From the NCBI RefSeq assembly GCF_012524075.1, contig NZ_JAAZUI010000002.1, positions 62,001-126,000 on the forward strand: a stretch of DNA of 64,000 bases. The letters run 5' to 3'. Under the pieces are notes generated by a model that saw only the letters and a list, made by a program, of their open reading frames with translations, was not told the origin of the DNA and did no database searches. This stretch comes from Lutibacter sp. B1 (GTDB lineage: Bacteria > Bacteroidota > Bacteroidia > Flavobacteriales > Flavobacteriaceae). Positions 1 through 64,000 of this stretch are shown here, piece after piece (position 1 is the stretch's first letter; each line of letters starts with the position of its first letter). Both the position numbers and the translations under genes were made by a program.

Positions 1-1
1 T

Positions 2-631
2 CCTGTTTTAGGAATTGTTGATGATTTCAATTTTAATGACTTAAGTAAATACATTGGTCCTTTAATGATTCACCAACAACTTGAAGACTCTTACGCAACT
101 AATATTTTTATTAAAATTAATAACGAAAATCGTAGTGAGACTTTACAAAAAATCAAATCTACTTATACATCTTTAATTGATAATATTCCTTTTGAAATTT
201 CTTTTGTCGACAAAATCATTAATAAATGGTATTTAAAAGAAGAAAAAACAGGAAAAATAATAGGGTATTTTACAGTTTTATCATTAATTATTTCATTTTT
301 AGGTTTATTGGCTATATCAACTTTTTATATGCAACAAAGAAGAAAAGAGATAAGTATTAGAAAAGTTAATGGAGCAAAAACAATACAAATTCTCTCTCTT
401 TTAAATAAAAACTTTTTAAAATGGATTGGTATTGCTTTTATAATAGCTGTTCCTATATCTTGGAGTTTAATGAGCAGATGGCTCGAGAACTTTGCTTATA
501 AAATTACGCTTAATTGGCAAATTTTTGTTTTGGCAGGTTTATTAACTTTTCTTATTGCCCTACTTACAGTAAGTTGGCAAAGTTTTAGATTTACAACAAA
601 AAAAACTATAGATTATTTAAGAGACGAATAA
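2..631 (+). CDS. MacB/FtsX-type ABC permease, C-terminal fragment (5' end outside window)
   Basis: The frame is open from the first bases of the window, so this is the last ~209 residues of a longer protein. It starts inside the periplasmic MacB_PCD-like domain (VDDFNFNDL, matching VQDFNF in the next gene) and ends with a C-terminal FtsX domain: one membrane segment, the cytoplasmic motif EISIRKVNGA, then two more segments ending in LTVSWQSFRF. Known: such permeases pair with an ATPase to export substrates or do mechanical work at the inner membrane; the substrate is not evident. It lies 19 bases before a full-length paralogue, probably in one operon. Confidence 0.88.
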   Translation, partial: PVLGIVDDFNFNDLSKYIGPLMIHQQLEDSYATNIFIKINNENRSETLQKIKSTYTSLIDNIPFEISFVDKIINKWYLKEEKTGKIIGYFTVLSLIISFLGLLAISTFYMQQRRKEISIRKVNGAKTIQILSLLNKNFLKWIGIAFIIAVPISWSLMSRWLENFAYKITLNWQIFVLAGLLTFLIALLTVSWQSFRFTTKKTIDYLRDE

Positions 632-650
632 ACAATATAAGGTTTAAACT

Positions 651-3029
651 ATGAAAACTATTTTTTTTAAACTCGCTTTTCGAAATATTCTAAAAAACAA
701 GATAAGTTCGACCATAAATATTGTTGGCTTTTCAATTGGGATCGCTGCTTGTTTATTTATTTTTCTATTTGTAAAATATGAAACCGGTTTTGACTCATTT
801 TATCCAAATAGTGAAAAAATGTACCGTATTGTTAGTTCTACTAAAACTATTAATACTATTTCAAAATCGGGTTTTGTTTGGTTTCCTATAGCAAAAGATT
901 TAAAAAATGAAGTTCCCGGAATTGATGATTTTTGTCGAATTTCAAAAGAGAATCCAACAAAATGTTTTATTGAAAATCAACTTTGGGAAATTGAAAAATT
1001 ACGCTATGCAGATGCAAATTTTTTTCAATTTTTCAATTTCAAATTATTAGTAGGAAATCCTGAAACAGTTTTAAACAGTGCCGAAAAAATTGTATTAACT
1101 GAGGAAAAAGCAACGCAACTTTTTGGTGAAAATAATCCCATAGGAAAATCTATATTATTTGATCATACATTATTTACGGTTTCCGGTATTGCTGAAAACC
1201 CACCTTCAAATACGCACTTGGTTTTTGATGCTATTGTTTCTATAAAATATGTTGAACAAAGTGATTTATATTGGAAAAATTATGGTGGCGGTATTACGTT
1301 ATTATCGTATTTACAATTATCAGAAAATGTAACTCCAGATCAAATTGAAAAAGCATTCCCTGCTTTTTTCGACAGAAAAATAAATCAGCGTTGGAAAGAT
1401 ACAGGAATGTCACAATCTGCTACATTACAAAACATAAAAGAGGTGCATTTATCTGATGGTTCTATTGATTATGATTGCGCTTCAAACAGAAGTAAAAAAA
1501 GTATGTATATTATTATTTGCATTAACATACTTATTTTATTACTTGCCATAGTAAATTATATCATTTTATATACTGCTCAAAAAATAACAAAGACAAAAAA
1601 TACAGGAATACTTAAAATTTTTGGTGCAGGAAACTTCAGTTTAACAGCTCAAACATATATTGAAGTATGTATTATTACAACTACAGCTTCAGTACTAGGA
1701 ATCATTTTACTTTTGGTTGGAATACCATTTTTAAACACCTACCTTCAAAGTTCAATTTCTATTGGAGATAATAGTTATTCTGTTATTCTATTTCTAGCGT
1801 TCACTATTTTTATATTATCATTTTTAGTCACATACTTTTCAACTCAAAAACACTTCTTTTCAAAATCGATTGGACCCATAAGAAATACATTAATTGCAAA
1901 AAATCCTAAAAAAATAAAAGGCAACTTTTTGGTTTCTTTCCAATTTACAATAGTTATTATCTTGCTGATTGCTGTTTTTATTATTATGCGTCAAAACAGC
2001 TACTTATTAAACTCGGAACTTGGATTTGACAAAGAAAATATGATAACTCTTCAAGCTGATGAAGAGTTTCATAATAATGAACTCTTACAATTTAAACAAG
2101 AGTTACAACATTTAGCAGAAATTCATTCTGTAAGTTTATCCAGTCAAATGATTGGTAATGGAATTACGCAAAATGGTTATAGAATTGGTGACGAAAATGA
2201 AACTTCAATGATAAATGCTTTATATACTGATACCGATTTTTTAGAATGCTTTAAAATAGATTTGCTTTTAGGTAGAAATTTTAGTATAAATAGCACACTT
2301 GACAAAGAAGCTATTTTAATCAATCAACAATTAGTTAAAAGAGCCGGTTGGGACAATCCAATTGATAAATATATTCATAGAAATGGGAATTTAAAAGTAA
2401 TAGGAGTTGTACAAGACTTTAATTTTGCGTCATTAGAAAATACTGTACAACCAATGTTAATTATGTCAAACCCTAATTGGGATGGTTGGGGATATTCAAC
2501 TGTTAATATTCGATTTCAAACATCCAACATACAAAGTTTATTAGCTCAAATTAACAACCTTTGGAAAGCTAGATTTCCTGAAACTCCGTTTGAAATTTCT
2601 TTTCTTGATGATTTATTGGCTTCCAATTACAAATCATTTATCGCACAGCAGAAAATTATTAGTTTTTTCAGTTTCATCGCAATATTGATTGCTGTTATCG
2701 GATTAATTGGATTAACCATTTTTACTGCTCGTACTCGAATTAAAGAAATTGGTATTAGAAAAGTAAACGGAGCTACAGTAAAAGATATCTTAATTATGCT
2801 AAACAAAGACTTTGTAAAATGGGTAGTATTGGCTTTTATTATTGCAGTACCTATTTCTTGGTATATAATGAGCAAATGGTTAGAGAATTTTGCTTATAAA
2901 ACGCCTCTGAGTTGGTGGATTTTTACATTAGCAGGTTTTATTGCTTTAACAATTGCCATAGCAACGGTTAGTTGGCAAAGTTTCAAAGCAGCAAGTAATA
3001 ATCCTATAAAAACATTGCAGAAAAATTAA
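651..3029 (+). CDS. MacB/FtsX-type ABC transporter permease
   Basis: A 792-residue permease of the large Bacteroidota type, with an N-terminal membrane segment (about residues 20-42), a MacB_PCD-like periplasmic domain, a first FtsX domain near 280-400, a second periplasmic domain (VVQDFNFASL) and a C-terminal FtsX domain with EIGIRKVNGA and TVSWQSFKAA. The C-terminal ~90 residues are nearly the same in the genes on both sides, so these are tandem paralogues. No ATPase gene is visible in the window; it may lie upstream. Substrate unknown; an antimicrobial efflux or lipoprotein-type role would be inference only. Confidence 0.88.
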   Translation: MKTIFFKLAFRNILKNKISSTINIVGFSIGIAACLFIFLFVKYETGFDSFYPNSEKMYRIVSSTKTINTISKSGFVWFPIAKDLKNEVPGIDDFCRISKENPTKCFIENQLWEIEKLRYADANFFQFFNFKLLVGNPETVLNSAEKIVLTEEKATQLFGENNPIGKSILFDHTLFTVSGIAENPPSNTHLVFDAIVSIKYVEQSDLYWKNYGGGITLLSYLQLSENVTPDQIEKAFPAFFDRKINQRWKDTGMSQSATLQNIKEVHLSDGSIDYDCASNRSKKSMYIIICINILILLLAIVNYIILYTAQKITKTKNTGILKIFGAGNFSLTAQTYIEVCIITTTASVLGIILLLVGIPFLNTYLQSSISIGDNSYSVILFLAFTIFILSFLVTYFSTQKHFFSKSIGPIRNTLIAKNPKKIKGNFLVSFQFTIVIILLIAVFIIMRQNSYLLNSELGFDKENMITLQADEEFHNNELLQFKQELQHLAEIHSVSLSSQMIGNGITQNGYRIGDENETSMINALYTDTDFLECFKIDLLLGRNFSINSTLDKEAILINQQLVKRAGWDNPIDKYIHRNGNLKVIGVVQDFNFASLENTVQPMLIMSNPNWDGWGYSTVNIRFQTSNIQSLLAQINNLWKARFPETPFEISFLDDLLASNYKSFIAQQKIISFFSFIAILIAVIGLIGLTIFTARTRIKEIGIRKVNGATVKDILIMLNKDFVKWVVLAFIIAVPISWYIMSKWLENFAYKTPLSWWIFTLAGFIALTIAIATVSWQSFKAASNNPIKTLQKN

Positions 3030-3057
3030 AGAATTACATCCTCAGAAATAAAAAAAT

Positions 3058-5376
3058 ATGTTACGTTTCAATTTAAAATTGGCAATTCGCAATCTGTTAA
3101 AAAACAAAGTGTATTCAACTCTAATTATTGGAAGTTTTGCAATAGGATTTACGGCTATTATACTTATAGGTTTATTTTACAATGCGGAAAATACTATAAA
3201 TACCGGTTTTTTAAATTATAAAAATAGCTACCGTTTATACGATGAAAAAAAGAATACCTGTAACCTTGATTATAAATTAAATGCTCCTCTAGCTGATAAA
3301 TATCCCGAAATTGAAACTACCTGCCCTGTTGAGTACATGACCGGATATGAAATAACCATTAAAGACAAAAATTCTAAGGCTTATACTCAAATTGATAATA
3401 TGATTGTTACATCAAATAATTTTTTTGAATTATTTTCAGTTGATGTAATTGCCAGTTTATCTGAAAAACCTTTTAATAGTTTAAATTCATTGGTAATTAC
3501 AGAATCTGTAGCCAAAAGAATTTACAAAGACCAAAATCCTTTAGGACGCACTCTTGAACACGATTTTTTTACAGGAACAATTTCTGCTGTTATTAAGGAT
3601 TTACCTAAAAACTCAAGTTTTAAAGCTGAAATACTATTAAACAGTAAAAATGAAAACTATCAAATGTCTAATTATTGTAATGATGGCATATGTTATTATC
3701 CAACCAATCACTTCCTTTTATTAAAAAATGGAATTAATGCTCAACAGTTTGCTTTAAAGTTAAACACAAGTTTAAAGCAATACAATACAAATTTTGACAA
3801 CCTTGCTTTACAACCTATTGCTGATATTTATTTATCAAAACTTTCTTTACAAGACAGTCACACAAAAGGCAACTCAAAAATGCTTGTTATTTTTCTTTCT
3901 ATAGGAATTTTAATTTTACTTCTGTCAAGTATTAATTATTTGAATTATACCGTTTCTATGCAATATGCAAAACTTAAAGAAATAGGTATCAATAAAATAA
4001 ATGGCGCATCTAAACGGCAACTTATTACTTATTCTTTTATTGAAATTACCTTAGGAATATTATTATCATTACTTATATCAATATGCTTAACGGTTATTCT
4101 TTTACCTTATACAGAAATGTTTTTTGGTAGAAATATATCATTCTCAGAAATACATATTTTTCAATTAATTCCTGTGTTTTCAGGAATAATTATAGGAGTT
4201 ATATTACTTAACGGATTAGCTCCAATGTATGTACTTTCTCGTTTTAACATTATAGATTTTTTAACTAAAGGAAGAAAACATAAGCGAAAACAAACAGGAA
4301 TAAAACCCTTGTTAACTTTTCAATTAGTGGTTTCCATTTCACTCATTGCTATGGTAATACTAATTTTTAAACAAATTCAATTCGTAAAAAACTATAATTT
4401 AGGTTTTGACAAGGAACATTTGATAAAGATTGAGCTTCCTTATTCATATACAAACCCATCAATAATAAAGGGCGAAATGGAAAAATTAGCTTTTGTCAAA
4501 GAAAGTGCTTTGAGTGATGGCTATCCAGGAAGAATAAAATTGTTTATAGGTAGTGATATTAAAGAAAATAATTTCGATGTAAACTGTATTCACGTTTCTG
4601 ACGATTATATAAAAACTATGGGAATTGATTTACTTGAAGGTAGAAACTTCTTATCTGGTGATAAAAATAAAGCGTGTCTTTTAAATGAAGAAGCTATAAA
4701 ACTGTATGGATGGGATACTATAAAAAATAAAAAATTTCACGAACAATATCAAGTGATAGGAATAATTAACAATTTTAATGTTCAATCGCTACATGCATCT
4801 CTGAATACTGTTGCTTTAATCTATGACCCTGATCATATCTTTAATACTATTTCTCTTAAATTAACTGAAGGAAATGTAAATAACCAATTAAAACAAATAG
4901 AGCAAACTTGGAAAAGACTTTTACCCAATGAGCCTCTGAATTTTGATTTTTATGACAGTTTGTTTCAGTCCATGTATGCAAAAGAAGAAAAATTGGCTCA
5001 GTCAATTACTTTTTTTTCTTTAATTGCTATCGTGCTTACTTGTATGGGTATTCTTAGTCAAATTTTCTTAATTTCTTTAAATAAAACAAAAGAAATTGGT
5101 ATTCGAAAAGTAAATGGGGCTAAAATTTCAGAAGTAATTGCTATGCTTAATAAAGATTTTTTCAAATGGATTTTTACAGCATTTTTAATTGCTACGCCTA
5201 TTGCCTATTTTGCTATGCAAAAATGGCTTGAGAACTTTGCTTATAAAACCAATATAAGTTGGTGGATTTTTGTTATGGCAGGATTTTCAATATTAATTAT
5301 AGCATTGTTAACAGTTAGCTGGCAGAGCTATAGAGCTGCAACAAAAAACCCTGTGGATGCTTTGAGAAACGAATAA
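3058..5376 (+). CDS. MacB/FtsX-type ABC transporter permease
   Basis: A 772-residue paralogue of the preceding gene, 28 bases downstream and probably in the same operon. It shows the same order: N-terminal membrane segment, MacB_PCD-like domain, FtsX segments near 275-400, a second periplasmic domain (INNFNVQSL) and a C-terminal FtsX domain with EIGIRKVNGAK and TVSWQSYRAA. The periplasmic domains differ much more than the membrane ends, which suggests the copies recognise different partners (inference). It ends with the typical NPVDALRNE tail. No terminator hairpin is obvious after the stop. Confidence 0.88.
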   Translation: MLRFNLKLAIRNLLKNKVYSTLIIGSFAIGFTAIILIGLFYNAENTINTGFLNYKNSYRLYDEKKNTCNLDYKLNAPLADKYPEIETTCPVEYMTGYEITIKDKNSKAYTQIDNMIVTSNNFFELFSVDVIASLSEKPFNSLNSLVITESVAKRIYKDQNPLGRTLEHDFFTGTISAVIKDLPKNSSFKAEILLNSKNENYQMSNYCNDGICYYPTNHFLLLKNGINAQQFALKLNTSLKQYNTNFDNLALQPIADIYLSKLSLQDSHTKGNSKMLVIFLSIGILILLLSSINYLNYTVSMQYAKLKEIGINKINGASKRQLITYSFIEITLGILLSLLISICLTVILLPYTEMFFGRNISFSEIHIFQLIPVFSGIIIGVILLNGLAPMYVLSRFNIIDFLTKGRKHKRKQTGIKPLLTFQLVVSISLIAMVILIFKQIQFVKNYNLGFDKEHLIKIELPYSYTNPSIIKGEMEKLAFVKESALSDGYPGRIKLFIGSDIKENNFDVNCIHVSDDYIKTMGIDLLEGRNFLSGDKNKACLLNEEAIKLYGWDTIKNKKFHEQYQVIGIINNFNVQSLHASLNTVALIYDPDHIFNTISLKLTEGNVNNQLKQIEQTWKRLLPNEPLNFDFYDSLFQSMYAKEEKLAQSITFFSLIAIVLTCMGILSQIFLISLNKTKEIGIRKVNGAKISEVIAMLNKDFFKWIFTAFLIATPIAYFAMQKWLENFAYKTNISWWIFVMAGFSILIIALLTVSWQSYRAATKNPVDALRNE

Positions 5377-5863
5377 GCTGATAAAAATTTATTCCTTAAA
5401 AAAATACTATAAATCAATGTTTACATATTCGATCTTCAAATAATTATTAAATTCACAAAAATAGAATACTTCATCTTATTTATTATAGTCTCATTTATTA
5501 TAATCCCCTACTTTCAATACTCAAAAGCTATAATTCTAATAAAATTTATAATTTTTTGACTTATTATTAATATTAAAAACAAATAAAATCTTAATAAAAA
5601 CAAAAAAAAGGCAAAAATAGTATCATAAGTTGCAAAATAATATTTAGTTAAGGACTTATTTAATTTTTAAATTTGATAACAAACTATATTTATATATATC
5701 ATAAAAAAGACATATTTAAATACACTCAATTTCAAAAATAAATAAAGTTGATTTTAAAATATTATTATTTCTATAATTCATAAGTTTCAATAAAACTCAT
5801 AATTATGTAAATAATGATATTAATTTTTCAATATTAATCAAATATTAATTAAATCACATAAGT
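5377..5863. other. 487-base AT-rich intergenic region upstream of the susC gene
   Basis: No coding potential is seen here on either strand. The region separates the permease operon from the polysaccharide locus and must carry the susC promoter and leader. It contains a candidate -7 box at 5668-5675, a 10-base direct repeat ATTTATTATA at 5478-5487 and 5493-5502, and three copies of ATATTAAT at 5817-5824, 5831-5838 and 5842-5849 just before the susC start. In DNA this AT-rich, short repeats can arise by chance. Confidence 0.6.
5668..5675 (+). promoter_or_regulatory. Candidate Bacteroidota -7 box for the susC operon
   Basis: TAAATTTG matches the Bacteroidota -7 consensus TAnnTTTG. No TTG is found at the proper distance upstream, so the match is partial. 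If used, it gives a long leader of about 180 bases before the susC start codon. Confidence 0.3.
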
Positions 5864-8800
5864 ATGATAAATTTTGGACTTAAAAGGTTTAAAACTAAAA
5901 AATGGAACATTACACTTTTTTTAAGTTTGTTGTGTGTTATCTTTAGTTTTTCCCAAGAAATTGTGGTAAAAGGTAGTGTTACATCTTTGTCAGACAGTAT
6001 GCCTTTACCTGGAGTAAATATTACAGTAGTAGATAGCACTAATAAAGGCACAATTACTGACTTTGATGGAAATTATGAAATTTCTGTTTCAAAAGATGCA
6101 AAATTACAATTTAGTTATGTCGGTTATATAACACAACTTATTGATATAGCCGGAAAAACACAAATTAATGTTTCTTTAGTTGAAGACATGAATAGTCTTG
6201 AGGAAGTTGTTGTTGTGGGTTATGGTGTACAAAAAAGAGCCTTAGTCACTGGTGCAAACCTTCAAGTTGAAGGTGAAAGTCTCCAAAAATTAAGTACAAC
6301 GAATGCTCTGCAAGCTTTACAAGGACAAACGTCAGGTGTTCAAATCACTTCAACATCAGGGCAACCGGGAGAAGGATTAAGTGTAGTAATCCGCGGTTTA
6401 GGTTCAACTGGCGGCAACGGACCACTATATGTTGTAGATGGTGTTTTAACAGGAGACATTTCTTATTTAAATAATTCTGACATTGAATCCATAACAGTTT
6501 TAAAAGATGCTGCTTCAGCAGCTATTTATGGTTCTCAAGCCGCTAACGGTGTTGTATTAGTTACTACAAAAGGAGGAAAAGTAGGAAATGCCAAAATTAC
6601 CTTTGACCAATACTTTGGTATTCAAAACAAACCTGAAAAAATCGATTTATTAAATGCAAAAGAATATGCAACAATTTTAAATGAAGCTGCAGTAAATTCA
6701 GGAAAGTTACCTTATTTTTCAAATGAAGAAATTGCAGCTTTAGGAAAAGGAACAGACTGGATGGATGAAATGTTTGAAGATAATACCATAACTCAAAATT
6801 ATACATTTGGAGCTTCTGGAGGTTCTGAAACTTCAATATATTCAACTTCATTATCATATCTTTCTCAAGAAGGTATTATTGGAGGTAAAGATTTATCTAA
6901 TTACGAACGATACAATTTCAGAATCAATTCTGAGCATAAATTATATAATGGAATAGTGACTATAGGTGAAAATTTAAGTTTTGCATATATCGAAAAAAAC
7001 GGTATTGGCGTTGGTAACCAATATAACAACTCTTTAAGAGGTGCTTATAGTGCAAATCCTTTAATTCCTATGTATGATAGTGATGGAAATTATTACAATA
7101 CTTCTAATGATGATTCCCCTTGGTTAGCAGGCCAATCAAATCCATACGCAGCTATGGTATATGGTAACCAAAATGAAGGTGATAATCAAAAATTATTAGG
7201 AAATATATATGTAGAGGTTGAACCTATCAAAAATTTGAAATTCAGAACAAGTTTAGGTATAGATTATTATGCAAACACAAATCATTCATTTTCTCCAATT
7301 TATACATTATCTACATATTCATTCAATACATACACAACAGCTTCACAATCTGAAGGAAAAGGAAAATCATTAGTTTGGGATAATTTATTAAGCTATAAGT
7401 TTGATATTAAAGAAGATCATCATTTTGAAACAATGGTAGGTACTTCTGCTTATCAATTTGATGGAACTTATATGTATGGAAGTAATGCCTATCTAGTTTT
7501 TGATGATTTAAAACATGCTTGGCTAGATAATGCAACAAACACTGATGGAGCACTAATGACACTCACCGGTGGACCTTCAAATGAGAATAAAAGAATGTCA
7601 TATTTCGGAAGATTAAATTATAATTACAAAGACACCTATATTTTAAATGCTACTTTTAGAGCTGATGGATCTTCACAATTCCACAAAGACAATCGTTGGG
7701 GATATTTCCCGTCAGTATCTTTAGGATGGATTGCTACAAATGAAAAATTTTTAGAGCAATCTAAAGTAATTAATTTTCTTAAATTAAGAGCTAGTTGGGG
7801 ACAAGTAGGTAATCAAAATGCTGGAAATTTTCAATATCTGGCTCCAGTAACTTTTTCCAATACCAATTATACTTTTGGAGATGAAGAAGGAATCCTTATA
7901 TCAGGTGCTTACCCTAGTAGACTTGCTAATGAAGATCTAGAGTGGGAAACATCTGAACAAATTAATATTGGCTTTGATGCTAGGTTACTCGATAATAGAT
8001 TAAATATTAATCTTGATTTGTATGAAAAAACTAATAAAGACTGGTTAATCAAAGCACCAATATTAGCAACTGCGGGGGCTGATGCTCCTTGGATTAATGG
8101 AGGTGATATTACTAATAAAGGTATAGAGGTTGCAATAACATATAATGATAATTTTGGAGACTTCAACTACTCAATAGGAATTAATGGCTCTTATAATGAG
8201 AATGAGGTAAATAAAATACCTACTGAAGACGGTATTATTCATGGTGAAACAAACCAATTATTTGATAATTCTTCAGAATTTTATAGAGCTGAAGAAGGTT
8301 ATCCTTTGGGATATTTTTGGGGACTTAAAACTGCAGGAGTATTTCAAACAGAAGAACAAATTAACAATTACACTTATTCAGGTCAACCAATTCAAGCAGA
8401 TGCTGAACCGGGAGATTTAATATATGTTGATTTAAATAACGATGGAAAAATAAATGAAGAAGATAAAACAATGATTGGAGATCCTAATCCTGATTATATT
8501 TATGGACTATCTTTTTCATGTAATTACAAAGCTTTTGACTTCTCTGTATTAGCAAATGGAGTTGCAGGTAATCAAATAGTTCAATCGTACCGCAACCAAG
8601 CGAATGCTTATGGAAATTACACAACAGCCATATTAGATCGTTGGCACGGAGAAGGTTCATCTAACTCGATGCCAAGAGTAACAGAAGACAACAAAAATTG
8701 GACAACTTTTTCAGATATTTTTGTTCATGATGCCGACTTCCTAAGAATTAGTAATGTTACATTAGGATTAGATATTGCAAAATTAAAGCTAAAGAAAAAG

Positions 8801-8989
8801 TTTTTTGCAAGTCAATTTAGAATATATTTCTCAGTACTAAACTTACATACTTTTACAGAATATAATGGTATGGATCCGGAAGTTGGCTATGGCATTTCAA
8901 CTGATGATTATAATTTCTCATCAGGAGTAGATTTAGGTTATTATCCTCGCCCAAGAACTTACATGATGGGATTAAATGTTAAATTTTAA
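5864..8989 (+). CDS. susC: SusC-like TonB-dependent outer-membrane transporter
   Basis: A 1041-residue SusC/RagA-type transporter that imports oligosaccharides across the outer membrane using TonB energy, with the SusD partner as lid. After a signal peptide (about 1-31, ending FSFSQ) come a carboxypeptidase-regulatory-like domain (about 32-105), the SLEEVVVVGYG TonB-box region, a plug with IRGLGSTGGNGPLYVVDGV and a ~750-residue barrel ending in an aromatic strand (MMGLNVKF). The length is normal for the family. susD follows after 11 bases. Fucosylated xyloglucan fragments as the substrate is inferred from the neighbouring enzymes. Confidence 0.95.
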   Translation: MINFGLKRFKTKKWNITLFLSLLCVIFSFSQEIVVKGSVTSLSDSMPLPGVNITVVDSTNKGTITDFDGNYEISVSKDAKLQFSYVGYITQLIDIAGKTQINVSLVEDMNSLEEVVVVGYGVQKRALVTGANLQVEGESLQKLSTTNALQALQGQTSGVQITSTSGQPGEGLSVVIRGLGSTGGNGPLYVVDGVLTGDISYLNNSDIESITVLKDAASAAIYGSQAANGVVLVTTKGGKVGNAKITFDQYFGIQNKPEKIDLLNAKEYATILNEAAVNSGKLPYFSNEEIAALGKGTDWMDEMFEDNTITQNYTFGASGGSETSIYSTSLSYLSQEGIIGGKDLSNYERYNFRINSEHKLYNGIVTIGENLSFAYIEKNGIGVGNQYNNSLRGAYSANPLIPMYDSDGNYYNTSNDDSPWLAGQSNPYAAMVYGNQNEGDNQKLLGNIYVEVEPIKNLKFRTSLGIDYYANTNHSFSPIYTLSTYSFNTYTTASQSEGKGKSLVWDNLLSYKFDIKEDHHFETMVGTSAYQFDGTYMYGSNAYLVFDDLKHAWLDNATNTDGALMTLTGGPSNENKRMSYFGRLNYNYKDTYILNATFRADGSSQFHKDNRWGYFPSVSLGWIATNEKFLEQSKVINFLKLRASWGQVGNQNAGNFQYLAPVTFSNTNYTFGDEEGILISGAYPSRLANEDLEWETSEQINIGFDARLLDNRLNINLDLYEKTNKDWLIKAPILATAGADAPWINGGDITNKGIEVAITYNDNFGDFNYSIGINGSYNENEVNKIPTEDGIIHGETNQLFDNSSEFYRAEEGYPLGYFWGLKTAGVFQTEEQINNYTYSGQPIQADAEPGDLIYVDLNNDGKINEEDKTMIGDPNPDYIYGLSFSCNYKAFDFSVLANGVAGNQIVQSYRNQANAYGNYTTAILDRWHGEGSSNSMPRVTEDNKNWTTFSDIFVHDADFLRISNVTLGLDIAKLKLKKKFFASQFRIYFSVLNLHTFTEYNGMDPEVGYGISTDDYNFSSGVDLGYYPRPRTYMMGLNVKF

Positions 8990-9000
8990 ATCGTTTAAAA

Positions 9001-10581
9001 ATGAAACACACACAAATATACATATTGGTTTTAGGCTTATTTTTCTTAATATCATGTGAAGATGATTTTTTAGATACTGAACCAATAACCGAATTAACAG
9101 ATGTTAATTATTATAAAACAGTTGATGATGCATACACAGCATTAGTAGGCTGTTATGATGGAATGCAAGTTGTTTCGGCAGCAGGATTTTCATTCCCTGT
9201 AGCTTCTGAAGTACTTTCTGATGATTGTTTTGGAGGAACCGGGAATTCAGACGGTTATGGGTACCAAGCGGTAGATGAATTTGATATTAGTCGCTCACCA
9301 GCAGATACTGATTTATTTAGCAACGATTGGGAAGCTTATTACAAAGCAATATATAGATGTAATGTCTTAATAGGCAAAATGGATCAAATTGAATGGGGTG
9401 ACCAAGAAAGTTTAAAAAAAGTATATGAATCTGAAGCAAGATTTATAAGAGGTTATTTATACTTTGAAATGGTTAGGTTATGGGGAAACATTCCTTTATT
9501 AACAGAACCTTCAACTGAAAATATTCCACAAGCAGATCCAACTGAAGTTTATACTGTAATAGCTAACGATTTAGTATTTGCAGCAAATAACTTAGCTGAT
9601 GAATCATATACAGCTGTTGACAGTGGTAGAATTACAAAATGGGCAGCAAAAGCAATGTTAGGTCGTGTATATTTATATTACACCGGTTATTATGGAACTT
9701 CAGATTTAGTAGGTATTGTATCAAAAACCGATGCTCTAAATCATTTAGAAGATGTAATTTCATCTAGCGGTCATTCACTTGTTAGTGAATTTGCAAATTT
9801 ATGGCCTGCAGCATCACTAGAAAATTATGCAGGTGAAGCTAATGAAGAAATCGTTTTCTCGGTTAAACATACTTACACAAGTGATTATGATGGAAATACT
9901 GATGGTAACCACTGGATGGTTATGTTTGGTATGAGAGAATACTCATATTATCCTTATGGTAATGGATGGGGTGTTACAGTTAATTCAAAATTATGGGATG
10001 CTTATAGCGAAAATGATACTCGATCTACAGCAACAATAATAGCCATTGAAGAAGAAGAAATACCTTTTGATAAAATAAACAGTCAACGAGAGTATACAGG
10101 ATATTACAACAAAAAATACACTCCAATGGTTGATGAAGAAGGAAATAGTACAGTAACTCCGGTTGGAGGTACTAATTTTATGATTGGACAATATCAAGAT
10201 TATATAGTTATGCGCTATGCTGATGTATTATTAATGGCTGCTGAATTAGGAAGTTCAAATGCTCAAACATATTTTGACCAAGTAAGACAAAGAGCTTATA
10301 AAGATAATTTTTCTTCTTTAACAATATCTCAAGAAAATATTATGAATGAACGTCATTTAGAATTTGCGTTAGAAGGAATTAGATATTGGGATTTATTACG
10401 CCAAGGAATTAGTAAAGCAGCAGCAACTATAGCTGAAACAAGAGATATTTTAAGTGGAGGTGTATCAGAAACAAAAACTATTTCAACAGCTAATATAGAA
10501 TTAACTAAAGGATTACAACAAATCCCTAATTCTCAAATTACGCTATCTAATGGAGTATTACAGCAAAATACCGGATGGTAA
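9001..10581 (+). CDS. susD: SusD-like nutrient-binding surface lipoprotein
   Basis: A 526-residue SusD/RagB-family lipoprotein that caps the SusC channel and binds glycan. The lipobox is LFFLISC and is followed by EDDF, an acidic run typical of surface-exported Bacteroidota lipoproteins. Family features are LDTEPITELTD after the signal, ESEARFIRGYLYFEMVRLWGNIPL (a TPR-like helix; residue motif split as ARFIRGYLYF and RLWGNIPL) and, near the end, NERHLEFALEGIRYWDLLRQ (all characteristic). It sits 11 bases after susC and 26 bases before the next lipoprotein gene. Confidence 0.95.
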   Translation: MKHTQIYILVLGLFFLISCEDDFLDTEPITELTDVNYYKTVDDAYTALVGCYDGMQVVSAAGFSFPVASEVLSDDCFGGTGNSDGYGYQAVDEFDISRSPADTDLFSNDWEAYYKAIYRCNVLIGKMDQIEWGDQESLKKVYESEARFIRGYLYFEMVRLWGNIPLLTEPSTENIPQADPTEVYTVIANDLVFAANNLADESYTAVDSGRITKWAAKAMLGRVYLYYTGYYGTSDLVGIVSKTDALNHLEDVISSSGHSLVSEFANLWPAASLENYAGEANEEIVFSVKHTYTSDYDGNTDGNHWMVMFGMREYSYYPYGNGWGVTVNSKLWDAYSENDTRSTATIIAIEEEEIPFDKINSQREYTGYYNKKYTPMVDEEGNSTVTPVGGTNFMIGQYQDYIVMRYADVLLMAAELGSSNAQTYFDQVRQRAYKDNFSSLTISQENIMNERHLEFALEGIRYWDLLRQGISKAAATIAETRDILSGGVSETKTISTANIELTKGLQQIPNSQITLSNGVLQQNTGW

Positions 10582-10607
10582 TTCTAACTAAATTTAAATC
10601 TAAAAAA

Positions 10608-12515
10608 ATGAAACAAATAAAAATATTAATCTCATCATTATTGATATTAGGAATTGGATTCGTAATAACATCTTGTGAGTCAGATGATCATTCCTTAGGT
10701 GATATGCTTGATAAATCTGAAATAGATTATGAAATCATACAAGATTATAGCGTAGATCCGGGTGGAAATACAGTAATCCTTAAAAATAATACGCCTGAAA
10801 TTATCATAACCTGGGATTATGGAACAGGAAGATCAAATAAAGCCGTTGAAACAGTTCGATATGCTTTTAAAGGAGATTATTTGATAAAAGTTTCAGCAGT
10901 AACCGCAGGAGGTATTGTTGAACTTGATCCTGTAACTATAACTGTAACAGAAGATAACTTAAACTATGTAAATGATGAACTATGGACAGCACTTTCAGGA
11001 GGAGTTGGAAATTCAAAAACGTGGTTATTAGATCTTAATGCAGAAGGTATTTCTAAATACTTTGGTGGTCCTTTATATTTCTATGGAACAAATAATGGTT
11101 GGTTAGAAGGTGGCGATGAAGGCTGTTATGGAGAAGACTGCTGGAATTGGAATCCTGATTATGCCGGAAATACATGGTTAATGCCTACAGGTGATTATGG
11201 CTCAATGACTTTTAGTTTAGATGGAGGTCCTTTTATTACTACAAATCATTTAATGATACCAAGTATAGGAGAAGAATCCGGAACTTACTTTTTAGATAAA
11301 GATAATCATATTCTTACACTAACCGACGCTTCAATTTTACATGATGAAGGACGTGATGCCTGTGTTGATAATTGGGGAGATATAACACTCTTTTCTTTAA
11401 CCGAAAATACTATGCAACTAGGTGTTATGAGACGTGATGATTGTGAAGGTGCCGCACTATTGGTTTATAATTTTATTTCTAAAGATTATAGTGATAATTG
11501 GGTTGCAGAAGACTTACCTGACCCAACTCCTGCTATTGATTTAAACGGTGGCACATTGTCCGATTTAATTGCAGTAACCTCAACTAAAACTTGGTCTTTA
11601 AGTCCCGATTCTCCTTTTGATTGGACAGATTTGGAGGGTAACCTTTTAAACGGATGGGAAACGGTGGAAGATTATCCTGATTGGGCTTCATATACTTCAG
11701 CAGATCAAGCAACAGTATCAAGCAATAAAATAATATTTTCAGCAGATGGAACAGTAAAAACTGTAAATAGTGATGGTGATGAACTTGAAGGTAGCTATAC
11801 AGTTGAAGAAGGTACAAACATAATATCTTTCTCTGATATTACACCAAGTTTCAATATGGGTGGATGGGCTGTAGCAACTACAACTTCTCAAAACCAATGG
11901 AAAATTGTAAAAACTGCCATGACTGGTAGTACTGTAACTGACATCTGGTTTGGAAAACGTGATGAAACTGGTAAAGATGAATATATGGTATTCCATTTTG
12001 TGTTAGGAAGTTCTTCTGTAGATCCAATTGAAGAAGCAAGAAAATTAATCGTTGCATCTCTAACTGGACCAACAGGTACACGTACATTTAAGGTGTCAGA
12101 TACTTGGCATGTAGATTGGTTAAATGCTGATCTATCTGGTGGTTGGACAAGCGCCAGTACATTTGCAGATGATTTTACAAGTAATAGTTGGGTATGGACT
12201 GAAGCAGTTAAAGCAGGGTTACAAGACCCTACACTTACTTTTACAGCTAATGGTTCAGATATTACTGTTACAAAAATTCAAGATGGCGTAACTACCAGTA
12301 CAAATGTAATCATCAATCCTGAAGATAACACTTTAGAGATTGATATGGATTTAATAGCTTTTACTGATGCAGCCAGCTGGTTACCAACATATGGACCTAT
12401 TTGGTATATCTGTAAAGTTCCTTTAACGGCTATTGAAACAGATGGATTGTGGTTAGGTGATTTAAATGATGAAGAAACAGAAGTTACTGCAATTCATTAT
12501 ATAATTTCAGAATAA
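10608..12515 (+). CDS. Candidate surface glycan-binding lipoprotein (SusE position), three lipocalin-like modules
   Basis: Start chosen at 10608 (MKQIKILISS), giving 635 residues, because it begins a proper lipoprotein signal; an in-frame ATG at 10575 overlaps susD and would add 11 residues before it. The lipobox is VITSC followed by ESDD, suggesting surface display. A PKD-like segment (about 25-115) is followed by three modules of ~130-170 residues, each starting with a TW or TWxL-type strand (SKTWLLDL, TKTWSLSP, DTWHVDW) and rich in W, G and T, resembling Bacteroidota lipocalin-like domains. Position after susCD supports a xyloglucan-binding role. No catalytic motif is recognised. Confidence 0.75.
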   Translation: MKQIKILISSLLILGIGFVITSCESDDHSLGDMLDKSEIDYEIIQDYSVDPGGNTVILKNNTPEIIITWDYGTGRSNKAVETVRYAFKGDYLIKVSAVTAGGIVELDPVTITVTEDNLNYVNDELWTALSGGVGNSKTWLLDLNAEGISKYFGGPLYFYGTNNGWLEGGDEGCYGEDCWNWNPDYAGNTWLMPTGDYGSMTFSLDGGPFITTNHLMIPSIGEESGTYFLDKDNHILTLTDASILHDEGRDACVDNWGDITLFSLTENTMQLGVMRRDDCEGAALLVYNFISKDYSDNWVAEDLPDPTPAIDLNGGTLSDLIAVTSTKTWSLSPDSPFDWTDLEGNLLNGWETVEDYPDWASYTSADQATVSSNKIIFSADGTVKTVNSDGDELEGSYTVEEGTNIISFSDITPSFNMGGWAVATTTSQNQWKIVKTAMTGSTVTDIWFGKRDETGKDEYMVFHFVLGSSSVDPIEEARKLIVASLTGPTGTRTFKVSDTWHVDWLNADLSGGWTSASTFADDFTSNSWVWTEAVKAGLQDPTLTFTANGSDITVTKIQDGVTTSTNVIINPEDNTLEIDMDLIAFTDAASWLPTYGPIWYICKVPLTAIETDGLWLGDLNDEETEVTAIHYIISE

Positions 12516-12529
12516 TTGGATTTTGCAAT

Positions 12530-12573
12530 AAGTAAGAAAGGTATTTGAGTTACTCAAATAACCTTTCTTACTT
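12530..12573 (+). terminator. Strong stem-loop after susCD-glycan-binding genes
   Basis: Left arm 12530-12549 pairs with right arm 12553-12573 over ~20 base pairs with one bulged base and a TTA loop; key core is GGTATTTGAG against CTCAAATAACC. A short T run follows. It may terminate transcription, or act as a partial terminator or RNA-stabilising element that sets different levels for the outer-membrane genes and the downstream hydrolases. Confidence 0.75.
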
Positions 12574-12613
12574 TAATAATTTTAACTGCTTTTTAGCAAT
12601 AAATACATTATAA

Positions 12614-15028
12614 ATGAAATCAAATTTTCTTTGGTATATTATAACTTTTTTATTGTTTGTTGGATGTAAAAAACAACCTGTAGAAAATCGATTAATTGTT
12701 GATTTTAATAATAATTGGTCTTTTATGCTTGAGAATGGTGAAAAAGAAGCCAAGCTAAATTTAAAAGATTCAACTTGGAGTAAGATAAAACTCCCACATG
12801 ATTGGAGTATTGAAGGTGAATTTGATGAAAATAATCCTGCAACATATAATGGAGGTGCATTACCAGGAGGAATTGGATGGTATAAAAAATCTTTTAAAAT
12901 CACAAAAAAAGACAGTGCCAAAAATTTCTATATAGATTTTGGTGGCATATATATGAATAGTGAAGTTTGGATTAATAATCATTATTTAGGAAAACGTCCT
13001 AATGGCTATATTAGTTTTAGGTATAATCTTACCCCCTATTTAAATTATGGAGAAAAAGAAAATTTAATAAATGTAAAAGTTGATAATTCTCAACAACCTA
13101 ATTCACGTTGGTATTCCGGTTCCGGAATTTACAGAAATGTTTGGCTGGTAAAAACAGATAAACTTCACGTTGATAATTGGGGTACATATATTACTACACC
13201 AATTATTACAAAAGATAGTGCTACGGTTAATGTAGAAACTACGATAGCTAATAATTATAATGAAGCCAAAGATGCCAAATTAAAAACAATAGTTCTTTTT
13301 AATAATAATCAAGTTGCTGAAAATAGTCATCAAATAAAAATAAGTCCTCAAAAAAATCTTACTTTTTCTGAAAAACTTACTGTTAATAATCCAAAGTTAT
13401 GGTTTGTTGAAAATCCACACCTCTATAAACTGATTTCTGAAATTTATATAGACAATAAATTAGTTGACCAATATGAAACTTCATTTGGAATTAGATCTTT
13501 TAAATTTGACATAAATAAAGGTTTTTTACTAAATAATAAACCATTAAAAATAAAAGGGGTTTGCAACCATCACGATTTAGGTGCTTTAGGTGCAGCTATA
13601 AACACCAGAGCTTTAGAACGTCAATTAGAATTATTAAAAGAAATGGGAGTAAATGGTATTCGTACCACGCACAATCCTCCCGCTCCGGAACTTTTAGATT
13701 TATGTGATAAAATGGGATTTATTGTTATGGATGAATCTTTTGATATGTGGAAAAAAAGTAAAACAAAATACGATTATAGCTTATATTGGGACAACTGGCA
13801 TCAAAAAGATTTAAAAGATTTCATTAAAAGAGATAGAAACCACCCAAGCGTGTTTATATGGAGTATTGGTAATGAAATTTTGGAACAATGGGATAGCACA
13901 GGAGTTCAAATTACAAAAGATTTAGTAAAAATTGTGAAATCTTTAGACTCTACAAGGCCTATTACTACAGCAAATAATCCGCCTTCTTTAACTAATAATT
14001 TAAACATTCCTGATGTTTTAGATTTGATTGGATACAATTATGCGCATAAAGAATATAAAAATCACAAAAACGTATTTCCAAACAGACCATTTATCGCTAC
14101 TGAAACTACATCTGCTTTGGCAACCAGAGGTTATTACGATCAAAAATCCGATACCCTAAAAAGATGGCCTGTCAGTTGGGATAAATTATTTACAGGAGGC
14201 AATCCGGGAAACACTGTATCATCATACGATCAGGTGAGTACTCCTTGGGGATCTACTCATGAAGAAACTTGGAAAATCATAAAAAAACACGATTATTTAT
14301 CCGGATTGTTTGTTTGGACCGGTTTTGATTATTTAGGTGAACCTACTCCGTATGTTTGGCCTTCTCGAAGTTCTTATTTTGGAATTATTGATTTAGCCGG
14401 TTTTCCAAAAGATGTGTATTACATGTATCAAAGTGAATGGACAGATAAGCCTGTTTTACATATTTTTCCTCATTGGAATTGGGAAGAAGGTAAAAATGTA
14501 GATGTTTGGGCTTATTATTCTCAAGCAGATGAAGTAGAGCTATTTTTAAATGAAAAATCGTTAGGAATTAAGAAAAAACAAGGAGATGATTTGCATATTA
14601 TGTGGCGTGTTCCTTTCAAAAAAGGGATATTAAAAGCCGTTTCAAGAAAAAACGGCAAAGAAGTTTTAGTTAAAGAAATTAAAACAGCCGAAAAAGCGTA
14701 TGAAATAGCATTAGAGCCTGATAGAAATGAACTCAAAGCAAACACTTCAGATTTATCATTTATAACCGTCACCATTTTAGATAAAAACGGAACCTTGGTC
14801 CCGGATGCCACAAATAATATTCTGTTTACTATTGAAGGACCGGGTAAAATTGTGGGAGTAGATAATGGTGACCCAACAAGTCAAGCCTCCTTTAAAGCAT
14901 CCAACAGAAATGCTTTTTATGGAAAATGTTTAGTGATTGTTAAAGCCTTAAAAGAAAAAGGGACAATTAAATTGTCTGCCAATACATCAGGGCTCAAAGA
15001 AGCCATAATTAATATTAATGTAAAATAA
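12614..15028 (+). CDS. GH2 glycoside hydrolase, probable xyloglucan beta-galactosidase (lipoprotein)
   Basis: An 804-residue GH2 enzyme that likely removes beta-galactose from xyloglucan side chains after defucosylation. The lipobox LFVGC is followed by KKQP, which lacks the acidic export signal and points to the periplasmic face. Order: jelly-roll sugar-binding domain (about 30-195), Ig-like domain (200-300), TIM barrel with acid/base E421 (WSIGNE) and nucleophile E497 (ATETTS), then DUF4982-like and Ig-like C-terminal domains. KGVCNHHDLGALGAA is the conserved GH2 entry motif. One base separates it from the GH31 gene. Beta-glucuronidase or mannosidase activity cannot be excluded from sequence alone. 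Confidence 0.88.
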   Translation: MKSNFLWYIITFLLFVGCKKQPVENRLIVDFNNNWSFMLENGEKEAKLNLKDSTWSKIKLPHDWSIEGEFDENNPATYNGGALPGGIGWYKKSFKITKKDSAKNFYIDFGGIYMNSEVWINNHYLGKRPNGYISFRYNLTPYLNYGEKENLINVKVDNSQQPNSRWYSGSGIYRNVWLVKTDKLHVDNWGTYITTPIITKDSATVNVETTIANNYNEAKDAKLKTIVLFNNNQVAENSHQIKISPQKNLTFSEKLTVNNPKLWFVENPHLYKLISEIYIDNKLVDQYETSFGIRSFKFDINKGFLLNNKPLKIKGVCNHHDLGALGAAINTRALERQLELLKEMGVNGIRTTHNPPAPELLDLCDKMGFIVMDESFDMWKKSKTKYDYSLYWDNWHQKDLKDFIKRDRNHPSVFIWSIGNEILEQWDSTGVQITKDLVKIVKSLDSTRPITTANNPPSLTNNLNIPDVLDLIGYNYAHKEYKNHKNVFPNRPFIATETTSALATRGYYDQKSDTLKRWPVSWDKLFTGGNPGNTVSSYDQVSTPWGSTHEETWKIIKKHDYLSGLFVWTGFDYLGEPTPYVWPSRSSYFGIIDLAGFPKDVYYMYQSEWTDKPVLHIFPHWNWEEGKNVDVWAYYSQADEVELFLNEKSLGIKKKQGDDLHIMWRVPFKKGILKAVSRKNGKEVLVKEIKTAEKAYEIALEPDRNELKANTSDLSFITVTILDKNGTLVPDATNNILFTIEGPGKIVGVDNGDPTSQASFKASNRNAFYGKCLVIVKALKEKGTIKLSANTSGLKEAIININVK

Positions 15029-15029
15029 A

Positions 15030-17426
15030 ATGAGAAATAAAGAGCATGTACAATTCCTATTTACAGCCTTAAACTTACTTTTTTTTGTAAGTGTTTCAAT
15101 GGCTCAGATTCAAAACACAAATGTTTTAAATGAACCACCTGACATTAGTAAAAATTTTTCCGATTATAGAAACACCTATTATTTGGCAGATGAATTAACC
15201 TCTTTTAATCCTGAAACCGGCAAAGGAACCATAAAATATTTGAGATATAACTTAGCAACGCGCCAAGCATTCAATAATATGCTAAGCAAATTAACACCTG
15301 CACCTGCAAATGAATTTCCTACAACAGAATATGCAGCATCTCCCGAATTGCCTTTTTCAATTGAATTTATTTCAGATAGAACTATTAGAATAAAAGCAGC
15401 TTCCGGACCACAACTAAGAAAACAGGAAAACTCATTGATGCTTATTAATGGAGTTGCGCCTAATAACAGACAAGCTTGGAAATATTTTAAAGTTGATGGA
15501 GGTCATAAATATACAAGTAGCAAAGGCTCTGTAGTAATCACAGAAAAACCTTGGCATGTGTATCTCTATGATACTAATGGAAAACTCTTAACCAGTACTT
15601 TACATTCAGAAGATGTGGCAAACACATATACCCCGGTAACACCCTTTTCGTTTGTACGTAGAGCTGACGATTATTCTCGTAGTATGGATGCTGTTTTATC
15701 AATGTCTCCTGAAGAAAAAATATTTGGTTGTGGAGAGTCTTTTACCCAATTAAACAAACGTGGGCAAAAAGTAATCTTATGGACAGATGATGCAAATGGT
15801 GTACAAAATGAAACGATGTACAAACCAATTCCTTTTTATATGAGCAGTCGTGGTTATGGTGTTTTTATGCACCACTCCACTCCTATTACAGTAGATTTTG
15901 GTAAATATTTTAATGCCGCAAATTCTATGATGATTGGTGATGATGAAGCTGATTTATTTTTCTTTATTGGTGAGCCAAAAGATATTTTAGATGAATACAC
16001 CAACCTAACAGGAAAAGCAGAAATGCCACCACTTTGGTCCTTCGGATTTTGGATGAGTCGTATTACATATTTTTCTGAAAAAGAAGGTAGAGAAGTTGCC
16101 AAAAACTTAAGAAAACATAAAATTCCAAGTGATGTCATTCACTTTGATACAGGATGGTTTGATGTTGACTGGCGAAATAATTATGAATTTTCTAAAAATA
16201 GATTCGATAATCCTGAAACCATGATTTCAGATATGAAAAAAGAAGGTTTCAGTATTTGTTTATGGCAATTACCCTATTTTACACCAAAAAATACACTTTT
16301 TAATGAAATTATAGAGAAAGATCTAGCTGTTAGAGATAAAAAAGGCAACATCCCATATGAAGACGCAACATTAGATTTCACTAATCCTGAAACCATAAAA
16401 TGGTATCAAAATAAAATCGCTTCACTTTTAAAATTAGGTGTTGGGGTTATAAAAGTCGATTTTGGAGAAGCAGGACCTGCTTCCGGTATTTATCACAACG
16501 GAAAAACAGGTTTTTATGAGCATAATTTATATCCGTTACGTTACAATAAAGCAGTTGCTGAGATCACTAAAGAAGTTACTGGAAACACCATAATTTGGGC
16601 ACGAAGTACCTGGGCTGGTAGTCAACGTTATCCTTTACATTGGGGAGGCGATGCCGCAACAACCAATACAGCGATGGCTTCCACACTGAGAGGTGGTTTG
16701 TCACTTGGTTTAAGCGGATTTAGTTTTTGGAGTCATGATGTGGGCGGTTTTACCACAAAATCTCCCGAAAATGTTTATAGAAGATGGATGCCGTTTGGTA
16801 TGTTAACCTCTCATGTGCGAAGTCATGGAGAACCACCAACAGAACCTTGGGAATACAGTCCTCAATTTTTAAAAGATTTTAGAAATGCCGATAATTTACG
16901 TTATCAATTAATGCCTTACATATATGCACAAGCTAAACATTCGTCTGAAAACGGCTTACCAATGTTACGTGCGCTGTTCATAGAATTTCCTAATGATCCG
17001 GGGGCTTGGCTAATAGACAATCAATACCTGTTTGGTTCCAATATATTAGTAGCTCCTCTATTTGAAAATGTTACTGAAAGAAGTGTGTATTTACCGGAAG
17101 GCAAATGGATAGATTACCAGACACATAAAGTTTACAAAAAAGGTTGGCATACTATTGAAGTTGGCGAAATTCCTATAATAATGTTAGTGAAGGATGGGAC
17201 AATTTTACCTCATATTAAATTAGCTCAATCTACTAAAGATATGGATTGGAGTCATTTAGAATTAAAAGTTTATGCTGCAGATGCTACTGAAGTTTCATGT
17301 AATTTATACTTACCAAATGATGAGCAATTGTATAAATTATCAGCTACAAAAAAAGACCAGACTTTTGAGCTGAAAAACAACCCTGTTTCAACAAAAACAA
17401 AGTTTAAAATCAATTATATAAAATAA
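15030..17426 (+). CDS. GH31 alpha-xylosidase
   Basis: A 798-residue GH31 enzyme that probably removes alpha-1,6-xylose from the non-reducing end of xyloglucan oligosaccharides. An SPI-type signal peptide ends at VSMAQ, so it should be soluble in the periplasm. The nucleophile is D477 in IKVDFGEAGP, the KxDFGE form found in alpha-xylosidases such as E. coli YicI, and the acid/base is D541 in LHWGGDA. The N-terminal beta-sandwich and C-terminal beta domains are at the usual places. It follows the GH2 gene after one base and precedes GH97 by 12 bases. Confidence 0.9.
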   Translation: MRNKEHVQFLFTALNLLFFVSVSMAQIQNTNVLNEPPDISKNFSDYRNTYYLADELTSFNPETGKGTIKYLRYNLATRQAFNNMLSKLTPAPANEFPTTEYAASPELPFSIEFISDRTIRIKAASGPQLRKQENSLMLINGVAPNNRQAWKYFKVDGGHKYTSSKGSVVITEKPWHVYLYDTNGKLLTSTLHSEDVANTYTPVTPFSFVRRADDYSRSMDAVLSMSPEEKIFGCGESFTQLNKRGQKVILWTDDANGVQNETMYKPIPFYMSSRGYGVFMHHSTPITVDFGKYFNAANSMMIGDDEADLFFFIGEPKDILDEYTNLTGKAEMPPLWSFGFWMSRITYFSEKEGREVAKNLRKHKIPSDVIHFDTGWFDVDWRNNYEFSKNRFDNPETMISDMKKEGFSICLWQLPYFTPKNTLFNEIIEKDLAVRDKKGNIPYEDATLDFTNPETIKWYQNKIASLLKLGVGVIKVDFGEAGPASGIYHNGKTGFYEHNLYPLRYNKAVAEITKEVTGNTIIWARSTWAGSQRYPLHWGGDAATTNTAMASTLRGGLSLGLSGFSFWSHDVGGFTTKSPENVYRRWMPFGMLTSHVRSHGEPPTEPWEYSPQFLKDFRNADNLRYQLMPYIYAQAKHSSENGLPMLRALFIEFPNDPGAWLIDNQYLFGSNILVAPLFENVTERSVYLPEGKWIDYQTHKVYKKGWHTIEVGEIPIIMLVKDGTILPHIKLAQSTKDMDWSHLELKVYAADATEVSCNLYLPNDEQLYKLSATKKDQTFELKNNPVSTKTKFKINYIK

Positions 17427-17438
17427 CAAGCAATTAAA

Positions 17439-19442
17439 ATGTCAAAATCTTTTTTTCAAATAATAGTATTTTCTTTACTCATTATATCTTGTTCAAAGAA
17501 GAGCAACAATACATACGAAATAACCTCACCTAATGGTAAAAACAAAATTGCTTTCATTTTAAAGAATGGAATACCATTATATTCGGTCTCTCATAGTGAT
17601 AAAATTATCTTAACTCCATCATCACTAGGTTTTGTGTTTAAAAATAAAGACTCCCTAAATACTAATTTTGAAATTATTAATGTAAACAAAGAAGCATTTG
17701 ATGAAACTTGGAAACCTATTTGGGGAGAAACCCAATTTATAAGAAATAATTACACACAAATATCTATAAATCTTAAAGAAAAGAGTCATGCAAAAAGAGA
17801 TTTAAAAATTCAATTCAGAGCTTTTGATGATGGTATTGCTTTCAGATATATTTATCCACAGCAAGGTAAAGACAGTTTAATAATTATGGATGAATTAACC
17901 ACCTTTAATTTACAAGAAGATGGTTATGCTTGGTGGATTCCTGCCTATAAAGGTAATAGATATGAATATCTCACCACCAAGTCTTTGGTAAGCACTTTAG
18001 ATACGGTTCACACACCATTAACTATAAAAAGTAATAGTGGTTTATCATTAAGTTTTCACGAAGCCAATTTAAAAGATTTTGCAAGTATGACGTTGGCGCA
18101 CCAAAAAGGAACATCATTAAAATGCGATTTAGTACCATGGGCAGATGGAGATAAAGTTAAAACCAATGGAAGTTTTACAACGCCTTGGAGAACCATACAA
18201 ATTGCTGACGTTCCAAGCGATTTAATCACTTCTAACCTTATTTTAAATCTTAATGATCCAAATGTAATAGAAGATACCAGTTGGATAAAACCTCATAAAT
18301 ATTTAGGTATTTGGTGGGGAATGCATATTGGAAAATATTCATTTTGGGAAAGTCCTATACAGGGTGCTACTACTAAACACGCTAAAGAATATATTGATTA
18401 TTGTAAAAAATTAGGCATAGATCATTTATTAATTGAAGGATGGAATAAAGGATGGACACCGGCTTGGTATGAAAATGCTATGCATATGTTTAGCTTTACT
18501 GAAGAAGCCAATAATTTCAATTTAAAAGAAGTCACAGATTATGCAAAAGCTAATGGGGTGAGTATTATTGGTTATCACGAAACCGGCTCAAATATTATTA
18601 ATTACTTAAAACAAATTGATGCCGGAATGAAATTGTATCAAAAAAACGGAATTCATGATGTGAAAATTGGGCAAGTTGGTTCTAGATTAAATATGAAAGA
18701 ATGGCATCACGGCCAATTTGGTGTAAATTATTACAGACAAGTTTTAAAAACTGCTGCTAAATATAAACTTACAGTAAACTTTCACGAACCTATAAAAGAT
18801 ACCGGAGAACGAAGAACATACCCAAATATGATGGCTCGAGAAGGTGCACGTGGACAAGAATACAATGCTTGGAGTGAAGGTAATCCTCCAAATCATACAG
18901 CTATTTTGCCATTTACCAGAATGCTTGCCGGTCCAATGGATTTTACACCGGGAATTTTAGATGTTGAAATTAAACAAGGTTACGAAGGTAAAGATGTACA
19001 CACAACAGCCGCAAAACAGTTAGCATTATATGTAGTTTACTTCTCTCCTATTCAAATGTTGGCTGATTTACCTGAAAATTACGATGAAAATCCTGCTTTT
19101 AAATTTTTACAAGATGTCCCTGTAGACTGGAATGATACCAAAGTTTTAAATGCTGAAATTGGTGAATACATTACTACAGTTCGCAAAGACAAAAACAGTG
19201 ACGATTGGTATTTAGGCAGTTTAACAAATGAAAAAGGTAGAACCTTTGAAATTGACTTATCATTCTTAGACAATAATGCAACTTATGAAGCTCAAATTTA
19301 CCAAGATTTCAAAGGAATTACGTGGAATAAAGGTGCCAATAAAATAACTATTTCAACAAAAAAAGTTTTAGCAACAGATAAATTACAACTAAACTTAGCA
19401 CCAGGTGGAGGAACAGCTGTCAGATTTAAAAAAATAGAATAG
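17439..19442 (+). CDS. GH97 glycoside hydrolase, inverting (SusB-like) type
   Basis: A 667-residue GH97 lipoprotein (lipobox LIISC followed by SKKS, non-acidic, so probably periplasmic). The start ITSPNGKNKI and the central LIEGWNKGW and RTYPNMMAREGARG motifs are typical. Three glutamates line up in spacing with the catalytic residues of SusB (Glu439, Glu508, Glu532 as I recall them): E381 in YHETGS, E450 in FHEPIK and E474 in ARGQEY. This fits the inverting subgroup rather than the retaining alpha-galactosidases. Xyloglucan has no known alpha-glucoside, so the natural substrate is unclear; specificity may be unusual. Confidence 0.88.
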   Translation: MSKSFFQIIVFSLLIISCSKKSNNTYEITSPNGKNKIAFILKNGIPLYSVSHSDKIILTPSSLGFVFKNKDSLNTNFEIINVNKEAFDETWKPIWGETQFIRNNYTQISINLKEKSHAKRDLKIQFRAFDDGIAFRYIYPQQGKDSLIIMDELTTFNLQEDGYAWWIPAYKGNRYEYLTTKSLVSTLDTVHTPLTIKSNSGLSLSFHEANLKDFASMTLAHQKGTSLKCDLVPWADGDKVKTNGSFTTPWRTIQIADVPSDLITSNLILNLNDPNVIEDTSWIKPHKYLGIWWGMHIGKYSFWESPIQGATTKHAKEYIDYCKKLGIDHLLIEGWNKGWTPAWYENAMHMFSFTEEANNFNLKEVTDYAKANGVSIIGYHETGSNIINYLKQIDAGMKLYQKNGIHDVKIGQVGSRLNMKEWHHGQFGVNYYRQVLKTAAKYKLTVNFHEPIKDTGERRTYPNMMAREGARGQEYNAWSEGNPPNHTAILPFTRMLAGPMDFTPGILDVEIKQGYEGKDVHTTAAKQLALYVVYFSPIQMLADLPENYDENPAFKFLQDVPVDWNDTKVLNAEIGEYITTVRKDKNSDDWYLGSLTNEKGRTFEIDLSFLDNNATYEAQIYQDFKGITWNKGANKITISTKKVLATDKLQLNLAPGGGTAVRFKKIE

Positions 19443-19502
19443 TTAAGAATTAAATGAACTTTAAAATTTATATACTAAAAATTTATTTTAATAAATTAAA
19501 TT

Positions 19503-20975
19503 ATGAAAAAAATAATAAAACATCCTATGAGTTTACTAATGGTAATACTTACATTAATTATGAACTTCACATCATGTTCTGATGATGATGATGATCAAAA
19601 AATAAAGAAAGAGTTAACTGTAACTCCTACCACATTGCAATTTACAGCTGAAGGTGGCTACAAAGTCATTAACATAAGTGCAGATTCAAATACGAGTTGG
19701 GAAATTAACAATTTGGTGGATTGGTGTATTCCTACTACTACCTCATCAAAAGGAAGTAAAACTTTTAATGTATTTGTAGAAGCTAATGAACTGCAAGAAA
19801 CACGTAGCACCACACTTACAGTAAGCTCTATAAACAAATCAGTAATTATAGAAATATCTCAAGAAGCTGCACCAGCTCCGGAACCAGATGAAGAAGAACC
19901 AGATGAAGAAGAACCATATATTGAAGATGACCCTTCAAACATGAGTGCTATGACCTCTTTAGAAATTGTAGAAAATATGGGCATAGGATTTAATATTGGT
20001 AATTCATTAGATGCTATTGGAGGTGAAACTGCATGGGGTAATCCGGTTATATCACAAGAATTAATAGATGCCATTAAAAATGCAGGATTTAATGCTGTAA
20101 GAATTCCAATAGCTTGGAGTCGATTTTCAGATGCAAATAATTATACAATAGATGCTAACTGGATGGAAAGAGTAGAAACCGTTGTAAATTATGTATTAGA
20201 CAACGACATGTATGCCATAATAAATATTCACTGGGATGGCGGATGGATGCAACCAACTTATGATCAACAGGATTATGTAAACGATCGTTTAGATAAAATG
20301 TGGCAGCAAATAGCTATTAATTTTAGAGATTATGATTATCACTTACTCTTTGCCGGAACTAATGAAGTAATGGTTGAAGGCGACTATGGAACGCCTACTG
20401 AAGAATATTACACAGTACAAAACAGTTTTAACCAAACCTTTGTAAATACCGTAAGAGCAACTGGAGGAAGAAATGCATACAGATTCCTTGTTTTCCAAAC
20501 TTTTAACACAAATATAGACTATGGTGTAAACTTTGCCATCATCCCAGAAGATACAGTAGAAAATCGTTTAATGGCAGAAGCACATTATTACGATCCTTAT
20601 AATTTTACTTTAAATGAAGGCAGTGATACCATTTGGCAATGGGGATCAAATGCAACAGATAGCAATGCCGTTGAAACTTGGGCAAATGAAGATTATGCAG
20701 ATGCTCAATTTGAAAAAATGAAAACCACATTTGTAGATCAAAATATTGGAGTTATTTTGGGTGAATATGGTGTAATTGCAAGAACAAACATAGATGGTCA
20801 CGAAGCATTTAGAGAAAATTATCTAAAATATATAACCCAATCAGCTATCAATCATAAAATGGCACCATTCTATTGGGATAATGGTGTTACAGATAATCAT
20901 GGTATGGGATTATTTAATCGTTCCACAGCCGAACAGGCATACCCTAACCTTATAAATGCAATTATTAATAAATAA
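19503..20975 (+). CDS. BACON-GH5_4 endo-xyloglucanase (surface lipoprotein)
   Basis: A 490-residue lipoprotein whose lipobox cysteine is followed by SDDDDD, a strong surface-export signal. A BACON domain (about 38-118) and an acidic P/E linker (about 120-145, repeated PDEEE) precede a GH5 catalytic domain. GFNIGNSLDA and ETAWGNP are characteristic of subfamily 4. The acid/base is E288 (AGTNEVM) and the nucleophile E421 (LGEYGVI). The same BACON-GH5_4 order occurs in the Bacteroides ovatus xyloglucanase BoGH5A. It should make the first backbone cuts at the cell surface. Mixed-linkage glucan or carboxymethylcellulose activity is possible in this subfamily. Confidence 0.9.
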   Translation: MKKIIKHPMSLLMVILTLIMNFTSCSDDDDDQKIKKELTVTPTTLQFTAEGGYKVINISADSNTSWEINNLVDWCIPTTTSSKGSKTFNVFVEANELQETRSTTLTVSSINKSVIIEISQEAAPAPEPDEEEPDEEEPYIEDDPSNMSAMTSLEIVENMGIGFNIGNSLDAIGGETAWGNPVISQELIDAIKNAGFNAVRIPIAWSRFSDANNYTIDANWMERVETVVNYVLDNDMYAIINIHWDGGWMQPTYDQQDYVNDRLDKMWQQIAINFRDYDYHLLFAGTNEVMVEGDYGTPTEEYYTVQNSFNQTFVNTVRATGGRNAYRFLVFQTFNTNIDYGVNFAIIPEDTVENRLMAEAHYYDPYNFTLNEGSDTIWQWGSNATDSNAVETWANEDYADAQFEKMKTTFVDQNIGVILGEYGVIARTNIDGHEAFRENYLKYITQSAINHKMAPFYWDNGVTDNHGMGLFNRSTAEQAYPNLINAIINK

Positions 20976-21032
20976 CTAAATTTTAAGAATTTTATAATCA
21001 AAATATTAAATCAAAATAATACATCAAAATAA

Positions 21033-23255
21033 ATGAATAAATACAACGTATATATAATTATTTTAATTGTAGTTTTTATTTTTTCAGCCTGCCAATTTAA
21101 AAAAGAAGAAAAGAAAAAAAGCAACAGCTATGAAACTACTATACAAACAAAATCTATTTCTTTAAAATTTGATTCAAAGATTGACAGTATTATTTCTTTA
21201 ATGACTCTTGAAGAAAAAGTAGCAATGCTTCATGGTAATAGTATGTTTACTTCTTCCGGAGTAGAAAGATTAGGTATTCCTGAATTAAAAATGACAGACG
21301 GCCCTTTAGGTATTCGTGAAGAATTACATCGAGATTCTTGGGCCGCTTTAGGTTCAACAAATGATTTTGCAACCTTTTTTCCTGCCGGTGGAGGACTTTC
21401 TGCAACTTGGAATTCGGAATTAGCTGAAATTTACGGAAAAAGTATTGGTGCTGAAGCCAGAGCACGTAATAAAGATATATTACTGGCACCTGCCATAAAT
21501 ATTGTAAGAACACCTCTTTGTGGTAGAACTTTTGAATATTTTTCTGAAGATCCATTTTTAAATAAATCAATGGCTGTACCATATATAAAAGGAGTTCAAA
21601 GCCAAGATGTTGGAGTTTGTGTAAAACATTTTGCTGTGAACAACCAAGAAACAAATAGAGGAACTGTTGATGTTTTAATGAGCGAAAGAACATTAAGAGA
21701 AATTTATCTCCCAGCATTTAAAGCTGCTGTTATTAATGCAAATGCTTATACAGTAATGGGAGCATACAATAAATTTAGAGGTGATTATTTATGTGAAAAT
21801 AAGTATTTGCTAAATACTATTCTTAGAGACGAATGGGATTTTAAAGGTATTGTAATTTCAGATTGGGCTGCTGTACACAGTACGGTAAAATCCTTAAAAA
21901 ATGGATTGGATATTGAAATGGGCACTATAACAGATTTTGATAATTATTACTTGGCAAAACCACTGTTAGATTCTTTAGCTGCTGGTAAAATTGATAAACA
22001 AACAATTGACAAAAAAGTAAAGCGTATTTTACGAGTTATGTATAACCTAAAAAGCATTGATTCAACCGGAAGAGCTAAAGGTTCAATTAACACAAAAGGA
22101 CATTTAACAAATGCCTATAAAATTGCATCAGAATCTATCATTTTACTAAAAAACAGCGAAAATATTTTACCAATAAATACGTCAAAAATTAATAGCATTA
22201 CTGTAATTGGAGACAACGCTACTCGTAAACACGCAGCCGGTGGTTTTGGTGCTGGCGTAAAAACTAAAACAGAAATCACTCCTTTAGAAGGTTTAAAAAA
22301 CAGTTTACCTAAAGAAATTGAAATTAATTATGCGCAAGGCTATAAAGAAATTTATGAAGATGATGATAAATCAAAAACATACGGACGGAAAATTTCAAAT
22401 AAAATTGATACTGCTTTAATTGACGAAGCAGTTCAAGCAGCTAAAAAATCAGATATTACAGTAATTTTTGCAGGCTCAAACAGATCTGTAGAATCTGAAG
22501 CTACTGACAGAGAGAACCTAAACTTACCATTTGGACAAGATGAACTCATTAAAAAAGTAACCGAAGTTAATCCAAACACTATTGTAGTTATTATTGCAGC
22601 AGCTCCTTTTAATTTAAAAGAAGTAGAAAAAAGCACATCTGCCCTACTTTGGTCATGGTTTAATGGTTCTGAAGCAGGCAATGCCTTAGCTGATGTAATT
22701 ATTGGTAAAGTAAACCCTTCCGGAAAATTACCTTGGACAATACCTGTTAATTTAAGTGATTCACCTGCGCATGCAACTAACAGTTTTCCGGGTAGTGAAA
22801 CTGTAGAATATAAAGAAGGTATTTTAGTGGGCTATCGTTGGTTTGACACAAAAAATATTAAGCCTCTTTATCCTTTCGGGTATGGATTATCTTATACCAA
22901 TTTTGAATATTCTAACTTAAAGACAGACAAACAAGAATATAGTATGGATGAAATTATAAAAGTAGAATTCATACTAAAGAACACAGGTACTAAAGATGGA
23001 AAAGAAATAGCTCAACTGTATGTTTCTGCCCCTGAATCAACCGTAGTAAAAGCTACTAAAGAGCTTAAAGGATTTAAAAAAGTATTTGTAAAAAAAGGCA
23101 ATGCTAAAACTGTTACCATTTCGATTCCTGCTAAAGAATTAGCATATTATAACGAAAATAAAAAACAGTGGGTAGTTGAACCCGGAACATATATTATAAA
23201 ATTAGGTACATCATCCAAAAATATTAAAAGTAACGTAACTATTAATATAAAATAG
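21033..23255 (+). CDS. GH3 beta-glucosidase (lipoprotein)
   Basis: A 740-residue GH3 enzyme predicted to release glucose from trimmed cello-oligosaccharide backbones. The lipobox FIFSAC is followed by QFKKEEKKK, which argues for the periplasmic side. Order: GH3 N-terminal TIM barrel with nucleophile D277 (GIVISDWAAV), the KHFAVNNQETNRG motif (about 198-210), the alpha/beta sandwich with SEATDRENLNLP, and a C-terminal fibronectin III-like domain (about 655-738). The AraC gene follows after 7 bases, so hydrolase and regulator are probably cotranscribed. Confidence 0.92.
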   Translation: MNKYNVYIIILIVVFIFSACQFKKEEKKKSNSYETTIQTKSISLKFDSKIDSIISLMTLEEKVAMLHGNSMFTSSGVERLGIPELKMTDGPLGIREELHRDSWAALGSTNDFATFFPAGGGLSATWNSELAEIYGKSIGAEARARNKDILLAPAINIVRTPLCGRTFEYFSEDPFLNKSMAVPYIKGVQSQDVGVCVKHFAVNNQETNRGTVDVLMSERTLREIYLPAFKAAVINANAYTVMGAYNKFRGDYLCENKYLLNTILRDEWDFKGIVISDWAAVHSTVKSLKNGLDIEMGTITDFDNYYLAKPLLDSLAAGKIDKQTIDKKVKRILRVMYNLKSIDSTGRAKGSINTKGHLTNAYKIASESIILLKNSENILPINTSKINSITVIGDNATRKHAAGGFGAGVKTKTEITPLEGLKNSLPKEIEINYAQGYKEIYEDDDKSKTYGRKISNKIDTALIDEAVQAAKKSDITVIFAGSNRSVESEATDRENLNLPFGQDELIKKVTEVNPNTIVVIIAAAPFNLKEVEKSTSALLWSWFNGSEAGNALADVIIGKVNPSGKLPWTIPVNLSDSPAHATNSFPGSETVEYKEGILVGYRWFDTKNIKPLYPFGYGLSYTNFEYSNLKTDKQEYSMDEIIKVEFILKNTGTKDGKEIAQLYVSAPESTVVKATKELKGFKKVFVKKGNAKTVTISIPAKELAYYNENKKQWVVEPGTYIIKLGTSSKNIKSNVTINIK

Positions 23256-23262
23256 AAAATTA

Positions 23263-24135
23263 ATGAAATTACATCTTTTAGATAGAAGCGATTTACAAAA
23301 TAAATCACTTTCAGTACATTTTAACAATTATTCATATTTTTTAAAATTGTGGCATTATCATGAACAGTTAGAATTAGTTGTTATTTTAAAAAGTACCGGA
23401 ACTCGTTTTGTTGGTGACAGTATTGAAAAATTTAATGAAGGAGAAATTATCTTATTAGGTAAAAATTTGCCACATATGTGGTTAAATGATAAAATTTATT
23501 TTAAAAAAGATTCTTCTCTAAAAGCACAAGCAATTGCTATCCATTTTAAAGAAGATTTTATTGGTAATGACTTCTTTAATACTCCTGAAGTTAAACATAT
23601 TCCACTTTTATTTGAAAAAGCCAAAAGAGGTATAAAATTTACAGGAAATAATAAAGAACTAGTTTCTGAAATATCAAAAATGCTTGATTTAAATCATTTT
23701 GACAGAATAATTAAAATGATACAAATTCTAAACTCTTTATCACAAAAAAAAGAGTACTCTCTGCTTTCTAGTTCAGGATTTATAAATTCTTTTAAAAAAA
23801 CCGAAAACACAAAACTGGATGATGTATACTCATATATGTTCAACAATTTTAAAAATCAAATTTCATTAAATGAAATAGCTGAAATAGCTCATATGAATCC
23901 CGCTGCATTTAGCCGACATTTCAAAAAAGTGAATAAGAAACCGTTTTCAAAATATTTAAATGAAATACGTATAGGATATGCCTGTAAATTATTATTAGAA
24001 CAAAAATACAATGTAACAGATATCTGTTACGAATCTGGATTCAATAACCTGTCTAATTTCAACCGACAATTTAAAACTATAACCAATTATTCACCTACTG
24101 AATATTTAAAAGATTATAGCAAAATATATAATTAG
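23263..24135 (+). CDS. AraC-family transcriptional regulator
   Basis: A 290-residue regulator with an N-terminal cupin-like sensing domain (about 10-130, WHYHEQLELVVI) and a C-terminal double helix-turn-helix (about 190-285; ISLNEIAEIAHM and VTDICYESGFNNLSNF). No membrane segment or two-component domain is present, so it senses a cytoplasmic ligand. Its place between the hydrolases and the fucose catabolic genes suggests a fucose-pathway intermediate as ligand (inference). Bacteroidota xyloglucan loci are more often run by hybrid two-component systems, and none is present in this locus. It is 11 bases upstream of fucD. Confidence 0.88.
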   Translation: MKLHLLDRSDLQNKSLSVHFNNYSYFLKLWHYHEQLELVVILKSTGTRFVGDSIEKFNEGEIILLGKNLPHMWLNDKIYFKKDSSLKAQAIAIHFKEDFIGNDFFNTPEVKHIPLLFEKAKRGIKFTGNNKELVSEISKMLDLNHFDRIIKMIQILNSLSQKKEYSLLSSSGFINSFKKTENTKLDDVYSYMFNNFKNQISLNEIAEIAHMNPAAFSRHFKKVNKKPFSKYLNEIRIGYACKLLLEQKYNVTDICYESGFNNLSNFNRQFKTITNYSPTEYLKDYSKIYN

Positions 24136-24146
24136 ATAATTAATCA

Positions 24147-25499
24147 ATGAAAAAAGTCATTAAAATTACTGACATTGAAGTTATAGATGTTCGCTTCCCA
24201 ACAAGTAGAACTTTAACCGGCTCAGATGCTATGAATCCTGACCCTGATTATTCAGCAGCTTATGTAATAATAAAAACTGATCATCCAAAAAAAATTGAAG
24301 GTCACGGTTTAACATTTACTATTGGCAGAGGAAATGAATTATGTGTAAAAGCAATACATTCATTATCTCATTTAATTATTGGAAAAACGTTAAATTCTTT
24401 CACTCAAAATATGGGTAGTTTTTGGAGTATGATTACAGGAGACAGTCAGTTACGTTGGTTAGGTCCTGATAAAGGAGTAATACATTTAGCAACAGGAGCA
24501 TTAGTAAATGCTGTATGGGATTTATATGCTAAAGTAGAAGAAAAACCTTTATGGAAATTAGTAGCTGATATGACTCCGGAAGAATTTGTAGCATGTATAG
24601 ATTTTAAATACATTACAGATGTTATTACGCCTGAAGAAGCAATTAAAATGCTCAAAAAGAATGAATCCACTAAAAAAGAGCGCATAACGTATCTAGAAAA
24701 AAATGGATATCCTGCCTATACAACTTCAGCCGGGTGGTTAGGTTATTCTGATGAGAAAATTAAAAAACTATGTAAAAAAGCTATAGATACTGGTTGGACT
24801 CATATAAAAATGAAAGTAGGATATGATCTAAAAGATGATGTTCGCAGAGCAAAAATTATTAGAGAAGCCATAGGAGATGATTTTAAATTAATGATGGATG
24901 CTAATCAAAAATGGGATGTTGATGAAGCTATTAAAAATATGGAAGCACTTGCTCCATTCAATCCTTTGTGGATTGAAGAACCTACAAGCCCTGATGATAT
25001 TTTAGGACACGCTAAAATAGCTAAAGCAGTTTTTCCTATTCAGGTTGCTACTGGTGAACATTGTCAAAACAGGATTGTATTTAAACAGTTTATGCAAGCT
25101 AAAGCTATGGGAATATGCCAAATTGATAGTTGTAGAGTTGGTGGTGTTAACGAAATTTTAGCAATTTTGTTAATGGCTAAAAAATTTAATATACCTGTGT
25201 GTCCACATGCTGGAGGTGTAGGCCTTTGTGAGTATGTACAGCATCTCGCTATGATTGATTTTATTGTAGTAAGTGCTTCTTTAGAAGATAGAATTATTGA
25301 ATATGTAGACCATCTTCATGAACACTTTGTAGATCCTGTAATTGTTAAAAACGGAGCCTACTTACCTCCTACACTTCCCGGTTACAGTATTACTATGAAA
25401 GAAAATTCATTAAAAGAATATTGTTATCCAAAGGGTGAATTTTGGAAAGTAGATTTAATAAAATCTACTCAAATAGCATCAATACAACAGGTAAAATGA
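24147..25499 (+). CDS. fucD: L-fuconate dehydratase (enolase superfamily)
   Basis: A 450-residue enolase-superfamily enzyme converting L-fuconate to 2-keto-3-deoxy-L-fuconate. The opening (IEVIDVRFPTSRTLTGSDAM) and overall length match the fuconate dehydratase group. Residues K223 (IKMKVG), D251 (MMDANQKW), E277 (IEEPTSP), E304 (TGEHCQN) and H354 (CPHAGG) each lie three positions after the catalytic and metal-binding residues I recall for the Xanthomonas campestris enzyme, a consistent offset that supports the assignment. The stop overlaps the next start by four bases (ATGA), implying translational coupling. Confidence 0.93.
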   Translation: MKKVIKITDIEVIDVRFPTSRTLTGSDAMNPDPDYSAAYVIIKTDHPKKIEGHGLTFTIGRGNELCVKAIHSLSHLIIGKTLNSFTQNMGSFWSMITGDSQLRWLGPDKGVIHLATGALVNAVWDLYAKVEEKPLWKLVADMTPEEFVACIDFKYITDVITPEEAIKMLKKNESTKKERITYLEKNGYPAYTTSAGWLGYSDEKIKKLCKKAIDTGWTHIKMKVGYDLKDDVRRAKIIREAIGDDFKLMMDANQKWDVDEAIKNMEALAPFNPLWIEEPTSPDDILGHAKIAKAVFPIQVATGEHCQNRIVFKQFMQAKAMGICQIDSCRVGGVNEILAILLMAKKFNIPVCPHAGGVGLCEYVQHLAMIDFIVVSASLEDRIIEYVDHLHEHFVDPVIVKNGAYLPPTLPGYSITMKENSLKEYCYPKGEFWKVDLIKSTQIASIQQVK

Positions 25500-26272
25500 A
25501 ATTCAGTTTAAAAAATAAAACAGTTATTGTAACGGGAGGTGCAAGTGGTATAGGTAAAGCTATTGCCCAAACTTTTGCAAAACAAGGAGCTTTTGTTCAT
25601 ATTGTAGATTTAAACACCGAAGACGGGAAAAAAGTTGTAGAAAAATTACTAAAAAAAAGCTTTAAAGCAAAACTACATCAATGCAATGTTGCTAATCAAA
25701 AAGAAGTAACTAAAGTTATTAATTGTATTGCTAAAAATGGCAAAATTGATATTTTGATAAATAATGCAGGAATTGCTCACGTAGGAAATATTGAAGAAAC
25801 AAAAGAAGAAGATTTAGATAGATTATACAATGTAAATATTAAAGGAGTTTATAATTGTATAAGAGCTTGTATCTCTACTATGAAAGAAAATAAATCAGGC
25901 GTTATTTTAAATATAACGTCAATAGCTTCTACAGTAGCTATTGCCAATAGATTTGCATATTCTATGACTAAAGGTGCTGTTTTAACAATGACATATTCAG
26001 TTGCAAAAGATTATATAAATTTTGGTATTAGATGCAATAGCATATCTCCTGCAAGAATTCATACTCCTTTTGTTGACGGATTTTTAACAAAAAATTATCC
26101 GGGTAAGGAAACTGAAATGTTTGAAAATCTATCTAAAACACAACCTATTGGCAGAATGGGAACTCCTCAAGAAGTTGCCGATTTAGCATTATTCTTATGC
26201 TCTGATGAAGCTTCATTTATTACAGGAACAGAATTTCCTATTGATGGAGGTTTTATTAAACTAAATGGGTAA
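25496..26272 (+). CDS. SDR dehydrogenase, probable 2-keto-3-deoxy-L-fuconate dehydrogenase
   Basis: Start placed at 25496, within the ATGA overlap with fucD, giving 258 residues; an upstream in-frame ATG at 25442 would overlap fucD deeply. The protein is a classical short-chain dehydrogenase with TGGASGIG for nucleotide binding near the start, NNAG, and the catalytic YSMTK. SISPARIHTPFVDGF resembles members annotated in deoxy-sugar acid oxidation. Coupling to fucD suggests it oxidises the dehydratase product to the 2,4-diketo acid. Swapped roles with the second SDR at 30405 are possible. Confidence 0.82.
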   Translation: MKFSLKNKTVIVTGGASGIGKAIAQTFAKQGAFVHIVDLNTEDGKKVVEKLLKKSFKAKLHQCNVANQKEVTKVINCIAKNGKIDILINNAGIAHVGNIEETKEEDLDRLYNVNIKGVYNCIRACISTMKENKSGVILNITSIASTVAIANRFAYSMTKGAVLTMTYSVAKDYINFGIRCNSISPARIHTPFVDGFLTKNYPGKETEMFENLSKTQPIGRMGTPQEVADLALFLCSDEASFITGTEFPIDGGFIKLNG

Positions 26273-26274
26273 AA

Positions 26275-26323
26275 AAAGATAATTTAGTATCTTTATAAAG
26301 AATTAAAACAATTGGTTTTAATT
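26275..26323 (+). repeat. Two consecutive AT-rich stem-loops between the SDR and FAH genes
   Basis: AAAGATA at 26275-26281 can pair with TATCTTT at 26288-26294, and AATTAAAAC at 26301-26309 pairs perfectly with GTTTTAATT at 26315-26323, followed by more T. They fill the only sizeable gap (84 bases) inside the fucose genes. They could attenuate or protect the transcript; low G+C makes them weak. Confidence 0.4.
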
Positions 26324-26356
26324 TTAGCAATCACTACTAAACACATAATTATAAAA

Positions 26357-27211
26357 ATGAAATTAATTCGATTTGGTGTTATTGGGAATGAAAAACCCGG
26401 AATACAACTTGAAAATGAAACACGAATAGATATTTCCGGTTTTAATGAAGATTATACAGAAACTTTTTTTGAAACATATGGTATTGAACGCTTACAAAAA
26501 TGGCTAACAATCAATCAAAAAAAATGTCCTGTTATTTCAAATAATATTCGATTAGGAAGTCCCCTTTTTAAACCTTCAAAAATAATTTGTGTAGGTGTAA
26601 ATTACGCAAAACACGCTGCAGAAAGTAATATGAAAATACCTAAAGAACCTATTTTATTTTTTAAAGCAACATCAGCTATTGTTGGTCCAAATGATGATTT
26701 AATTATACCTAAAAAAAGTAAAAAAACAGATTGGGAGGTTGAATTGGCTGTAGTAATTGGCAAAAAAGCATCTTATATAAATAAAGATAATGCTATGGAT
26801 TATGTTGCAGGCTATGTTCTGCATAATGATTATAGTGAACGAGAATTCCAATTAGAAAAAGAAGGGCAATGGGTAAAAGGAAAAAGCTGCGATACATTTG
26901 CTCCTCTTGGTCCATTCTTAGTTACAAAAGATGAAATTAAAGACCCTAACAATTTAAATTTATGGTTAAAATTAAATGGAGAACTAATGCAAAATAGTAC
27001 TACTTCTGATTTTATATTTAACATAGAAACCGTTGTGAGTTACATTAGTCAATTTATGACATTACTTCCGGGAGATATTATTTCCACCGGAACTCCTTCA
27101 GGAGCCGGCTTGGGTTTAACTCCACAGCGTTATTTAAAACCGGGAGACATAGTTGAATTAGGAGTTGAAGGTTTAGGAACTTCAAAACAACGCGTTAAGG
27201 CATATAAATAA
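26357..27211 (+). CDS. Fumarylacetoacetase-family hydrolase, probable 2,4-diketo-3-deoxy-L-fuconate hydrolase
   Basis: Start placed at 26357 (MKLIRFGVIG), giving 284 residues, because this is where family similarity begins; an ATG at 26312 adds 15 unlikely residues. The fold is FAH-like: short N-terminal domain, then ICVGVNYAKHAAE, the metal region DWEVELAVVIG, NDYSERE and STGTPSGAG. Known: FAH relatives split 2,4-diketo-3-deoxy-L-fuconate into pyruvate and L-lactate. The gene cluster supports that step here. The stop overlaps the next start by one base (TAATG). Confidence 0.87.
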   Translation: MKLIRFGVIGNEKPGIQLENETRIDISGFNEDYTETFFETYGIERLQKWLTINQKKCPVISNNIRLGSPLFKPSKIICVGVNYAKHAAESNMKIPKEPILFFKATSAIVGPNDDLIIPKKSKKTDWEVELAVVIGKKASYINKDNAMDYVAGYVLHNDYSEREFQLEKEGQWVKGKSCDTFAPLGPFLVTKDEIKDPNNLNLWLKLNGELMQNSTTSDFIFNIETVVSYISQFMTLLPGDIISTGTPSGAGLGLTPQRYLKPGDIVELGVEGLGTSKQRVKAYK

Positions 27212-28041
27212 TGAGAATTGATGCGCATCAGCATTTTTGGGAATATAATCCTATTAGAGATATATGGATTGATGATACTTTAGCTGTATTACAAAATAAT
27301 TTTCTTCCGGAAAATTTGATTCCTCATTTAAAAGAAAACAATATTGATGGCTGCATTTCTGTACAAGCAGATCAATCTGAAAAAGAAACTGCTTATTTAT
27401 TACAATTAGCTCAAAAACATCACTTTATAAAAGGCGTTATAGGTTGGATAAATTTTCAAAATACCGATGTAGAAAAAAGTTTAATTCATTTTAAAAAATA
27501 TAAAAAATTCAAAGGAGTAAGACATATTTTACAAGAACAAGTAACCGGTTATATGCTTCAAAATAGTTTTTTAAATGGAATTTCATTACTTCAACAATTC
27601 AATTTAACCTATGATATTCTTATATACCACTTTCAATTAAAAGAAACTATTCAATTAATTAAAAAATTTCCAGAACAACCTTTTATTATAAATCATATAG
27701 CAAAACCTAATATTAAAGATAAATTTATTGATATATGGAAAGCTGATATTTCTGAATTAGCCAAATATGACAATGTAAATTGTAAAATATCAGGAATGTA
27801 TACAGAAGCAGATCGAAAAAATTGGAAAAAAGAAGATTTTACTCCTTACTTTGATGTTATTTTTGATGTTTTCAAACCTGATAGACTCCTTTTTGGATCG
27901 GATTGGCCGGTATGTTTATTAGCATCTAACTACAATCAGGCAATAAATATAGTTGAAGACTATATCAAATTTCTTCCTTATCAAGAGCAAGCAGCTATTA
28001 TGGGAAATAATGCTGTGAAAATTTATAATCTTTCAAAATAA
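27211..28041 (+). CDS. Amidohydrolase-family lactonase, probable L-fucono-1,5-lactonase
   Basis: A 276-residue amidohydrolase_2-type TIM-barrel enzyme starting with RIDAHQHFWEYNP, the metal-binding HxH motif of this group, and carrying LLFGSDWPVC near the end with the catalytic-site aspartate. Known relatives hydrolyse L-rhamnono-, L-fucono- and related sugar lactones. Between the FAH and GH95 genes, and overlapping each neighbour by one base, it should open the lactone made by fucose dehydrogenase. Confidence 0.87.
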   Translation: MRIDAHQHFWEYNPIRDIWIDDTLAVLQNNFLPENLIPHLKENNIDGCISVQADQSEKETAYLLQLAQKHHFIKGVIGWINFQNTDVEKSLIHFKKYKKFKGVRHILQEQVTGYMLQNSFLNGISLLQQFNLTYDILIYHFQLKETIQLIKKFPEQPFIINHIAKPNIKDKFIDIWKADISELAKYDNVNCKISGMYTEADRKNWKKEDFTPYFDVIFDVFKPDRLLFGSDWPVCLLASNYNQAINIVEDYIKFLPYQEQAAIMGNNAVKIYNLSK

Positions 28042-30395
28042 TGAAAACATTTTTCAAATTCTACTTCTTAATTTCAATCATAATTTTTTCAGCTTGTAAA
28101 ACAGAAACCATAAAACACGAAAATATTTTATGGTACACTTCTCCTGCTAAAAATTGGGATAATGCATTACCTGTTGGTAACGGACGCTTAGGTGCTATGG
28201 TTTTTGGAAACCCTATACACGAACGTATTCAGTTAAATGAAGATTCTATGTGGCCTGGTGGTCCTGATTGGGGAAATTCAAAAGGAACCCCAAAAGATTT
28301 AGCAGAAATTAGAAAATTAGTAAACAACGGAAAGGTGCATATTGCAGATAGCTTAATTGTAGAACGTTTTTCTTATAAAAACGTTACCAGATCACATCAA
28401 ACGATGGGAGATTTATTTATTGATTTTGATGATAATGAAGTAACGGATTATAAAAGGCAATTAAATTTAAACAAAGCTATTGTTTCATCAACATATAAAA
28501 TTGATGGATATAATACTTCCCAAACTATTTTTTCTTCAGCTGTAGATGATGTGTTGGTTATTAAATTAACTACTGAAAACCCCAAAGGGCTAAATTGCAA
28601 CTTAAAATTAAGCCGACCTGATGATAATGGGCATTCTACCGTTACTGTTTCAACTCCTTCTAACAATCTTATTAAAATGGAAGGAATGGTAACACAATAT
28701 GGAGGAATGAAAGATTCTAAGCCTGTACAAATTGATTATGGCGTAAAATTTGAAACTGTTTTACAAGTAAAAAATACTTCAGGTTCAATTGTTGCTAAAA
28801 ACAATAGTCTTTTCTTAAAAAATGTAACAGATGCTACTTTTTTTATTGTTTGTAATACTTCTTTCTATTCTAATAATTACGCTGCTAAGAATACAGAAAC
28901 ACTCAAAAAAATAACATCAAAAAGTTATAATACTCTTTTACAAAATCATATTTCTGATTATCAAAATTTATACAATAGAACAATTTTAGATTTAGGACAT
29001 CATCAATTAGATTCTATTCCTACAAATAAACGTTTAGAACTTTTAAAACAAGGGAATGAAGATGTTGATTTAACAGCAAAATTATTTCAATACGGCAGGT
29101 ATTTATTAATTTCAAGTTCCAGGCCAAATACAAATCCTGCAAACTTACAAGGTATTTGGAATGAACATATCCAAGCACCTTGGAATGCTGATTATCATTT
29201 AAACATTAACCTTCAAATGAATTATTGGTTGGCTGATGTAACTAATTTAAGTGAATGCAACGAGCCTTTATTTGATTTTACCGACAAATTGATTGAAAGA
29301 GGAAAAATTTTAGCTAAAGAACAGTATGGTTTTAACGGAACTGTAGCACACCAAACAACAGATTTATGGGCAACACCTTGGATGCGAGCAAGTAAGCCTT
29401 ATTGGGGAGCTTGGATTCACGGTGGCGGATGGTTAGCTCAACATTATTGGGAACATTATAGATTTACACAAGACACTACTTTTCTAAAAAACAGAGCGTT
29501 GCCTGCACTTAAATCTTATGCTCAATTTTATAACGATTGGCTAGTACTTGATGTAAAAGATAGTACTTGGGTTTCAACACCAGAAACATCGCCTGAAAAC
29601 TCTTATGTTGCACAAGACGGTAACCCGGCTGCAGTATCTAAAGGAAATGCAATGGCTCATCAAATTATAGGAGAAGTATTTGATAATTATCTGGCTTCAG
29701 CCAAAATTTTAAATATTAATAATGATTTTACAAATAATATCAAAGAAAAAAGAAGTCATTTACATTCAGGAATTAAAATTGGACCTGATGGCAGATTATT
29801 AGAATGGGATAAAGTATACGAAGAACCGGAAAAAGGTCACAGGCATATTTCACATTTATATGCTTTACATCCGGGTGATGACATTACCAGTAAAAATCCT
29901 AAATTATTTAAAGCTGCTAAAAAAACAATTCAATACAGATTAGAACACGGAGGAGCAGGCCCTGGTTGGAGTAGAGCTTGGATTATTAATTTTTATGCTC
30001 GTTTGTTAGATAAGAATGCTGTTCAAAAAAACATTGATCTTTTTATGCAACGTTCTATTTACGGTAATTTATTAGATACTCATCCTCCTTTTCAAATAGA
30101 TGGAAATTTGGGGTTTACTTCCGGTATTGCAGAAATTTTATTACAATCTCACGAGGGCTTTTTAAGAATTTTACCTGCATTGCCTGATAATTGGGAGAAT
30201 GGTTCAATAAATGGATTAAAAGCTAGAGGAAACATTATTGTAAATATTTCTTGGAAAGATGGCAAACTAGATCAACTTACATTAAAATCAGCTAGCACAA
30301 AAACTATAAAAGTAAAATATGATGATTTAGAGGTTTTAATTTCTCTTACAAAAGATATCCCTATAACATTTGACAGCCATTTAAAAAAAGAGTAA
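28041..30395 (+). CDS. GH95 alpha-1,2-L-fucosidase (lipoprotein)
   Basis: A 784-residue GH95 enzyme likely removing the terminal alpha-1,2-L-fucose of xyloglucan side chains. The lipobox IIFSAC is followed by KTET, so it is probably periplasmic. The start LWYTSPAKNWDNALPVGNG (N-terminal beta domain) is characteristic. Catalytic-region candidates are N388 and N390 (LNINLQMNYW), general acid E519 (SPEN) and D687 (FQIDGNLG), which match the Asn/Asn/Glu/Asp set known for Bifidobacterium AfcA. Some GH95 enzymes prefer alpha-L-galactosides. It is translationally coupled to the lactonase gene. Confidence 0.92.
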   Translation: MKTFFKFYFLISIIIFSACKTETIKHENILWYTSPAKNWDNALPVGNGRLGAMVFGNPIHERIQLNEDSMWPGGPDWGNSKGTPKDLAEIRKLVNNGKVHIADSLIVERFSYKNVTRSHQTMGDLFIDFDDNEVTDYKRQLNLNKAIVSSTYKIDGYNTSQTIFSSAVDDVLVIKLTTENPKGLNCNLKLSRPDDNGHSTVTVSTPSNNLIKMEGMVTQYGGMKDSKPVQIDYGVKFETVLQVKNTSGSIVAKNNSLFLKNVTDATFFIVCNTSFYSNNYAAKNTETLKKITSKSYNTLLQNHISDYQNLYNRTILDLGHHQLDSIPTNKRLELLKQGNEDVDLTAKLFQYGRYLLISSSRPNTNPANLQGIWNEHIQAPWNADYHLNINLQMNYWLADVTNLSECNEPLFDFTDKLIERGKILAKEQYGFNGTVAHQTTDLWATPWMRASKPYWGAWIHGGGWLAQHYWEHYRFTQDTTFLKNRALPALKSYAQFYNDWLVLDVKDSTWVSTPETSPENSYVAQDGNPAAVSKGNAMAHQIIGEVFDNYLASAKILNINNDFTNNIKEKRSHLHSGIKIGPDGRLLEWDKVYEEPEKGHRHISHLYALHPGDDITSKNPKLFKAAKKTIQYRLEHGGAGPGWSRAWIINFYARLLDKNAVQKNIDLFMQRSIYGNLLDTHPPFQIDGNLGFTSGIAEILLQSHEGFLRILPALPDNWENGSINGLKARGNIIVNISWKDGKLDQLTLKSASTKTIKVKYDDLEVLISLTKDIPITFDSHLKKE

Positions 30396-30404
30396 ATTCA
30401 TACC

Positions 30405-31187
30405 ATGGATTTAAAACTAAAAAATAAAGTAATTATTGTTACCGGTGGAACCAAAGGAATTGGTGAAGCTATTACAAGAGAAATTGCTAATGAAGGTGCT
30501 ATTCCTGTATTTATTGGCAGAAATAAAATAAATGGAGAAATACTTTTAAATGATTTAAAAAATCAAACTAAAGAAGCTTATTATATTCAAGTAGATTTAA
30601 ATAATACTGAAAGCTGTAAAAGTGCTGTTGATGAAGTAATAAAAAAATATGGAAAAATTGATGGCTTAGTTAACAATGCAGGTAAAAATGATAGTGTAGG
30701 TCTTGAATTTGGTTCACCTGAATCTTTTGAGAAGTCACTTACAAACAATTTGAATCATTATTATGATATGGCACACTATTGTTTAGACGCTTTAAAGAAA
30801 ACAAAAGGAAATATTGTAAATATAAGTTCTAAAACAGCTTTAACAGGTCAAGGAGGAACTTCAGGCTATGCTGCTGCAAAAGGTGCTCAGCTAGCTTTAA
30901 CACGTGAATGGGCTGTTGAATTATTAAAATATGAAATTCGTGTAAATGCAGTTATTCCTGCCGAAGTATTGACTCCTTTATATAAAAATTGGTTAAATAG
31001 TTTTAATAACCCTCAAGAAAAACTAAATAACATTATACAAAAAATTCCTTTAGGAAAACGTATGACTACTAAAGAAGAAATAGCGTATATGGTATTATTT
31101 TTATTGTCTGAAAAAGCAAATCATATTACTGGGCAACATCTCTTTGTTGATGGAGGATATACACATTTAGACAGAGCTATAACATAA
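30405..31187 (+). CDS. SDR dehydrogenase, probable L-fucose dehydrogenase
   Basis: A 260-residue short-chain dehydrogenase with TGGTKGIG, NNAG, and catalytic S and YAAAK (SGYAAAKGAQ). The segment VNAVIPAEVLTPLYKNW is, from memory, typical of SDR enzymes annotated as L-fucose dehydrogenase, which oxidise L-fucose to L-fuconolactone. It is the second SDR of the cluster and stands beside the fucose transporter, fitting the first catabolic step. Start agrees with the usual N-terminus (LKNKVIIVTGG). One base separates it from fucP. Confidence 0.82.
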   Translation: MDLKLKNKVIIVTGGTKGIGEAITREIANEGAIPVFIGRNKINGEILLNDLKNQTKEAYYIQVDLNNTESCKSAVDEVIKKYGKIDGLVNNAGKNDSVGLEFGSPESFEKSLTNNLNHYYDMAHYCLDALKKTKGNIVNISSKTALTGQGGTSGYAAAKGAQLALTREWAVELLKYEIRVNAVIPAEVLTPLYKNWLNSFNNPQEKLNNIIQKIPLGKRMTTKEEIAYMVLFLLSEKANHITGQHLFVDGGYTHLDRAIT

Positions 31188-31188
31188 T

Positions 31189-32481
31189 ATGAATAAAAAA
31201 ATACCTGTTGTTTCAAAAGAAGTTATTCTACCTTTTATTTTAATTACTTCACTTTTTGCTTTATGGGGATTTGCTAACGCTGTAACAGATCCTATGGTTT
31301 CTGCATTTAAAAAAGTATTAGAACTTGATAATTTGAAAGCATCATTAGTACAATTAGCTTTTTATGGAGGTTATTTTACTATGGCTTTACCTGCTGCATA
31401 CTTTATGAAAAAATATTCGTACAAAATAGGGATTCTTATTGGTTTATCTTTATATGCATTTGGCGCATTGCTGTTTTATCCAGCTGCTGCACTTGAAAAT
31501 TATACATTCTTTTTAGTTGCGCTTTATATTTTAACATTTGGGCTTGCGTTTTTAGAAACCTCTGCAAACCCTTATATTTTGGCTATGGGTGACAAAAGAA
31601 CAGCGACCAGACGATTAAATTTGGCACAAGCCTTTAACCCATTAGGCCTCATTACAGGTTTATATGTTGCACAAATTTTTGTATTACGAAAATTACAGTC
31701 TGACGATTTTAAAAACTACAATCAACTTTCAGAAACGGTAAAACAAAATATTAGAACATCTGATTTATTAGTTATAAGAAACCCTTATGTAATACTAGGC
31801 ATCGTTGTTTTACTTCTCTTATTTATAATAAGTTTGATCAAAATGCCTGAAAAAAAAGAAGAAAATAATTCAATATCAATTAAACAAACATTTATCAGAA
31901 TTTTTAAAAAGAAAAATTTTACTGAAGGTGTTATTGCGCAACTGTTTTATGTTGGTGCACAAACTATGTGTTGGACTTATATCTACCAATATGCCGAAAA
32001 TATTGGAATCAATAATAAAACAGCTGTTAATTACTCCTATATTGCCTTTGGGCTCTTTTTAGGAGGACGGTTTATATTTACATATTTTTTGAAATTTATT
32101 AACCCAAGCAAGCTATTATTATACTTAGCTGTATTATCTATTTTTCTTGCATTAGGTACAATTTTTATTCAGGGAATTGGTGGATTATATTGTCTTATAA
32201 CAATTTCTTTCTGTATGTCTTTAATGTTTCCAACCATTTATGGAATTGCTTTAGCTGATTTGGGTGAAGATGCTAAGTTTGCATCGGCATTTTTGGTTAT
32301 GGCTATTGTTGGAGGAGCTATTTTACCTGTATTACAAGGTTTTATACTTGATATTGGAGGAATTGGATATAATGATACTTCAATTTTAGGAGTTCCTGAA
32401 GTCAACTTTTCGTTTATTTTACCATTAATCTGTTTTTTTGTTATTACAACTTATGGCTACAGATCTTTTAAACGATCTTAA
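31189..32481 (+). CDS. fucP: FucP-type L-fucose:H+ symporter (major facilitator)
   Basis: A 430-residue, twelve-helix major-facilitator transporter of the FucP family that brings L-fucose across the inner membrane. Family signs are LFALWGFANAVTDPM in the first helix, VQLAFYGGYF, the ETSANPYIL motif carrying the conserved acidic residue, and FPTIYGIAL in the C-terminal half. Its location after GH95 and the dehydrogenase makes fucose the likely substrate, though FucP relatives also carry glucose, galactose or N-acetylglucosamine. It is the last gene of the polysaccharide locus; no strong terminator follows. Confidence 0.9.
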   Translation: MNKKIPVVSKEVILPFILITSLFALWGFANAVTDPMVSAFKKVLELDNLKASLVQLAFYGGYFTMALPAAYFMKKYSYKIGILIGLSLYAFGALLFYPAAALENYTFFLVALYILTFGLAFLETSANPYILAMGDKRTATRRLNLAQAFNPLGLITGLYVAQIFVLRKLQSDDFKNYNQLSETVKQNIRTSDLLVIRNPYVILGIVVLLLLFIISLIKMPEKKEENNSISIKQTFIRIFKKKNFTEGVIAQLFYVGAQTMCWTYIYQYAENIGINNKTAVNYSYIAFGLFLGGRFIFTYFLKFINPSKLLLYLAVLSIFLALGTIFIQGIGGLYCLITISFCMSLMFPTIYGIALADLGEDAKFASAFLVMAIVGGAILPVLQGFILDIGGIGYNDTSILGVPEVNFSFILPLICFFVITTYGYRSFKRS

Positions 32482-32512
32482 AAAAATATTTTAATAATAA
32501 ATGAAATAATTT

Positions 32513-32644
32513 TTACAAAATAAACCCATACATCAAAAAAGCAAAAACACAAATTGCTACATACACTAAGGCAAGTAAAATATTTCCTTTTAAGCTAAAA
32601 ATGCTATCATTTATGTAATAAGTATGTCTCTTTCTAATTCTCAT
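32513..32644 (-). CDS. Small membrane protein, 43 residues
   Basis: A short reading frame on the minus strand starting ATGAGAATTAG at 32644 and ending TAA at 32513. The product has a basic N-terminus (MRIRKRHTYYI), then one clear hydrophobic helix (about residues 21-42, rich in V, A, F and I). Such short single-span proteins are common in Flavobacteriaceae. It has no recognised domain. It lies convergent to fucP, 31 bases from that gene's stop. Evidence is the start/stop structure and the sensible composition. Confidence 0.6.
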   Translation of the reverse strand: MRIRKRHTYYINDSIFSLKGNILLALVYVAICVFAFLMYGFIL

Positions 32645-32980
32645 GCATATAAGTTACAAAAAAAATCTTTAACAAACAAGTTAAAATTAGTTAAATTATT
32701 GATTTACAATATAATATAACTTTAATATTGCTTCTATTTTTGAGTTGAATTTTCCTCTGTTTAGATGATAAATATCCTTCCCTTTTTCTATGGCTAATCT
32801 ACTACGAAATACTAGTATTACCTATACCTCCAATAAATAAAACTTTCTTTTTTTTAAATAATTTATTTCTGAAATCTTATACCAGATATTAATAATAAAA
32901 AGAATGTTTAATTGGTTTGGTAAAAAAATACAATAACATATTAAAATTAAGAAAATAGAATTTTTACCTAAATTGCGAGT
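32645..32980. other. 336-base intergenic region
   Basis: Between the 43-residue membrane protein gene (minus strand) and the next plus-strand gene. I see no credible reading frame, hairpin terminator or RNA gene. It presumably holds divergent promoters; TAAATTGC near 32966 only resembles the -7 box. Confidence 0.5.
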
Positions 32981-33457
32981 ATGAAAACTGCCACAGTAAA
33001 AGAGCTCAAAACCGAATTATCTTACCTTTCTCAAAAAGAAGTTATGGAGCTATGTCTTAAATTATCAAAATTTAAAATTGAGAATAAAGAATTGTTAACC
33101 TACCTTCTGTTTGAATCTACTGATGAAGACAGCTACATTGAAAAAATTAAAATTGAAGTTGATGAGCAGTTTGAAGCAATAAATACCAAATCTTATTTCT
33201 ATATTAAAAAAAGTGTTCGAAAAATTTTACGTACCATAAAAAAACACATCAGATATTCTAAAAAGAAAGAAACTGAAATTGAATTACTGCTTCATTTTTG
33301 TAAAAAATTGAAAGAATTTAAACCTTCTGTAAAAAACAACACTACACTTCAAAATATTTTTTTCAGAGAAAAAGAAGCTGTTAAAAAAAAGCTGCTTTTA
33401 GTACACGAAGACTTACAATACGATTATGGAATTGAATTGGAAAAATTAATTTTGTAA
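32981..33457 (+). CDS. Conserved hypothetical protein, 158 residues, helical and basic
   Basis: I do not recognise the function with certainty; it loosely recalls DUF6155 proteins. The start ATVKELKTELSYLSQKEVMELCLKLSKFK is a helical segment (listed here as ATVKELKTEL and QKEVMELCLKL), followed by LLTYLLFESTDE and a lysine-rich helical remainder with no signal peptide or membrane segment. It looks cytoplasmic and may bind protein or nucleic acid. It stands alone, 140 bases before the acyl-CoA synthetase gene. Confidence 0.72.
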   Translation: MKTATVKELKTELSYLSQKEVMELCLKLSKFKIENKELLTYLLFESTDEDSYIEKIKIEVDEQFEAINTKSYFYIKKSVRKILRTIKKHIRYSKKKETEIELLLHFCKKLKEFKPSVKNNTTLQNIFFREKEAVKKKLLLVHEDLQYDYGIELEKLIL

Positions 33458-33597
33458 ACTTATTACACAATAACTAAAAAACCCTAGTTAAAATTAATTA
33501 TTTGAGATAATTTTAGTTGAATTTTCTCAAAATTAAAAGTTTATTGTATTTTTAATCGATTAAATCTAAATATACAAAATAAGATCTAAAACTATTT

Positions 33598-35430
33598 ATG
33601 GGCGACAATTCCAACCAAAAAACAGAAAGCGAATACCGATTAAAATTTAGTGATATCCTTTCCGGTATAATACCATTGCTACCTCGTATTCCAAGTATCA
33701 TTTTTTATATCAAAAAAATATTTTCAATAAAATCTAACAACACTATCTCCTTAGGAAGTATTATAGAGCAAAATGCTGTTAAATACAACCATAAAACCGC
33801 ATTATTATTTGAAAATCAAAAACTTACACATAAAGAATTTAATGAAACCATAAACCAATATGCCAATTATTTTTTAAGCATCGGTATTCAAAAAAATCAA
33901 CCTGTAATAGTATATCTTGAAAATAGGCCCGAACTTTTATTTATGATAGCTGCTATGGCTAAAATTGGTGCTGTAGCATCTTTAATTAATCCTAATCAAA
34001 GATCGAGACCTTTACTGCATTCAATTGAAGTTGATAAAGGTAATTATTATGTTATTGGTGAAGAACTTGTTGAATATTTTGAAGAAGTGTATCCTAATTT
34101 AAATTTGAGTGATGAAAAATTATTTTGGATGAAAGACAGTGGGCAAACCGAATGTCCTTCCAACTATATCAATTTAAAAGAAGTTGTTAAAAATTTCTCT
34201 AAAGAAAATCCTGAAACAACAAAAACAATAACTGCAGGTCAACGCTATGCCAATGTATTTACATCGGGTACAACAGGTTTGCCAAAAGCATCTATACAAA
34301 CACATAAAAAATGGTTGTTAACCTATTATTGGTTTGGTAAAATAAACCTCAATTTTAACTCAAATGATGTTATTTACGTTCCAATACCGTTTTTTCATAC
34401 CAATGCGCTTATTGTTGCTTGGCCATCAGCAGCCGCAGCAGGCGCAGCAATAGCTATTCGAAGAAAATTTTCTGCTTCAAATTTTTGGCAAGATATAGCG
34501 AAATACAATGCCTCTTCTTTTATTTATATTGGAGAAGTTTGCCGATATTTATTCAACTCACCTCCTACCGATTTAGATAAAAATCATCATATAAAAAAAA
34601 TATTTGGAAATGGTTTAAGACCCGATATTTGGAAATTATTTAAAAAGCGTTTCAACATCTCAAAAGTTATTGAATTTTATGGTGCTGCTGATGGAAATGT
34701 TAGCTTTACAAATACGTTGAATATTGACTCTTGTGTAGGATGGACAACAGTAAATTATGCTATTGTTAAATATGATATTGAAAATAATGAACCTTATAAA
34801 AATAAGGATGGCTTTTTTGAAAAAGTTGAAGTTGGTAAAACAGGGTTATTAATATCGGAAATAAATGACAAACTACCTTTTGATGGATATGTAAACAAAG
34901 AAAATAACAACGAGAAAATCTTTCATAATGCATTTATTCCTGGAGATCAATGGTTTAATAGTGGTGATTTAATGCGCGATATTGGTTTTAAACACGCTCA
35001 ATTTGTTGACAGACTTGGAGATACCTTTAGGTGGAAAGGTGAAAATGTATCTACTGCAGAAGTTGAAGAAATTGCAAATACATTAAAAAGTATTACAGGA
35101 AGTACTGTTTATGGAGTTCAAATCCCAAATTCTGATGGAAGAGCCGGTATGATGGCAATTACCAGTAACTTAACACCCGATTCTTTTGATTTTGGTGCTT
35201 TATCTTCCATACTAATTAAAGAACTACCTTCTTATGCTGTGCCAATTTTTGTTAGGTTTTGTAAAAAGTTTGAAACCACAGCAACACATAAAATAAAAAA
35301 GTTCCATCTAAAAAACGATGGTATAAATACTCAAGATCCTATTTTTGTAATGCTACCAAAATCTAACAAATATGTTCCTATGACTGAAAAAATTCTTGAG
35401 GATATTACAAACGGAAATTATTTATTTTAA
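33598..35430 (+). CDS. FATP/FadD6-type long-chain acyl-CoA synthetase
   Basis: A 610-residue AMP-binding enzyme that activates long or very-long-chain fatty acids to acyl-CoA. The phosphate-binding motif VFTSGTTGLPKASIQTHK, the VIEFYGAADGN motif and GDTFRWKGENVSTAEVEE are as in the fatty-acid transport protein subgroup. A hydrophobic stretch near residues 20-45 may bind it to the membrane. It ends at a strong bidirectional hairpin (35468-35493). It appears to be a single-gene unit not linked to the neighbouring sugar genes. Confidence 0.9.
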   Translation: MGDNSNQKTESEYRLKFSDILSGIIPLLPRIPSIIFYIKKIFSIKSNNTISLGSIIEQNAVKYNHKTALLFENQKLTHKEFNETINQYANYFLSIGIQKNQPVIVYLENRPELLFMIAAMAKIGAVASLINPNQRSRPLLHSIEVDKGNYYVIGEELVEYFEEVYPNLNLSDEKLFWMKDSGQTECPSNYINLKEVVKNFSKENPETTKTITAGQRYANVFTSGTTGLPKASIQTHKKWLLTYYWFGKINLNFNSNDVIYVPIPFFHTNALIVAWPSAAAAGAAIAIRRKFSASNFWQDIAKYNASSFIYIGEVCRYLFNSPPTDLDKNHHIKKIFGNGLRPDIWKLFKKRFNISKVIEFYGAADGNVSFTNTLNIDSCVGWTTVNYAIVKYDIENNEPYKNKDGFFEKVEVGKTGLLISEINDKLPFDGYVNKENNNEKIFHNAFIPGDQWFNSGDLMRDIGFKHAQFVDRLGDTFRWKGENVSTAEVEEIANTLKSITGSTVYGVQIPNSDGRAGMMAITSNLTPDSFDFGALSSILIKELPSYAVPIFVRFCKKFETTATHKIKKFHLKNDGINTQDPIFVMLPKSNKYVPMTEKILEDITNGNYLF

Positions 35431-35467
35431 AATCAATCAATTTGAAAACTTAACCGATATAAAAAAT

Positions 35468-35493
35468 AAACCCTCATTTTAAAATGAGGGTTT
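35468..35493. terminator. Bidirectional rho-independent terminator
   Basis: A perfect palindrome with CCCTCATTTT facing AAAATGAGGG, flanked by A on the left and T on the right, so it can work for both convergent genes: the acyl-CoA synthetase and the short basic protein gene. Confidence 0.88.
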
Positions 35494-35505
35494 TAAATAA
35501 TTATA

Positions 35506-35610
35506 CTATTCGTATTTAGGCTTCTTATCTCTTTTAGCTGCTCTTTTCTCTTTTGCAGTTTTAAGAGGCTCTTTTTTTACGTTCTTTTTTGAGTCTTGAC
35601 TTTTTGACAT
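35506..35610 (-). CDS. Very short basic protein, 34 residues
   Basis: A 105-base frame starting ATGTCAAAAAG and ending TAG, 12 bases from the terminator hairpin. The product begins MSKSQDSKKNVKKEP and continues with KTAKEKRAAKRDKK; about 40 percent of residues are lysine or arginine and none are hydrophobic-core type, so it should be disordered. Similar tiny lysine-rich proteins occur widely in Flavobacteriaceae as far as I recall. It may bind RNA or ribosomes (inference only). It is 64 bases downstream of the SPFH gene on the same strand. Confidence 0.65.
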   Translation of the reverse strand: MSKSQDSKKNVKKEPLKTAKEKRAAKRDKKPKYE

Positions 35611-35674
35611 AATAAATATTTTTAAGTTAAAATATGTATTTAATTACAGCTTAAATTTAATCAATTAAATCAAA

Positions 35675-36427
35675 TTAATTTTCTTCTTCATAATTTTTTT
35701 TATTTCTCGGTAATACTTCTTCCGGGAAAGGGAAAAGTATTGTTGAATTTTTTTCTGAAGCAATATTGGCTAAGGTTTGGTACAATCTTAATTTAATTGC
35801 TGATGGTGATTTATCAATCAATTTACCTGCTTCTAATAATTTTCCAGCAGCTTGTTCCTCTGCTAATGCTAAAATAATTCTGGCTCTTCTGGAGCGTTCA
35901 GCTTCGGCCTGATTAGCCATCATACGCTTCATATTTTCAGGTAATTGAATATCTTTAATTTTTACATCAATAATTTCAATTCCCCAATCTTTTGTTTCGT
36001 GTTCAACAATAGTTTTAATGTTTTTACCCATTTCTTCTCTTTTAGATAAAATGGTATCCAATTCTACTTTACCGCAAACATCTCTTAATGCTGCTTGTGC
36101 TAATTGGGTAATAGCAAAATTATATTCTTCTACTTCTAAAACAGCTTTTTCAGGGTCATTAATTCTAAAAAATACAACTCCATCTATACTACAAGGCACA
36201 TTGTCTTCAGTCATAACTTCTTGCGAAGTTATATTAATTGTTATAACTCTAATATCTACTATTTGAATAGTATCTACTATAGGAATTATCCATCTAAATC
36301 CAGGTTTAAGTACTTTAATATATTTACCAAATCTGAATTTTAAAGCTCTTTTATATTCAAAAATAATGCGTATTCCGCTAAACAAAAATATGATAAGAAG
36401 AATGATAAAAAATAGTTGATATGACAT
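35675..36427 (-). CDS. SPFH/band 7 membrane protein (slipin/stomatin-like)
   Basis: A 250-residue stomatin-like protein. One N-terminal membrane segment (about residues 3-20) precedes the SPFH domain with EYKRALKFRFGKY, LKPGFRWIIPIVD, SQEVMTEDNVPCSIDGVVFF and the helical region ERSRRARIILALAEEQAA. Known: these proteins form oligomeric rings in the inner membrane and influence membrane protein turnover, often with an NfeD partner. No NfeD gene is adjacent here. The short basic protein gene lies downstream on the same strand. Confidence 0.9.
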   Translation of the reverse strand: MSYQLFFIILLIIFLFSGIRIIFEYKRALKFRFGKYIKVLKPGFRWIIPIVDTIQIVDIRVITINITSQEVMTEDNVPCSIDGVVFFRINDPEKAVLEVEEYNFAITQLAQAALRDVCGKVELDTILSKREEMGKNIKTIVEHETKDWGIEIIDVKIKDIQLPENMKRMMANQAEAERSRRARIILALAEEQAAGKLLEAGKLIDKSPSAIKLRLYQTLANIASEKNSTILFPFPEEVLPRNKKNYEEEN

Positions 36428-36772
36428 AATAAATAGGTGTTAATTTTTAAGGTAATCTTATAAAACCAATACGAAAAGAAACTAAAAAAATTTAGTCTTT
36501 AACTTAATTAACATTAAAAGAAAGTAACTGAACTCTCTAAATAGTTATAATTCATCCTTTTAAATTTACAACTTTTATGACTTTAAAAAAAATATAACTT
36601 CCATTAAATTGATTTAATAATGATGTTTATTAATAAATTGTAATCATTATTTTAACTAAAGAAATATAATGGAAGAAAATAGTATATTCGTTTTGTTAAA
36701 GTATTACTACTAACTAATATTTTATTTTAGAGTTAGATTGAAGTTTTATCAATAAATGATAATTAAACGTAT
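36428..36772. other. 345-base divergent intergenic region
   Basis: Lies between the minus-strand SPFH gene and a plus-strand small gene and should hold both promoters. I find no clear -33/-7 pair, no hairpin terminator and only trivial frames under 15 codons. Confidence 0.5.
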
Positions 36773-37159
36773 ATGCTTCAGAAAAAAGAAAGCTCAAAAT
36801 TAGATCTGTCAGTTTTTGAAAATAGTAGCAAAGATGAATTTGCTCAGGTTATTTTTAAAAATAAATCGAAAGCAACTAAAGCTTTAACTATTTTTTTAAT
36901 AGGAATACGAAATGAAGCTGTAGATTATAAAGAAACTTCACGTATTATATTTACGTTTGTTGCCAAACAATACATTACAAAAGAAGAAGAAAAACATTTA
37001 AAACTGCAGGTTTACAATCTTTTTAAAATTTTAGGTATTGGTGTACCATTTGTACTAATTCCGGGAGCAACTTTATTAATCCCTTTTATAATAAGAGTTG
37101 CTGAAAAAAAAGGAATTGATTTAGTACCTACAAATTTTAAGAAAAAAGAAAATTTTTAA
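36773..37159 (+). CDS. Small protein with LETM1-like C-terminal motif
   Basis: A 128-residue protein. The C-terminal part (about 84-122) reads GIGVPFVLIPGATLLIP followed by a helix and LVPTNFKKKE, which resembles the membrane-hairpin and 'LPSTF' region of the LETM1 family. The N-terminal part is helical and charged without a signal peptide. Known LETM1 proteins act in mitochondrial ion exchange and ribosome association; the bacterial versions are uncharacterised. It faces the ohr gene convergently across an inverted repeat. The family link is my inference from motif shape. Confidence 0.7.
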   Translation: MLQKKESSKLDLSVFENSSKDEFAQVIFKNKSKATKALTIFLIGIRNEAVDYKETSRIIFTFVAKQYITKEEEKHLKLQVYNLFKILGIGVPFVLIPGATLLIPFIIRVAEKKGIDLVPTNFKKKENF

Positions 37160-37174
37160 AACTGTTTTCAAAAA

Positions 37175-37214
37175 TTAAGTGCATCATAAATTATGTAATC
37201 TATAATGCACTTAA
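37175..37214. terminator. Inverted repeat between convergent genes, possible bidirectional terminator
   Basis: TTAAGTGCAT at 37175-37184 is perfectly inverted as ATGCACTTAA at 37205-37214; the 20-base loop contains a smaller CATAA/TTATG stem. There is no long T run, so it is an imperfect intrinsic terminator. Its place between two converging genes supports a termination role. Confidence 0.5.
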
Positions 37215-37229
37215 CAAGTAACATACTTT

Positions 37230-37649
37230 TTAATCTACCAAACACAATTCAACTTTAACATTACCACGAGTTGCATTAGAATACGGACAGGCCATGTGTG
37301 CTGCTTGTAATAACTCTTCAGAAAGTTCTTTTTCCAAATCTGGAATTTTAACCTCCAGCTTAACTTCTAAACCAAATCCGCCAGAAACTAATTGTCCGAT
37401 TCCTACTGTAGCAGTAACTTGTGTGTCTTTAACCGGAATTCGTTTTAGTTTGGCAACATGGTTTAAAGCACTATCAAAACAGGCTGAATAACCCGCCGCA
37501 AATAACTGTTCAGGATTTGTATATGCTCCTCCCGGTCCACCTAAACCTTTAGGTGTTCTTACTTCAATGTTCAAAACTCCATCTGAAGATTTTACTTGAC
37601 CATTTCTGCCACCTTTTGCCGTGGCAACAGCTTCATACATTATTTTCAT
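37230..37649 (-). CDS. ohr: Organic hydroperoxide resistance protein Ohr (OsmC family)
   Basis: A 139-residue OsmC/Ohr peroxidase that reduces organic hydroperoxides using two reactive cysteines, C57 (GYSACFDS) and C121 (ACPYSNATRGN). The conserved NPEQLFAAG carries the catalytic-network glutamate. Length and motifs are those of Ohr rather than YhfA. The family usually takes electrons from lipoylated proteins. It has its own well-formed promoter with a palindrome at the start site, and a MarR gene lies just upstream on the same strand. The OhrR regulator is 1.5 kb away. Confidence 0.95.
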   Translation of the reverse strand: MKIMYEAVATAKGGRNGQVKSSDGVLNIEVRTPKGLGGPGGAYTNPEQLFAAGYSACFDSALNHVAKLKRIPVKDTQVTATVGIGQLVSGGFGLEVKLEVKIPDLEKELSEELLQAAHMACPYSNATRGNVKVELCLVD

Positions 37650-37676
37650 ATCGTTTACGTTTTAATCGTTTGCGAT
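37650..37676 (-). promoter_or_regulatory. Candidate operator at the ohr start site
   Basis: ATCGTTTGCGAT at 37665-37676 has inverted ends (ATCG/CGAT), and its left part recurs as a direct copy ATCGTTTACG at 37650-37659, 15 bases away. It lies just downstream of the ohr -7 box, where a MarR-type repressor could block transcription. Confidence 0.4.
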
Positions 37677-37677
37677 A

Positions 37678-37707
37678 CAAATATATAAAATTAATCTTTG
37701 AAACAAA
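37678..37707 (-). promoter_or_regulatory. Promoter of ohr
   Basis: On the minus strand, TTTG (plus-strand 37704-37707) is followed after 18 bases by TATATTTG (37678-37685), matching the Bacteroidota TTTG / TAnnTTTG consensus with proper spacing. The start codon is ~30 bases downstream. Confidence 0.7.
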
Positions 37708-37741
37708 AATGATTCTAATAAAATTGTTAGTTTTTTGTGTA

Positions 37742-38173
37742 TTAGCTTTTAGTTAAAAGCTGGTAAAGCTGTTCTTTTTCCTTATCTGTTAAATTTACAG
37801 TAGTTTTAATCACTTCATTATCAGCATCAATATGAATTTTACGACCTAAAGGAGTTAATTTAATTTGAACAATACGTTGGTCTTTTTTATTTCTCTTTTT
37901 AACAATATATTTGTTTTCCATCAATTTATTAAGAGATCTTGAAACATTTGGACTATCATCAATCATTAACTTCTTAATTTGATTTACGGTTAGTACTTCA
38001 CCTTCTGCTTCAGATAAAACATGTAATATTTGTAATTGAATTAAAGATAAATTAAAACGCTTAATATTCATCGTCATGTCATGTGCTAATTCCTGAGCAG
38101 TACACATTAACAATGTAACAAGCTTTTGATCTAGTTCCCAATTTGAATTTATAATTAAATTTTTATTTGCCAT
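37742..38173 (-). CDS. MarR-family transcriptional regulator
   Basis: A 143-residue MarR-type winged-helix regulator. The DNA-binding part spans about residues 50-105 (LTVNQIKKLMIDDSPNVSRSLNKLM as helix-turn-helix: VNQIKKLMI, SPNVSRSLNKL; wing KKDQRIVQIKLT). It has C24 (LMCTAQEL) but lacks the N-terminal redox cysteine motif of OhrR. It precedes ohr on the same strand with a 92-base gap holding the ohr promoter. Target genes may include ohr or itself; the inducer is unknown. Confidence 0.87.
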   Translation of the reverse strand: MANKNLIINSNWELDQKLVTLLMCTAQELAHDMTMNIKRFNLSLIQLQILHVLSEAEGEVLTVNQIKKLMIDDSPNVSRSLNKLMENKYIVKKRNKKDQRIVQIKLTPLGRKIHIDADNEVIKTTVNLTDKEKEQLYQLLTKS

Positions 38174-38236
38174 TTTAAATTAGTGTAATAATCTATACAA
38201 GTACACCGTAAAGATAACTGGTTCACAATGTATATG

Positions 38237-38270
38237 CAAATTTAGATTACACCCTAAAATAGTACTTCAA
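38237..38270 (-). promoter_or_regulatory. Candidate promoter of the MarR gene
   Basis: Minus-strand TAAATTTG (38237-38244) matches TAnnTTTG; a TTG lies 23 bases upstream (38268-38270), at the long end of accepted spacing. The start codon is ~60 bases downstream. Confidence 0.4.
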
Positions 38271-38297
38271 AAAAAGATTTAATATATTATAAAGAAT

Positions 38298-38447
38298 CTA
38301 TTTTTTCTTTCCTATAAGTAAACATACAGGATAACAAATATTACCACCCGTAGGACCACAAAAACTACACCACCATTTTGTTGCAGGAAGATATGCTGCT
38401 TTTAATTGTTCACATTTTACTGGGAGTTTTACTGTTTTATTTTTCAT
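38298..38447 (-). CDS. Small cysteine-rich protein, 49 residues
   Basis: A 150-base frame with ATG at 38447 and TAG at 38298. The product has five cysteines: C12 and a compact cluster C27, C30, C38, C42 (WWCSFCGPTGGNICYPVC). The CxxC-x7-CxxxC layout looks like a miniature zinc ribbon, and CSFCG recalls the start of the ClpX zinc-binding domain. There is no signal peptide; the ends are basic. It sits between the MarR and gpx genes in a peroxide-defence region. A metal- or redox-sensing role, or a modified peptide precursor, are both open. Confidence 0.62.
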   Translation of the reverse strand: MKNKTVKLPVKCEQLKAAYLPATKWWCSFCGPTGGNICYPVCLLIGKKK

Positions 38448-38580
38448 AATAAAGTTGTTTTAGTTATATAATATAATACATGTAAATATATTCCGCGTAT
38501 TATTTATGTAAAAATACATTTCTTAAAATTATTTTCAAAATATAATAGCATTAAAATAATCTATCTAAAAAAGCTTCTTA

Positions 38581-38611
38581 TTGATTTATTAAATTATAAT
38601 TTTTATATTTG
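38581..38611 (+). promoter_or_regulatory. Promoter of gpx-ohrR
   Basis: TTG at 38581-38583 and TATATTTG at 38604-38611, 20 bases apart, fit the Bacteroidota -33/-7 consensus. The gpx start codon lies 41 bases further on. Confidence 0.65.
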
Positions 38612-38652
38612 TCGCTCAAGATTTAATCTTAAACAATTTAATACATAAAACT

Positions 38653-39135
38653 ATGGAATTCTACAATCTTAACGTAAATACACCCAAAGGAGAAATTCTT
38701 AAAATGTCAGATTTTAAAGGCAAAGCAGTTTTAATAGTTAATACAGCAACAAAATGTGGTTTAACACCTCAATTTGAAGGTTTAGAAAAATTACATCAAA
38801 AATATAAAGATAAAGGACTGGTTGTTTTAGGATTTCCTTGCAATCAATTTTTAAATCAAGAGCCGGAGACTAATGAAACTATGGAAGAGAATTGTAAAGT
38901 TAATTTTGGTGTTACATTTCCTCTAACTGAAAAAATTGAGGTAAACGGAGAAAATACACATGAAATTTTTAAGTATTTAAAAAGTAAACTTAGAGGAGGA
39001 TTATTTGGGAGTAAAATTAAATGGAACTTTACAAAATTTTTAATTACTCCGGAAGGTAAACCGTATAAACGATACGCACCTACTACTACACCTTTTAAAA
39101 TAGAAAAAGATATTAAACAATTATTACAATTATAA
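38653..39135 (+). CDS. Glutathione peroxidase family (thioredoxin-type) peroxidase
   Basis: A 160-residue cytoplasmic peroxidase of the GPx fold, reducing hydroperoxides. The peroxidatic cysteine is C35 (NTATKCGLTPQF), with Q69 and W124/N125 (KWNFTKF) completing the tetrad. C81 (EENCKVNFGVTFP) is placed like the resolving cysteine of thioredoxin-dependent members, so thioredoxin rather than glutathione is the probable reductant. C63 lies in GFPCNQF. The stop overlaps the ohrR start by one base (TAATG), so both are expressed together. Confidence 0.93.
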   Translation: MEFYNLNVNTPKGEILKMSDFKGKAVLIVNTATKCGLTPQFEGLEKLHQKYKDKGLVVLGFPCNQFLNQEPETNETMEENCKVNFGVTFPLTEKIEVNGENTHEIFKYLKSKLRGGLFGSKIKWNFTKFLITPEGKPYKRYAPTTTPFKIEKDIKQLLQL

Positions 39136-39584
39136 TGAAAAACGATTCAGATTTATTTTTAGACAATCAGTTGTGTTTCCCGTTTTATGCAACATCTCGT
39201 TTAATAACAAGGTTATATCAACCTTTATTAAAAAAAATTGATCTAACCTACCCACAATATTTAGTAATGCTTGTACTTTGGGAATCGGATAGTATTATTG
39301 TGAGTCAGTTAGGTAAACGCTTATTCCTTAATTCAAACACGTTAACTCCATTACTTAAAAAAATGGAACAAAAAGGTTTGCTAATTAGAAAAAGGTCAAA
39401 CGAAGATGAAAGAACAGTTATAATTGAGCTGACTTCGAAAGGGCAAAAATTAAAAACAAAGGCAACCGGCATACCAAATTCATTAAAAGAACAGTTAAAT
39501 ATTAATATGCCTATGGAAGATATTTTGGAGCTAAAAAAATCCTTATGGAAGTTTTTAGGAAATTTTGAAACAATACAACTTTAA
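39135..39584 (+). CDS. ohrR: OhrR-type organic-peroxide-sensing MarR regulator
   Basis: A 149-residue MarR-family protein with the OhrR signature at the N-terminus: LDNQLCFPFYATSRL contains the peroxide-sensing C14, and KIDLTYPQYLVMLVLWE follows. The winged helix spans about 55-105 (SQLGKRLFLNSNTLTPLLKKM as VSQLGKRLFL and TLTPLLKKME). No second cysteine is seen, so it is of the one-cysteine type that is oxidised and then mixed-disulfide linked. Coupled to gpx, it probably represses gpx and perhaps ohr. Confidence 0.9.
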   Translation: MKNDSDLFLDNQLCFPFYATSRLITRLYQPLLKKIDLTYPQYLVMLVLWESDSIIVSQLGKRLFLNSNTLTPLLKKMEQKGLLIRKRSNEDERTVIIELTSKGQKLKTKATGIPNSLKEQLNINMPMEDILELKKSLWKFLGNFETIQL

Positions 39585-39637
39585 TCCATTTAAAATGAAA
39601 ACAACGTACTGTATTTTTTTTGAACTCCATAAATAAT

Positions 39638-39865
39638 CTAAGCTACTTTCTTAAAAATTGATTTAACATCCGGAATTATCAATAGCACATATACTACAGC
39701 TGATATAACAAGTAGTATTTTACCAATAATACAATAAGTACAACTATAAAAATTATTTGTAAATCCAAATAAACAAGAAGTACAACCAACAATTGCCATT
39801 ATCAAATAATCAATAAAAAGTATCATAGGAATTAAAAAAGCCGATTTTAAAACAATATCTTTCAT
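39638..39865 (-). CDS. Small membrane protein with two CxxC motifs (copy 1)
   Basis: A 75-residue protein with two hydrophobic helices (about 8-27 and 46-64) joined by a loop carrying C28/C31 and C42/C45 (GCTSC and SCTYC around GFTNNFY). Length and all four cysteines are identical in the copy at 40820. No family name is recognised. It is divergent from the Crp-family gene at 40104 across 238 bases. Paired CxxC motifs at a membrane suggest disulfide chemistry or metal binding; which one is not determined. Confidence 0.78.
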   Translation of the reverse strand: MKDIVLKSAFLIPMILFIDYLIMAIVGCTSCLFGFTNNFYSCTYCIIGKILLVISAVVYVLLIIPDVKSIFKKVA

Positions 39866-40054
39866 AACTTTGATTTTAAATTATAACTACTAAAACCTAT
39901 ACCTAGTAAACACATTTAATACTTTTTTAAAACTTTAAATAAGTACTAATTTATTTTCTTTTTCTATTAAAGTTAAGAAGTAAATTAGCTACAATAAAAT
40001 AATTCAAATCAAGAAATTAATCGATTTTTAGTTATATTATTATCTATGAAAGAT

Positions 40055-40072
40055 GTAACTTTACGTAATTAC
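40055..40072. promoter_or_regulatory. Candidate operator upstream of Crp-family gene 1
   Basis: GTAACTTTAC (GTAA-N2-TTAC) directly followed by GTAATTAC, two adjacent dyads. The first matches the dyad upstream of the second Crp-family gene, within a shared block TTATTATCTAT...ATGTAA.TTTAC, and lies 40 bases before the start codon. Confidence 0.5.
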
Positions 40073-40103
40073 TTATGTAGTTTTAACTGTTTTTAGATTA
40101 ATT

Positions 40104-40799
40104 ATGCCTTATTTTTTAAATAAAAAAAGTCATTTTGACTATGAGTTTTTAAATGCAAAAGAGTGTTTAAATATTTTGACTGAAGATGAAAAAAATGAAT
40201 TGGTCAAACATAAAACTGATATTGTATTTGAAGCCGGTGAAACAATTATTAAAAGAGGACTTTTAGCCAATAGCATATTGTATTTGAATGAAGGCTTAGT
40301 TAAGTTAGATTTTATTAACAACGACAAACCTTCTACTTTAAGTTTAATTAAACCACATTCTTTTATTGGTATTATTTGTTGTTTTGCTTTTAAAAAATAC
40401 GATTTTACCGTTACTGCCATTGAAAAAACTAAGATTAGTTTTATTGATATGGATGTTTTTGAAAATTTTATAAAAAGTAATGGTGAGTTTGCTTTTCATC
40501 TTATAAAACACATGTCTGGTGTTACAAATATTTTATTTCATAGAATTACAACACTATCACAAAATAATATAGATGGAGCCTTATCTTTTTTATTATTAGA
40601 TTTTGCAAAAATCTATAATTCAAACAAATATACATTACCCGTTTCGCGTATAGAGATTGCAAATATTATAGGTTATTCTAAAGAAAGCGCAATAAACACA
40701 CTGTCAAAATTCAATAAAGAAGGAATTATTAAAGTCACAGGTAAAAAAATAGAACTACTTGATGTAGAAAAATTAGAGCAAATATGCAAAACCGGTTGA
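40104..40799 (+). CDS. Crp/Fnr-family transcriptional regulator (copy 1)
   Basis: A 231-residue regulator with an N-terminal cyclic-nucleotide-binding-type beta barrel (about 30-125), a dimerisation helix and a C-terminal winged helix (about 160-225; SRIEIANIIGYSKES). The barrel lacks the standard cAMP phosphate-binding RxA motif. A CC pair (IICCFAFKKYDF) is conserved in the second copy; there is no Fnr-type N-terminal cysteine cluster. It is divergent from the dual-CxxC membrane protein gene, which is a likely target. Confidence 0.88.
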   Translation: MPYFLNKKSHFDYEFLNAKECLNILTEDEKNELVKHKTDIVFEAGETIIKRGLLANSILYLNEGLVKLDFINNDKPSTLSLIKPHSFIGIICCFAFKKYDFTVTAIEKTKISFIDMDVFENFIKSNGEFAFHLIKHMSGVTNILFHRITTLSQNNIDGALSFLLLDFAKIYNSNKYTLPVSRIEIANIIGYSKESAINTLSKFNKEGIIKVTGKKIELLDVEKLEQICKTG

Positions 40800-40819
40800 T
40801 TTTGTATATGAAATATATT

Positions 40820-41047
40820 CTAAATTGCTTTCCTAAAAAGTAATTTTACATCTGGAAATATAAGTACTCCATAAGTAATAGCAGATATTCCAATTATTAT
40901 CCCACCAATAATACAGTATGTACAACTATAAAAATCATTAGTAAATCCTAGCAGACACGATGTGCATCCTACCAATATCATTATAACATAATCAATAAAT
41001 ATGAGTAGCGGTATTAACATTAATGATTTTAAAACTATATCTTTCAT
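40820..41047 (-). CDS. Small membrane protein with two CxxC motifs (copy 2)
   Basis: A 75-residue paralogue of the protein encoded at 39638, with the same two helices and C28, C31, C42, C45 (GCTSC and SCTYC). Differences are mostly conservative (for instance TNNFY to TNDFY), so both copies look functional. It ends 20 bases from the stop of the first Crp-family gene without a terminator between, and is divergent from the second Crp-family gene across 164 bases. Confidence 0.78.
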   Translation of the reverse strand: MKDIVLKSLMLIPLLIFIDYVIMILVGCTSCLLGFTNDFYSCTYCIIGGIIIGISAITYGVLIFPDVKLLFRKAI

Positions 41048-41174
41048 AACCTTACACTTAAAAAATTTCTTATTAAATTATCTGAACCAAAATTAAGTTG
41101 TCTAATAACCTTAAAAAATTTCTTCTCCCCCAAAAAATATAGTTCACTTTATTAAATTATTATCTATTAATAAT

Positions 41175-41184
41175 GTAATTTTAC
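41175..41184. promoter_or_regulatory. Candidate operator upstream of Crp-family gene 2
   Basis: GTAATTTTAC (GTAA-N2-TTAC) 27 bases before the start codon, matching the dyad in front of copy 1. Conservation after duplication hints at a binding site for these regulators. Confidence 0.5.
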
Positions 41185-41211
41185 ATTGCTTTTAATGTAA
41201 AATTAAATACT

Positions 41212-41907
41212 ATGCCTGATTTTATAAAACAGAAAGGTAGCCTTAAATATGATTTTTTAAATGCAAAAGAGTGTTTAAACATACTTACTGAGGCAGAAAA
41301 AGATGAATTAGTAAAACACAAAACTGATGTTGAATTTGAGCCAGGTGAAATCATTATTAAAAGAGGAATCCTGGCAAATAACATTTTATATTTAACAGAA
41401 GGTTTGTTAAAATTAGAAATTATTAATGATGAAAAGCCTTACACCATTGGGCTAATCCAATCAAGTTCATTTATAGGTATTGTGTGTTGTTTTGCTTTTA
41501 AAAAATACGATTTTACCGCTACAGCTATAGAAAAAACTACGGTTAGTTTTATTGAAATGGCTACTATTGAAAAATTTATAAAAACAAATGGAGATTTTGC
41601 CCTGCACTTAATCAAACACATGTCTGGTGTTACCAATGGATTATTTCATAGAATTACCAAACTTTCACAAAAAAATATTGAAGGTGCTATTGCTTTGCAA
41701 TTATTAGATTTTTCAGAAATTTATAATTCTCTAAATTATACTTTACCAGTTGTTAGAAAAGAACTTGGTGAAATTGTAGGATATTCAAAAGAAAGCGTTA
41801 TAAATACGTTATCTAAATTCAACAAAGAAGAAATTATAAAAGTAAATGACAGGAAAATAACAATCTTAGACAAAGATAAACTAGCTCAAATTAGCAAATT
41901 AGGTTAG
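41212..41907 (+). CDS. Crp/Fnr-family transcriptional regulator (copy 2)
   Basis: A 231-residue paralogue of the regulator at 40104, equal in length and alike throughout, including FLNAKECLNILTE, CCFAFKKYDFTATA and KHMSGVTN. The recognition region (VVRKELGEIVGYSKESVINT as RKELGEIVGYSKES) differs in its first half from copy 1 (SRIEIANIIGYSKES), so the DNA targets may overlap but not be identical. It has no cAMP-type phosphate-binding arginine motif. Ligand unknown. Confidence 0.88.
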   Translation: MPDFIKQKGSLKYDFLNAKECLNILTEAEKDELVKHKTDVEFEPGEIIIKRGILANNILYLTEGLLKLEIINDEKPYTIGLIQSSSFIGIVCCFAFKKYDFTATAIEKTTVSFIEMATIEKFIKTNGDFALHLIKHMSGVTNGLFHRITKLSQKNIEGAIALQLLDFSEIYNSLNYTLPVVRKELGEIVGYSKESVINTLSKFNKEEIIKVNDRKITILDKDKLAQISKLG

Positions 41908-42107
41908 TTAAATTAACATAGTAATTTACATTTTTCATTTCATAAAAATAATAAACTTAATACCCTTAATAACAAAACCATACAAATTAAATTCCTAAAC
42001 AACTAGCCGTTTTTTGTTACAAATAAATTACATTTTTAAATACTCAAATAGTTATTCCTATCCATTAAATTTTGTATTTTTAAACATAATTATAATAACA
42101 AATAACA

Positions 42108-43202
42108 ATGGTTTACAAACTAACATCTTTAAAAACTTTTATTTTAATTTTTACAATCATTTTTTCAATATCATGCAGTAGTTCCAATAGTCAAATTGAA
42201 CAAAATATAGATGAAGAAATTATTAAAGAAACACCCAATGATGAAGTTTTAGACAATGAAGATGAAAATACAGAAGACGAGCAACAAACCTACAATTCTG
42301 TTGTTGAAGAATACGGCCAATTAACCATTTCAGGTAATAAAATAGTTGATCAAAATGGCAGCGCAATTCAGCTTAGAGGAATGTCTTTTTTTTGGAGTCA
42401 ATGGATTGGAAAATATTACAATCATGAAACCGTAAAGTGGTTGAAAGATGATTGGCAATGTACAGTTGTGAGAGCCGCTTTAGCTGTTGATTACGATGGA
42501 TATTTAGTACATCCTGAACAAGAAAAAGCAAAAATTATGGCTGTGATAGATGCAGCTATTGAAGAAGGTATTTATGTAATTATCGATTGGCACGACCATG
42601 AAGCTGAAAAACACACAGAACAGGCCAAAGCTTTTTTTGCAGAAATGGCTGAAAAATATGGAGAATATCCAAATGTGATTTATGAAACCTTTAATGAACC
42701 TTTAGATATTTCATGGAATGAAGTTTTAAAACCATATCATGAGGCCGTTATTGCTGAAATACGAAAATATGATCCTGATAATATTATTGTTTGCGGTACT
42801 AGAAATTGGTCTCAAAATGTTGATGATGTTATTGGTAATAAAATTGATGATGCCAACGTGGCTTATACCCTACACTACTATGCCGCAACGCATAAACAAT
42901 GGTTAAGAGATATTGCAACTTCGGCCCTAAATAATAACGTTCCTCTTTTTGTAACCGAGTTTGGCACTACACAGGCTTCTGGTGATGAGTCTATTGATGT
43001 TGAGGAATCTGAACTATGGTGGCAGTATTTAGACGAACATAAAATTTCATGGTGTAACTGGTCTGTGGCTGATAAAGAGGAATTAGCTGCGGCTTTAAAA
43101 CCGGGCACCAGTTCAACAGGTGGTTGGAGCGAAGCTGAACTAACAACTTCCGGAAAAATGGTGAGAGATGAATTGAAAAAAAAGAATAAAGCGTATAAAT
43201 AA
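42108..43202 (+). CDS. GH5 endoglucanase (GH5_2-like), lipoprotein
   Basis: A 364-residue GH5 enzyme likely cutting beta-1,4-glucan internally. The lipobox SISC is followed by SSSNSQ and then a long acidic linker (about 30-65, rich in E and D) ahead of the catalytic domain, which suggests surface display. The domain opens with YGQLTISGNKIVDQNG and LRGMSFFWSQW, typical of GH5_2 cellulases; acid/base is E197 (YETFNEP) and nucleophile E284 (VTEFGTT). It stands apart from the xyloglucan locus by ~10 kb and has no SusCD of its own. Confidence 0.9.
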   Translation: MVYKLTSLKTFILIFTIIFSISCSSSNSQIEQNIDEEIIKETPNDEVLDNEDENTEDEQQTYNSVVEEYGQLTISGNKIVDQNGSAIQLRGMSFFWSQWIGKYYNHETVKWLKDDWQCTVVRAALAVDYDGYLVHPEQEKAKIMAVIDAAIEEGIYVIIDWHDHEAEKHTEQAKAFFAEMAEKYGEYPNVIYETFNEPLDISWNEVLKPYHEAVIAEIRKYDPDNIIVCGTRNWSQNVDDVIGNKIDDANVAYTLHYYAATHKQWLRDIATSALNNNVPLFVTEFGTTQASGDESIDVEESELWWQYLDEHKISWCNWSVADKEELAAALKPGTSSTGGWSEAELTTSGKMVRDELKKKNKAYK

Positions 43203-43238
43203 AAATAACAAATTAAAACTATTATTAATCTTTAAAAA

Positions 43239-44429
43239 ATGATACTAATAGATAACCCTTATGTTTCCGATTTTCTGATTAATACTATAAAAAGTAACAA
43301 CCTTAAAATTGTAGCAACATCTGAAGCAAAAAGCTTAATACCTGATCCATCATTAAATTGGATCGATGAAAGTGAAGCAATCAATATTCTTAAAAATAAG
43401 AAAAATGTTTCTATTTATAGCAATTCTGAAAATTCTATAAATTGGGTTGATGAAAATTTAGGGTTTACAAACCTTCCAAATCAAATACAGTTATTTAAAA
43501 ACAAAGTAAAGTTCAGAGAATTAATACAAGAGCTTTTTCCTAACTATTTTTTTAAAAGCGTAAAATTTAACGAGTTAAAAAACATTGATATTCATCAATT
43601 TCAGTTTCCTCTTATAATTAAACCGGCAATAGGTTTTTTTAGTATTGGAGTGTATAAAGTAGAATCTCCAACCGATTGGAATATTGTTTTAACAAAGTTA
43701 TATACTGAAATTACCGAACTCAAAAATGTATATCCTAAACAGGTAATTGATGTTTCAGACTTTATTATTGAAGAGTATATTGAAGGTGATGAATATGCCA
43801 TAGATTGTTATTTTAATAACAAAGGTGAACCTGTAATACTAAATATACTTCATCATGTATTTTCATCAGGAAAAGATGTAAGCGACCGAGTTTACACTAC
43901 TTCAAAAGAAATTATACTAAAACACAAAGACAATATTCAACACTTTTTAAACTTGTTGGGAAAAAAAGCTGATTTAACTAATTTTCCTATTCATATTGAA
44001 ATTAGAATAAATAATCAGCATAAAATTTATCCTATTGAAGTAAATCCGTTACGTTTTGGAGGATGGTGCACAACTGCAGATTTAACTTGGTATGCATATA
44101 AATTTAATTCTTACGAGTATTTTTTAAATAATAAAAAGCCTGATTGGAATCACATTTTTGAAACACAAAATAACAAACTGTACAGTTTAATTGCTTTAAA
44201 TAATAATTCGGGAATTAAAGACTCTGAAATTGAATCGTTTAATTTTGAAAAGCTATGGAAAGACTTTGAAAATCCTTTGAATTTACGAGAATTTGATTTT
44301 AGAAAATACGATATGTTTGGTATGTTATTTACCGAAACTTCTTACGGAAATGAAGCAGAACTTACTGAAATTTTAACATCCGATTTAAAAAAATACATAA
44401 ACCTAAAAGAACACTCCAATGCACTTTGA
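43239..44429 (+). CDS. ATP-grasp domain protein
   Basis: A 396-residue ATP-grasp protein. Evidence is FPLIIKPAIGFFSIGVYKV (ATP-binding lysine), FIIEEYIEGDEYAIDC (ATP-clamp region) and IHIEIRINNQ...IYPIEVNPLRFGG with the metal-binding glutamate/asparagine pair. ATP-grasp enzymes join a carboxylate to an amine or thiol through an acyl-phosphate. Its substrate is unknown. It overlaps the following methyltransferase gene by 11 bases, so the two act together. Candidates are a dipeptide-like metabolite or a peptide modification; nothing here decides. Confidence 0.85.
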   Translation: MILIDNPYVSDFLINTIKSNNLKIVATSEAKSLIPDPSLNWIDESEAINILKNKKNVSIYSNSENSINWVDENLGFTNLPNQIQLFKNKVKFRELIQELFPNYFFKSVKFNELKNIDIHQFQFPLIIKPAIGFFSIGVYKVESPTDWNIVLTKLYTEITELKNVYPKQVIDVSDFIIEEYIEGDEYAIDCYFNNKGEPVILNILHHVFSSGKDVSDRVYTTSKEIILKHKDNIQHFLNLLGKKADLTNFPIHIEIRINNQHKIYPIEVNPLRFGGWCTTADLTWYAYKFNSYEYFLNNKKPDWNHIFETQNNKLYSLIALNNNSGIKDSEIESFNFEKLWKDFENPLNLREFDFRKYDMFGMLFTETSYGNEAELTEILTSDLKKYINLKEHSNAL

Positions 44430-45039
44430 TAGTAAAGCAAAAAACTGGGATACTGATATCAATAAAATAAAAAGAGCAAGTATTTTTGCGAAAGAAATTA
44501 CTGATTTTATTCAGCCAAAAAAATCGGCTACCGCTCTTGAATTTGGTTGCGGAACAGGTTTGCTAAGTTTTGAGCTAAAAGATGCTTTTAACTCAATTAC
44601 ACTTGTCGATAATTCTGTAGGAATGATTGATGTTTTGAAGGAAAAAATAGAAAAACATAAAATTAAAAATTTCAATCCGCTAACAATTAACTTATTAGAA
44701 GACAAGTTTAACCTAAAAAGTGTTGATGTAATTTATACATTAATGACATTACATCATATAAACGATTTAGATGCCATTTTTAAAATATTCAATACTCTTT
44801 TAAATACCAATGGTTATTTATGTATTGCCGATTTAGTTAAAGAAGACGGTTCTTTTCATCCAAAAGAAATGAATTTTGACGGGCATACCGGATTTGATAA
44901 AGATAAATTGAGTTCAATTTTATTAAAAAATGGTTTTAAAATTAAATATTATACAATTTGTTATGAAGTTGAAAAAGTGAGAAAAAATCAACTAAAAAAA
45001 TATCCTCTATTTTTATTAATTGCTAAAAAAGTAGCATAA
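44419..45039 (+). CDS. SAM-dependent class I methyltransferase
   Basis: A 206-residue methyltransferase with the SAM-binding motif ALEFGCGTGLLSFEL (motif I), TLVDNSVGMIDVL (motif II acidic residue) and DVIYTLMTLHHINDL. It is cytoplasmic with no extra domain and of usual length for small-molecule methylases. Start is chosen at the ATG overlapping the ATP-grasp gene by 11 bases. The pair may make one methylated product (inference). Confidence 0.87.
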   Translation: MHFDSKAKNWDTDINKIKRASIFAKEITDFIQPKKSATALEFGCGTGLLSFELKDAFNSITLVDNSVGMIDVLKEKIEKHKIKNFNPLTINLLEDKFNLKSVDVIYTLMTLHHINDLDAIFKIFNTLLNTNGYLCIADLVKEDGSFHPKEMNFDGHTGFDKDKLSSILLKNGFKIKYYTICYEVEKVRKNQLKKYPLFLLIAKKVA

Positions 45040-45177
45040 AATCCCAATTCCGATTTAATCAAGTAATAAAACAGCACAACATCTTAATTCAACAACTCTG
45101 CATTTTCTATTTTTTATAGTGTATTATCTGATTTTACTTTACTTATAATTAGATGTGTAACTATAAAATTAAAAAAA

Positions 45178-46023
45178 ATGAAAACAACATTAAATGTAAG
45201 TTTAGCAACAATATTAATGGCCTTGCTAGTTATTGTACCTTCCGTTACTAACGGTCAGAACAAAAAAACGGTTATAAAAAAGTATTTAACCGAATTAACA
45301 CCAAATTCTGTTAACAAAACTCTTCAAAAATACAGAATGACAGCTATTTATACCAATCGTGATCTTTATGGAACCTTTATAGATAAAACAAAGGTTACAG
45401 GTGATTATACAATAGGTCTTAACAATGGTTTTGTTAACTGGAACAATGTTTCTATTTCAAATTCAAAAAATTACTTAGACGATTTTCCTGAAGGAATTAA
45501 ACAAGAATATATGGAAAATATAACATATGTTCCTTCACCCAAAATACTAGACCCTCAAACTTTTAAAGATTTTCCGGAAAATTCAGAAACTGTGTTTTCC
45601 AGAAATCTAATTTGGGATATGTATGCTATTGAAGAATTTGCGTGGAACTATACAGACTCATTAGAGTTAAACAAAACCTATCGAATTCCTAAAATAAAAG
45701 GTAAGTTTGATATGGCTGATATTGGTACTTACGCTCATACAGAAATACAATTGTGCTGGACAGGTATTTCTGCAATAGACAATTCATTATTTGCCGTTAT
45801 TGAATTTAGAGCTCTTGACAATAAAGTTGAAATAACAATGCCTGGTGTAAATATGAAAGGAACTGAACAATATTGGGGTACTGTATGGATTTCTCTAAAA
45901 AATAAATTGATAGGACGTGCTGTTATGTACAGTGGCACAATACAAGAACTTAAAATGGATGGTTTTGACACTAAATTTATAATTAAAACAATTAGAGAAT
46001 TGTGGGTAGATAAAATTCAGTAA
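45178..46023 (+). CDS. Secreted protein of unknown function, upstream of LytS/LytTR genes
   Basis: A 281-residue protein with a signal peptide (about 1-27, ending TNGQ) and no lipobox, so periplasmic or secreted. I recognise no domain; the mature part is beta-rich with many W and Y residues (WNNVSISNS, IELCW-like IQLCWTGIS, EQYWGTVWISLKNK). The strand-rich C-terminal half might form a beta barrel or lipocalin-like fold, which is inference. It ends 20 bases before the histidine kinase gene and may be its sensor partner or an operon member. Confidence 0.72.
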   Translation: MKTTLNVSLATILMALLVIVPSVTNGQNKKTVIKKYLTELTPNSVNKTLQKYRMTAIYTNRDLYGTFIDKTKVTGDYTIGLNNGFVNWNNVSISNSKNYLDDFPEGIKQEYMENITYVPSPKILDPQTFKDFPENSETVFSRNLIWDMYAIEEFAWNYTDSLELNKTYRIPKIKGKFDMADIGTYAHTEIQLCWTGISAIDNSLFAVIEFRALDNKVEITMPGVNMKGTEQYWGTVWISLKNKLIGRAVMYSGTIQELKMDGFDTKFIIKTIRELWVDKIQ

Positions 46024-46043
46024 AATCAAGTAAATTTGTTAGT

Positions 46044-47093
46044 ATGAAAACGCTTAATCTTGAAACAATTCTTGATCAGCGGAGATTATATTCTCATCTT
46101 GTATATCTCCTTATCTCTTTATTGGCAGTAATTTTTTCAACTTTTACAAATAACTCTTCAGTATTGTTTCAAGATTATATTGAATTTACTTTGCTCGTGT
46201 TTAGCTATTTAGAAGCATTCATTTTTATTGCCCGAAAAATATTTATAAATTTTAGTACTGATACCACAAGTAAAGAATTTCTTCAAAATATACTTTTTAG
46301 ATTATTGATTTTTTACATTACTTGTTTTGTTGCTGCTTTAATTATTTTTATCTCATTTCGCTACTTCTATCATTGGATTTATAACCTAAATACATCAAAT
46401 ATACTATCTGATTTTTTTTATTATGAATTCAATTCGTGGTTTAAATCAATCATTAAAGGACTATCATTCGGTGTAGTTATATTTCTTGTTATTCAATGGA
46501 TAGAAGCCTTAAAAAGAGAACGAAAACTAAAAGAAGAAAGTCTTATTTTTCAAAATGAAACACTCAAAAATCAGATAAATCCACATTTCCTGTTCAATAG
46601 TTTAAATACGCTTTCTTCATTAATAAGCACACAACCGGAAGTTGCTGAAATTTTTATAAGCAGACTGTCTTCAATTTACAGATATATTATTGAAAACAGT
46701 AAGAAAGATAAAGTTCCTCTTCAAGCAGAATTAGAATTTATAAATAACTATTTTGATCTTCATAAAATTAGAGATGAAGAAAAAATAGCACTTACTATAA
46801 ATATTTCTAATGCTGAAAGTTATATGATTCTTCCTATTTCGCTTCAAATACTTGTTGAAAATGCTATTAAACATAATATGGCAACACGTGAAAATCCATT
46901 AAAAATTTCAATCTACATTGAAAATCAGCAGATTATTGTAAAAAATAATCTTCAAAAAATGGCAGTTCAATTACAATCAACAAAAACAGGGCTTAAAAAT
47001 TTATCGGAACGCGTAAAACTAATAACAGGTAAATCTCTAATTGTAGAAGAAACAACTGCAGATTTTATTGTAAAAATACCTTTATTGTTATGA
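46044..47093 (+). CDS. LytS-type sensor histidine kinase
   Basis: A 349-residue histidine kinase. Four membrane segments occupy about residues 20-155, followed by a coiled linker and the His_kinase domain with the phospho-acceptor histidine in INPHFLFNSLNTLSSL, the N-box LVENAIKHNM and the C-terminal ATPase strand. No large extracellular sensing domain is present, so it senses through the membrane part. It overlaps the response-regulator gene by four bases (ATGA), the standard arrangement for this pair. Confidence 0.92.
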   Translation: MKTLNLETILDQRRLYSHLVYLLISLLAVIFSTFTNNSSVLFQDYIEFTLLVFSYLEAFIFIARKIFINFSTDTTSKEFLQNILFRLLIFYITCFVAALIIFISFRYFYHWIYNLNTSNILSDFFYYEFNSWFKSIIKGLSFGVVIFLVIQWIEALKRERKLKEESLIFQNETLKNQINPHFLFNSLNTLSSLISTQPEVAEIFISRLSSIYRYIIENSKKDKVPLQAELEFINNYFDLHKIRDEEKIALTINISNAESYMILPISLQILVENAIKHNMATRENPLKISIYIENQQIIVKNNLQKMAVQLQSTKTGLKNLSERVKLITGKSLIVEETTADFIVKIPLLL

Positions 47094-47848
47094 ATATATT
47101 GATAATTGAAAATGAAAGACCTGCAGCCGATAAGCTGAAACGTCTTCTAAAAAAAATAGATACAAGCATTACAATTGTTGGAGTTATTGAAACAGTTGAA
47201 GGAAGCGTAAACTGGTTACAAAATAACCCGTCACCTGATTTAATTTTACTTGACATACAACTTGATGATGGTATTTGTTTTGAAATATTTGAAACCATAA
47301 AAGTAGATACGCCTATTATTTTTACAACAGCTTATAACAAATATGTACTGCAAGCTTTTGAAGTAAACAGTGTTGATTATATTTTGAAACCTATTGAAGA
47401 AAATGAATTACGCAAAGCACTGAAGAAATTTAAAACTTACCATTATAAATTTTCCGGAGATATTCTAAAGCAAATTTTTGGTAAATTGAACAAACAATAT
47501 AAAACACGTTTTCTTATTAAAATAGGATTGCATTATAAGTCGATACCCGTAAATGAAATTTGCTGTTTTTATATTTTAGAACGGGCAACATTTGCAAAAA
47601 CACTCTCCGGAAATGAATATCCTATTGATAATTCTTTAGAGTATCTTCAAAAAATAGTGGATCCTGATAAATTTTTCAGAATTAATAGAAGTTGTTTAGT
47701 ACACATGAATGCAATTAGTGATATTTTGAGTTATTCTTCAAGCAGACTTCAACTAAAACTAAATGAAAAAACACCCTCTTTTAATAAAGATTATTTAGTA
47801 GTTAGCAGAGAAAAAGTAACCGAATTTAAAAAGTGGATAAGTAAATAA
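47090..47848 (+). CDS. LytTR-type response regulator
   Basis: A 252-residue regulator with an N-terminal receiver domain (phospho-acceptor D55 in LILLDIQLDDG) and a C-terminal LytTR DNA-binding domain (about 145-248; FFRINRSCLVHMNAI). The receiver's acidic pocket reads IIENE where most relatives have IIEDE, so the second acidic position is asparagine; phosphorylation may be altered. LytTR proteins bind direct repeats upstream of targets. The galactan genes 130 bases downstream are possible targets (inference). Confidence 0.9.
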   Translation: MNILIIENERPAADKLKRLLKKIDTSITIVGVIETVEGSVNWLQNNPSPDLILLDIQLDDGICFEIFETIKVDTPIIFTTAYNKYVLQAFEVNSVDYILKPIEENELRKALKKFKTYHYKFSGDILKQIFGKLNKQYKTRFLIKIGLHYKSIPVNEICCFYILERATFAKTLSGNEYPIDNSLEYLQKIVDPDKFFRINRSCLVHMNAISDILSYSSSRLQLKLNEKTPSFNKDYLVVSREKVTEFKKWISK

Positions 47849-47979
47849 CGTCTCTTTCTAACTGATAAATTATAAAACATACATGCCAATAAGTATAGCT
47901 TTATTGTTTCTAAATTCACTACCTTTATACACTTAAACTTTTGTTTATTCAAACACTAAATTTAATGACGTACAAAGCA

Positions 47980-50406
47980 ATGAAATCAATACATTTTTTA
48001 TTTATTTTAATACTACTTAATCACTTCTCATACGCTCAAGAAAGAGAAATAACTGAACTTAAAAACAATTGGAAATTCTTTAAAGGTGAGAATAGTGATG
48101 CTTTTCAAAAAGACTTTAATGATGAAGATTGGCGTAATGTTTCTATTCCACACGATTGGGCTATAGAAGAACCTTTTGTACTTGACGGTAACGGAGATAC
48201 AGGAAAATTACCATGGAAAGGCGAAGGTTGGTACAGAAGAACTCTCGAAATACCACAAAATTACAGTGGCAAAAAATTGTATTTATTGTGCGACGGAATT
48301 ATGGCTTTTCCTAAAATATATATAAATGGCAAACTTGCCGGTGAATGGGATTATGGTTATAATTCTTTTTATGTTGATATTACCGATTTTATCAATTTGA
48401 ATGAAGAAAACACACTTGCTATACATGTTGATACCCGAAAACATGACAGCAGATGGTATCCCGGAGCAGGAATTTACAGAAAAATTCAACTTATTGCTGT
48501 AAATCCTATTCATGTAGATATTTGGGGAACATACATAACTACTCCAATTATTAAACCTAATTATGCGGATGTTAGAATAGCAACAACTTTAAATAATTAT
48601 TCAAACTCTTCTGAAAAAATTAAGATAAAACACACCATTTTAACTGCTGATAATACTATTATTTCTGAAAATGAAGTTGAAGAAAATATCAATATCAATA
48701 GTAATAAAATAGTAGAAACTACCATTACTTTAACCAATCCAAAACGTTGGGATATTGAAACACCAAATTTGTATACTTTGCAAACAACTATTTATAAAGG
48801 CAACAAAATTTTAGATACCTACAAAACTACTTTTGGCGTTCGAGATATTCGTTTTACTGCTGATAATGGTTTTTACTTAAATGATAAAAGAGTTCAGTTA
48901 AAAGGCGTAAATCTGCATCACGATCACGGTCCGTTAGGCGCAGCTTTCAACAAAAGAGCTATGGAAAGACAGCTAGAGATTATGAAAAGTATGGGTTGTA
49001 ACGCAGTTAGAACCAGTCATAATGTGGCTGCACCTGAATTGTTAGAATTATGTGATAAAATGGGAATGTTAGTATTTAACGAAGTTTTTGATAAATACGA
49101 TGCCAAAGCTGACATACTTGAAAACACTGATTTTGAAAGTTTTGCACAAAGAAATATCAAAAATTTTGTGGTAAGAGATAGAAATCATCCATCTATATTT
49201 CTATGGAGTGTTGGTAACGAAATTCCCGATGTACAATGGAATCTTGATAATGGTTTTTACAGACTGCAAACTATGGTTAATTATGTGAAGAAATACGATA
49301 ATACTCGCCCAACAACTTTAGTTTGTGACAGTTATAAAAGTGCCGAACTACGTCATTTTGATTATTACGATGTACATAGCTGGAACTATGGAAGAAGATA
49401 CAGTTTAGCTCGTCAGCTTGAACCAAACAAACCTGTAATTATCAGCGAATCGGCTTCAACATTAAGCACCAGAGGTTTTTACGAGTTTCCATTACCGGAA
49501 GATAAAACCAATTTCACCAAATCTTTACAAGTGAGTTCGTACGATTTAAATGCTCCTGAATGGGCAGAACTGGCCGATGACGATTTTATGTGGCAACAGG
49601 ATGAGTCATATGTTGCAGGTGAATTTATTTGGACAGGTTTTGATTATCTTGGCGAACCAACACCGTATAACAATAAATGGGTTTTAGATAATGGTATGAC
49701 CGACAAAGAAGCTTCTCGAAGTTCTTATTTTGGCGTGGTAGATTTATGTGGAATTCCGAAAGATCGTTATTACTTATACAAAAGTTATTGGAAACCCGAT
49801 GAAACTACTATCCACATTCTTCCTCACTGGAACTGGGATGATAGAGTTGGTAAAAAAACACCGGTTTTTGTATATACTAATGGCGATTGTGCCGAGCTTT
49901 TCCTCAACGGAAAATCACAAGGTAAAAAATGTAAAAACCCGAAGTCTGAAAATTCAACTGAACGCTTCAGATTAATGTGGAATGATGTTATCTATCAACC
50001 CGGAGAATTAAAAGCAGTAGCTTATAAAGAAGGCAAAATATTAGGAGAAAATACAGTAAAAACTGCGGGAGAACCTTATAAATTGATATTAACTCCCGAT
50101 AGAAAAATACTAAAATCTGATGGCGAAGATTTATCTTACATACTTGTTGAAGCGGTTGATAAAAACGGAAATTTATGTCCGTTAGCCAATAATAAAGTTG
50201 AATTCAAAATTAAAGGAAATGCTCAAATTGCAGGTGTTGGAAATGGAAACCCTCAATCTTTTAGTCCTTTTAAATCAAATACAGTAGATTTGTTTTATGG
50301 TAAAGCAATGCTACTTATACAATCCAAAAACAACAAAGAAACTATAACTGTTACAGCATCTTCAAAAAATATGAAAAATGCCGAAACATCTCTAAAAATT
50401 GAATAA
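47980..50406 (+). CDS. GH2 beta-galactosidase-type hydrolase
   Basis: Start placed at 47980 (MKSIHFLFIL), which gives an 808-residue protein with an SPI signal peptide ending FSYAQ; earlier ATG at 47965 and TTG at 47941 are less plausible. GH2 domains follow: jelly roll, Ig-like, TIM barrel with acid/base E414 (WSVGNEIPD) and nucleophile E490 (IISESAS), then DUF4982-like and Ig-like C-terminal domains. Similar architecture to the GH2 at 12614. Two bases separate it from the GH53 gene, so galactose release from beta-1,4-galactan fragments is likely. Confidence 0.9.
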   Translation: MKSIHFLFILILLNHFSYAQEREITELKNNWKFFKGENSDAFQKDFNDEDWRNVSIPHDWAIEEPFVLDGNGDTGKLPWKGEGWYRRTLEIPQNYSGKKLYLLCDGIMAFPKIYINGKLAGEWDYGYNSFYVDITDFINLNEENTLAIHVDTRKHDSRWYPGAGIYRKIQLIAVNPIHVDIWGTYITTPIIKPNYADVRIATTLNNYSNSSEKIKIKHTILTADNTIISENEVEENININSNKIVETTITLTNPKRWDIETPNLYTLQTTIYKGNKILDTYKTTFGVRDIRFTADNGFYLNDKRVQLKGVNLHHDHGPLGAAFNKRAMERQLEIMKSMGCNAVRTSHNVAAPELLELCDKMGMLVFNEVFDKYDAKADILENTDFESFAQRNIKNFVVRDRNHPSIFLWSVGNEIPDVQWNLDNGFYRLQTMVNYVKKYDNTRPTTLVCDSYKSAELRHFDYYDVHSWNYGRRYSLARQLEPNKPVIISESASTLSTRGFYEFPLPEDKTNFTKSLQVSSYDLNAPEWAELADDDFMWQQDESYVAGEFIWTGFDYLGEPTPYNNKWVLDNGMTDKEASRSSYFGVVDLCGIPKDRYYLYKSYWKPDETTIHILPHWNWDDRVGKKTPVFVYTNGDCAELFLNGKSQGKKCKNPKSENSTERFRLMWNDVIYQPGELKAVAYKEGKILGENTVKTAGEPYKLILTPDRKILKSDGEDLSYILVEAVDKNGNLCPLANNKVEFKIKGNAQIAGVGNGNPQSFSPFKSNTVDLFYGKAMLLIQSKNNKETITVTASSKNMKNAETSLKIE

Positions 50407-50408
50407 AC

Positions 50409-51548
50409 ATGATTACAAATCAAATTTCATACAAACAATTCATTTATTTATTAGTATTAATTCCAATTTTTCTTTTCTCTTGTTCGGGTGATAATGATAA
50501 TGACCTTGATTCGGATAAAATAGATGAAGTTGATGAAATTGAAGAAGTTGATGAAACTGATAGTGATTATATAAGTGCTGCCGACTTATCTCTTTTACCA
50601 AAAATTGAAAACACAAATGCTGTTTTCTATAATTTAGAAAATCAAACTGAAGATGTTCTAACTACGTTAAAAAACAATGGTGTAAACACTATAAGACTAA
50701 GAATATGGCACACACCGGAGGACAGTCATTCAAGTTTTGACGAAGTAAAATCATTCTCAGAAAAAATTCACGCTAAAGGTTTAAAAGTATGGATTACAGT
50801 TCATTATTCCGATACTTGGGCAGATCCTGCCAACCAAACACCACCTACAAATTGGCAAGGACTGACCTTTAATGATTTGAAAGATAAAATGTACACATAC
50901 ACTAAAAGTATTGTAACCGAAATACAACCTGATTTTATCCAAATTGGGAATGAAATTAATTCAGGTATGTTATTCCCATTCGGTACTATTGAAAGTAACG
51001 AAACTCAATTTATCAGTTTACTTTCTGAAGGTGTTAAAGCGGTTAGAGATAATTCTACCAAAACAAAAATCATTATTCATTTTGCAGGAATCGAAGGTTC
51101 CGATTGGTTTTATAACAAAGTAAAAAATATTGATTATGATATTATAGGTCTTTCCTACTACCCTATTTGGCATGGTAAAGATTTGAACAATCTTAAATCT
51201 ACTCTAAACAGTTTAAGTACAACATACAATAAAGATATTTTGATTGCTGAAACTGCATATCCTTTTACTTTAGATTGGAATGATTGGACCGATAATATTG
51301 TTGGATTGGAAGAACAATTAATTTTACCTGACTACCCGGCAACTCCTACCGGACAAAAAGATTTTATTGCAAAAATTAAGGAAATTGTAACTCAAACCAA
51401 TGAAGGAATTGGTTTTTGTTATTGGGGCGGTGAGTTAATTGCTTTTGACGGACCGGAATCTAAAAATGGTTCCAGTTGGGAAAATCAAGCCTTATTTGAT
51501 TTTGATAATAAAGCATTACCAGTTCTTTCAGAATTTAAAATTGAATAA
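50409..51548 (+). CDS. GH53 endo-beta-1,4-galactanase (lipoprotein)
   Basis: A 379-residue GH53 enzyme that cuts beta-1,4-galactan, such as pectic side chains. The lipobox LFSC is followed by SGDNDNDLDSD and an acidic linker, suggesting surface exposure. SAADLSLLPKIENTNAVFY, NTIRLRIWHTP and WITVHYSDTWADP are classic family segments; acid/base is E182 (IQIGNEINSGM) and nucleophile E281 (LIAETAYPF). It ends with QALFDFDNKALPVL. Together with the GH2 gene it forms a two-enzyme galactan unit with no transporter. Confidence 0.94.
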   Translation: MITNQISYKQFIYLLVLIPIFLFSCSGDNDNDLDSDKIDEVDEIEEVDETDSDYISAADLSLLPKIENTNAVFYNLENQTEDVLTTLKNNGVNTIRLRIWHTPEDSHSSFDEVKSFSEKIHAKGLKVWITVHYSDTWADPANQTPPTNWQGLTFNDLKDKMYTYTKSIVTEIQPDFIQIGNEINSGMLFPFGTIESNETQFISLLSEGVKAVRDNSTKTKIIIHFAGIEGSDWFYNKVKNIDYDIIGLSYYPIWHGKDLNNLKSTLNSLSTTYNKDILIAETAYPFTLDWNDWTDNIVGLEEQLILPDYPATPTGQKDFIAKIKEIVTQTNEGIGFCYWGGELIAFDGPESKNGSSWENQALFDFDNKALPVLSEFKIE

Positions 51549-51657
51549 TAGTATAAAAATAAAAAGCTTCAATTGTAAATTACTATACATTTATATCGTT
51601 TAGAATTAATTAACTTAGCGTTTATTTTTTTTAATTTCATAGTTAAATCTAAACAAT

Positions 51658-52461
51658 ATGATTCTAGACGATACTTTAAAAATTTTAAAAAACAGGTACA
51701 GTAAACAACTGGAAAACCTTATTATTAAAAATGTTGTAGTTGGAATTCATCTCACAGCAGTTAAATTAAGTGACAACAGTTTTGGAGTTGCAAGTACGGT
51801 AGATGATACTGAGGTTTTTTGTTTAAAAAAAGATAGAGATTATGGAGATTTTACACCTTCAAAAATAAAAGGTAAAAAAGTTATTGATTTACTTGAATCT
51901 TCAAAACAATCCAATATCATAAATACCTTAAAAATCGCGGTAATAAATGCAATATCCTCTAAAATTTTATCAAATTCAAACTATAAAATACTACAAAATA
52001 CCGATCCGGTAGATTTATTAAATTTGGATGGAGGAAAAACTGTAACCATTGTTGGTGCATTTCAATCATACATCAATAAAATTGCTGCCACCAATAATAA
52101 ACTACACGTTTTAGAATTAAATGAAAATGCCTTGGTTGAAGGTCAAAAACAATATTATGTTCCTGCAATTGAATTTAAAAGAATTATCCCAAAATCTAAT
52201 ATTGTTATTATTACAGGATTAACACTTGTTAATAATACAATTGATGGTTTACTTGAGGTAATTTCACCTGAAACTGAAGTAATTGTTACCGGTCCGTCAA
52301 GTAGTTTAATTCCTGATATTTTATTTGAAAATAAAATTAAATATATTGGAGCTGTACAACTAACCGATTGTGATAAGCTTTTTGAAGTTGTTAGTGAAGG
52401 CGGTAAAGGCTATCATTTATTTAAATATTGTGCCCAAAAAATTTGTATTGTTAATGAGTAA
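51658..52461 (+). CDS. DUF364/DUF4213 protein (putative heavy-metal chelation domain)
   Basis: A 267-residue protein resembling DUF4213-DUF364 proteins: an N-terminal domain of that type (about 1-110, VVVGIHLTAVKLSDN) and a C-terminal Rossmann-like domain (GKTVTIVGAFQSYI, VIITGLTLVNNTIDG and TGPSSSLIPDILF). The family is described as a possible metal-chelating fold and often sits near metal or cofactor transporters. Its stop overlaps the next gene by eight bases. Function is not established. Confidence 0.85.
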   Translation: MILDDTLKILKNRYSKQLENLIIKNVVVGIHLTAVKLSDNSFGVASTVDDTEVFCLKKDRDYGDFTPSKIKGKKVIDLLESSKQSNIINTLKIAVINAISSKILSNSNYKILQNTDPVDLLNLDGGKTVTIVGAFQSYINKIAATNNKLHVLELNENALVEGQKQYYVPAIEFKRIIPKSNIVIITGLTLVNNTIDGLLEVISPETEVIVTGPSSSLIPDILFENKIKYIGAVQLTDCDKLFEVVSEGGKGYHLFKYCAQKICIVNE

Positions 52462-54169
52462 AAATACAAAAGTTTTAGACGAGAAATGGATTAAAGCTTC
52501 TATTATCGGTACTACTTGGGCTGCTTCAGAAATTGTACTTGGAAGTTTTTTACACAATTTAAAAGTTCCCTTTAGCGGTAATGCTTTAACAGCTATTGGA
52601 ATTATTATTCTAATCTCAGCTAGTTATATTTGGAAAGAAAAAGGACTGTTTTGGAGAGCCGGATTAATATGTGCTATTATGAAAACAATGTCTCCAAGTG
52701 CGGTTATATTTGGACCAATGATAGCTATTTTTAGTCAATCATTATTACTTGAAGGCAGTGTACGTATTTTTGGAAAAACAATTATTGGCTATGCAATAGG
52801 TTCAATGTTGGCAATGTCTTGGAATTTGTTTCAAAAAATTATAAACTTCATTATTTTTTATGGAATGAACATTGTTGAAGTTTATGAAAGTCTGTTACAA
52901 ATGGCTCAAAAACAACTTTATATCCAATTTAACATTGTTTGGCTACCAATTATCATTTTATTAGTTATCTATGCAATTTTAGGTTTGTTTTCAGCTTATA
53001 TAGGCATTAAAGTGGGTAGAAAAATAAAAAATGAACCTGTAAAAGTTAAATCGATACACAATCCTTCAAACTTTATTCAAAAACAAAGCAAAGCCAATAA
53101 AAATTTTAAGCATTCTTTAGTTTGGCTTTTTATAGATATTCTATTAATTATCAGCTCTCTATATTTATTATCAAAAACACATTGGCTTGTTTGGAGTAGT
53201 ATTATTATTTTAGTTGTAAGTATTTGGGCTTTACGCTATAAAAGAGCTCTAAAACAATTGTTAAAACCAAAATTTTGGGTGTTTTTTGTTTTAATAACTA
53301 TGCTTACAGCCTATGTTTTCACCAAAATTCAAGGCCAAAGCATAGAAGAAGCACTTTTAACTGGGCTTCAAATGAATTTTAGAGCCATTGTAATTATTAT
53401 TGGTTTTTCTGTTTTAGGAACCGAATTATACAATCCTAAAATTCAAGCTTTTTTCTTAAAGACTTCTTTTAAACAATTACCGCTTGTACTTGAACTTTCT
53501 TTTGAAAGTCTACCTTTAATGATTGCGAGTATTCCCAACTTTAAATCCATCGTTAAAAATCCTATTTCGATAATTTCTGAAGTTATTTCTCAGGCTGAAT
53601 TCAGATTAGATGAAATAAAAAAGAAACTTAATTTTAAGCAGCAACTATTTATTATTACAGGCTCCATTGAAGAAGGAAAAACAACAGCTATAAAAAATAG
53701 TATTGAAGAATTACAACAACAAAACATAACAATTGGCGGTTTTTATTCTCCCAGAATAATAGAAAATAATATTACAATTGGTTATGATATTGTTGCTGTA
53801 CAAACCCTTGAAAAAGAACCATTTTTAAGAATTTCAACCAATAAAAGCCTCCAAAATATTGGTAAATACAGCATCTTAGAAAAAGGATTACAAAAAGGAA
53901 TTGACGCTTTAAAACCAACAAACAACCTTAACAATAAAATTGTTGTAATTGATGAAGTTGGAAGATTAGAATTAAACAATAAAGGCTGGGCAAAAAGTAT
54001 CCAAGAATTAGTAAATACATCAAACAATCACATTTTAATAACCGTTAGAGATCATTTTCTTGAAAAAGTTCTTGAAAAATGGAATTTTAAAAATCACTAT
54101 GTATTTGATGTTTCAAAAAACGATTACAAAACTATTAGTAATACTATTTTAGAAAAATTAGAAACCTAA
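52454..54169 (+). CDS. Membrane protein fused to THEP1-like NTPase (ECF-transporter-like)
   Basis: Start taken at 52454 (MSKNTKVLDEKW), overlapping the DUF364 gene by eight bases; 571 residues. Residues ~10-195 hold several membrane segments reminiscent of an ECF substrate-binding (CbiM-like) subunit (SPSAVIFGPMIAIF), and ~215-390 a second membrane block reminiscent of an EcfT/CbiQ coupling subunit. Residues ~398-571 are a P-loop NTPase of the THEP1 kind: Walker A GSIEEGKTT at 403-411 and Walker B VVIDEVGRLE with D500/E501. All three parts in one chain is unusual. Substrate, perhaps a metal or cofactor precursor, is inferred only from the DUF364 partner. Confidence 0.8.
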   Translation: MSKNTKVLDEKWIKASIIGTTWAASEIVLGSFLHNLKVPFSGNALTAIGIIILISASYIWKEKGLFWRAGLICAIMKTMSPSAVIFGPMIAIFSQSLLLEGSVRIFGKTIIGYAIGSMLAMSWNLFQKIINFIIFYGMNIVEVYESLLQMAQKQLYIQFNIVWLPIIILLVIYAILGLFSAYIGIKVGRKIKNEPVKVKSIHNPSNFIQKQSKANKNFKHSLVWLFIDILLIISSLYLLSKTHWLVWSSIIILVVSIWALRYKRALKQLLKPKFWVFFVLITMLTAYVFTKIQGQSIEEALLTGLQMNFRAIVIIIGFSVLGTELYNPKIQAFFLKTSFKQLPLVLELSFESLPLMIASIPNFKSIVKNPISIISEVISQAEFRLDEIKKKLNFKQQLFIITGSIEEGKTTAIKNSIEELQQQNITIGGFYSPRIIENNITIGYDIVAVQTLEKEPFLRISTNKSLQNIGKYSILEKGLQKGIDALKPTNNLNNKIVVIDEVGRLELNNKGWAKSIQELVNTSNNHILITVRDHFLEKVLEKWNFKNHYVFDVSKNDYKTISNTILEKLET

Positions 54170-54937
54170 TTAAACTTCAAGCACCAATTCGTCATAAGCT
54201 AAAAACACATTTTCAGGCAAAGTTTTTTCAACTTCTGCATGAAAACCTAAATGATGGCTTATGTGTGTTAAATACGCTTTTTTAGGTTTTAATTCAGCTA
54301 TTAAAGCTAATGCTTCCTCTAAATTCAAATGCGAATGATGAGATTTATGACGGATGGCATTTAACACCAATACATCTATATTTTGTAATTTCTTTTTACC
54401 GGAATCAGGAATTGTTTTTACATCTGTTAAATACGCAAAATCTTTAAATCGATATCCTAAAATTGGTAAATTTCCATGCATCACTTCTATTGGAATCACT
54501 TCTAAATTTCCTAATACAAATGGAGTTTCTGAGATTTCATTTTCCTTAATACTTGGCGCACCGGGATATTTATCAACTTCATTAAAAATATAATCAAATC
54601 TTTTTTCTAAATTAACTAAAACTCTTCGCTGTGCATAAATAGGAACTTCTCCTAATTGAAAACTAAAAGGGCGTATATCATCCAAACCGGCAATATGATC
54701 AGAATGTTCGTGAGTAAATAATACCCCATCTATTTTTCTTACATCTGCTCTTAACATTTGATATCTAAAATCCGGACCGCAATCTACAACATAAGCATAC
54801 TTATCCCATTCAACCAAAATGGAAACTCTTAAACGCTTATCTCTTTTATCTTTTGATAAACATACCGGATGTGAGCAATTTATAACTGGTATTCCTTGTG
54901 ATGTTCCTGTTCCTAAAAAAGTAATTTTCAAATTCAA
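54170..54937 (-). CDS. PhnP-like metallo-beta-lactamase-fold hydrolase
   Basis: A 255-residue MBL-fold enzyme. The metal motif is THEHSDHIAGLDDIRPF (H76, H78, D80, H81), and an N-terminal C21/C26 pair (CSHPVC) matches the extra zinc site of PhnP-type proteins. PhnP is a cyclic ribose phosphodiesterase, but no C-P lyase genes are nearby and Flavobacteriaceae carry such homologues widely, so the real substrate is uncertain. Its stop directly abuts the stop of the convergent fusion gene with no room for a terminator. Confidence 0.88.
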   Translation of the reverse strand: MNLKITFLGTGTSQGIPVINCSHPVCLSKDKRDKRLRVSILVEWDKYAYVVDCGPDFRYQMLRADVRKIDGVLFTHEHSDHIAGLDDIRPFSFQLGEVPIYAQRRVLVNLEKRFDYIFNEVDKYPGAPSIKENEISETPFVLGNLEVIPIEVMHGNLPILGYRFKDFAYLTDVKTIPDSGKKKLQNIDVLVLNAIRHKSHHSHLNLEEALALIAELKPKKAYLTHISHHLGFHAEVEKTLPENVFLAYDELVLEV

Positions 54938-55110
54938 TAAAATTTAAAAAAACAGTTTTTTATACTGTTAATTGTAATAATTATTACATAATTAATAAAA
55001 TAAATTGAAATAGCTTATCAATATTAAAAATAATGATTTTTATCAACCTTTAAAGTTAATTATTTCTTTATTTTTACCGTACAACAGTTAAGTAATTTAG
55101 TATATTAAAA

Positions 55111-55317
55111 ATGAACAATATTAAATCAACCTCTAAATACTTTTTAAACTTTATTTATTTATTCTTAATTGCCTTGATTGTTCATAAAACTAAAAATATA
55201 TCTATCTATGAAACTAGCTTAACAGCTGGTTTTCTTATTTTTCTGAATAACGAAAAAATCATTCAAATAATTCAATCTGAATTATACATATTCAAAATTA
55301 CACACAATAAAAAATAA
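55111..55317 (+). CDS. Small hydrophobic protein, 68 residues
   Basis: A 207-base frame five bases upstream of the transhydrogenase operon. The product has two hydrophobic stretches (about residues 11-24 and 36-45) and a basic tail, with no recognised family. Coding status rests on its position and length; in AT-rich DNA such a frame could be accidental. If real, it may be a small membrane protein cotranscribed with pntAA. Confidence 0.45.
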   Translation: MNNIKSTSKYFLNFIYLFLIALIVHKTKNISIYETSLTAGFLIFLNNEKIIQIIQSELYIFKITHNKK

Positions 55318-55322
55318 TAAAT

Positions 55323-56438
55323 ATGAAAATAGGCATATTAAAAGAATCTAAAAAAGGTGAAAGACGTGTTTCTATTTCGCCTAATATTGCCAAACAACTA
55401 ATTGAAAAAGGCTTTGAAATTTTTGTTGAAGAAGATGCCGGAGTAGCTTCGTCTTTTAAAAATTCTGACTATACAAAAGTAGGCGCCGTAGTTGATATTC
55501 GAGGAGTTGTTTTTAAGGAATCTAATATTCTTATTAAAATTAATCCTTTTGATGAAGATGATTTAAAATTAGTGGACGAAAGCCATATTTTAATGAGTCA
55601 GTTATTTCATAAATCTCATCCCGAGCTTATTAAAGCAATTGCCGAAAAAGGTGCTTCTGCATTTTCTATGGATGCTATGCCTCGTATTTCAAGAGCTCAG
55701 GATATGGATGTTTTAAGCTCACAAAGTAATTTGGCAGGTTACAAAGCGGTAATTTTAGGTGCTTATGAAATGACAAAAATTTTCCCTTTAATGATGACTG
55801 CTGCAGGTACAATTACTCCTTCAAGAGTTTTAATATATGGAGTTGGTGTTGCAGGTTTACAAGCAATAGCCACCGCAAAACGTTTAGGTGCTGTTGTTGA
55901 AGCTACTGATATTCGTTTAGAAACTAAAGAACAAACAGAATCTTTAGGTGCTAAATTTATTACAGTTGATAATACAGGCGAAGCAAAGGCTGAAGGCGGT
56001 TATGCTAAAGAAGCCTCCGAAGATTACGCGCGTAGACAAAAAGAAGCCGTAAACAAATCACTATTCCAAGCAGATTTAGTTATCACAACCGCTATGGTTC
56101 CGGGTAGAAAATCTCCTGTTTTAATTACAGAAGAACAAGTTAAACAAATGAAGAATGGAGCAGTAATAGTTGATTTGGCAGCAGCTCAAGGCGGTAACTG
56201 TGAGCTAAGTAAGTTAAACCAAAATATTATTAAATACGGAGTTAAAATTATTGGTACAACCATAGCGCCTGAAAGTGTTTCAACAAATGCAAGCGATTTA
56301 TACGCTAAAAATATGTTCAATTTTATAATGCATTTAACTGAAAATAATGAGTTTAAATGGGATTTAGAAGAAGAGATTACTGATGAAACATTAATTGTAC
56401 AAAACGGAAAAATTAGAAAAAACGGAAAAACTGAATAA
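55323..56438 (+). CDS. pntAA: NAD(P) transhydrogenase alpha subunit, domain I
   Basis: A 371-residue NAD(H)-binding subunit of proton-translocating transhydrogenase, which transfers hydride from NADH to NADP+ using the proton gradient. It starts with MKIGILKESKKGERRVSISP, has the conserved R-Q-D region (SRAQDMDVLSSQSNLAGY, abbreviated AQDMDVLSSQ), a Rossmann VLIYGVGVAGLQAIATA and TAMVPGRKSPVL. The membrane part is a separate gene, as usual in this phylum. Two bases lie before pntAB. Confidence 0.95.
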   Translation: MKIGILKESKKGERRVSISPNIAKQLIEKGFEIFVEEDAGVASSFKNSDYTKVGAVVDIRGVVFKESNILIKINPFDEDDLKLVDESHILMSQLFHKSHPELIKAIAEKGASAFSMDAMPRISRAQDMDVLSSQSNLAGYKAVILGAYEMTKIFPLMMTAAGTITPSRVLIYGVGVAGLQAIATAKRLGAVVEATDIRLETKEQTESLGAKFITVDNTGEAKAEGGYAKEASEDYARRQKEAVNKSLFQADLVITTAMVPGRKSPVLITEEQVKQMKNGAVIVDLAAAQGGNCELSKLNQNIIKYGVKIIGTTIAPESVSTNASDLYAKNMFNFIMHLTENNEFKWDLEEEITDETLIVQNGKIRKNGKTE

Positions 56439-56440
56439 AT

Positions 56441-56749
56441 ATGACTGATTTTATTGAATTTATAAAAAATGACATCCAATTAATATACATTCTAATACTT
56501 GCTATATTTATTGGATTAGAGTTAATTAAAAACGTACCAACAGTATTACACACACCTCTAATGTCTGGAGCAAACGCTTTAAGTGGAGTTGTGATTGTTG
56601 GAGCAATTTTAGTTATGCTACAATCAAACCCTAATGATTATTTATCATTAACATTAGGTTTTATAGCTGTAGTACTTGGAATAATAAATGTAGTTGGTGG
56701 GTATGCCGTAACCGACAGAATGTTACAAATGTTTAAAAAGAAAAAATAA
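56441..56749 (+). CDS. pntAB: NAD(P) transhydrogenase alpha subunit, membrane part
   Basis: A 102-residue inner-membrane subunit with three hydrophobic helices and the conserved loop VPTVLHTPLMSGANALSG, plus NVVGGYAVTDRMLQMFKKK at the end. It forms part of the proton channel together with PntB. The stop overlaps the pntB start by one base (TAATG). Confidence 0.95.
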   Translation: MTDFIEFIKNDIQLIYILILAIFIGLELIKNVPTVLHTPLMSGANALSGVVIVGAILVMLQSNPNDYLSLTLGFIAVVLGIINVVGGYAVTDRMLQMFKKKK

Positions 56750-58149
56750 TGAGTATAACTTTAAGTATTATCTATTTGATCTCAACCGTAGCTTTTGTTA
56801 TCGGTTTAAAATTACTTGGACATCCAGAAACAGCTAAAAAAGGTAATTTCATTTCGGCATTAGGTATGGCAATTGCTATTTTAGGTACTATTTTCTTAGC
56901 TGAAAAAGAGGTTCCAACAATTATTTATTCACTTATTGGTACTGCAATTGTAATTGGAGGAATTATTGGTTATATAATTGCCATTAAAGTTGAAATGACA
57001 AAAATGCCTGAATTGGTATCTCTTTTTAACGGATTTGGAGGAGCAAGTGCTTTGCTTATTGGTTTAATTGAATTTAGTAAAAATGTAGGAGTAGAAGAAT
57101 CATTAAAAGCTCCTTCATCAATATTAGTAACAATTTTAGCAGCTATTATAATTGGTAGTATCACATTTACAGGAAGTTTAGTGGCTTGGGCTAAATTAAA
57201 TGGCTCTATGAAAGATATAAGACTCCCTAAATACAATCTTATAAATAATATCATGTTCTTAGCACTTATTGCTTTTGGAACATACATTGTATTAATGGAT
57301 ACTGATAGTTTGTTTTTAATTTATATTTTACTTTTAGCCGCATTAGTTTATGGCTTTTTATTTGTAGTTCCAATTGGTGGAGCGGATATGCCTGTGGTAA
57401 TTTCACTTTTAAACTCATTAACAGGTATTGCTGCCGCTATTACAGGTGTACTATACAATAACATGGTTATGCTTGTAGGTGGTATTTTAGTGGGATCTGC
57501 CGGATTAATTTTAACTTTTGCAATGTGTAAAGCCATGAACCGCTCCTTATCTAATGTAATATTTGGTGCTTTTGGTGGTGCTGAAGTTGCTGGTACTACA
57601 GGAGGAAAGATTGGAGGTAATATCAAAAAAACAAGTGCCAGTGATGCTGCTGTAATGATGAATTATTCAAGTAATGTAGTAATTGTACCGGGATACGGTT
57701 TAGCTGTAGCACAAGCTCAACATGTTATTCATGAATTAGAAGAATTACTTACAAAAAAAGGTGTGAATGTAAAATATGCTATTCATCCTGTTGCTGGAAG
57801 AATGCCTGGTCACATGAATGTTTTATTGGCTGAAAGTAATGTAGATTATAGCAAACTAGTTGAAATGGACGATATCAATCCTCATTTTCCAAATACCGAT
57901 GTTGTATTGGTTGTTGGTGCTAATGATGTTGTTAACCCTGCAGCTCATAACGACCCTTCAAGCCCAATTTATGGTATGCCAATTTTAGATGTAGAAAATG
58001 CCAAACATATTATTGTAAACAAACGAAGTATGAAACCTGGTTATGCAGGTATTGAAAACGAATTATTCTATAATCAAAAAACTTCAATGCTTTTTGGTGA
58101 CGCCAAAGCTGCTTTAACAGATTTAGTTAATGAGCTAAAAAATATGTAA
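56749..58149 (+). CDS. pntB: NAD(P) transhydrogenase beta subunit
   Basis: A 466-residue subunit with about nine membrane helices (1-265) followed by the NADP(H)-binding domain (about 290-466; VIVPGYGLAVAQAQHVIHEL, VLVVGANDVVNPAAH and IYGMPILDVENA). KMPELVSLFNGFGGASALL is the conserved helix segment. All three pnt genes are tightly packed and end at a strong terminator, so they form one operon. The enzyme supplies NADPH, which also supports the peroxide defences. Confidence 0.95.
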   Translation: MSITLSIIYLISTVAFVIGLKLLGHPETAKKGNFISALGMAIAILGTIFLAEKEVPTIIYSLIGTAIVIGGIIGYIIAIKVEMTKMPELVSLFNGFGGASALLIGLIEFSKNVGVEESLKAPSSILVTILAAIIIGSITFTGSLVAWAKLNGSMKDIRLPKYNLINNIMFLALIAFGTYIVLMDTDSLFLIYILLLAALVYGFLFVVPIGGADMPVVISLLNSLTGIAAAITGVLYNNMVMLVGGILVGSAGLILTFAMCKAMNRSLSNVIFGAFGGAEVAGTTGGKIGGNIKKTSASDAAVMMNYSSNVVIVPGYGLAVAQAQHVIHELEELLTKKGVNVKYAIHPVAGRMPGHMNVLLAESNVDYSKLVEMDDINPHFPNTDVVLVVGANDVVNPAAHNDPSSPIYGMPILDVENAKHIIVNKRSMKPGYAGIENELFYNQKTSMLFGDAKAALTDLVNELKNM

Positions 58150-58168
58150 TCAATCATTTACCATTTAC

Positions 58169-58201
58169 AAAAAGGGGAAAGATTATCTTTCCCCTTTTTT
58201 T
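58169..58201 (+). terminator. Rho-independent terminator after pntB
   Basis: A 14-base-pair stem with core GGGGAAAGA facing TCTTTCCCC, loop TTA, followed by seven T. It closes the transhydrogenase operon. Confidence 0.9.
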
Positions 58202-58240
58202 ATTAAAAAAAATATTTTTAGCTGAACCGTCAATTTTTAT

Positions 58241-58248
58241 TAATTTTG
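58241..58248 (+). promoter_or_regulatory. Candidate -7 box for the gene at 58271
   Basis: TAATTTTG fits TAnnTTTG and lies 22 bases before the start codon. At the -33 distance only TTAG is present (58218-58221), a weak match. Confidence 0.4.
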
Positions 58249-58270
58249 TTACGTAACTAAAAAAACAAAA

Positions 58271-59725
58271 ATGGCTTTAAAATTAAAAGGTGATATAGAA
58301 ATTAATGATACTCCTACTAGCAAAACAAAAGCTCTAAAAATAAATTTGAACAAATATATTTATGGAACTTTTGCAGAAATAGGCGCAGGACAAGAAACCG
58401 TTAGACATTTTTTTAGAGCCGGAGGAGCATCTGGCACAATTGCAAAAGCAATGAGTGCTTACGATAAAGAATTTTCTGATGCTATTTATGGTGCTGAAAG
58501 TTATAACCGCTATGTTACGGAAGAAAGACTTAAAAAAATGCTTTCTTATGAAATAGAAATCATTGAAGATAGATTAAGTAGAAAAATTCATCCACAAAAA
58601 ATGTTTTTTTCGTATGCCAATACAGTTACAACAATTGATTTTGCAAGAAAATTTAAAGGTCATGGTTGGGTTGGAATCAAGTTTCAATTAGATCCTCTTG
58701 AAGATTATAACGAAATTATACTTCACGTTCGTTTTAAAGAAACCGACGCTAAATTACAACAAGAAACTCTTGGCATATTAGGTGTTAACCTAATTTATGG
58801 CGCCTATTATTTAAATGATAAACCCAAAGAACTTTTAAAATCGTTATACGACAATTTACATAAAATTCAGATTGAAATTGATATGATTAATTTCTCCGGT
58901 CCTCGTTTTTCTTATATAGACAATAGGCTTATGAGTTTGTTATTAGTGAAAAACGAAATGACAAATGCTGTAATGTTTGGTCCGGACGGAAATAACCTAT
59001 TGCCCGCTCAACAATTATACAAAGCCAATATTTTAGCACTTAGAGGTAGTTTTAGACCCGTTACTAAGGTAAATATGGATATGTATAAACTGGCCGAAGA
59101 AATGTTTTTAAAAGAAAATAAAGTTGCTAAAAATAATACCAAAATAATCTTTGAAATTACATTGGCTAATTTAAGTTCTGAAGGAGAAATTGATGAACGA
59201 GATTTTTTAGATAGAGCAGAATTATTATGTTCACTTGGACAAAATGTGATGATTACAAATTATCAGGAATATTATAAACTAGTTGAATATTTTTCTGAAT
59301 TTACAAAAGCTCGTATTGGTTTAGCAATGGGTGTTTACAGTTTTATCCAAATATTTGATGAAAAATATTACCGTAATTTAAGCGGTGGCATTTTAGAAGC
59401 ATTTGGTAAACTATTCTTTAAAGACTTGAAAGTTTACTTATATCCTCTAAAAGATCAACGTACCGGTGAAATAAGAACAAGTGATAATTTAAAAGTACAT
59501 CCACGTATGAAAGAATTATATAAATTCTTTAAATATAACGGTAAAGTAGTTGATATAAAAGATTTTGACCCTGATATATTAGATATTTTCTCACAAACTG
59601 TACTTAATATGATTGCCAATGGTGAAAAAGGCTGGGAAGAAATGCTCCCTAAAGGAATTGCCGCAACAATTAAAGATCACCGTTTATTTGGTTATTCCAG
59701 AAGAAGGTTTGCTAAACTTAAATAA
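58271..59725 (+). CDS. Conserved Bacteroidota protein of unknown function, 484 residues
   Basis: A long cytoplasmic-looking protein without signal peptide or membrane segments. It carries YGTFAEIGAGQETVRHFFRAGGASGTIAKAMSAYD (recorded as GTFAEIGAGQET and GGASGTIAKAMSAYD), a strongly conserved start in flavobacterial relatives, and ends FGYSRRRFAK. Relatives are sometimes labelled as TonB-dependent receptor or nicotinate-nucleotide adenylyltransferase, but I see neither fold: no barrel, and no HxGH nucleotidyl-transfer motif. It is a single-gene unit after the pnt terminator. Confidence 0.82.
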   Translation: MALKLKGDIEINDTPTSKTKALKINLNKYIYGTFAEIGAGQETVRHFFRAGGASGTIAKAMSAYDKEFSDAIYGAESYNRYVTEERLKKMLSYEIEIIEDRLSRKIHPQKMFFSYANTVTTIDFARKFKGHGWVGIKFQLDPLEDYNEIILHVRFKETDAKLQQETLGILGVNLIYGAYYLNDKPKELLKSLYDNLHKIQIEIDMINFSGPRFSYIDNRLMSLLLVKNEMTNAVMFGPDGNNLLPAQQLYKANILALRGSFRPVTKVNMDMYKLAEEMFLKENKVAKNNTKIIFEITLANLSSEGEIDERDFLDRAELLCSLGQNVMITNYQEYYKLVEYFSEFTKARIGLAMGVYSFIQIFDEKYYRNLSGGILEAFGKLFFKDLKVYLYPLKDQRTGEIRTSDNLKVHPRMKELYKFFKYNGKVVDIKDFDPDILDIFSQTVLNMIANGEKGWEEMLPKGIAATIKDHRLFGYSRRRFAKLK

Positions 59726-59741
59726 GTTTTGTTTTAATTTA

Positions 59742-59767
59742 AACCTTTCTTAATTTTAATCGTCTAA
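59742..59767 (+). promoter_or_regulatory. Candidate ECF-sigma promoter of the sigma factor operon
   Basis: AACCTTT at 59742-59748 and CGTCTAA at 59761-59767, 12 bases apart, resemble the -35 AAC(C/T)TT and -10 GTCTAA elements of ECF-type promoters. It lies 17 bases before the sigma gene start, suggesting the sigma factor drives its own operon. Confidence 0.55.
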
Positions 59768-59784
59768 CAACAAAAAAAGAGTAC

Positions 59785-60327
59785 GTGACAGACGATAATT
59801 TATTAGTTGCACAACTAAAAAACCCAGCTACGCAAGAGCAAGCCTTTCGTAAGCTAATGTTGTTATACAAAAAACGATTGTATTGGCATATTAGAAAAAT
59901 TGTGCTTTCACATGACGATACTGATGATGTACTTCAAAACACATTTATCAAAGTATTTAAAAACATACATTCTTTTAAAGAAGAAAGTAAATTATTTTCT
60001 TGGATATACAGAATTGCAACCAACGAAGCAATTTCATTCATAAATAAAAAAGCAGCAAAACATAATGTAGATATTAGCGTATTACAGCATACTATGGCAG
60101 AAGATTTAACGTCCGACAGCTATTTTTCAGGAGATGAAATTCAATTATTACTCCAAAAAGCTATTGTTACATTACCACAAAAACAACAACTGGTATTTAA
60201 TATGAAATATTTTGATGAGATGAAATATACAGACATGTCCGAAATACTGGGAACCTCGGTAGGAGCTTTAAAAGCATCTTATTTTCATGCAGTAAAAAAG
60301 ATTGAAGATTACTTAAAAACTCATTAA
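59785..60327 (+). CDS. ECF RNA polymerase sigma factor
   Basis: A 180-residue extracytoplasmic-function sigma factor. The start is GTG at 59785; no ATG occurs near the family's usual N-terminus. Region 2 (about 20-90) has DDTDDVLQNTFIKVFKNIH and KLFSWIYRIATNEAI, and region 4 (about 125-178) has LPQKQQLVFNMKYFDEMKY and GTSVGALKASYFHAV. A presumed anti-sigma gene follows after 34 bases, and an ECF-type promoter precedes it, the classic arrangement of an envelope-stress or signal-response sigma. Confidence 0.92.
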   Translation: MTDDNLLVAQLKNPATQEQAFRKLMLLYKKRLYWHIRKIVLSHDDTDDVLQNTFIKVFKNIHSFKEESKLFSWIYRIATNEAISFINKKAAKHNVDISVLQHTMAEDLTSDSYFSGDEIQLLLQKAIVTLPQKQQLVFNMKYFDEMKYTDMSEILGTSVGALKASYFHAVKKIEDYLKTH

Positions 60328-60361
60328 ACCAAATTGCTTATAATGAGTCTTATTAATAGTT

Positions 60362-60988
60362 ATGAAAAAAAATGAATTACATAAAATAGCACCAAAATTA
60401 AGTTCACTAAAATCAAAAAAAATTGGTTTTACTGTACCTAAAAACTATTTTGAAAGTATTGAAGTGAGCGTTTTAAACACAATTAGTATTGAAAATTTAC
60501 AAAGTAAAACATTAAAACCTTCGTTTAAAACACCCGAAAACTATTTCGATACATTTGAAGATATTGTAATTTCAAAATTAAAAGCCGAAGTTTTACAAAC
60601 TAAAAATGAAGAAAAAATTCCGGAAGATTACTTTAATACAATTGAGGATGCTATTTTCAATAAAATAAAAAATCCTTCAAAATCGGTTGTATTTAAAAAC
60701 AAAGTTATTCAGCTTATTGCTCCTGTTAGTGTAGCTGTTGCAGCATCACTCCTATTAATATTTACACTTAATCAAAAATCGGTAAATATTACTTTTGACT
60801 CGTTAGCAACTTCAGAAATAGAAACCTTAATTGAAAATGGAACTATTGAAATAGATAATATAACTTTGGAAACAGCATTTTCTGATGTGGAAATTACTTA
60901 TAATGATTATAGTAATACGCTTTCTGATGAAGAAGTAGAAGATTATTTAAAAGGAAAAGATTTGGAAGAAATTATTTATGACAATTAA
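60362..60988 (+). CDS. Putative anti-sigma factor with one membrane segment and three NYF/DYF repeats
   Basis: A 208-residue protein with a cytoplasmic N-terminal part, one membrane helix (about 114-136; APVSVAVAASLLLIF) and an acidic periplasmic tail. The N-terminal part has three repeats of the form P(K/E)(N/D)YFxxxE at 25-34, 57-66 and 87-96 (VPKNYFESIE, TPENYFDTFE, IPEDYFNTIE), ~30 residues apart. Its place between a sigma gene and a periplasmic protein gene supports an anti-sigma role. No ZAS zinc motif is seen. It overlaps the upstream possible start of the next gene. Confidence 0.78.
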   Translation: MKKNELHKIAPKLSSLKSKKIGFTVPKNYFESIEVSVLNTISIENLQSKTLKPSFKTPENYFDTFEDIVISKLKAEVLQTKNEEKIPEDYFNTIEDAIFNKIKNPSKSVVFKNKVIQLIAPVSVAVAASLLLIFTLNQKSVNITFDSLATSEIETLIENGTIEIDNITLETAFSDVEITYNDYSNTLSDEEVEDYLKGKDLEEIIYDN

Positions 60989-60998
60989 AAATGAAAAA

Positions 60999-61460
60999 AT
61001 GAAAAAAATACTGTTTATACTATTTATATTTACAACTACTACAATAGTTGCTCAAAGGCAAATGAACAGACAAAATATTCGTTTATTGAAAACTTCATAT
61101 TTAACCGATGCCATAAATTTGACTCCTGCCGAAGCTGAAAAATTTTGGCCGGTTTATAATAAATACACCTATAAAATTCAAGATTTAAAAATCTCTTTAA
61201 AAAATATACTTCGTTTTGATGAAAGATTGGAGAAAAACAATATTAGCAATTTATCTGAAAAAGAAGCAAAAAAGCTGTTAGACAGTACAATACAAATTGA
61301 AAATGAAATAACAGAAAATAAAAAACAGATGTTTTTGGAATTATCTAAAATTATTTCAGCAAAAAAAATAGTTCAGCTCCAAAAATCTGAAAATGATTTT
61401 AACAAACAACTTTTAATGGAATACGGACGAAGACATAGATACCAAGGAGGTAAACAATAA
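60999..61460 (+). CDS. Periplasmic CpxP/Spy-like helical protein (third gene of sigma operon)
   Basis: Start placed at 60999 (MKKILFILFIF), giving 153 residues with a signal peptide ending TIVAQ; an ATG at 60978 would add seven residues and overlap the upstream gene by 11 bases. The mature part is helical, with LTPAEAEKFWPVYNKY, an 'LTxxEAxxFWPxYN' pattern seen in Bacteroidota periplasmic sensor-like proteins, and a Q/K/R-rich tail. It may act as a periplasmic stress sensor or chaperone linked to the anti-sigma protein (inference). Confidence 0.8.
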   Translation: MKKILFILFIFTTTTIVAQRQMNRQNIRLLKTSYLTDAINLTPAEAEKFWPVYNKYTYKIQDLKISLKNILRFDERLEKNNISNLSEKEAKKLLDSTIQIENEITENKKQMFLELSKIISAKKIVQLQKSENDFNKQLLMEYGRRHRYQGGKQ

Positions 61461-61486
61461 AAAAGGGAGCAAATTGCTCCCTTTTT
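61460..61486. terminator. Bidirectional rho-independent terminator
   Basis: GGGAGC at 61465-61470 pairs with GCTCCC at 61476-61481 around AAATT, extended by A5 on the left and T5 on the right. It lies between the sigma operon and the convergent ABC-F gene and can serve both; the ABC-F stop (61488) is next to it. Confidence 0.85.
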
Positions 61487-61487
61487 A

Positions 61488-63122
<1,635 letters not shown>

Positions 63123-63140
63123 TTATTTTAAATTGCGCTG

Positions 63141-63169
63141 CAAAAGTATAAAAATAGATTAACTATCAA
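63141..63169 (-). promoter_or_regulatory. Promoter of the ABC-F gene
   Basis: Minus-strand TTG (plus 63167-63169) then, after 18 bases, TACTTTTG (63141-63148) fits the Bacteroidota -33/-7 consensus well. The start codon is ~28 bases downstream. Confidence 0.7.
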
Positions 63170-63279
63170 TATTTAATTAAAAGTTAATTTTTTTCAGATA
63201 ATTTGGTAAAAAAACATTTAACATCTCATTAACAAGCAAACTCTGTAGTTGTATGTATTTTTGTGATAATTCAATCTCA

Positions 63280-64000
63280 ATGAAATATTTTATAAATCTC
63301 ATATTGTTAACTTTAAGTGTTAGTTGTACCACAACAAACAAACAAAATAGCACTGCATATTTTGGAGGACAAATTGTAAATCCAAAAGATAAATATGTAC
63401 TATTTTTAAAAGATGATGTTGTAATTGACACATTAACACTTGATAATAACAATAGATTTTTAAAAGAATATCAATCTTTAGATGAAGGATTGTACACTTT
63501 TAAACATGGAGGTGAATTTCAATATATTTATTTTGAACCTACCGATAGTATTTTAGTAAGACTAAATACATGGGATTTTGATGAATCAATAGTTTTTAGT
63601 GGTAATGGAAGTAGTAAAAATGAATTCTTAATTAATTTATTTTTACAAAATGAAAAAGAAGAAAAGTATATGTACCAAAATTTTTATTTGGATGAACATG
63701 ATTTTATGCAAAAAATAGATTCTCTGTCTGCTGAGAAAAATTCTATTTATAAAGATTTCGTTGCTCATGAAGATAATACTGTAACAGAAGGCTTTGAAAA
63801 ACTTAGTAATGCTGCTATCAATTTTCCTTTAGACAGATTAAAAGAAGTTTATCCTTATTATTATAAAAGAGTACATAACCTTGATAAAATTCCTGAAATT
63901 TCAGAAGATTTTTATAATTATAGAGATCAAATAAATCTCAACGAAGAAAGTTTACTTTCATTCTATCCTTATCAAAATTATTTAATAAGTTATTTATACC
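63280..64000 (+). CDS. Lipoprotein of unknown function, N-terminal part (3' end outside window)
   Basis: The frame opens at 63280 (MKYFINLILLTL) and runs to the window end without a stop, giving 240 residues. The lipobox LSVSC is followed by TTTNKQN. The mature start (STAYFGGQIVNPKDKYVLF, then KHGGEFQYIYFEPTDSIL) is a beta-rich domain similar in style to the DUF4369-like N-terminus of lipoproteins that end in a TlpA-type thioredoxin domain. The C-terminal part is needed to tell. It is divergent from the ABC-F gene. Confidence 0.8.
   Translation, partial: MKYFINLILLTLSVSCTTTNKQNSTAYFGGQIVNPKDKYVLFLKDDVVIDTLTLDNNNRFLKEYQSLDEGLYTFKHGGEFQYIYFEPTDSILVRLNTWDFDESIVFSGNGSSKNEFLINLFLQNEKEEKYMYQNFYLDEHDFMQKIDSLSAEKNSIYKDFVAHEDNTVTEGFEKLSNAAINFPLDRLKEVYPYYYKRVHNLDKIPEISEDFYNYRDQINLNEESLLSFYPYQNYLISYLY

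Follow-up and report, generated by a model that had tools for sequence, protein, structure and literature searches.

What would a membrane protein of a flavobacterium do with a THEP1-like NTPase at the end of its own chain and a DUF364 protein encoded just upstream, and what, if anything, would it carry across the membrane? The question is raised by a two-gene locus in the window analyzed here, a 64,000-nucleotide stretch of the genome of Lutibacter sp. B1 (3.42 Mb, 194 contigs, 99.94% complete). We know of no function for THEP1. An earlier note on this DNA had read the locus as a possible one-piece metal importer of the ECF kind; this is not the best reading, since all 68 aligned family members lack the EcfT coupling motif and since the relatives lead to the molybdenum cofactor (Moco) and not to a free metal. 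Here, we propose, at a probability of about 0.5, that the 571-residue protein supplies both the membrane part and the NTPase of a Moco uptake system that serves salvage beside de novo synthesis.

Results

The two genes (Table 1) have 8 nt in common (overlap ATGAGTAA), in keeping with the tight coupling claimed for them earlier. The DUF364 partner was also correctly recognized, as both domains score above cut-off in the first open reading frame (PF04016 DUF364, E 2.4e-39, 134.7 bits; PF13938 DUF4213, E 1.6e-12, 48 bits). The 571-aa gene was not found in 37 other genomes of the host's genus and was therefore probably acquired. Upstream of the pair (window 47941-51548), GH2 and GH53 enzymes form a galactan-type cluster with no relation to the finding; downstream (54170-58149), a metallo-beta-lactamase-fold protein is followed by AlaDh/PNT-type transhydrogenase subunits, the beta part being named by inspection.

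Table 1. Coordinates of the two genes and of the three parts of the longer protein, in window positions.
Feature	Position	Strand	Basis
DUF4213/DUF364 protein, 267 aa	51658..52461	+	PF04016 + PF13938; nearest solved structures 3npg, 3l5o
Membrane-NTPase fusion, 571 residues from its ATG	52454..54169	+	ORF, Pfam, family alignment
Residues 1-215, first membrane part	52454..53098	+	homologous, by profile comparison, to stand-alone membrane proteins of split systems
Residues 216-395, second membrane part, possible EcfT/CbiQ-like stretch (moderate support)	53099..53638	+	hhalign
Residues 396-571, THEP1-like NTPase	53639..54166	+	PF03266 5.4e-25; PDB 1ye8, 2i3b

The membrane part and a THEP1-like NTPase are indeed joined in one chain: residues 399-566 match PF03266 NTPase_1 (THEP1) at E 5.4e-25 (88.6 bits against a cut-off of 23.9), and the same part finds PDB entries 2i3b and 1ye8. 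The membrane part gave no Pfam match, every match at E<=1 beginning at residue 375 or later, and hydropathy means show eight membrane-like windows, all within residues 15-318. Relatives of the protein are encoded at 72 loci of other Bacteroidota genomes; the complete ORFs of at least 545 aa (66 of the 72 loci, with L002 and the window protein added) gave a 68-row alignment with 40 invariant columns. PF03266 matches all 68 members, with Walker A and B present and K409, D500 and E501 invariant. R310 and P370 of the second membrane part are likewise invariant, as are H34, K77, S80 and P81 of the first; E26 is found in 67 of 68 rows, the remaining row having a gap. In one relative an apparent frameshift interrupts the gene (L068:5992-7694), and another stops before the NTPase (L071:5980-7167).

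In the family tree the window protein pairs with a protein of Flavobacteriaceae (L007; support 100/99). DUF364 lies directly upstream (<=25 nt or overlapping) at 19 of the 72 loci; some loci begin too close to a contig end to show the upstream gene. Six changes of the DUF364-neighbor label are needed to fit the tree, and the coupling has hence been gained or lost several times.

The ECF claim was examined part by part. CbiQ/EcfT is found at E<=1e-10 in 0 of 60 Bacteroidia genomes, and the comparison ECF sequences were therefore taken from plasmid records. By hhalign, the second membrane part matches 11 EcfT/CbiQ proteins at E 3.8e-4 (probability 36%), against 0.53 for the reversed control and 0.039 for the best of 26 unrelated membrane groups, a control that is not like for like as 20 of the 26 groups are single sequences; single T proteins gave 0.011-0.57. 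The EcfT/CbiQ resemblance claimed earlier thus retains moderate support, and this stretch is possibly EcfT-like; the Ala/Ser-Arg-Gly coupling motif, on the other hand, occurs in 0 of 68 members and in 10 of the 11 EcfT/CbiQ controls. The proposed CbiM-like S part had to be dropped, since the membrane part compares with CbiM at 0.095, a poorer value than the 0.018 reached by an unrelated control, and comparison with CbiM, BioY and two other S proteins gave no support for an S component. With the 68-row alignment as profile, a search of the PDB gave 55 chains at E<=10, none of them an EcfT, CbiQ or S component. The protein shares with ECF transporters (EcfT/CbiQ, CbiM, BioY) a P-loop NTPase partner, perhaps the stretch within residues 216-395 and, as proposed here, a vitamin- or cofactor-sized cargo; it differs in the missing Arg-Gly motif, in an S part that is not recognizable and in its NTPase, which is THEP1-type (PF03266, 5.4e-25) rather than an ABC-type EcfA ATPase. 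By these sequence comparisons, membership of the 571-aa protein in the ECF group is not supported.

A search of 295 Bacteroidia genomes with the 68-row profile brought to light split systems, in which a membrane protein of ~330 aa stands with a THEP1-like NTPase of ~160 aa and FdhD after it, or in which the NTPase is fused to a MobA-like domain (~360 aa) and then followed by FdhD. A profile built from 13 such membrane proteins finds the gene in 14 of the 294 genomes that remain when the window's own is set aside, and the window's gene itself at 4.5e-16; global hhalign of the single-chain family against the 13 proteins gave a probability of 99.1 and E 9.9e-18. Judged by these profile matches, the membrane part is homologous between the single-chain and the split form, and E26, H34, K77, S80 and P81 are conserved in both alike.

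In neighborhoods of up to 19 kb around the 14 split genes, a THEP1-like gene adjoins the membrane gene in 12, a MobA-like domain is fused (8, called by motif, four of them confirmed by profile) or adjacent (2) to the THEP1-like gene in 10, and FdhD lies within the fetched neighborhood in 7. FdhD passes the TIGR00129 cut-off; the MobA-like domains have MobA as their best NCBIfam models, below the curated cut-offs, and score above cut-off for PF12804. The P-loop domain fused to MobA is THEP1-like (NF010248/PF03266 matches), and PF03266 is passed by three of six scanned split relatives and just missed by the other three. An enzyme with PF00384 and PF01568 is encoded in three stretches (G210, G216, G227), with DUF7009 beside it in the profile-checked ones, and a Moco-binding MOSC protein lies directly upstream of the split system in two genomes (G193, G347). 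DUF7009 (122 aa) recurs by FdhD or a molybdoenzyme (L109:15066-15434, L116:5452-5820 and piece L196 of G153) and is a candidate maturation protein. In a search for riboswitches, neither the window nor the 7 split-type stretches scanned (of 14) gave an Rfam match.

Loss of cofactor biosynthesis accompanies the split membrane gene. MoaC is present in 132 of the 295 genomes but in 1 of the 14 with this gene (Fisher 0.004), and by profiles the other 13 gave no match for MoaC, MoeA or MoaA; twelve of the 13 are 94-100% complete and one (G347) 71%. Seven of them belong to one family (f26) and are hence not independent, the rest coming from six other families; f26, f17, f42, f53 and f68 all have other members with MoaC and without the membrane gene. 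In the class sample MoaC often sits in open frames of ~300 aa, so it is often fused to something.

The enzymes that use the cofactor have been kept. The bis-MGD-enzyme domain PF01568, scored at E<=1e-8, occurs in 120 of the 295 genomes; with the window's own genome left out, 108 have enzyme and MoaC, 11 the enzyme only and 23 MoaC only, and 7 of the 11 enzyme-only genomes have the membrane gene. Among MoaC-less genomes, PF01568 is present in 7 of 13 with the membrane gene versus 4 of 150 without it (Fisher 9.3e-7). Three of these four exceptions (G132, G134, G265) do have MoaA, so that probably only G138 is a true orphan without the membrane gene. Enzyme genes that fall below the PF01568 cut lie beside the membrane gene in G210 and G227, bringing the count to 9 of 13; in the four others (G109, G161, G254, G284) no molybdoenzyme has been found so far. 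The combination that defines cofactor salvage, a user enzyme and an uptake candidate with no biosynthesis, is therefore seen for the split form only (9/13); for the window's single chain the pathway is present.

One MoaC-less split-type genome, G153, was read almost whole (2,524,243 bases, 31 contigs). Searched with E. coli proteins, it gave no match at 0.01 for MoaA, B, C, D, E, MoeA, Mog, MobB, ModA or ModB, a search that could miss small divergent proteins, although MoaC, MoaA and MoeA were also missed by the profiles. A MobA-like protein, FdhD (50%) and DUF7009 are present, as is a molybdoenzyme 67-69% identical to that of G216; a MoeB match at 28% is likely another ThiF-type protein, and ModC as query gave general ABC matches only.

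The single-chain genomes present a different picture. We examined 53 (those of 50 of the 72 loci, with G000, G061 and G076): MoaC is found in 37, MoeA in 40 and MoaA in 31, and all three are absent from 11. A MoaA miss is weak evidence, because PF06463 misses it in 6 of the 37 MoaC-positive genomes. A ModB-type permease (E<=1e-37) is present in 31 of 53, three of them, the window's own genome included, above the ModB cut-off; the own genome also has MoaA, MoaC and MoeA. Since MoaC is present in 37 of 53, most single-chain genomes do not need cofactor import, which counts against it. Nitrogenase was set aside as the molybdenum user of the MoaC-less genomes (NifD in 1 of 53). These genomes are in part MAGs with no completeness given, in which the absence of MoaC may be a bin gap case by case; gaps are less likely where sisters all lack it (L016/L017; L021/L027/L029/L032). 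MoaC-less genomes are more frequent at DUF364-coupled loci (9 of 17) than at others (6 of 33; Fisher 0.02).

A molybdenum-related neighbor is in view at 16 of 74 single-chain loci, many flanks being short, and none was found at the other 58 with the queries used. These neighbors comprise aldehyde oxidoreductase, XDH, the DMSO-reductase family, MobA and ModE-like proteins (one ModE-like profile match, 83.4 against 98.5 bits; others by BLAST clustering), and occur also at the DUF364-coupled L015, L022 and L028. L015 has DUF364, an aldehyde oxidoreductase at a distance of four genes and none of MoaC, MoaA and MoeA, absences that are uncertain in a bin of 2.3 Mb whose completeness is not given. 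A TonB receptor is encoded at six loci. At L021, L027 and L032 a FeoB gene faces the DUF364 and single-chain genes, with FeoA and an ArsR-like regulator at some of them (names by inspection).

Discussion

The split membrane gene is present where synthesis of the cofactor has been lost while its users, MobA and FdhD have been kept, and for this reason we take it to be the probable way in for the cofactor. MobA acts on Mo-molybdopterin, so the cargo would be Mo-molybdopterin or something readily turned into it; since there is no MoeA, the metal would have to come along with it. The ligand may be Mo-molybdopterin, the corresponding tungsten compound or a closely related pterin. Conserved polar residues of the first membrane part (E26, H34, K77 and S80) would hold the anionic pterin, the EcfT-like second part would link the first to the THEP1-like NTPase, and hydrolysis of ATP or GTP would release the ligand inside, where DUF364 may receive or process it. 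In pathway-less genomes with MobA and FdhD, imported Mo-molybdopterin would be converted to bis-MGD for the molybdoenzyme; the single-chain form of the window would be a salvage version in a cell that has kept its biosynthetic genes. Transport and the exact ligand are what we infer from this pattern, and the single-chain form presumably shares the ligand of the split form.

The role of the NTPase is less clear. In the MoaC-positive genome G242 a THEP1-like NTPase, a MobA-like protein and FdhD stand in a row with no membrane gene (L102:1315-3244), which suggests that THEP1 works with MobA on its own, and hence that the NTPase may be MobA's partner and not a motor. Motor and hand-off roles seem to us about equally likely; the motor role is favored where the NTPase is fused to the EcfT-like part, as in the window's family.

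Among other readings, an importer of molybdate or tungstate oxyanion or of a metal chelate, extra to ModABC or WtpABC, is unlikely. It would suit the molybdenum-enzyme and ModE-like neighbors of the single-chain loci, and the conserved H, K and S might serve to hold an oxyanion. The DUF364 structure paper reports Mo, W, V and Fe transport in the genomic surroundings of these proteins (PMC2954201), and a 2018 survey lists 278 bacteria, among 3683 that use Mo, for which there is no known Mo transporter (PMC6147048). However, 31 of 53 single-chain genomes already have a ModB-type permease, and the 13 of 14 split-type genomes without MoeA, MoaA and MoaC could not make cofactor from molybdate by known enzymes. 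A plain molybdate importer in place of ModABC is rejected on the same two grounds, the ModB-type matches being strong. What the locus would share with ModABC, WtpABC and TupABC is molybdenum supply; unlike them it has no ABC subunits or binding protein, as neither protein matched a permease, ATPase or binding protein of these systems, and it coexists with the ModB-type permease.

Rather improbable is a membrane-anchored complex that handles the cofactor with no transport, the THEP1-like NTPase acting for MobA as MobB does and the cofactor arriving otherwise. Such a complex would account for the G242 cluster and for the 10 of 14 stretches in which THEP1 and MobA are fused or neighbors, and the MobB model matches weakly in 36 of 68 single-chain members. 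The split systems do recall MobA-MobB fusions in having a P-loop protein fused to MobA (8/14), yet their P-loop domain is THEP1-like and a membrane protein adjoins. Against such a complex, the loss of biosynthesis tracks the membrane gene and not the NTPase (G242 has NTPase and MoaC), a hand-off needs no multi-helix membrane protein, and no other transporter-like gene repeatedly adjoins in the 14 stretches.

The least probable of these alternatives is that the single-chain substrate differs from that of the split form, for example iron, a different pterin or a siderophore-like chelate that DUF364 would handle. The excess of MoaC-less genomes at DUF364-coupled loci, the FeoB genes at three of these and the identity of only ~35% of residues between single-chain and split forms lean that way; the conserved polar residues are nevertheless the same in the homologous membrane part, and molybdenum enzymes, MobA and ModE-like proteins adjoin single-chain loci, the three DUF364-coupled ones included.

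Uptake of Moco thus remains our preferred reading, and it departs from known systems in several respects. Compared with THEP1 (PF03266; 1ye8, 2i3b), the NTPase has the same Walker A lysine and DExGxLEL signature and is distinguished by its fusion to a membrane protein here and to MobA-like domains in the split relatives. The DUF364 protein has both domains of its relatives (3l5o, 3npg) and related chains, but is coupled to a single-chain membrane-NTPase, not to ABC subunits. The structure paper on DUF364 proposed flavin- or pterin-like ligands and noted Mo/W transport neighbors, and we count both in favor of Moco import (PMC2954201). The general view is that every cell makes its own Moco; in C. 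elegans uptake has been shown and the membrane crossing is open even there (PMC9793310). Moco uptake reactions were termed unrealistic in an E. coli modelling paper (PMC3423039), while a possible part in taking up cobalamin or molybdopterin is suggested for some outer-membrane proteins of type 11 systems (PMC12282271; see also PMC11879881). We found no Moco importer described in the open-licence literature, subscription papers and preprints being outside its scope, and nothing relating THEP1 to molybdenum, judged by title.

The protein may be the first importer of intact Moco, ECF-like, free of ABC subunits and driven by a THEP1 motor, split (membrane protein, THEP1-MobA, FdhD) in auxotrophs, and in salvagers such as the window's organism fused and coupled to a DUF364 protein that would handle the pterin or cofactor, a fuller statement that we offer tentatively, at a little under even odds. 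In the 2018 survey, 305 bacteria have Moco-dependent enzymes and no complete Moco pathway, explained there by missing enzymes, pseudogenes or Mo-independent forms (PMC6147048). If our proposal is true, it would explain how bacteria with such "orphan" molybdoenzymes obtain the cofactor, and would add an importer with an EcfT-like part yet no ABC ATPase. Moco would then be a shared, traded vitamin in microbial communities, and a dedicated uptake gene would give a handle on Moco delivery.
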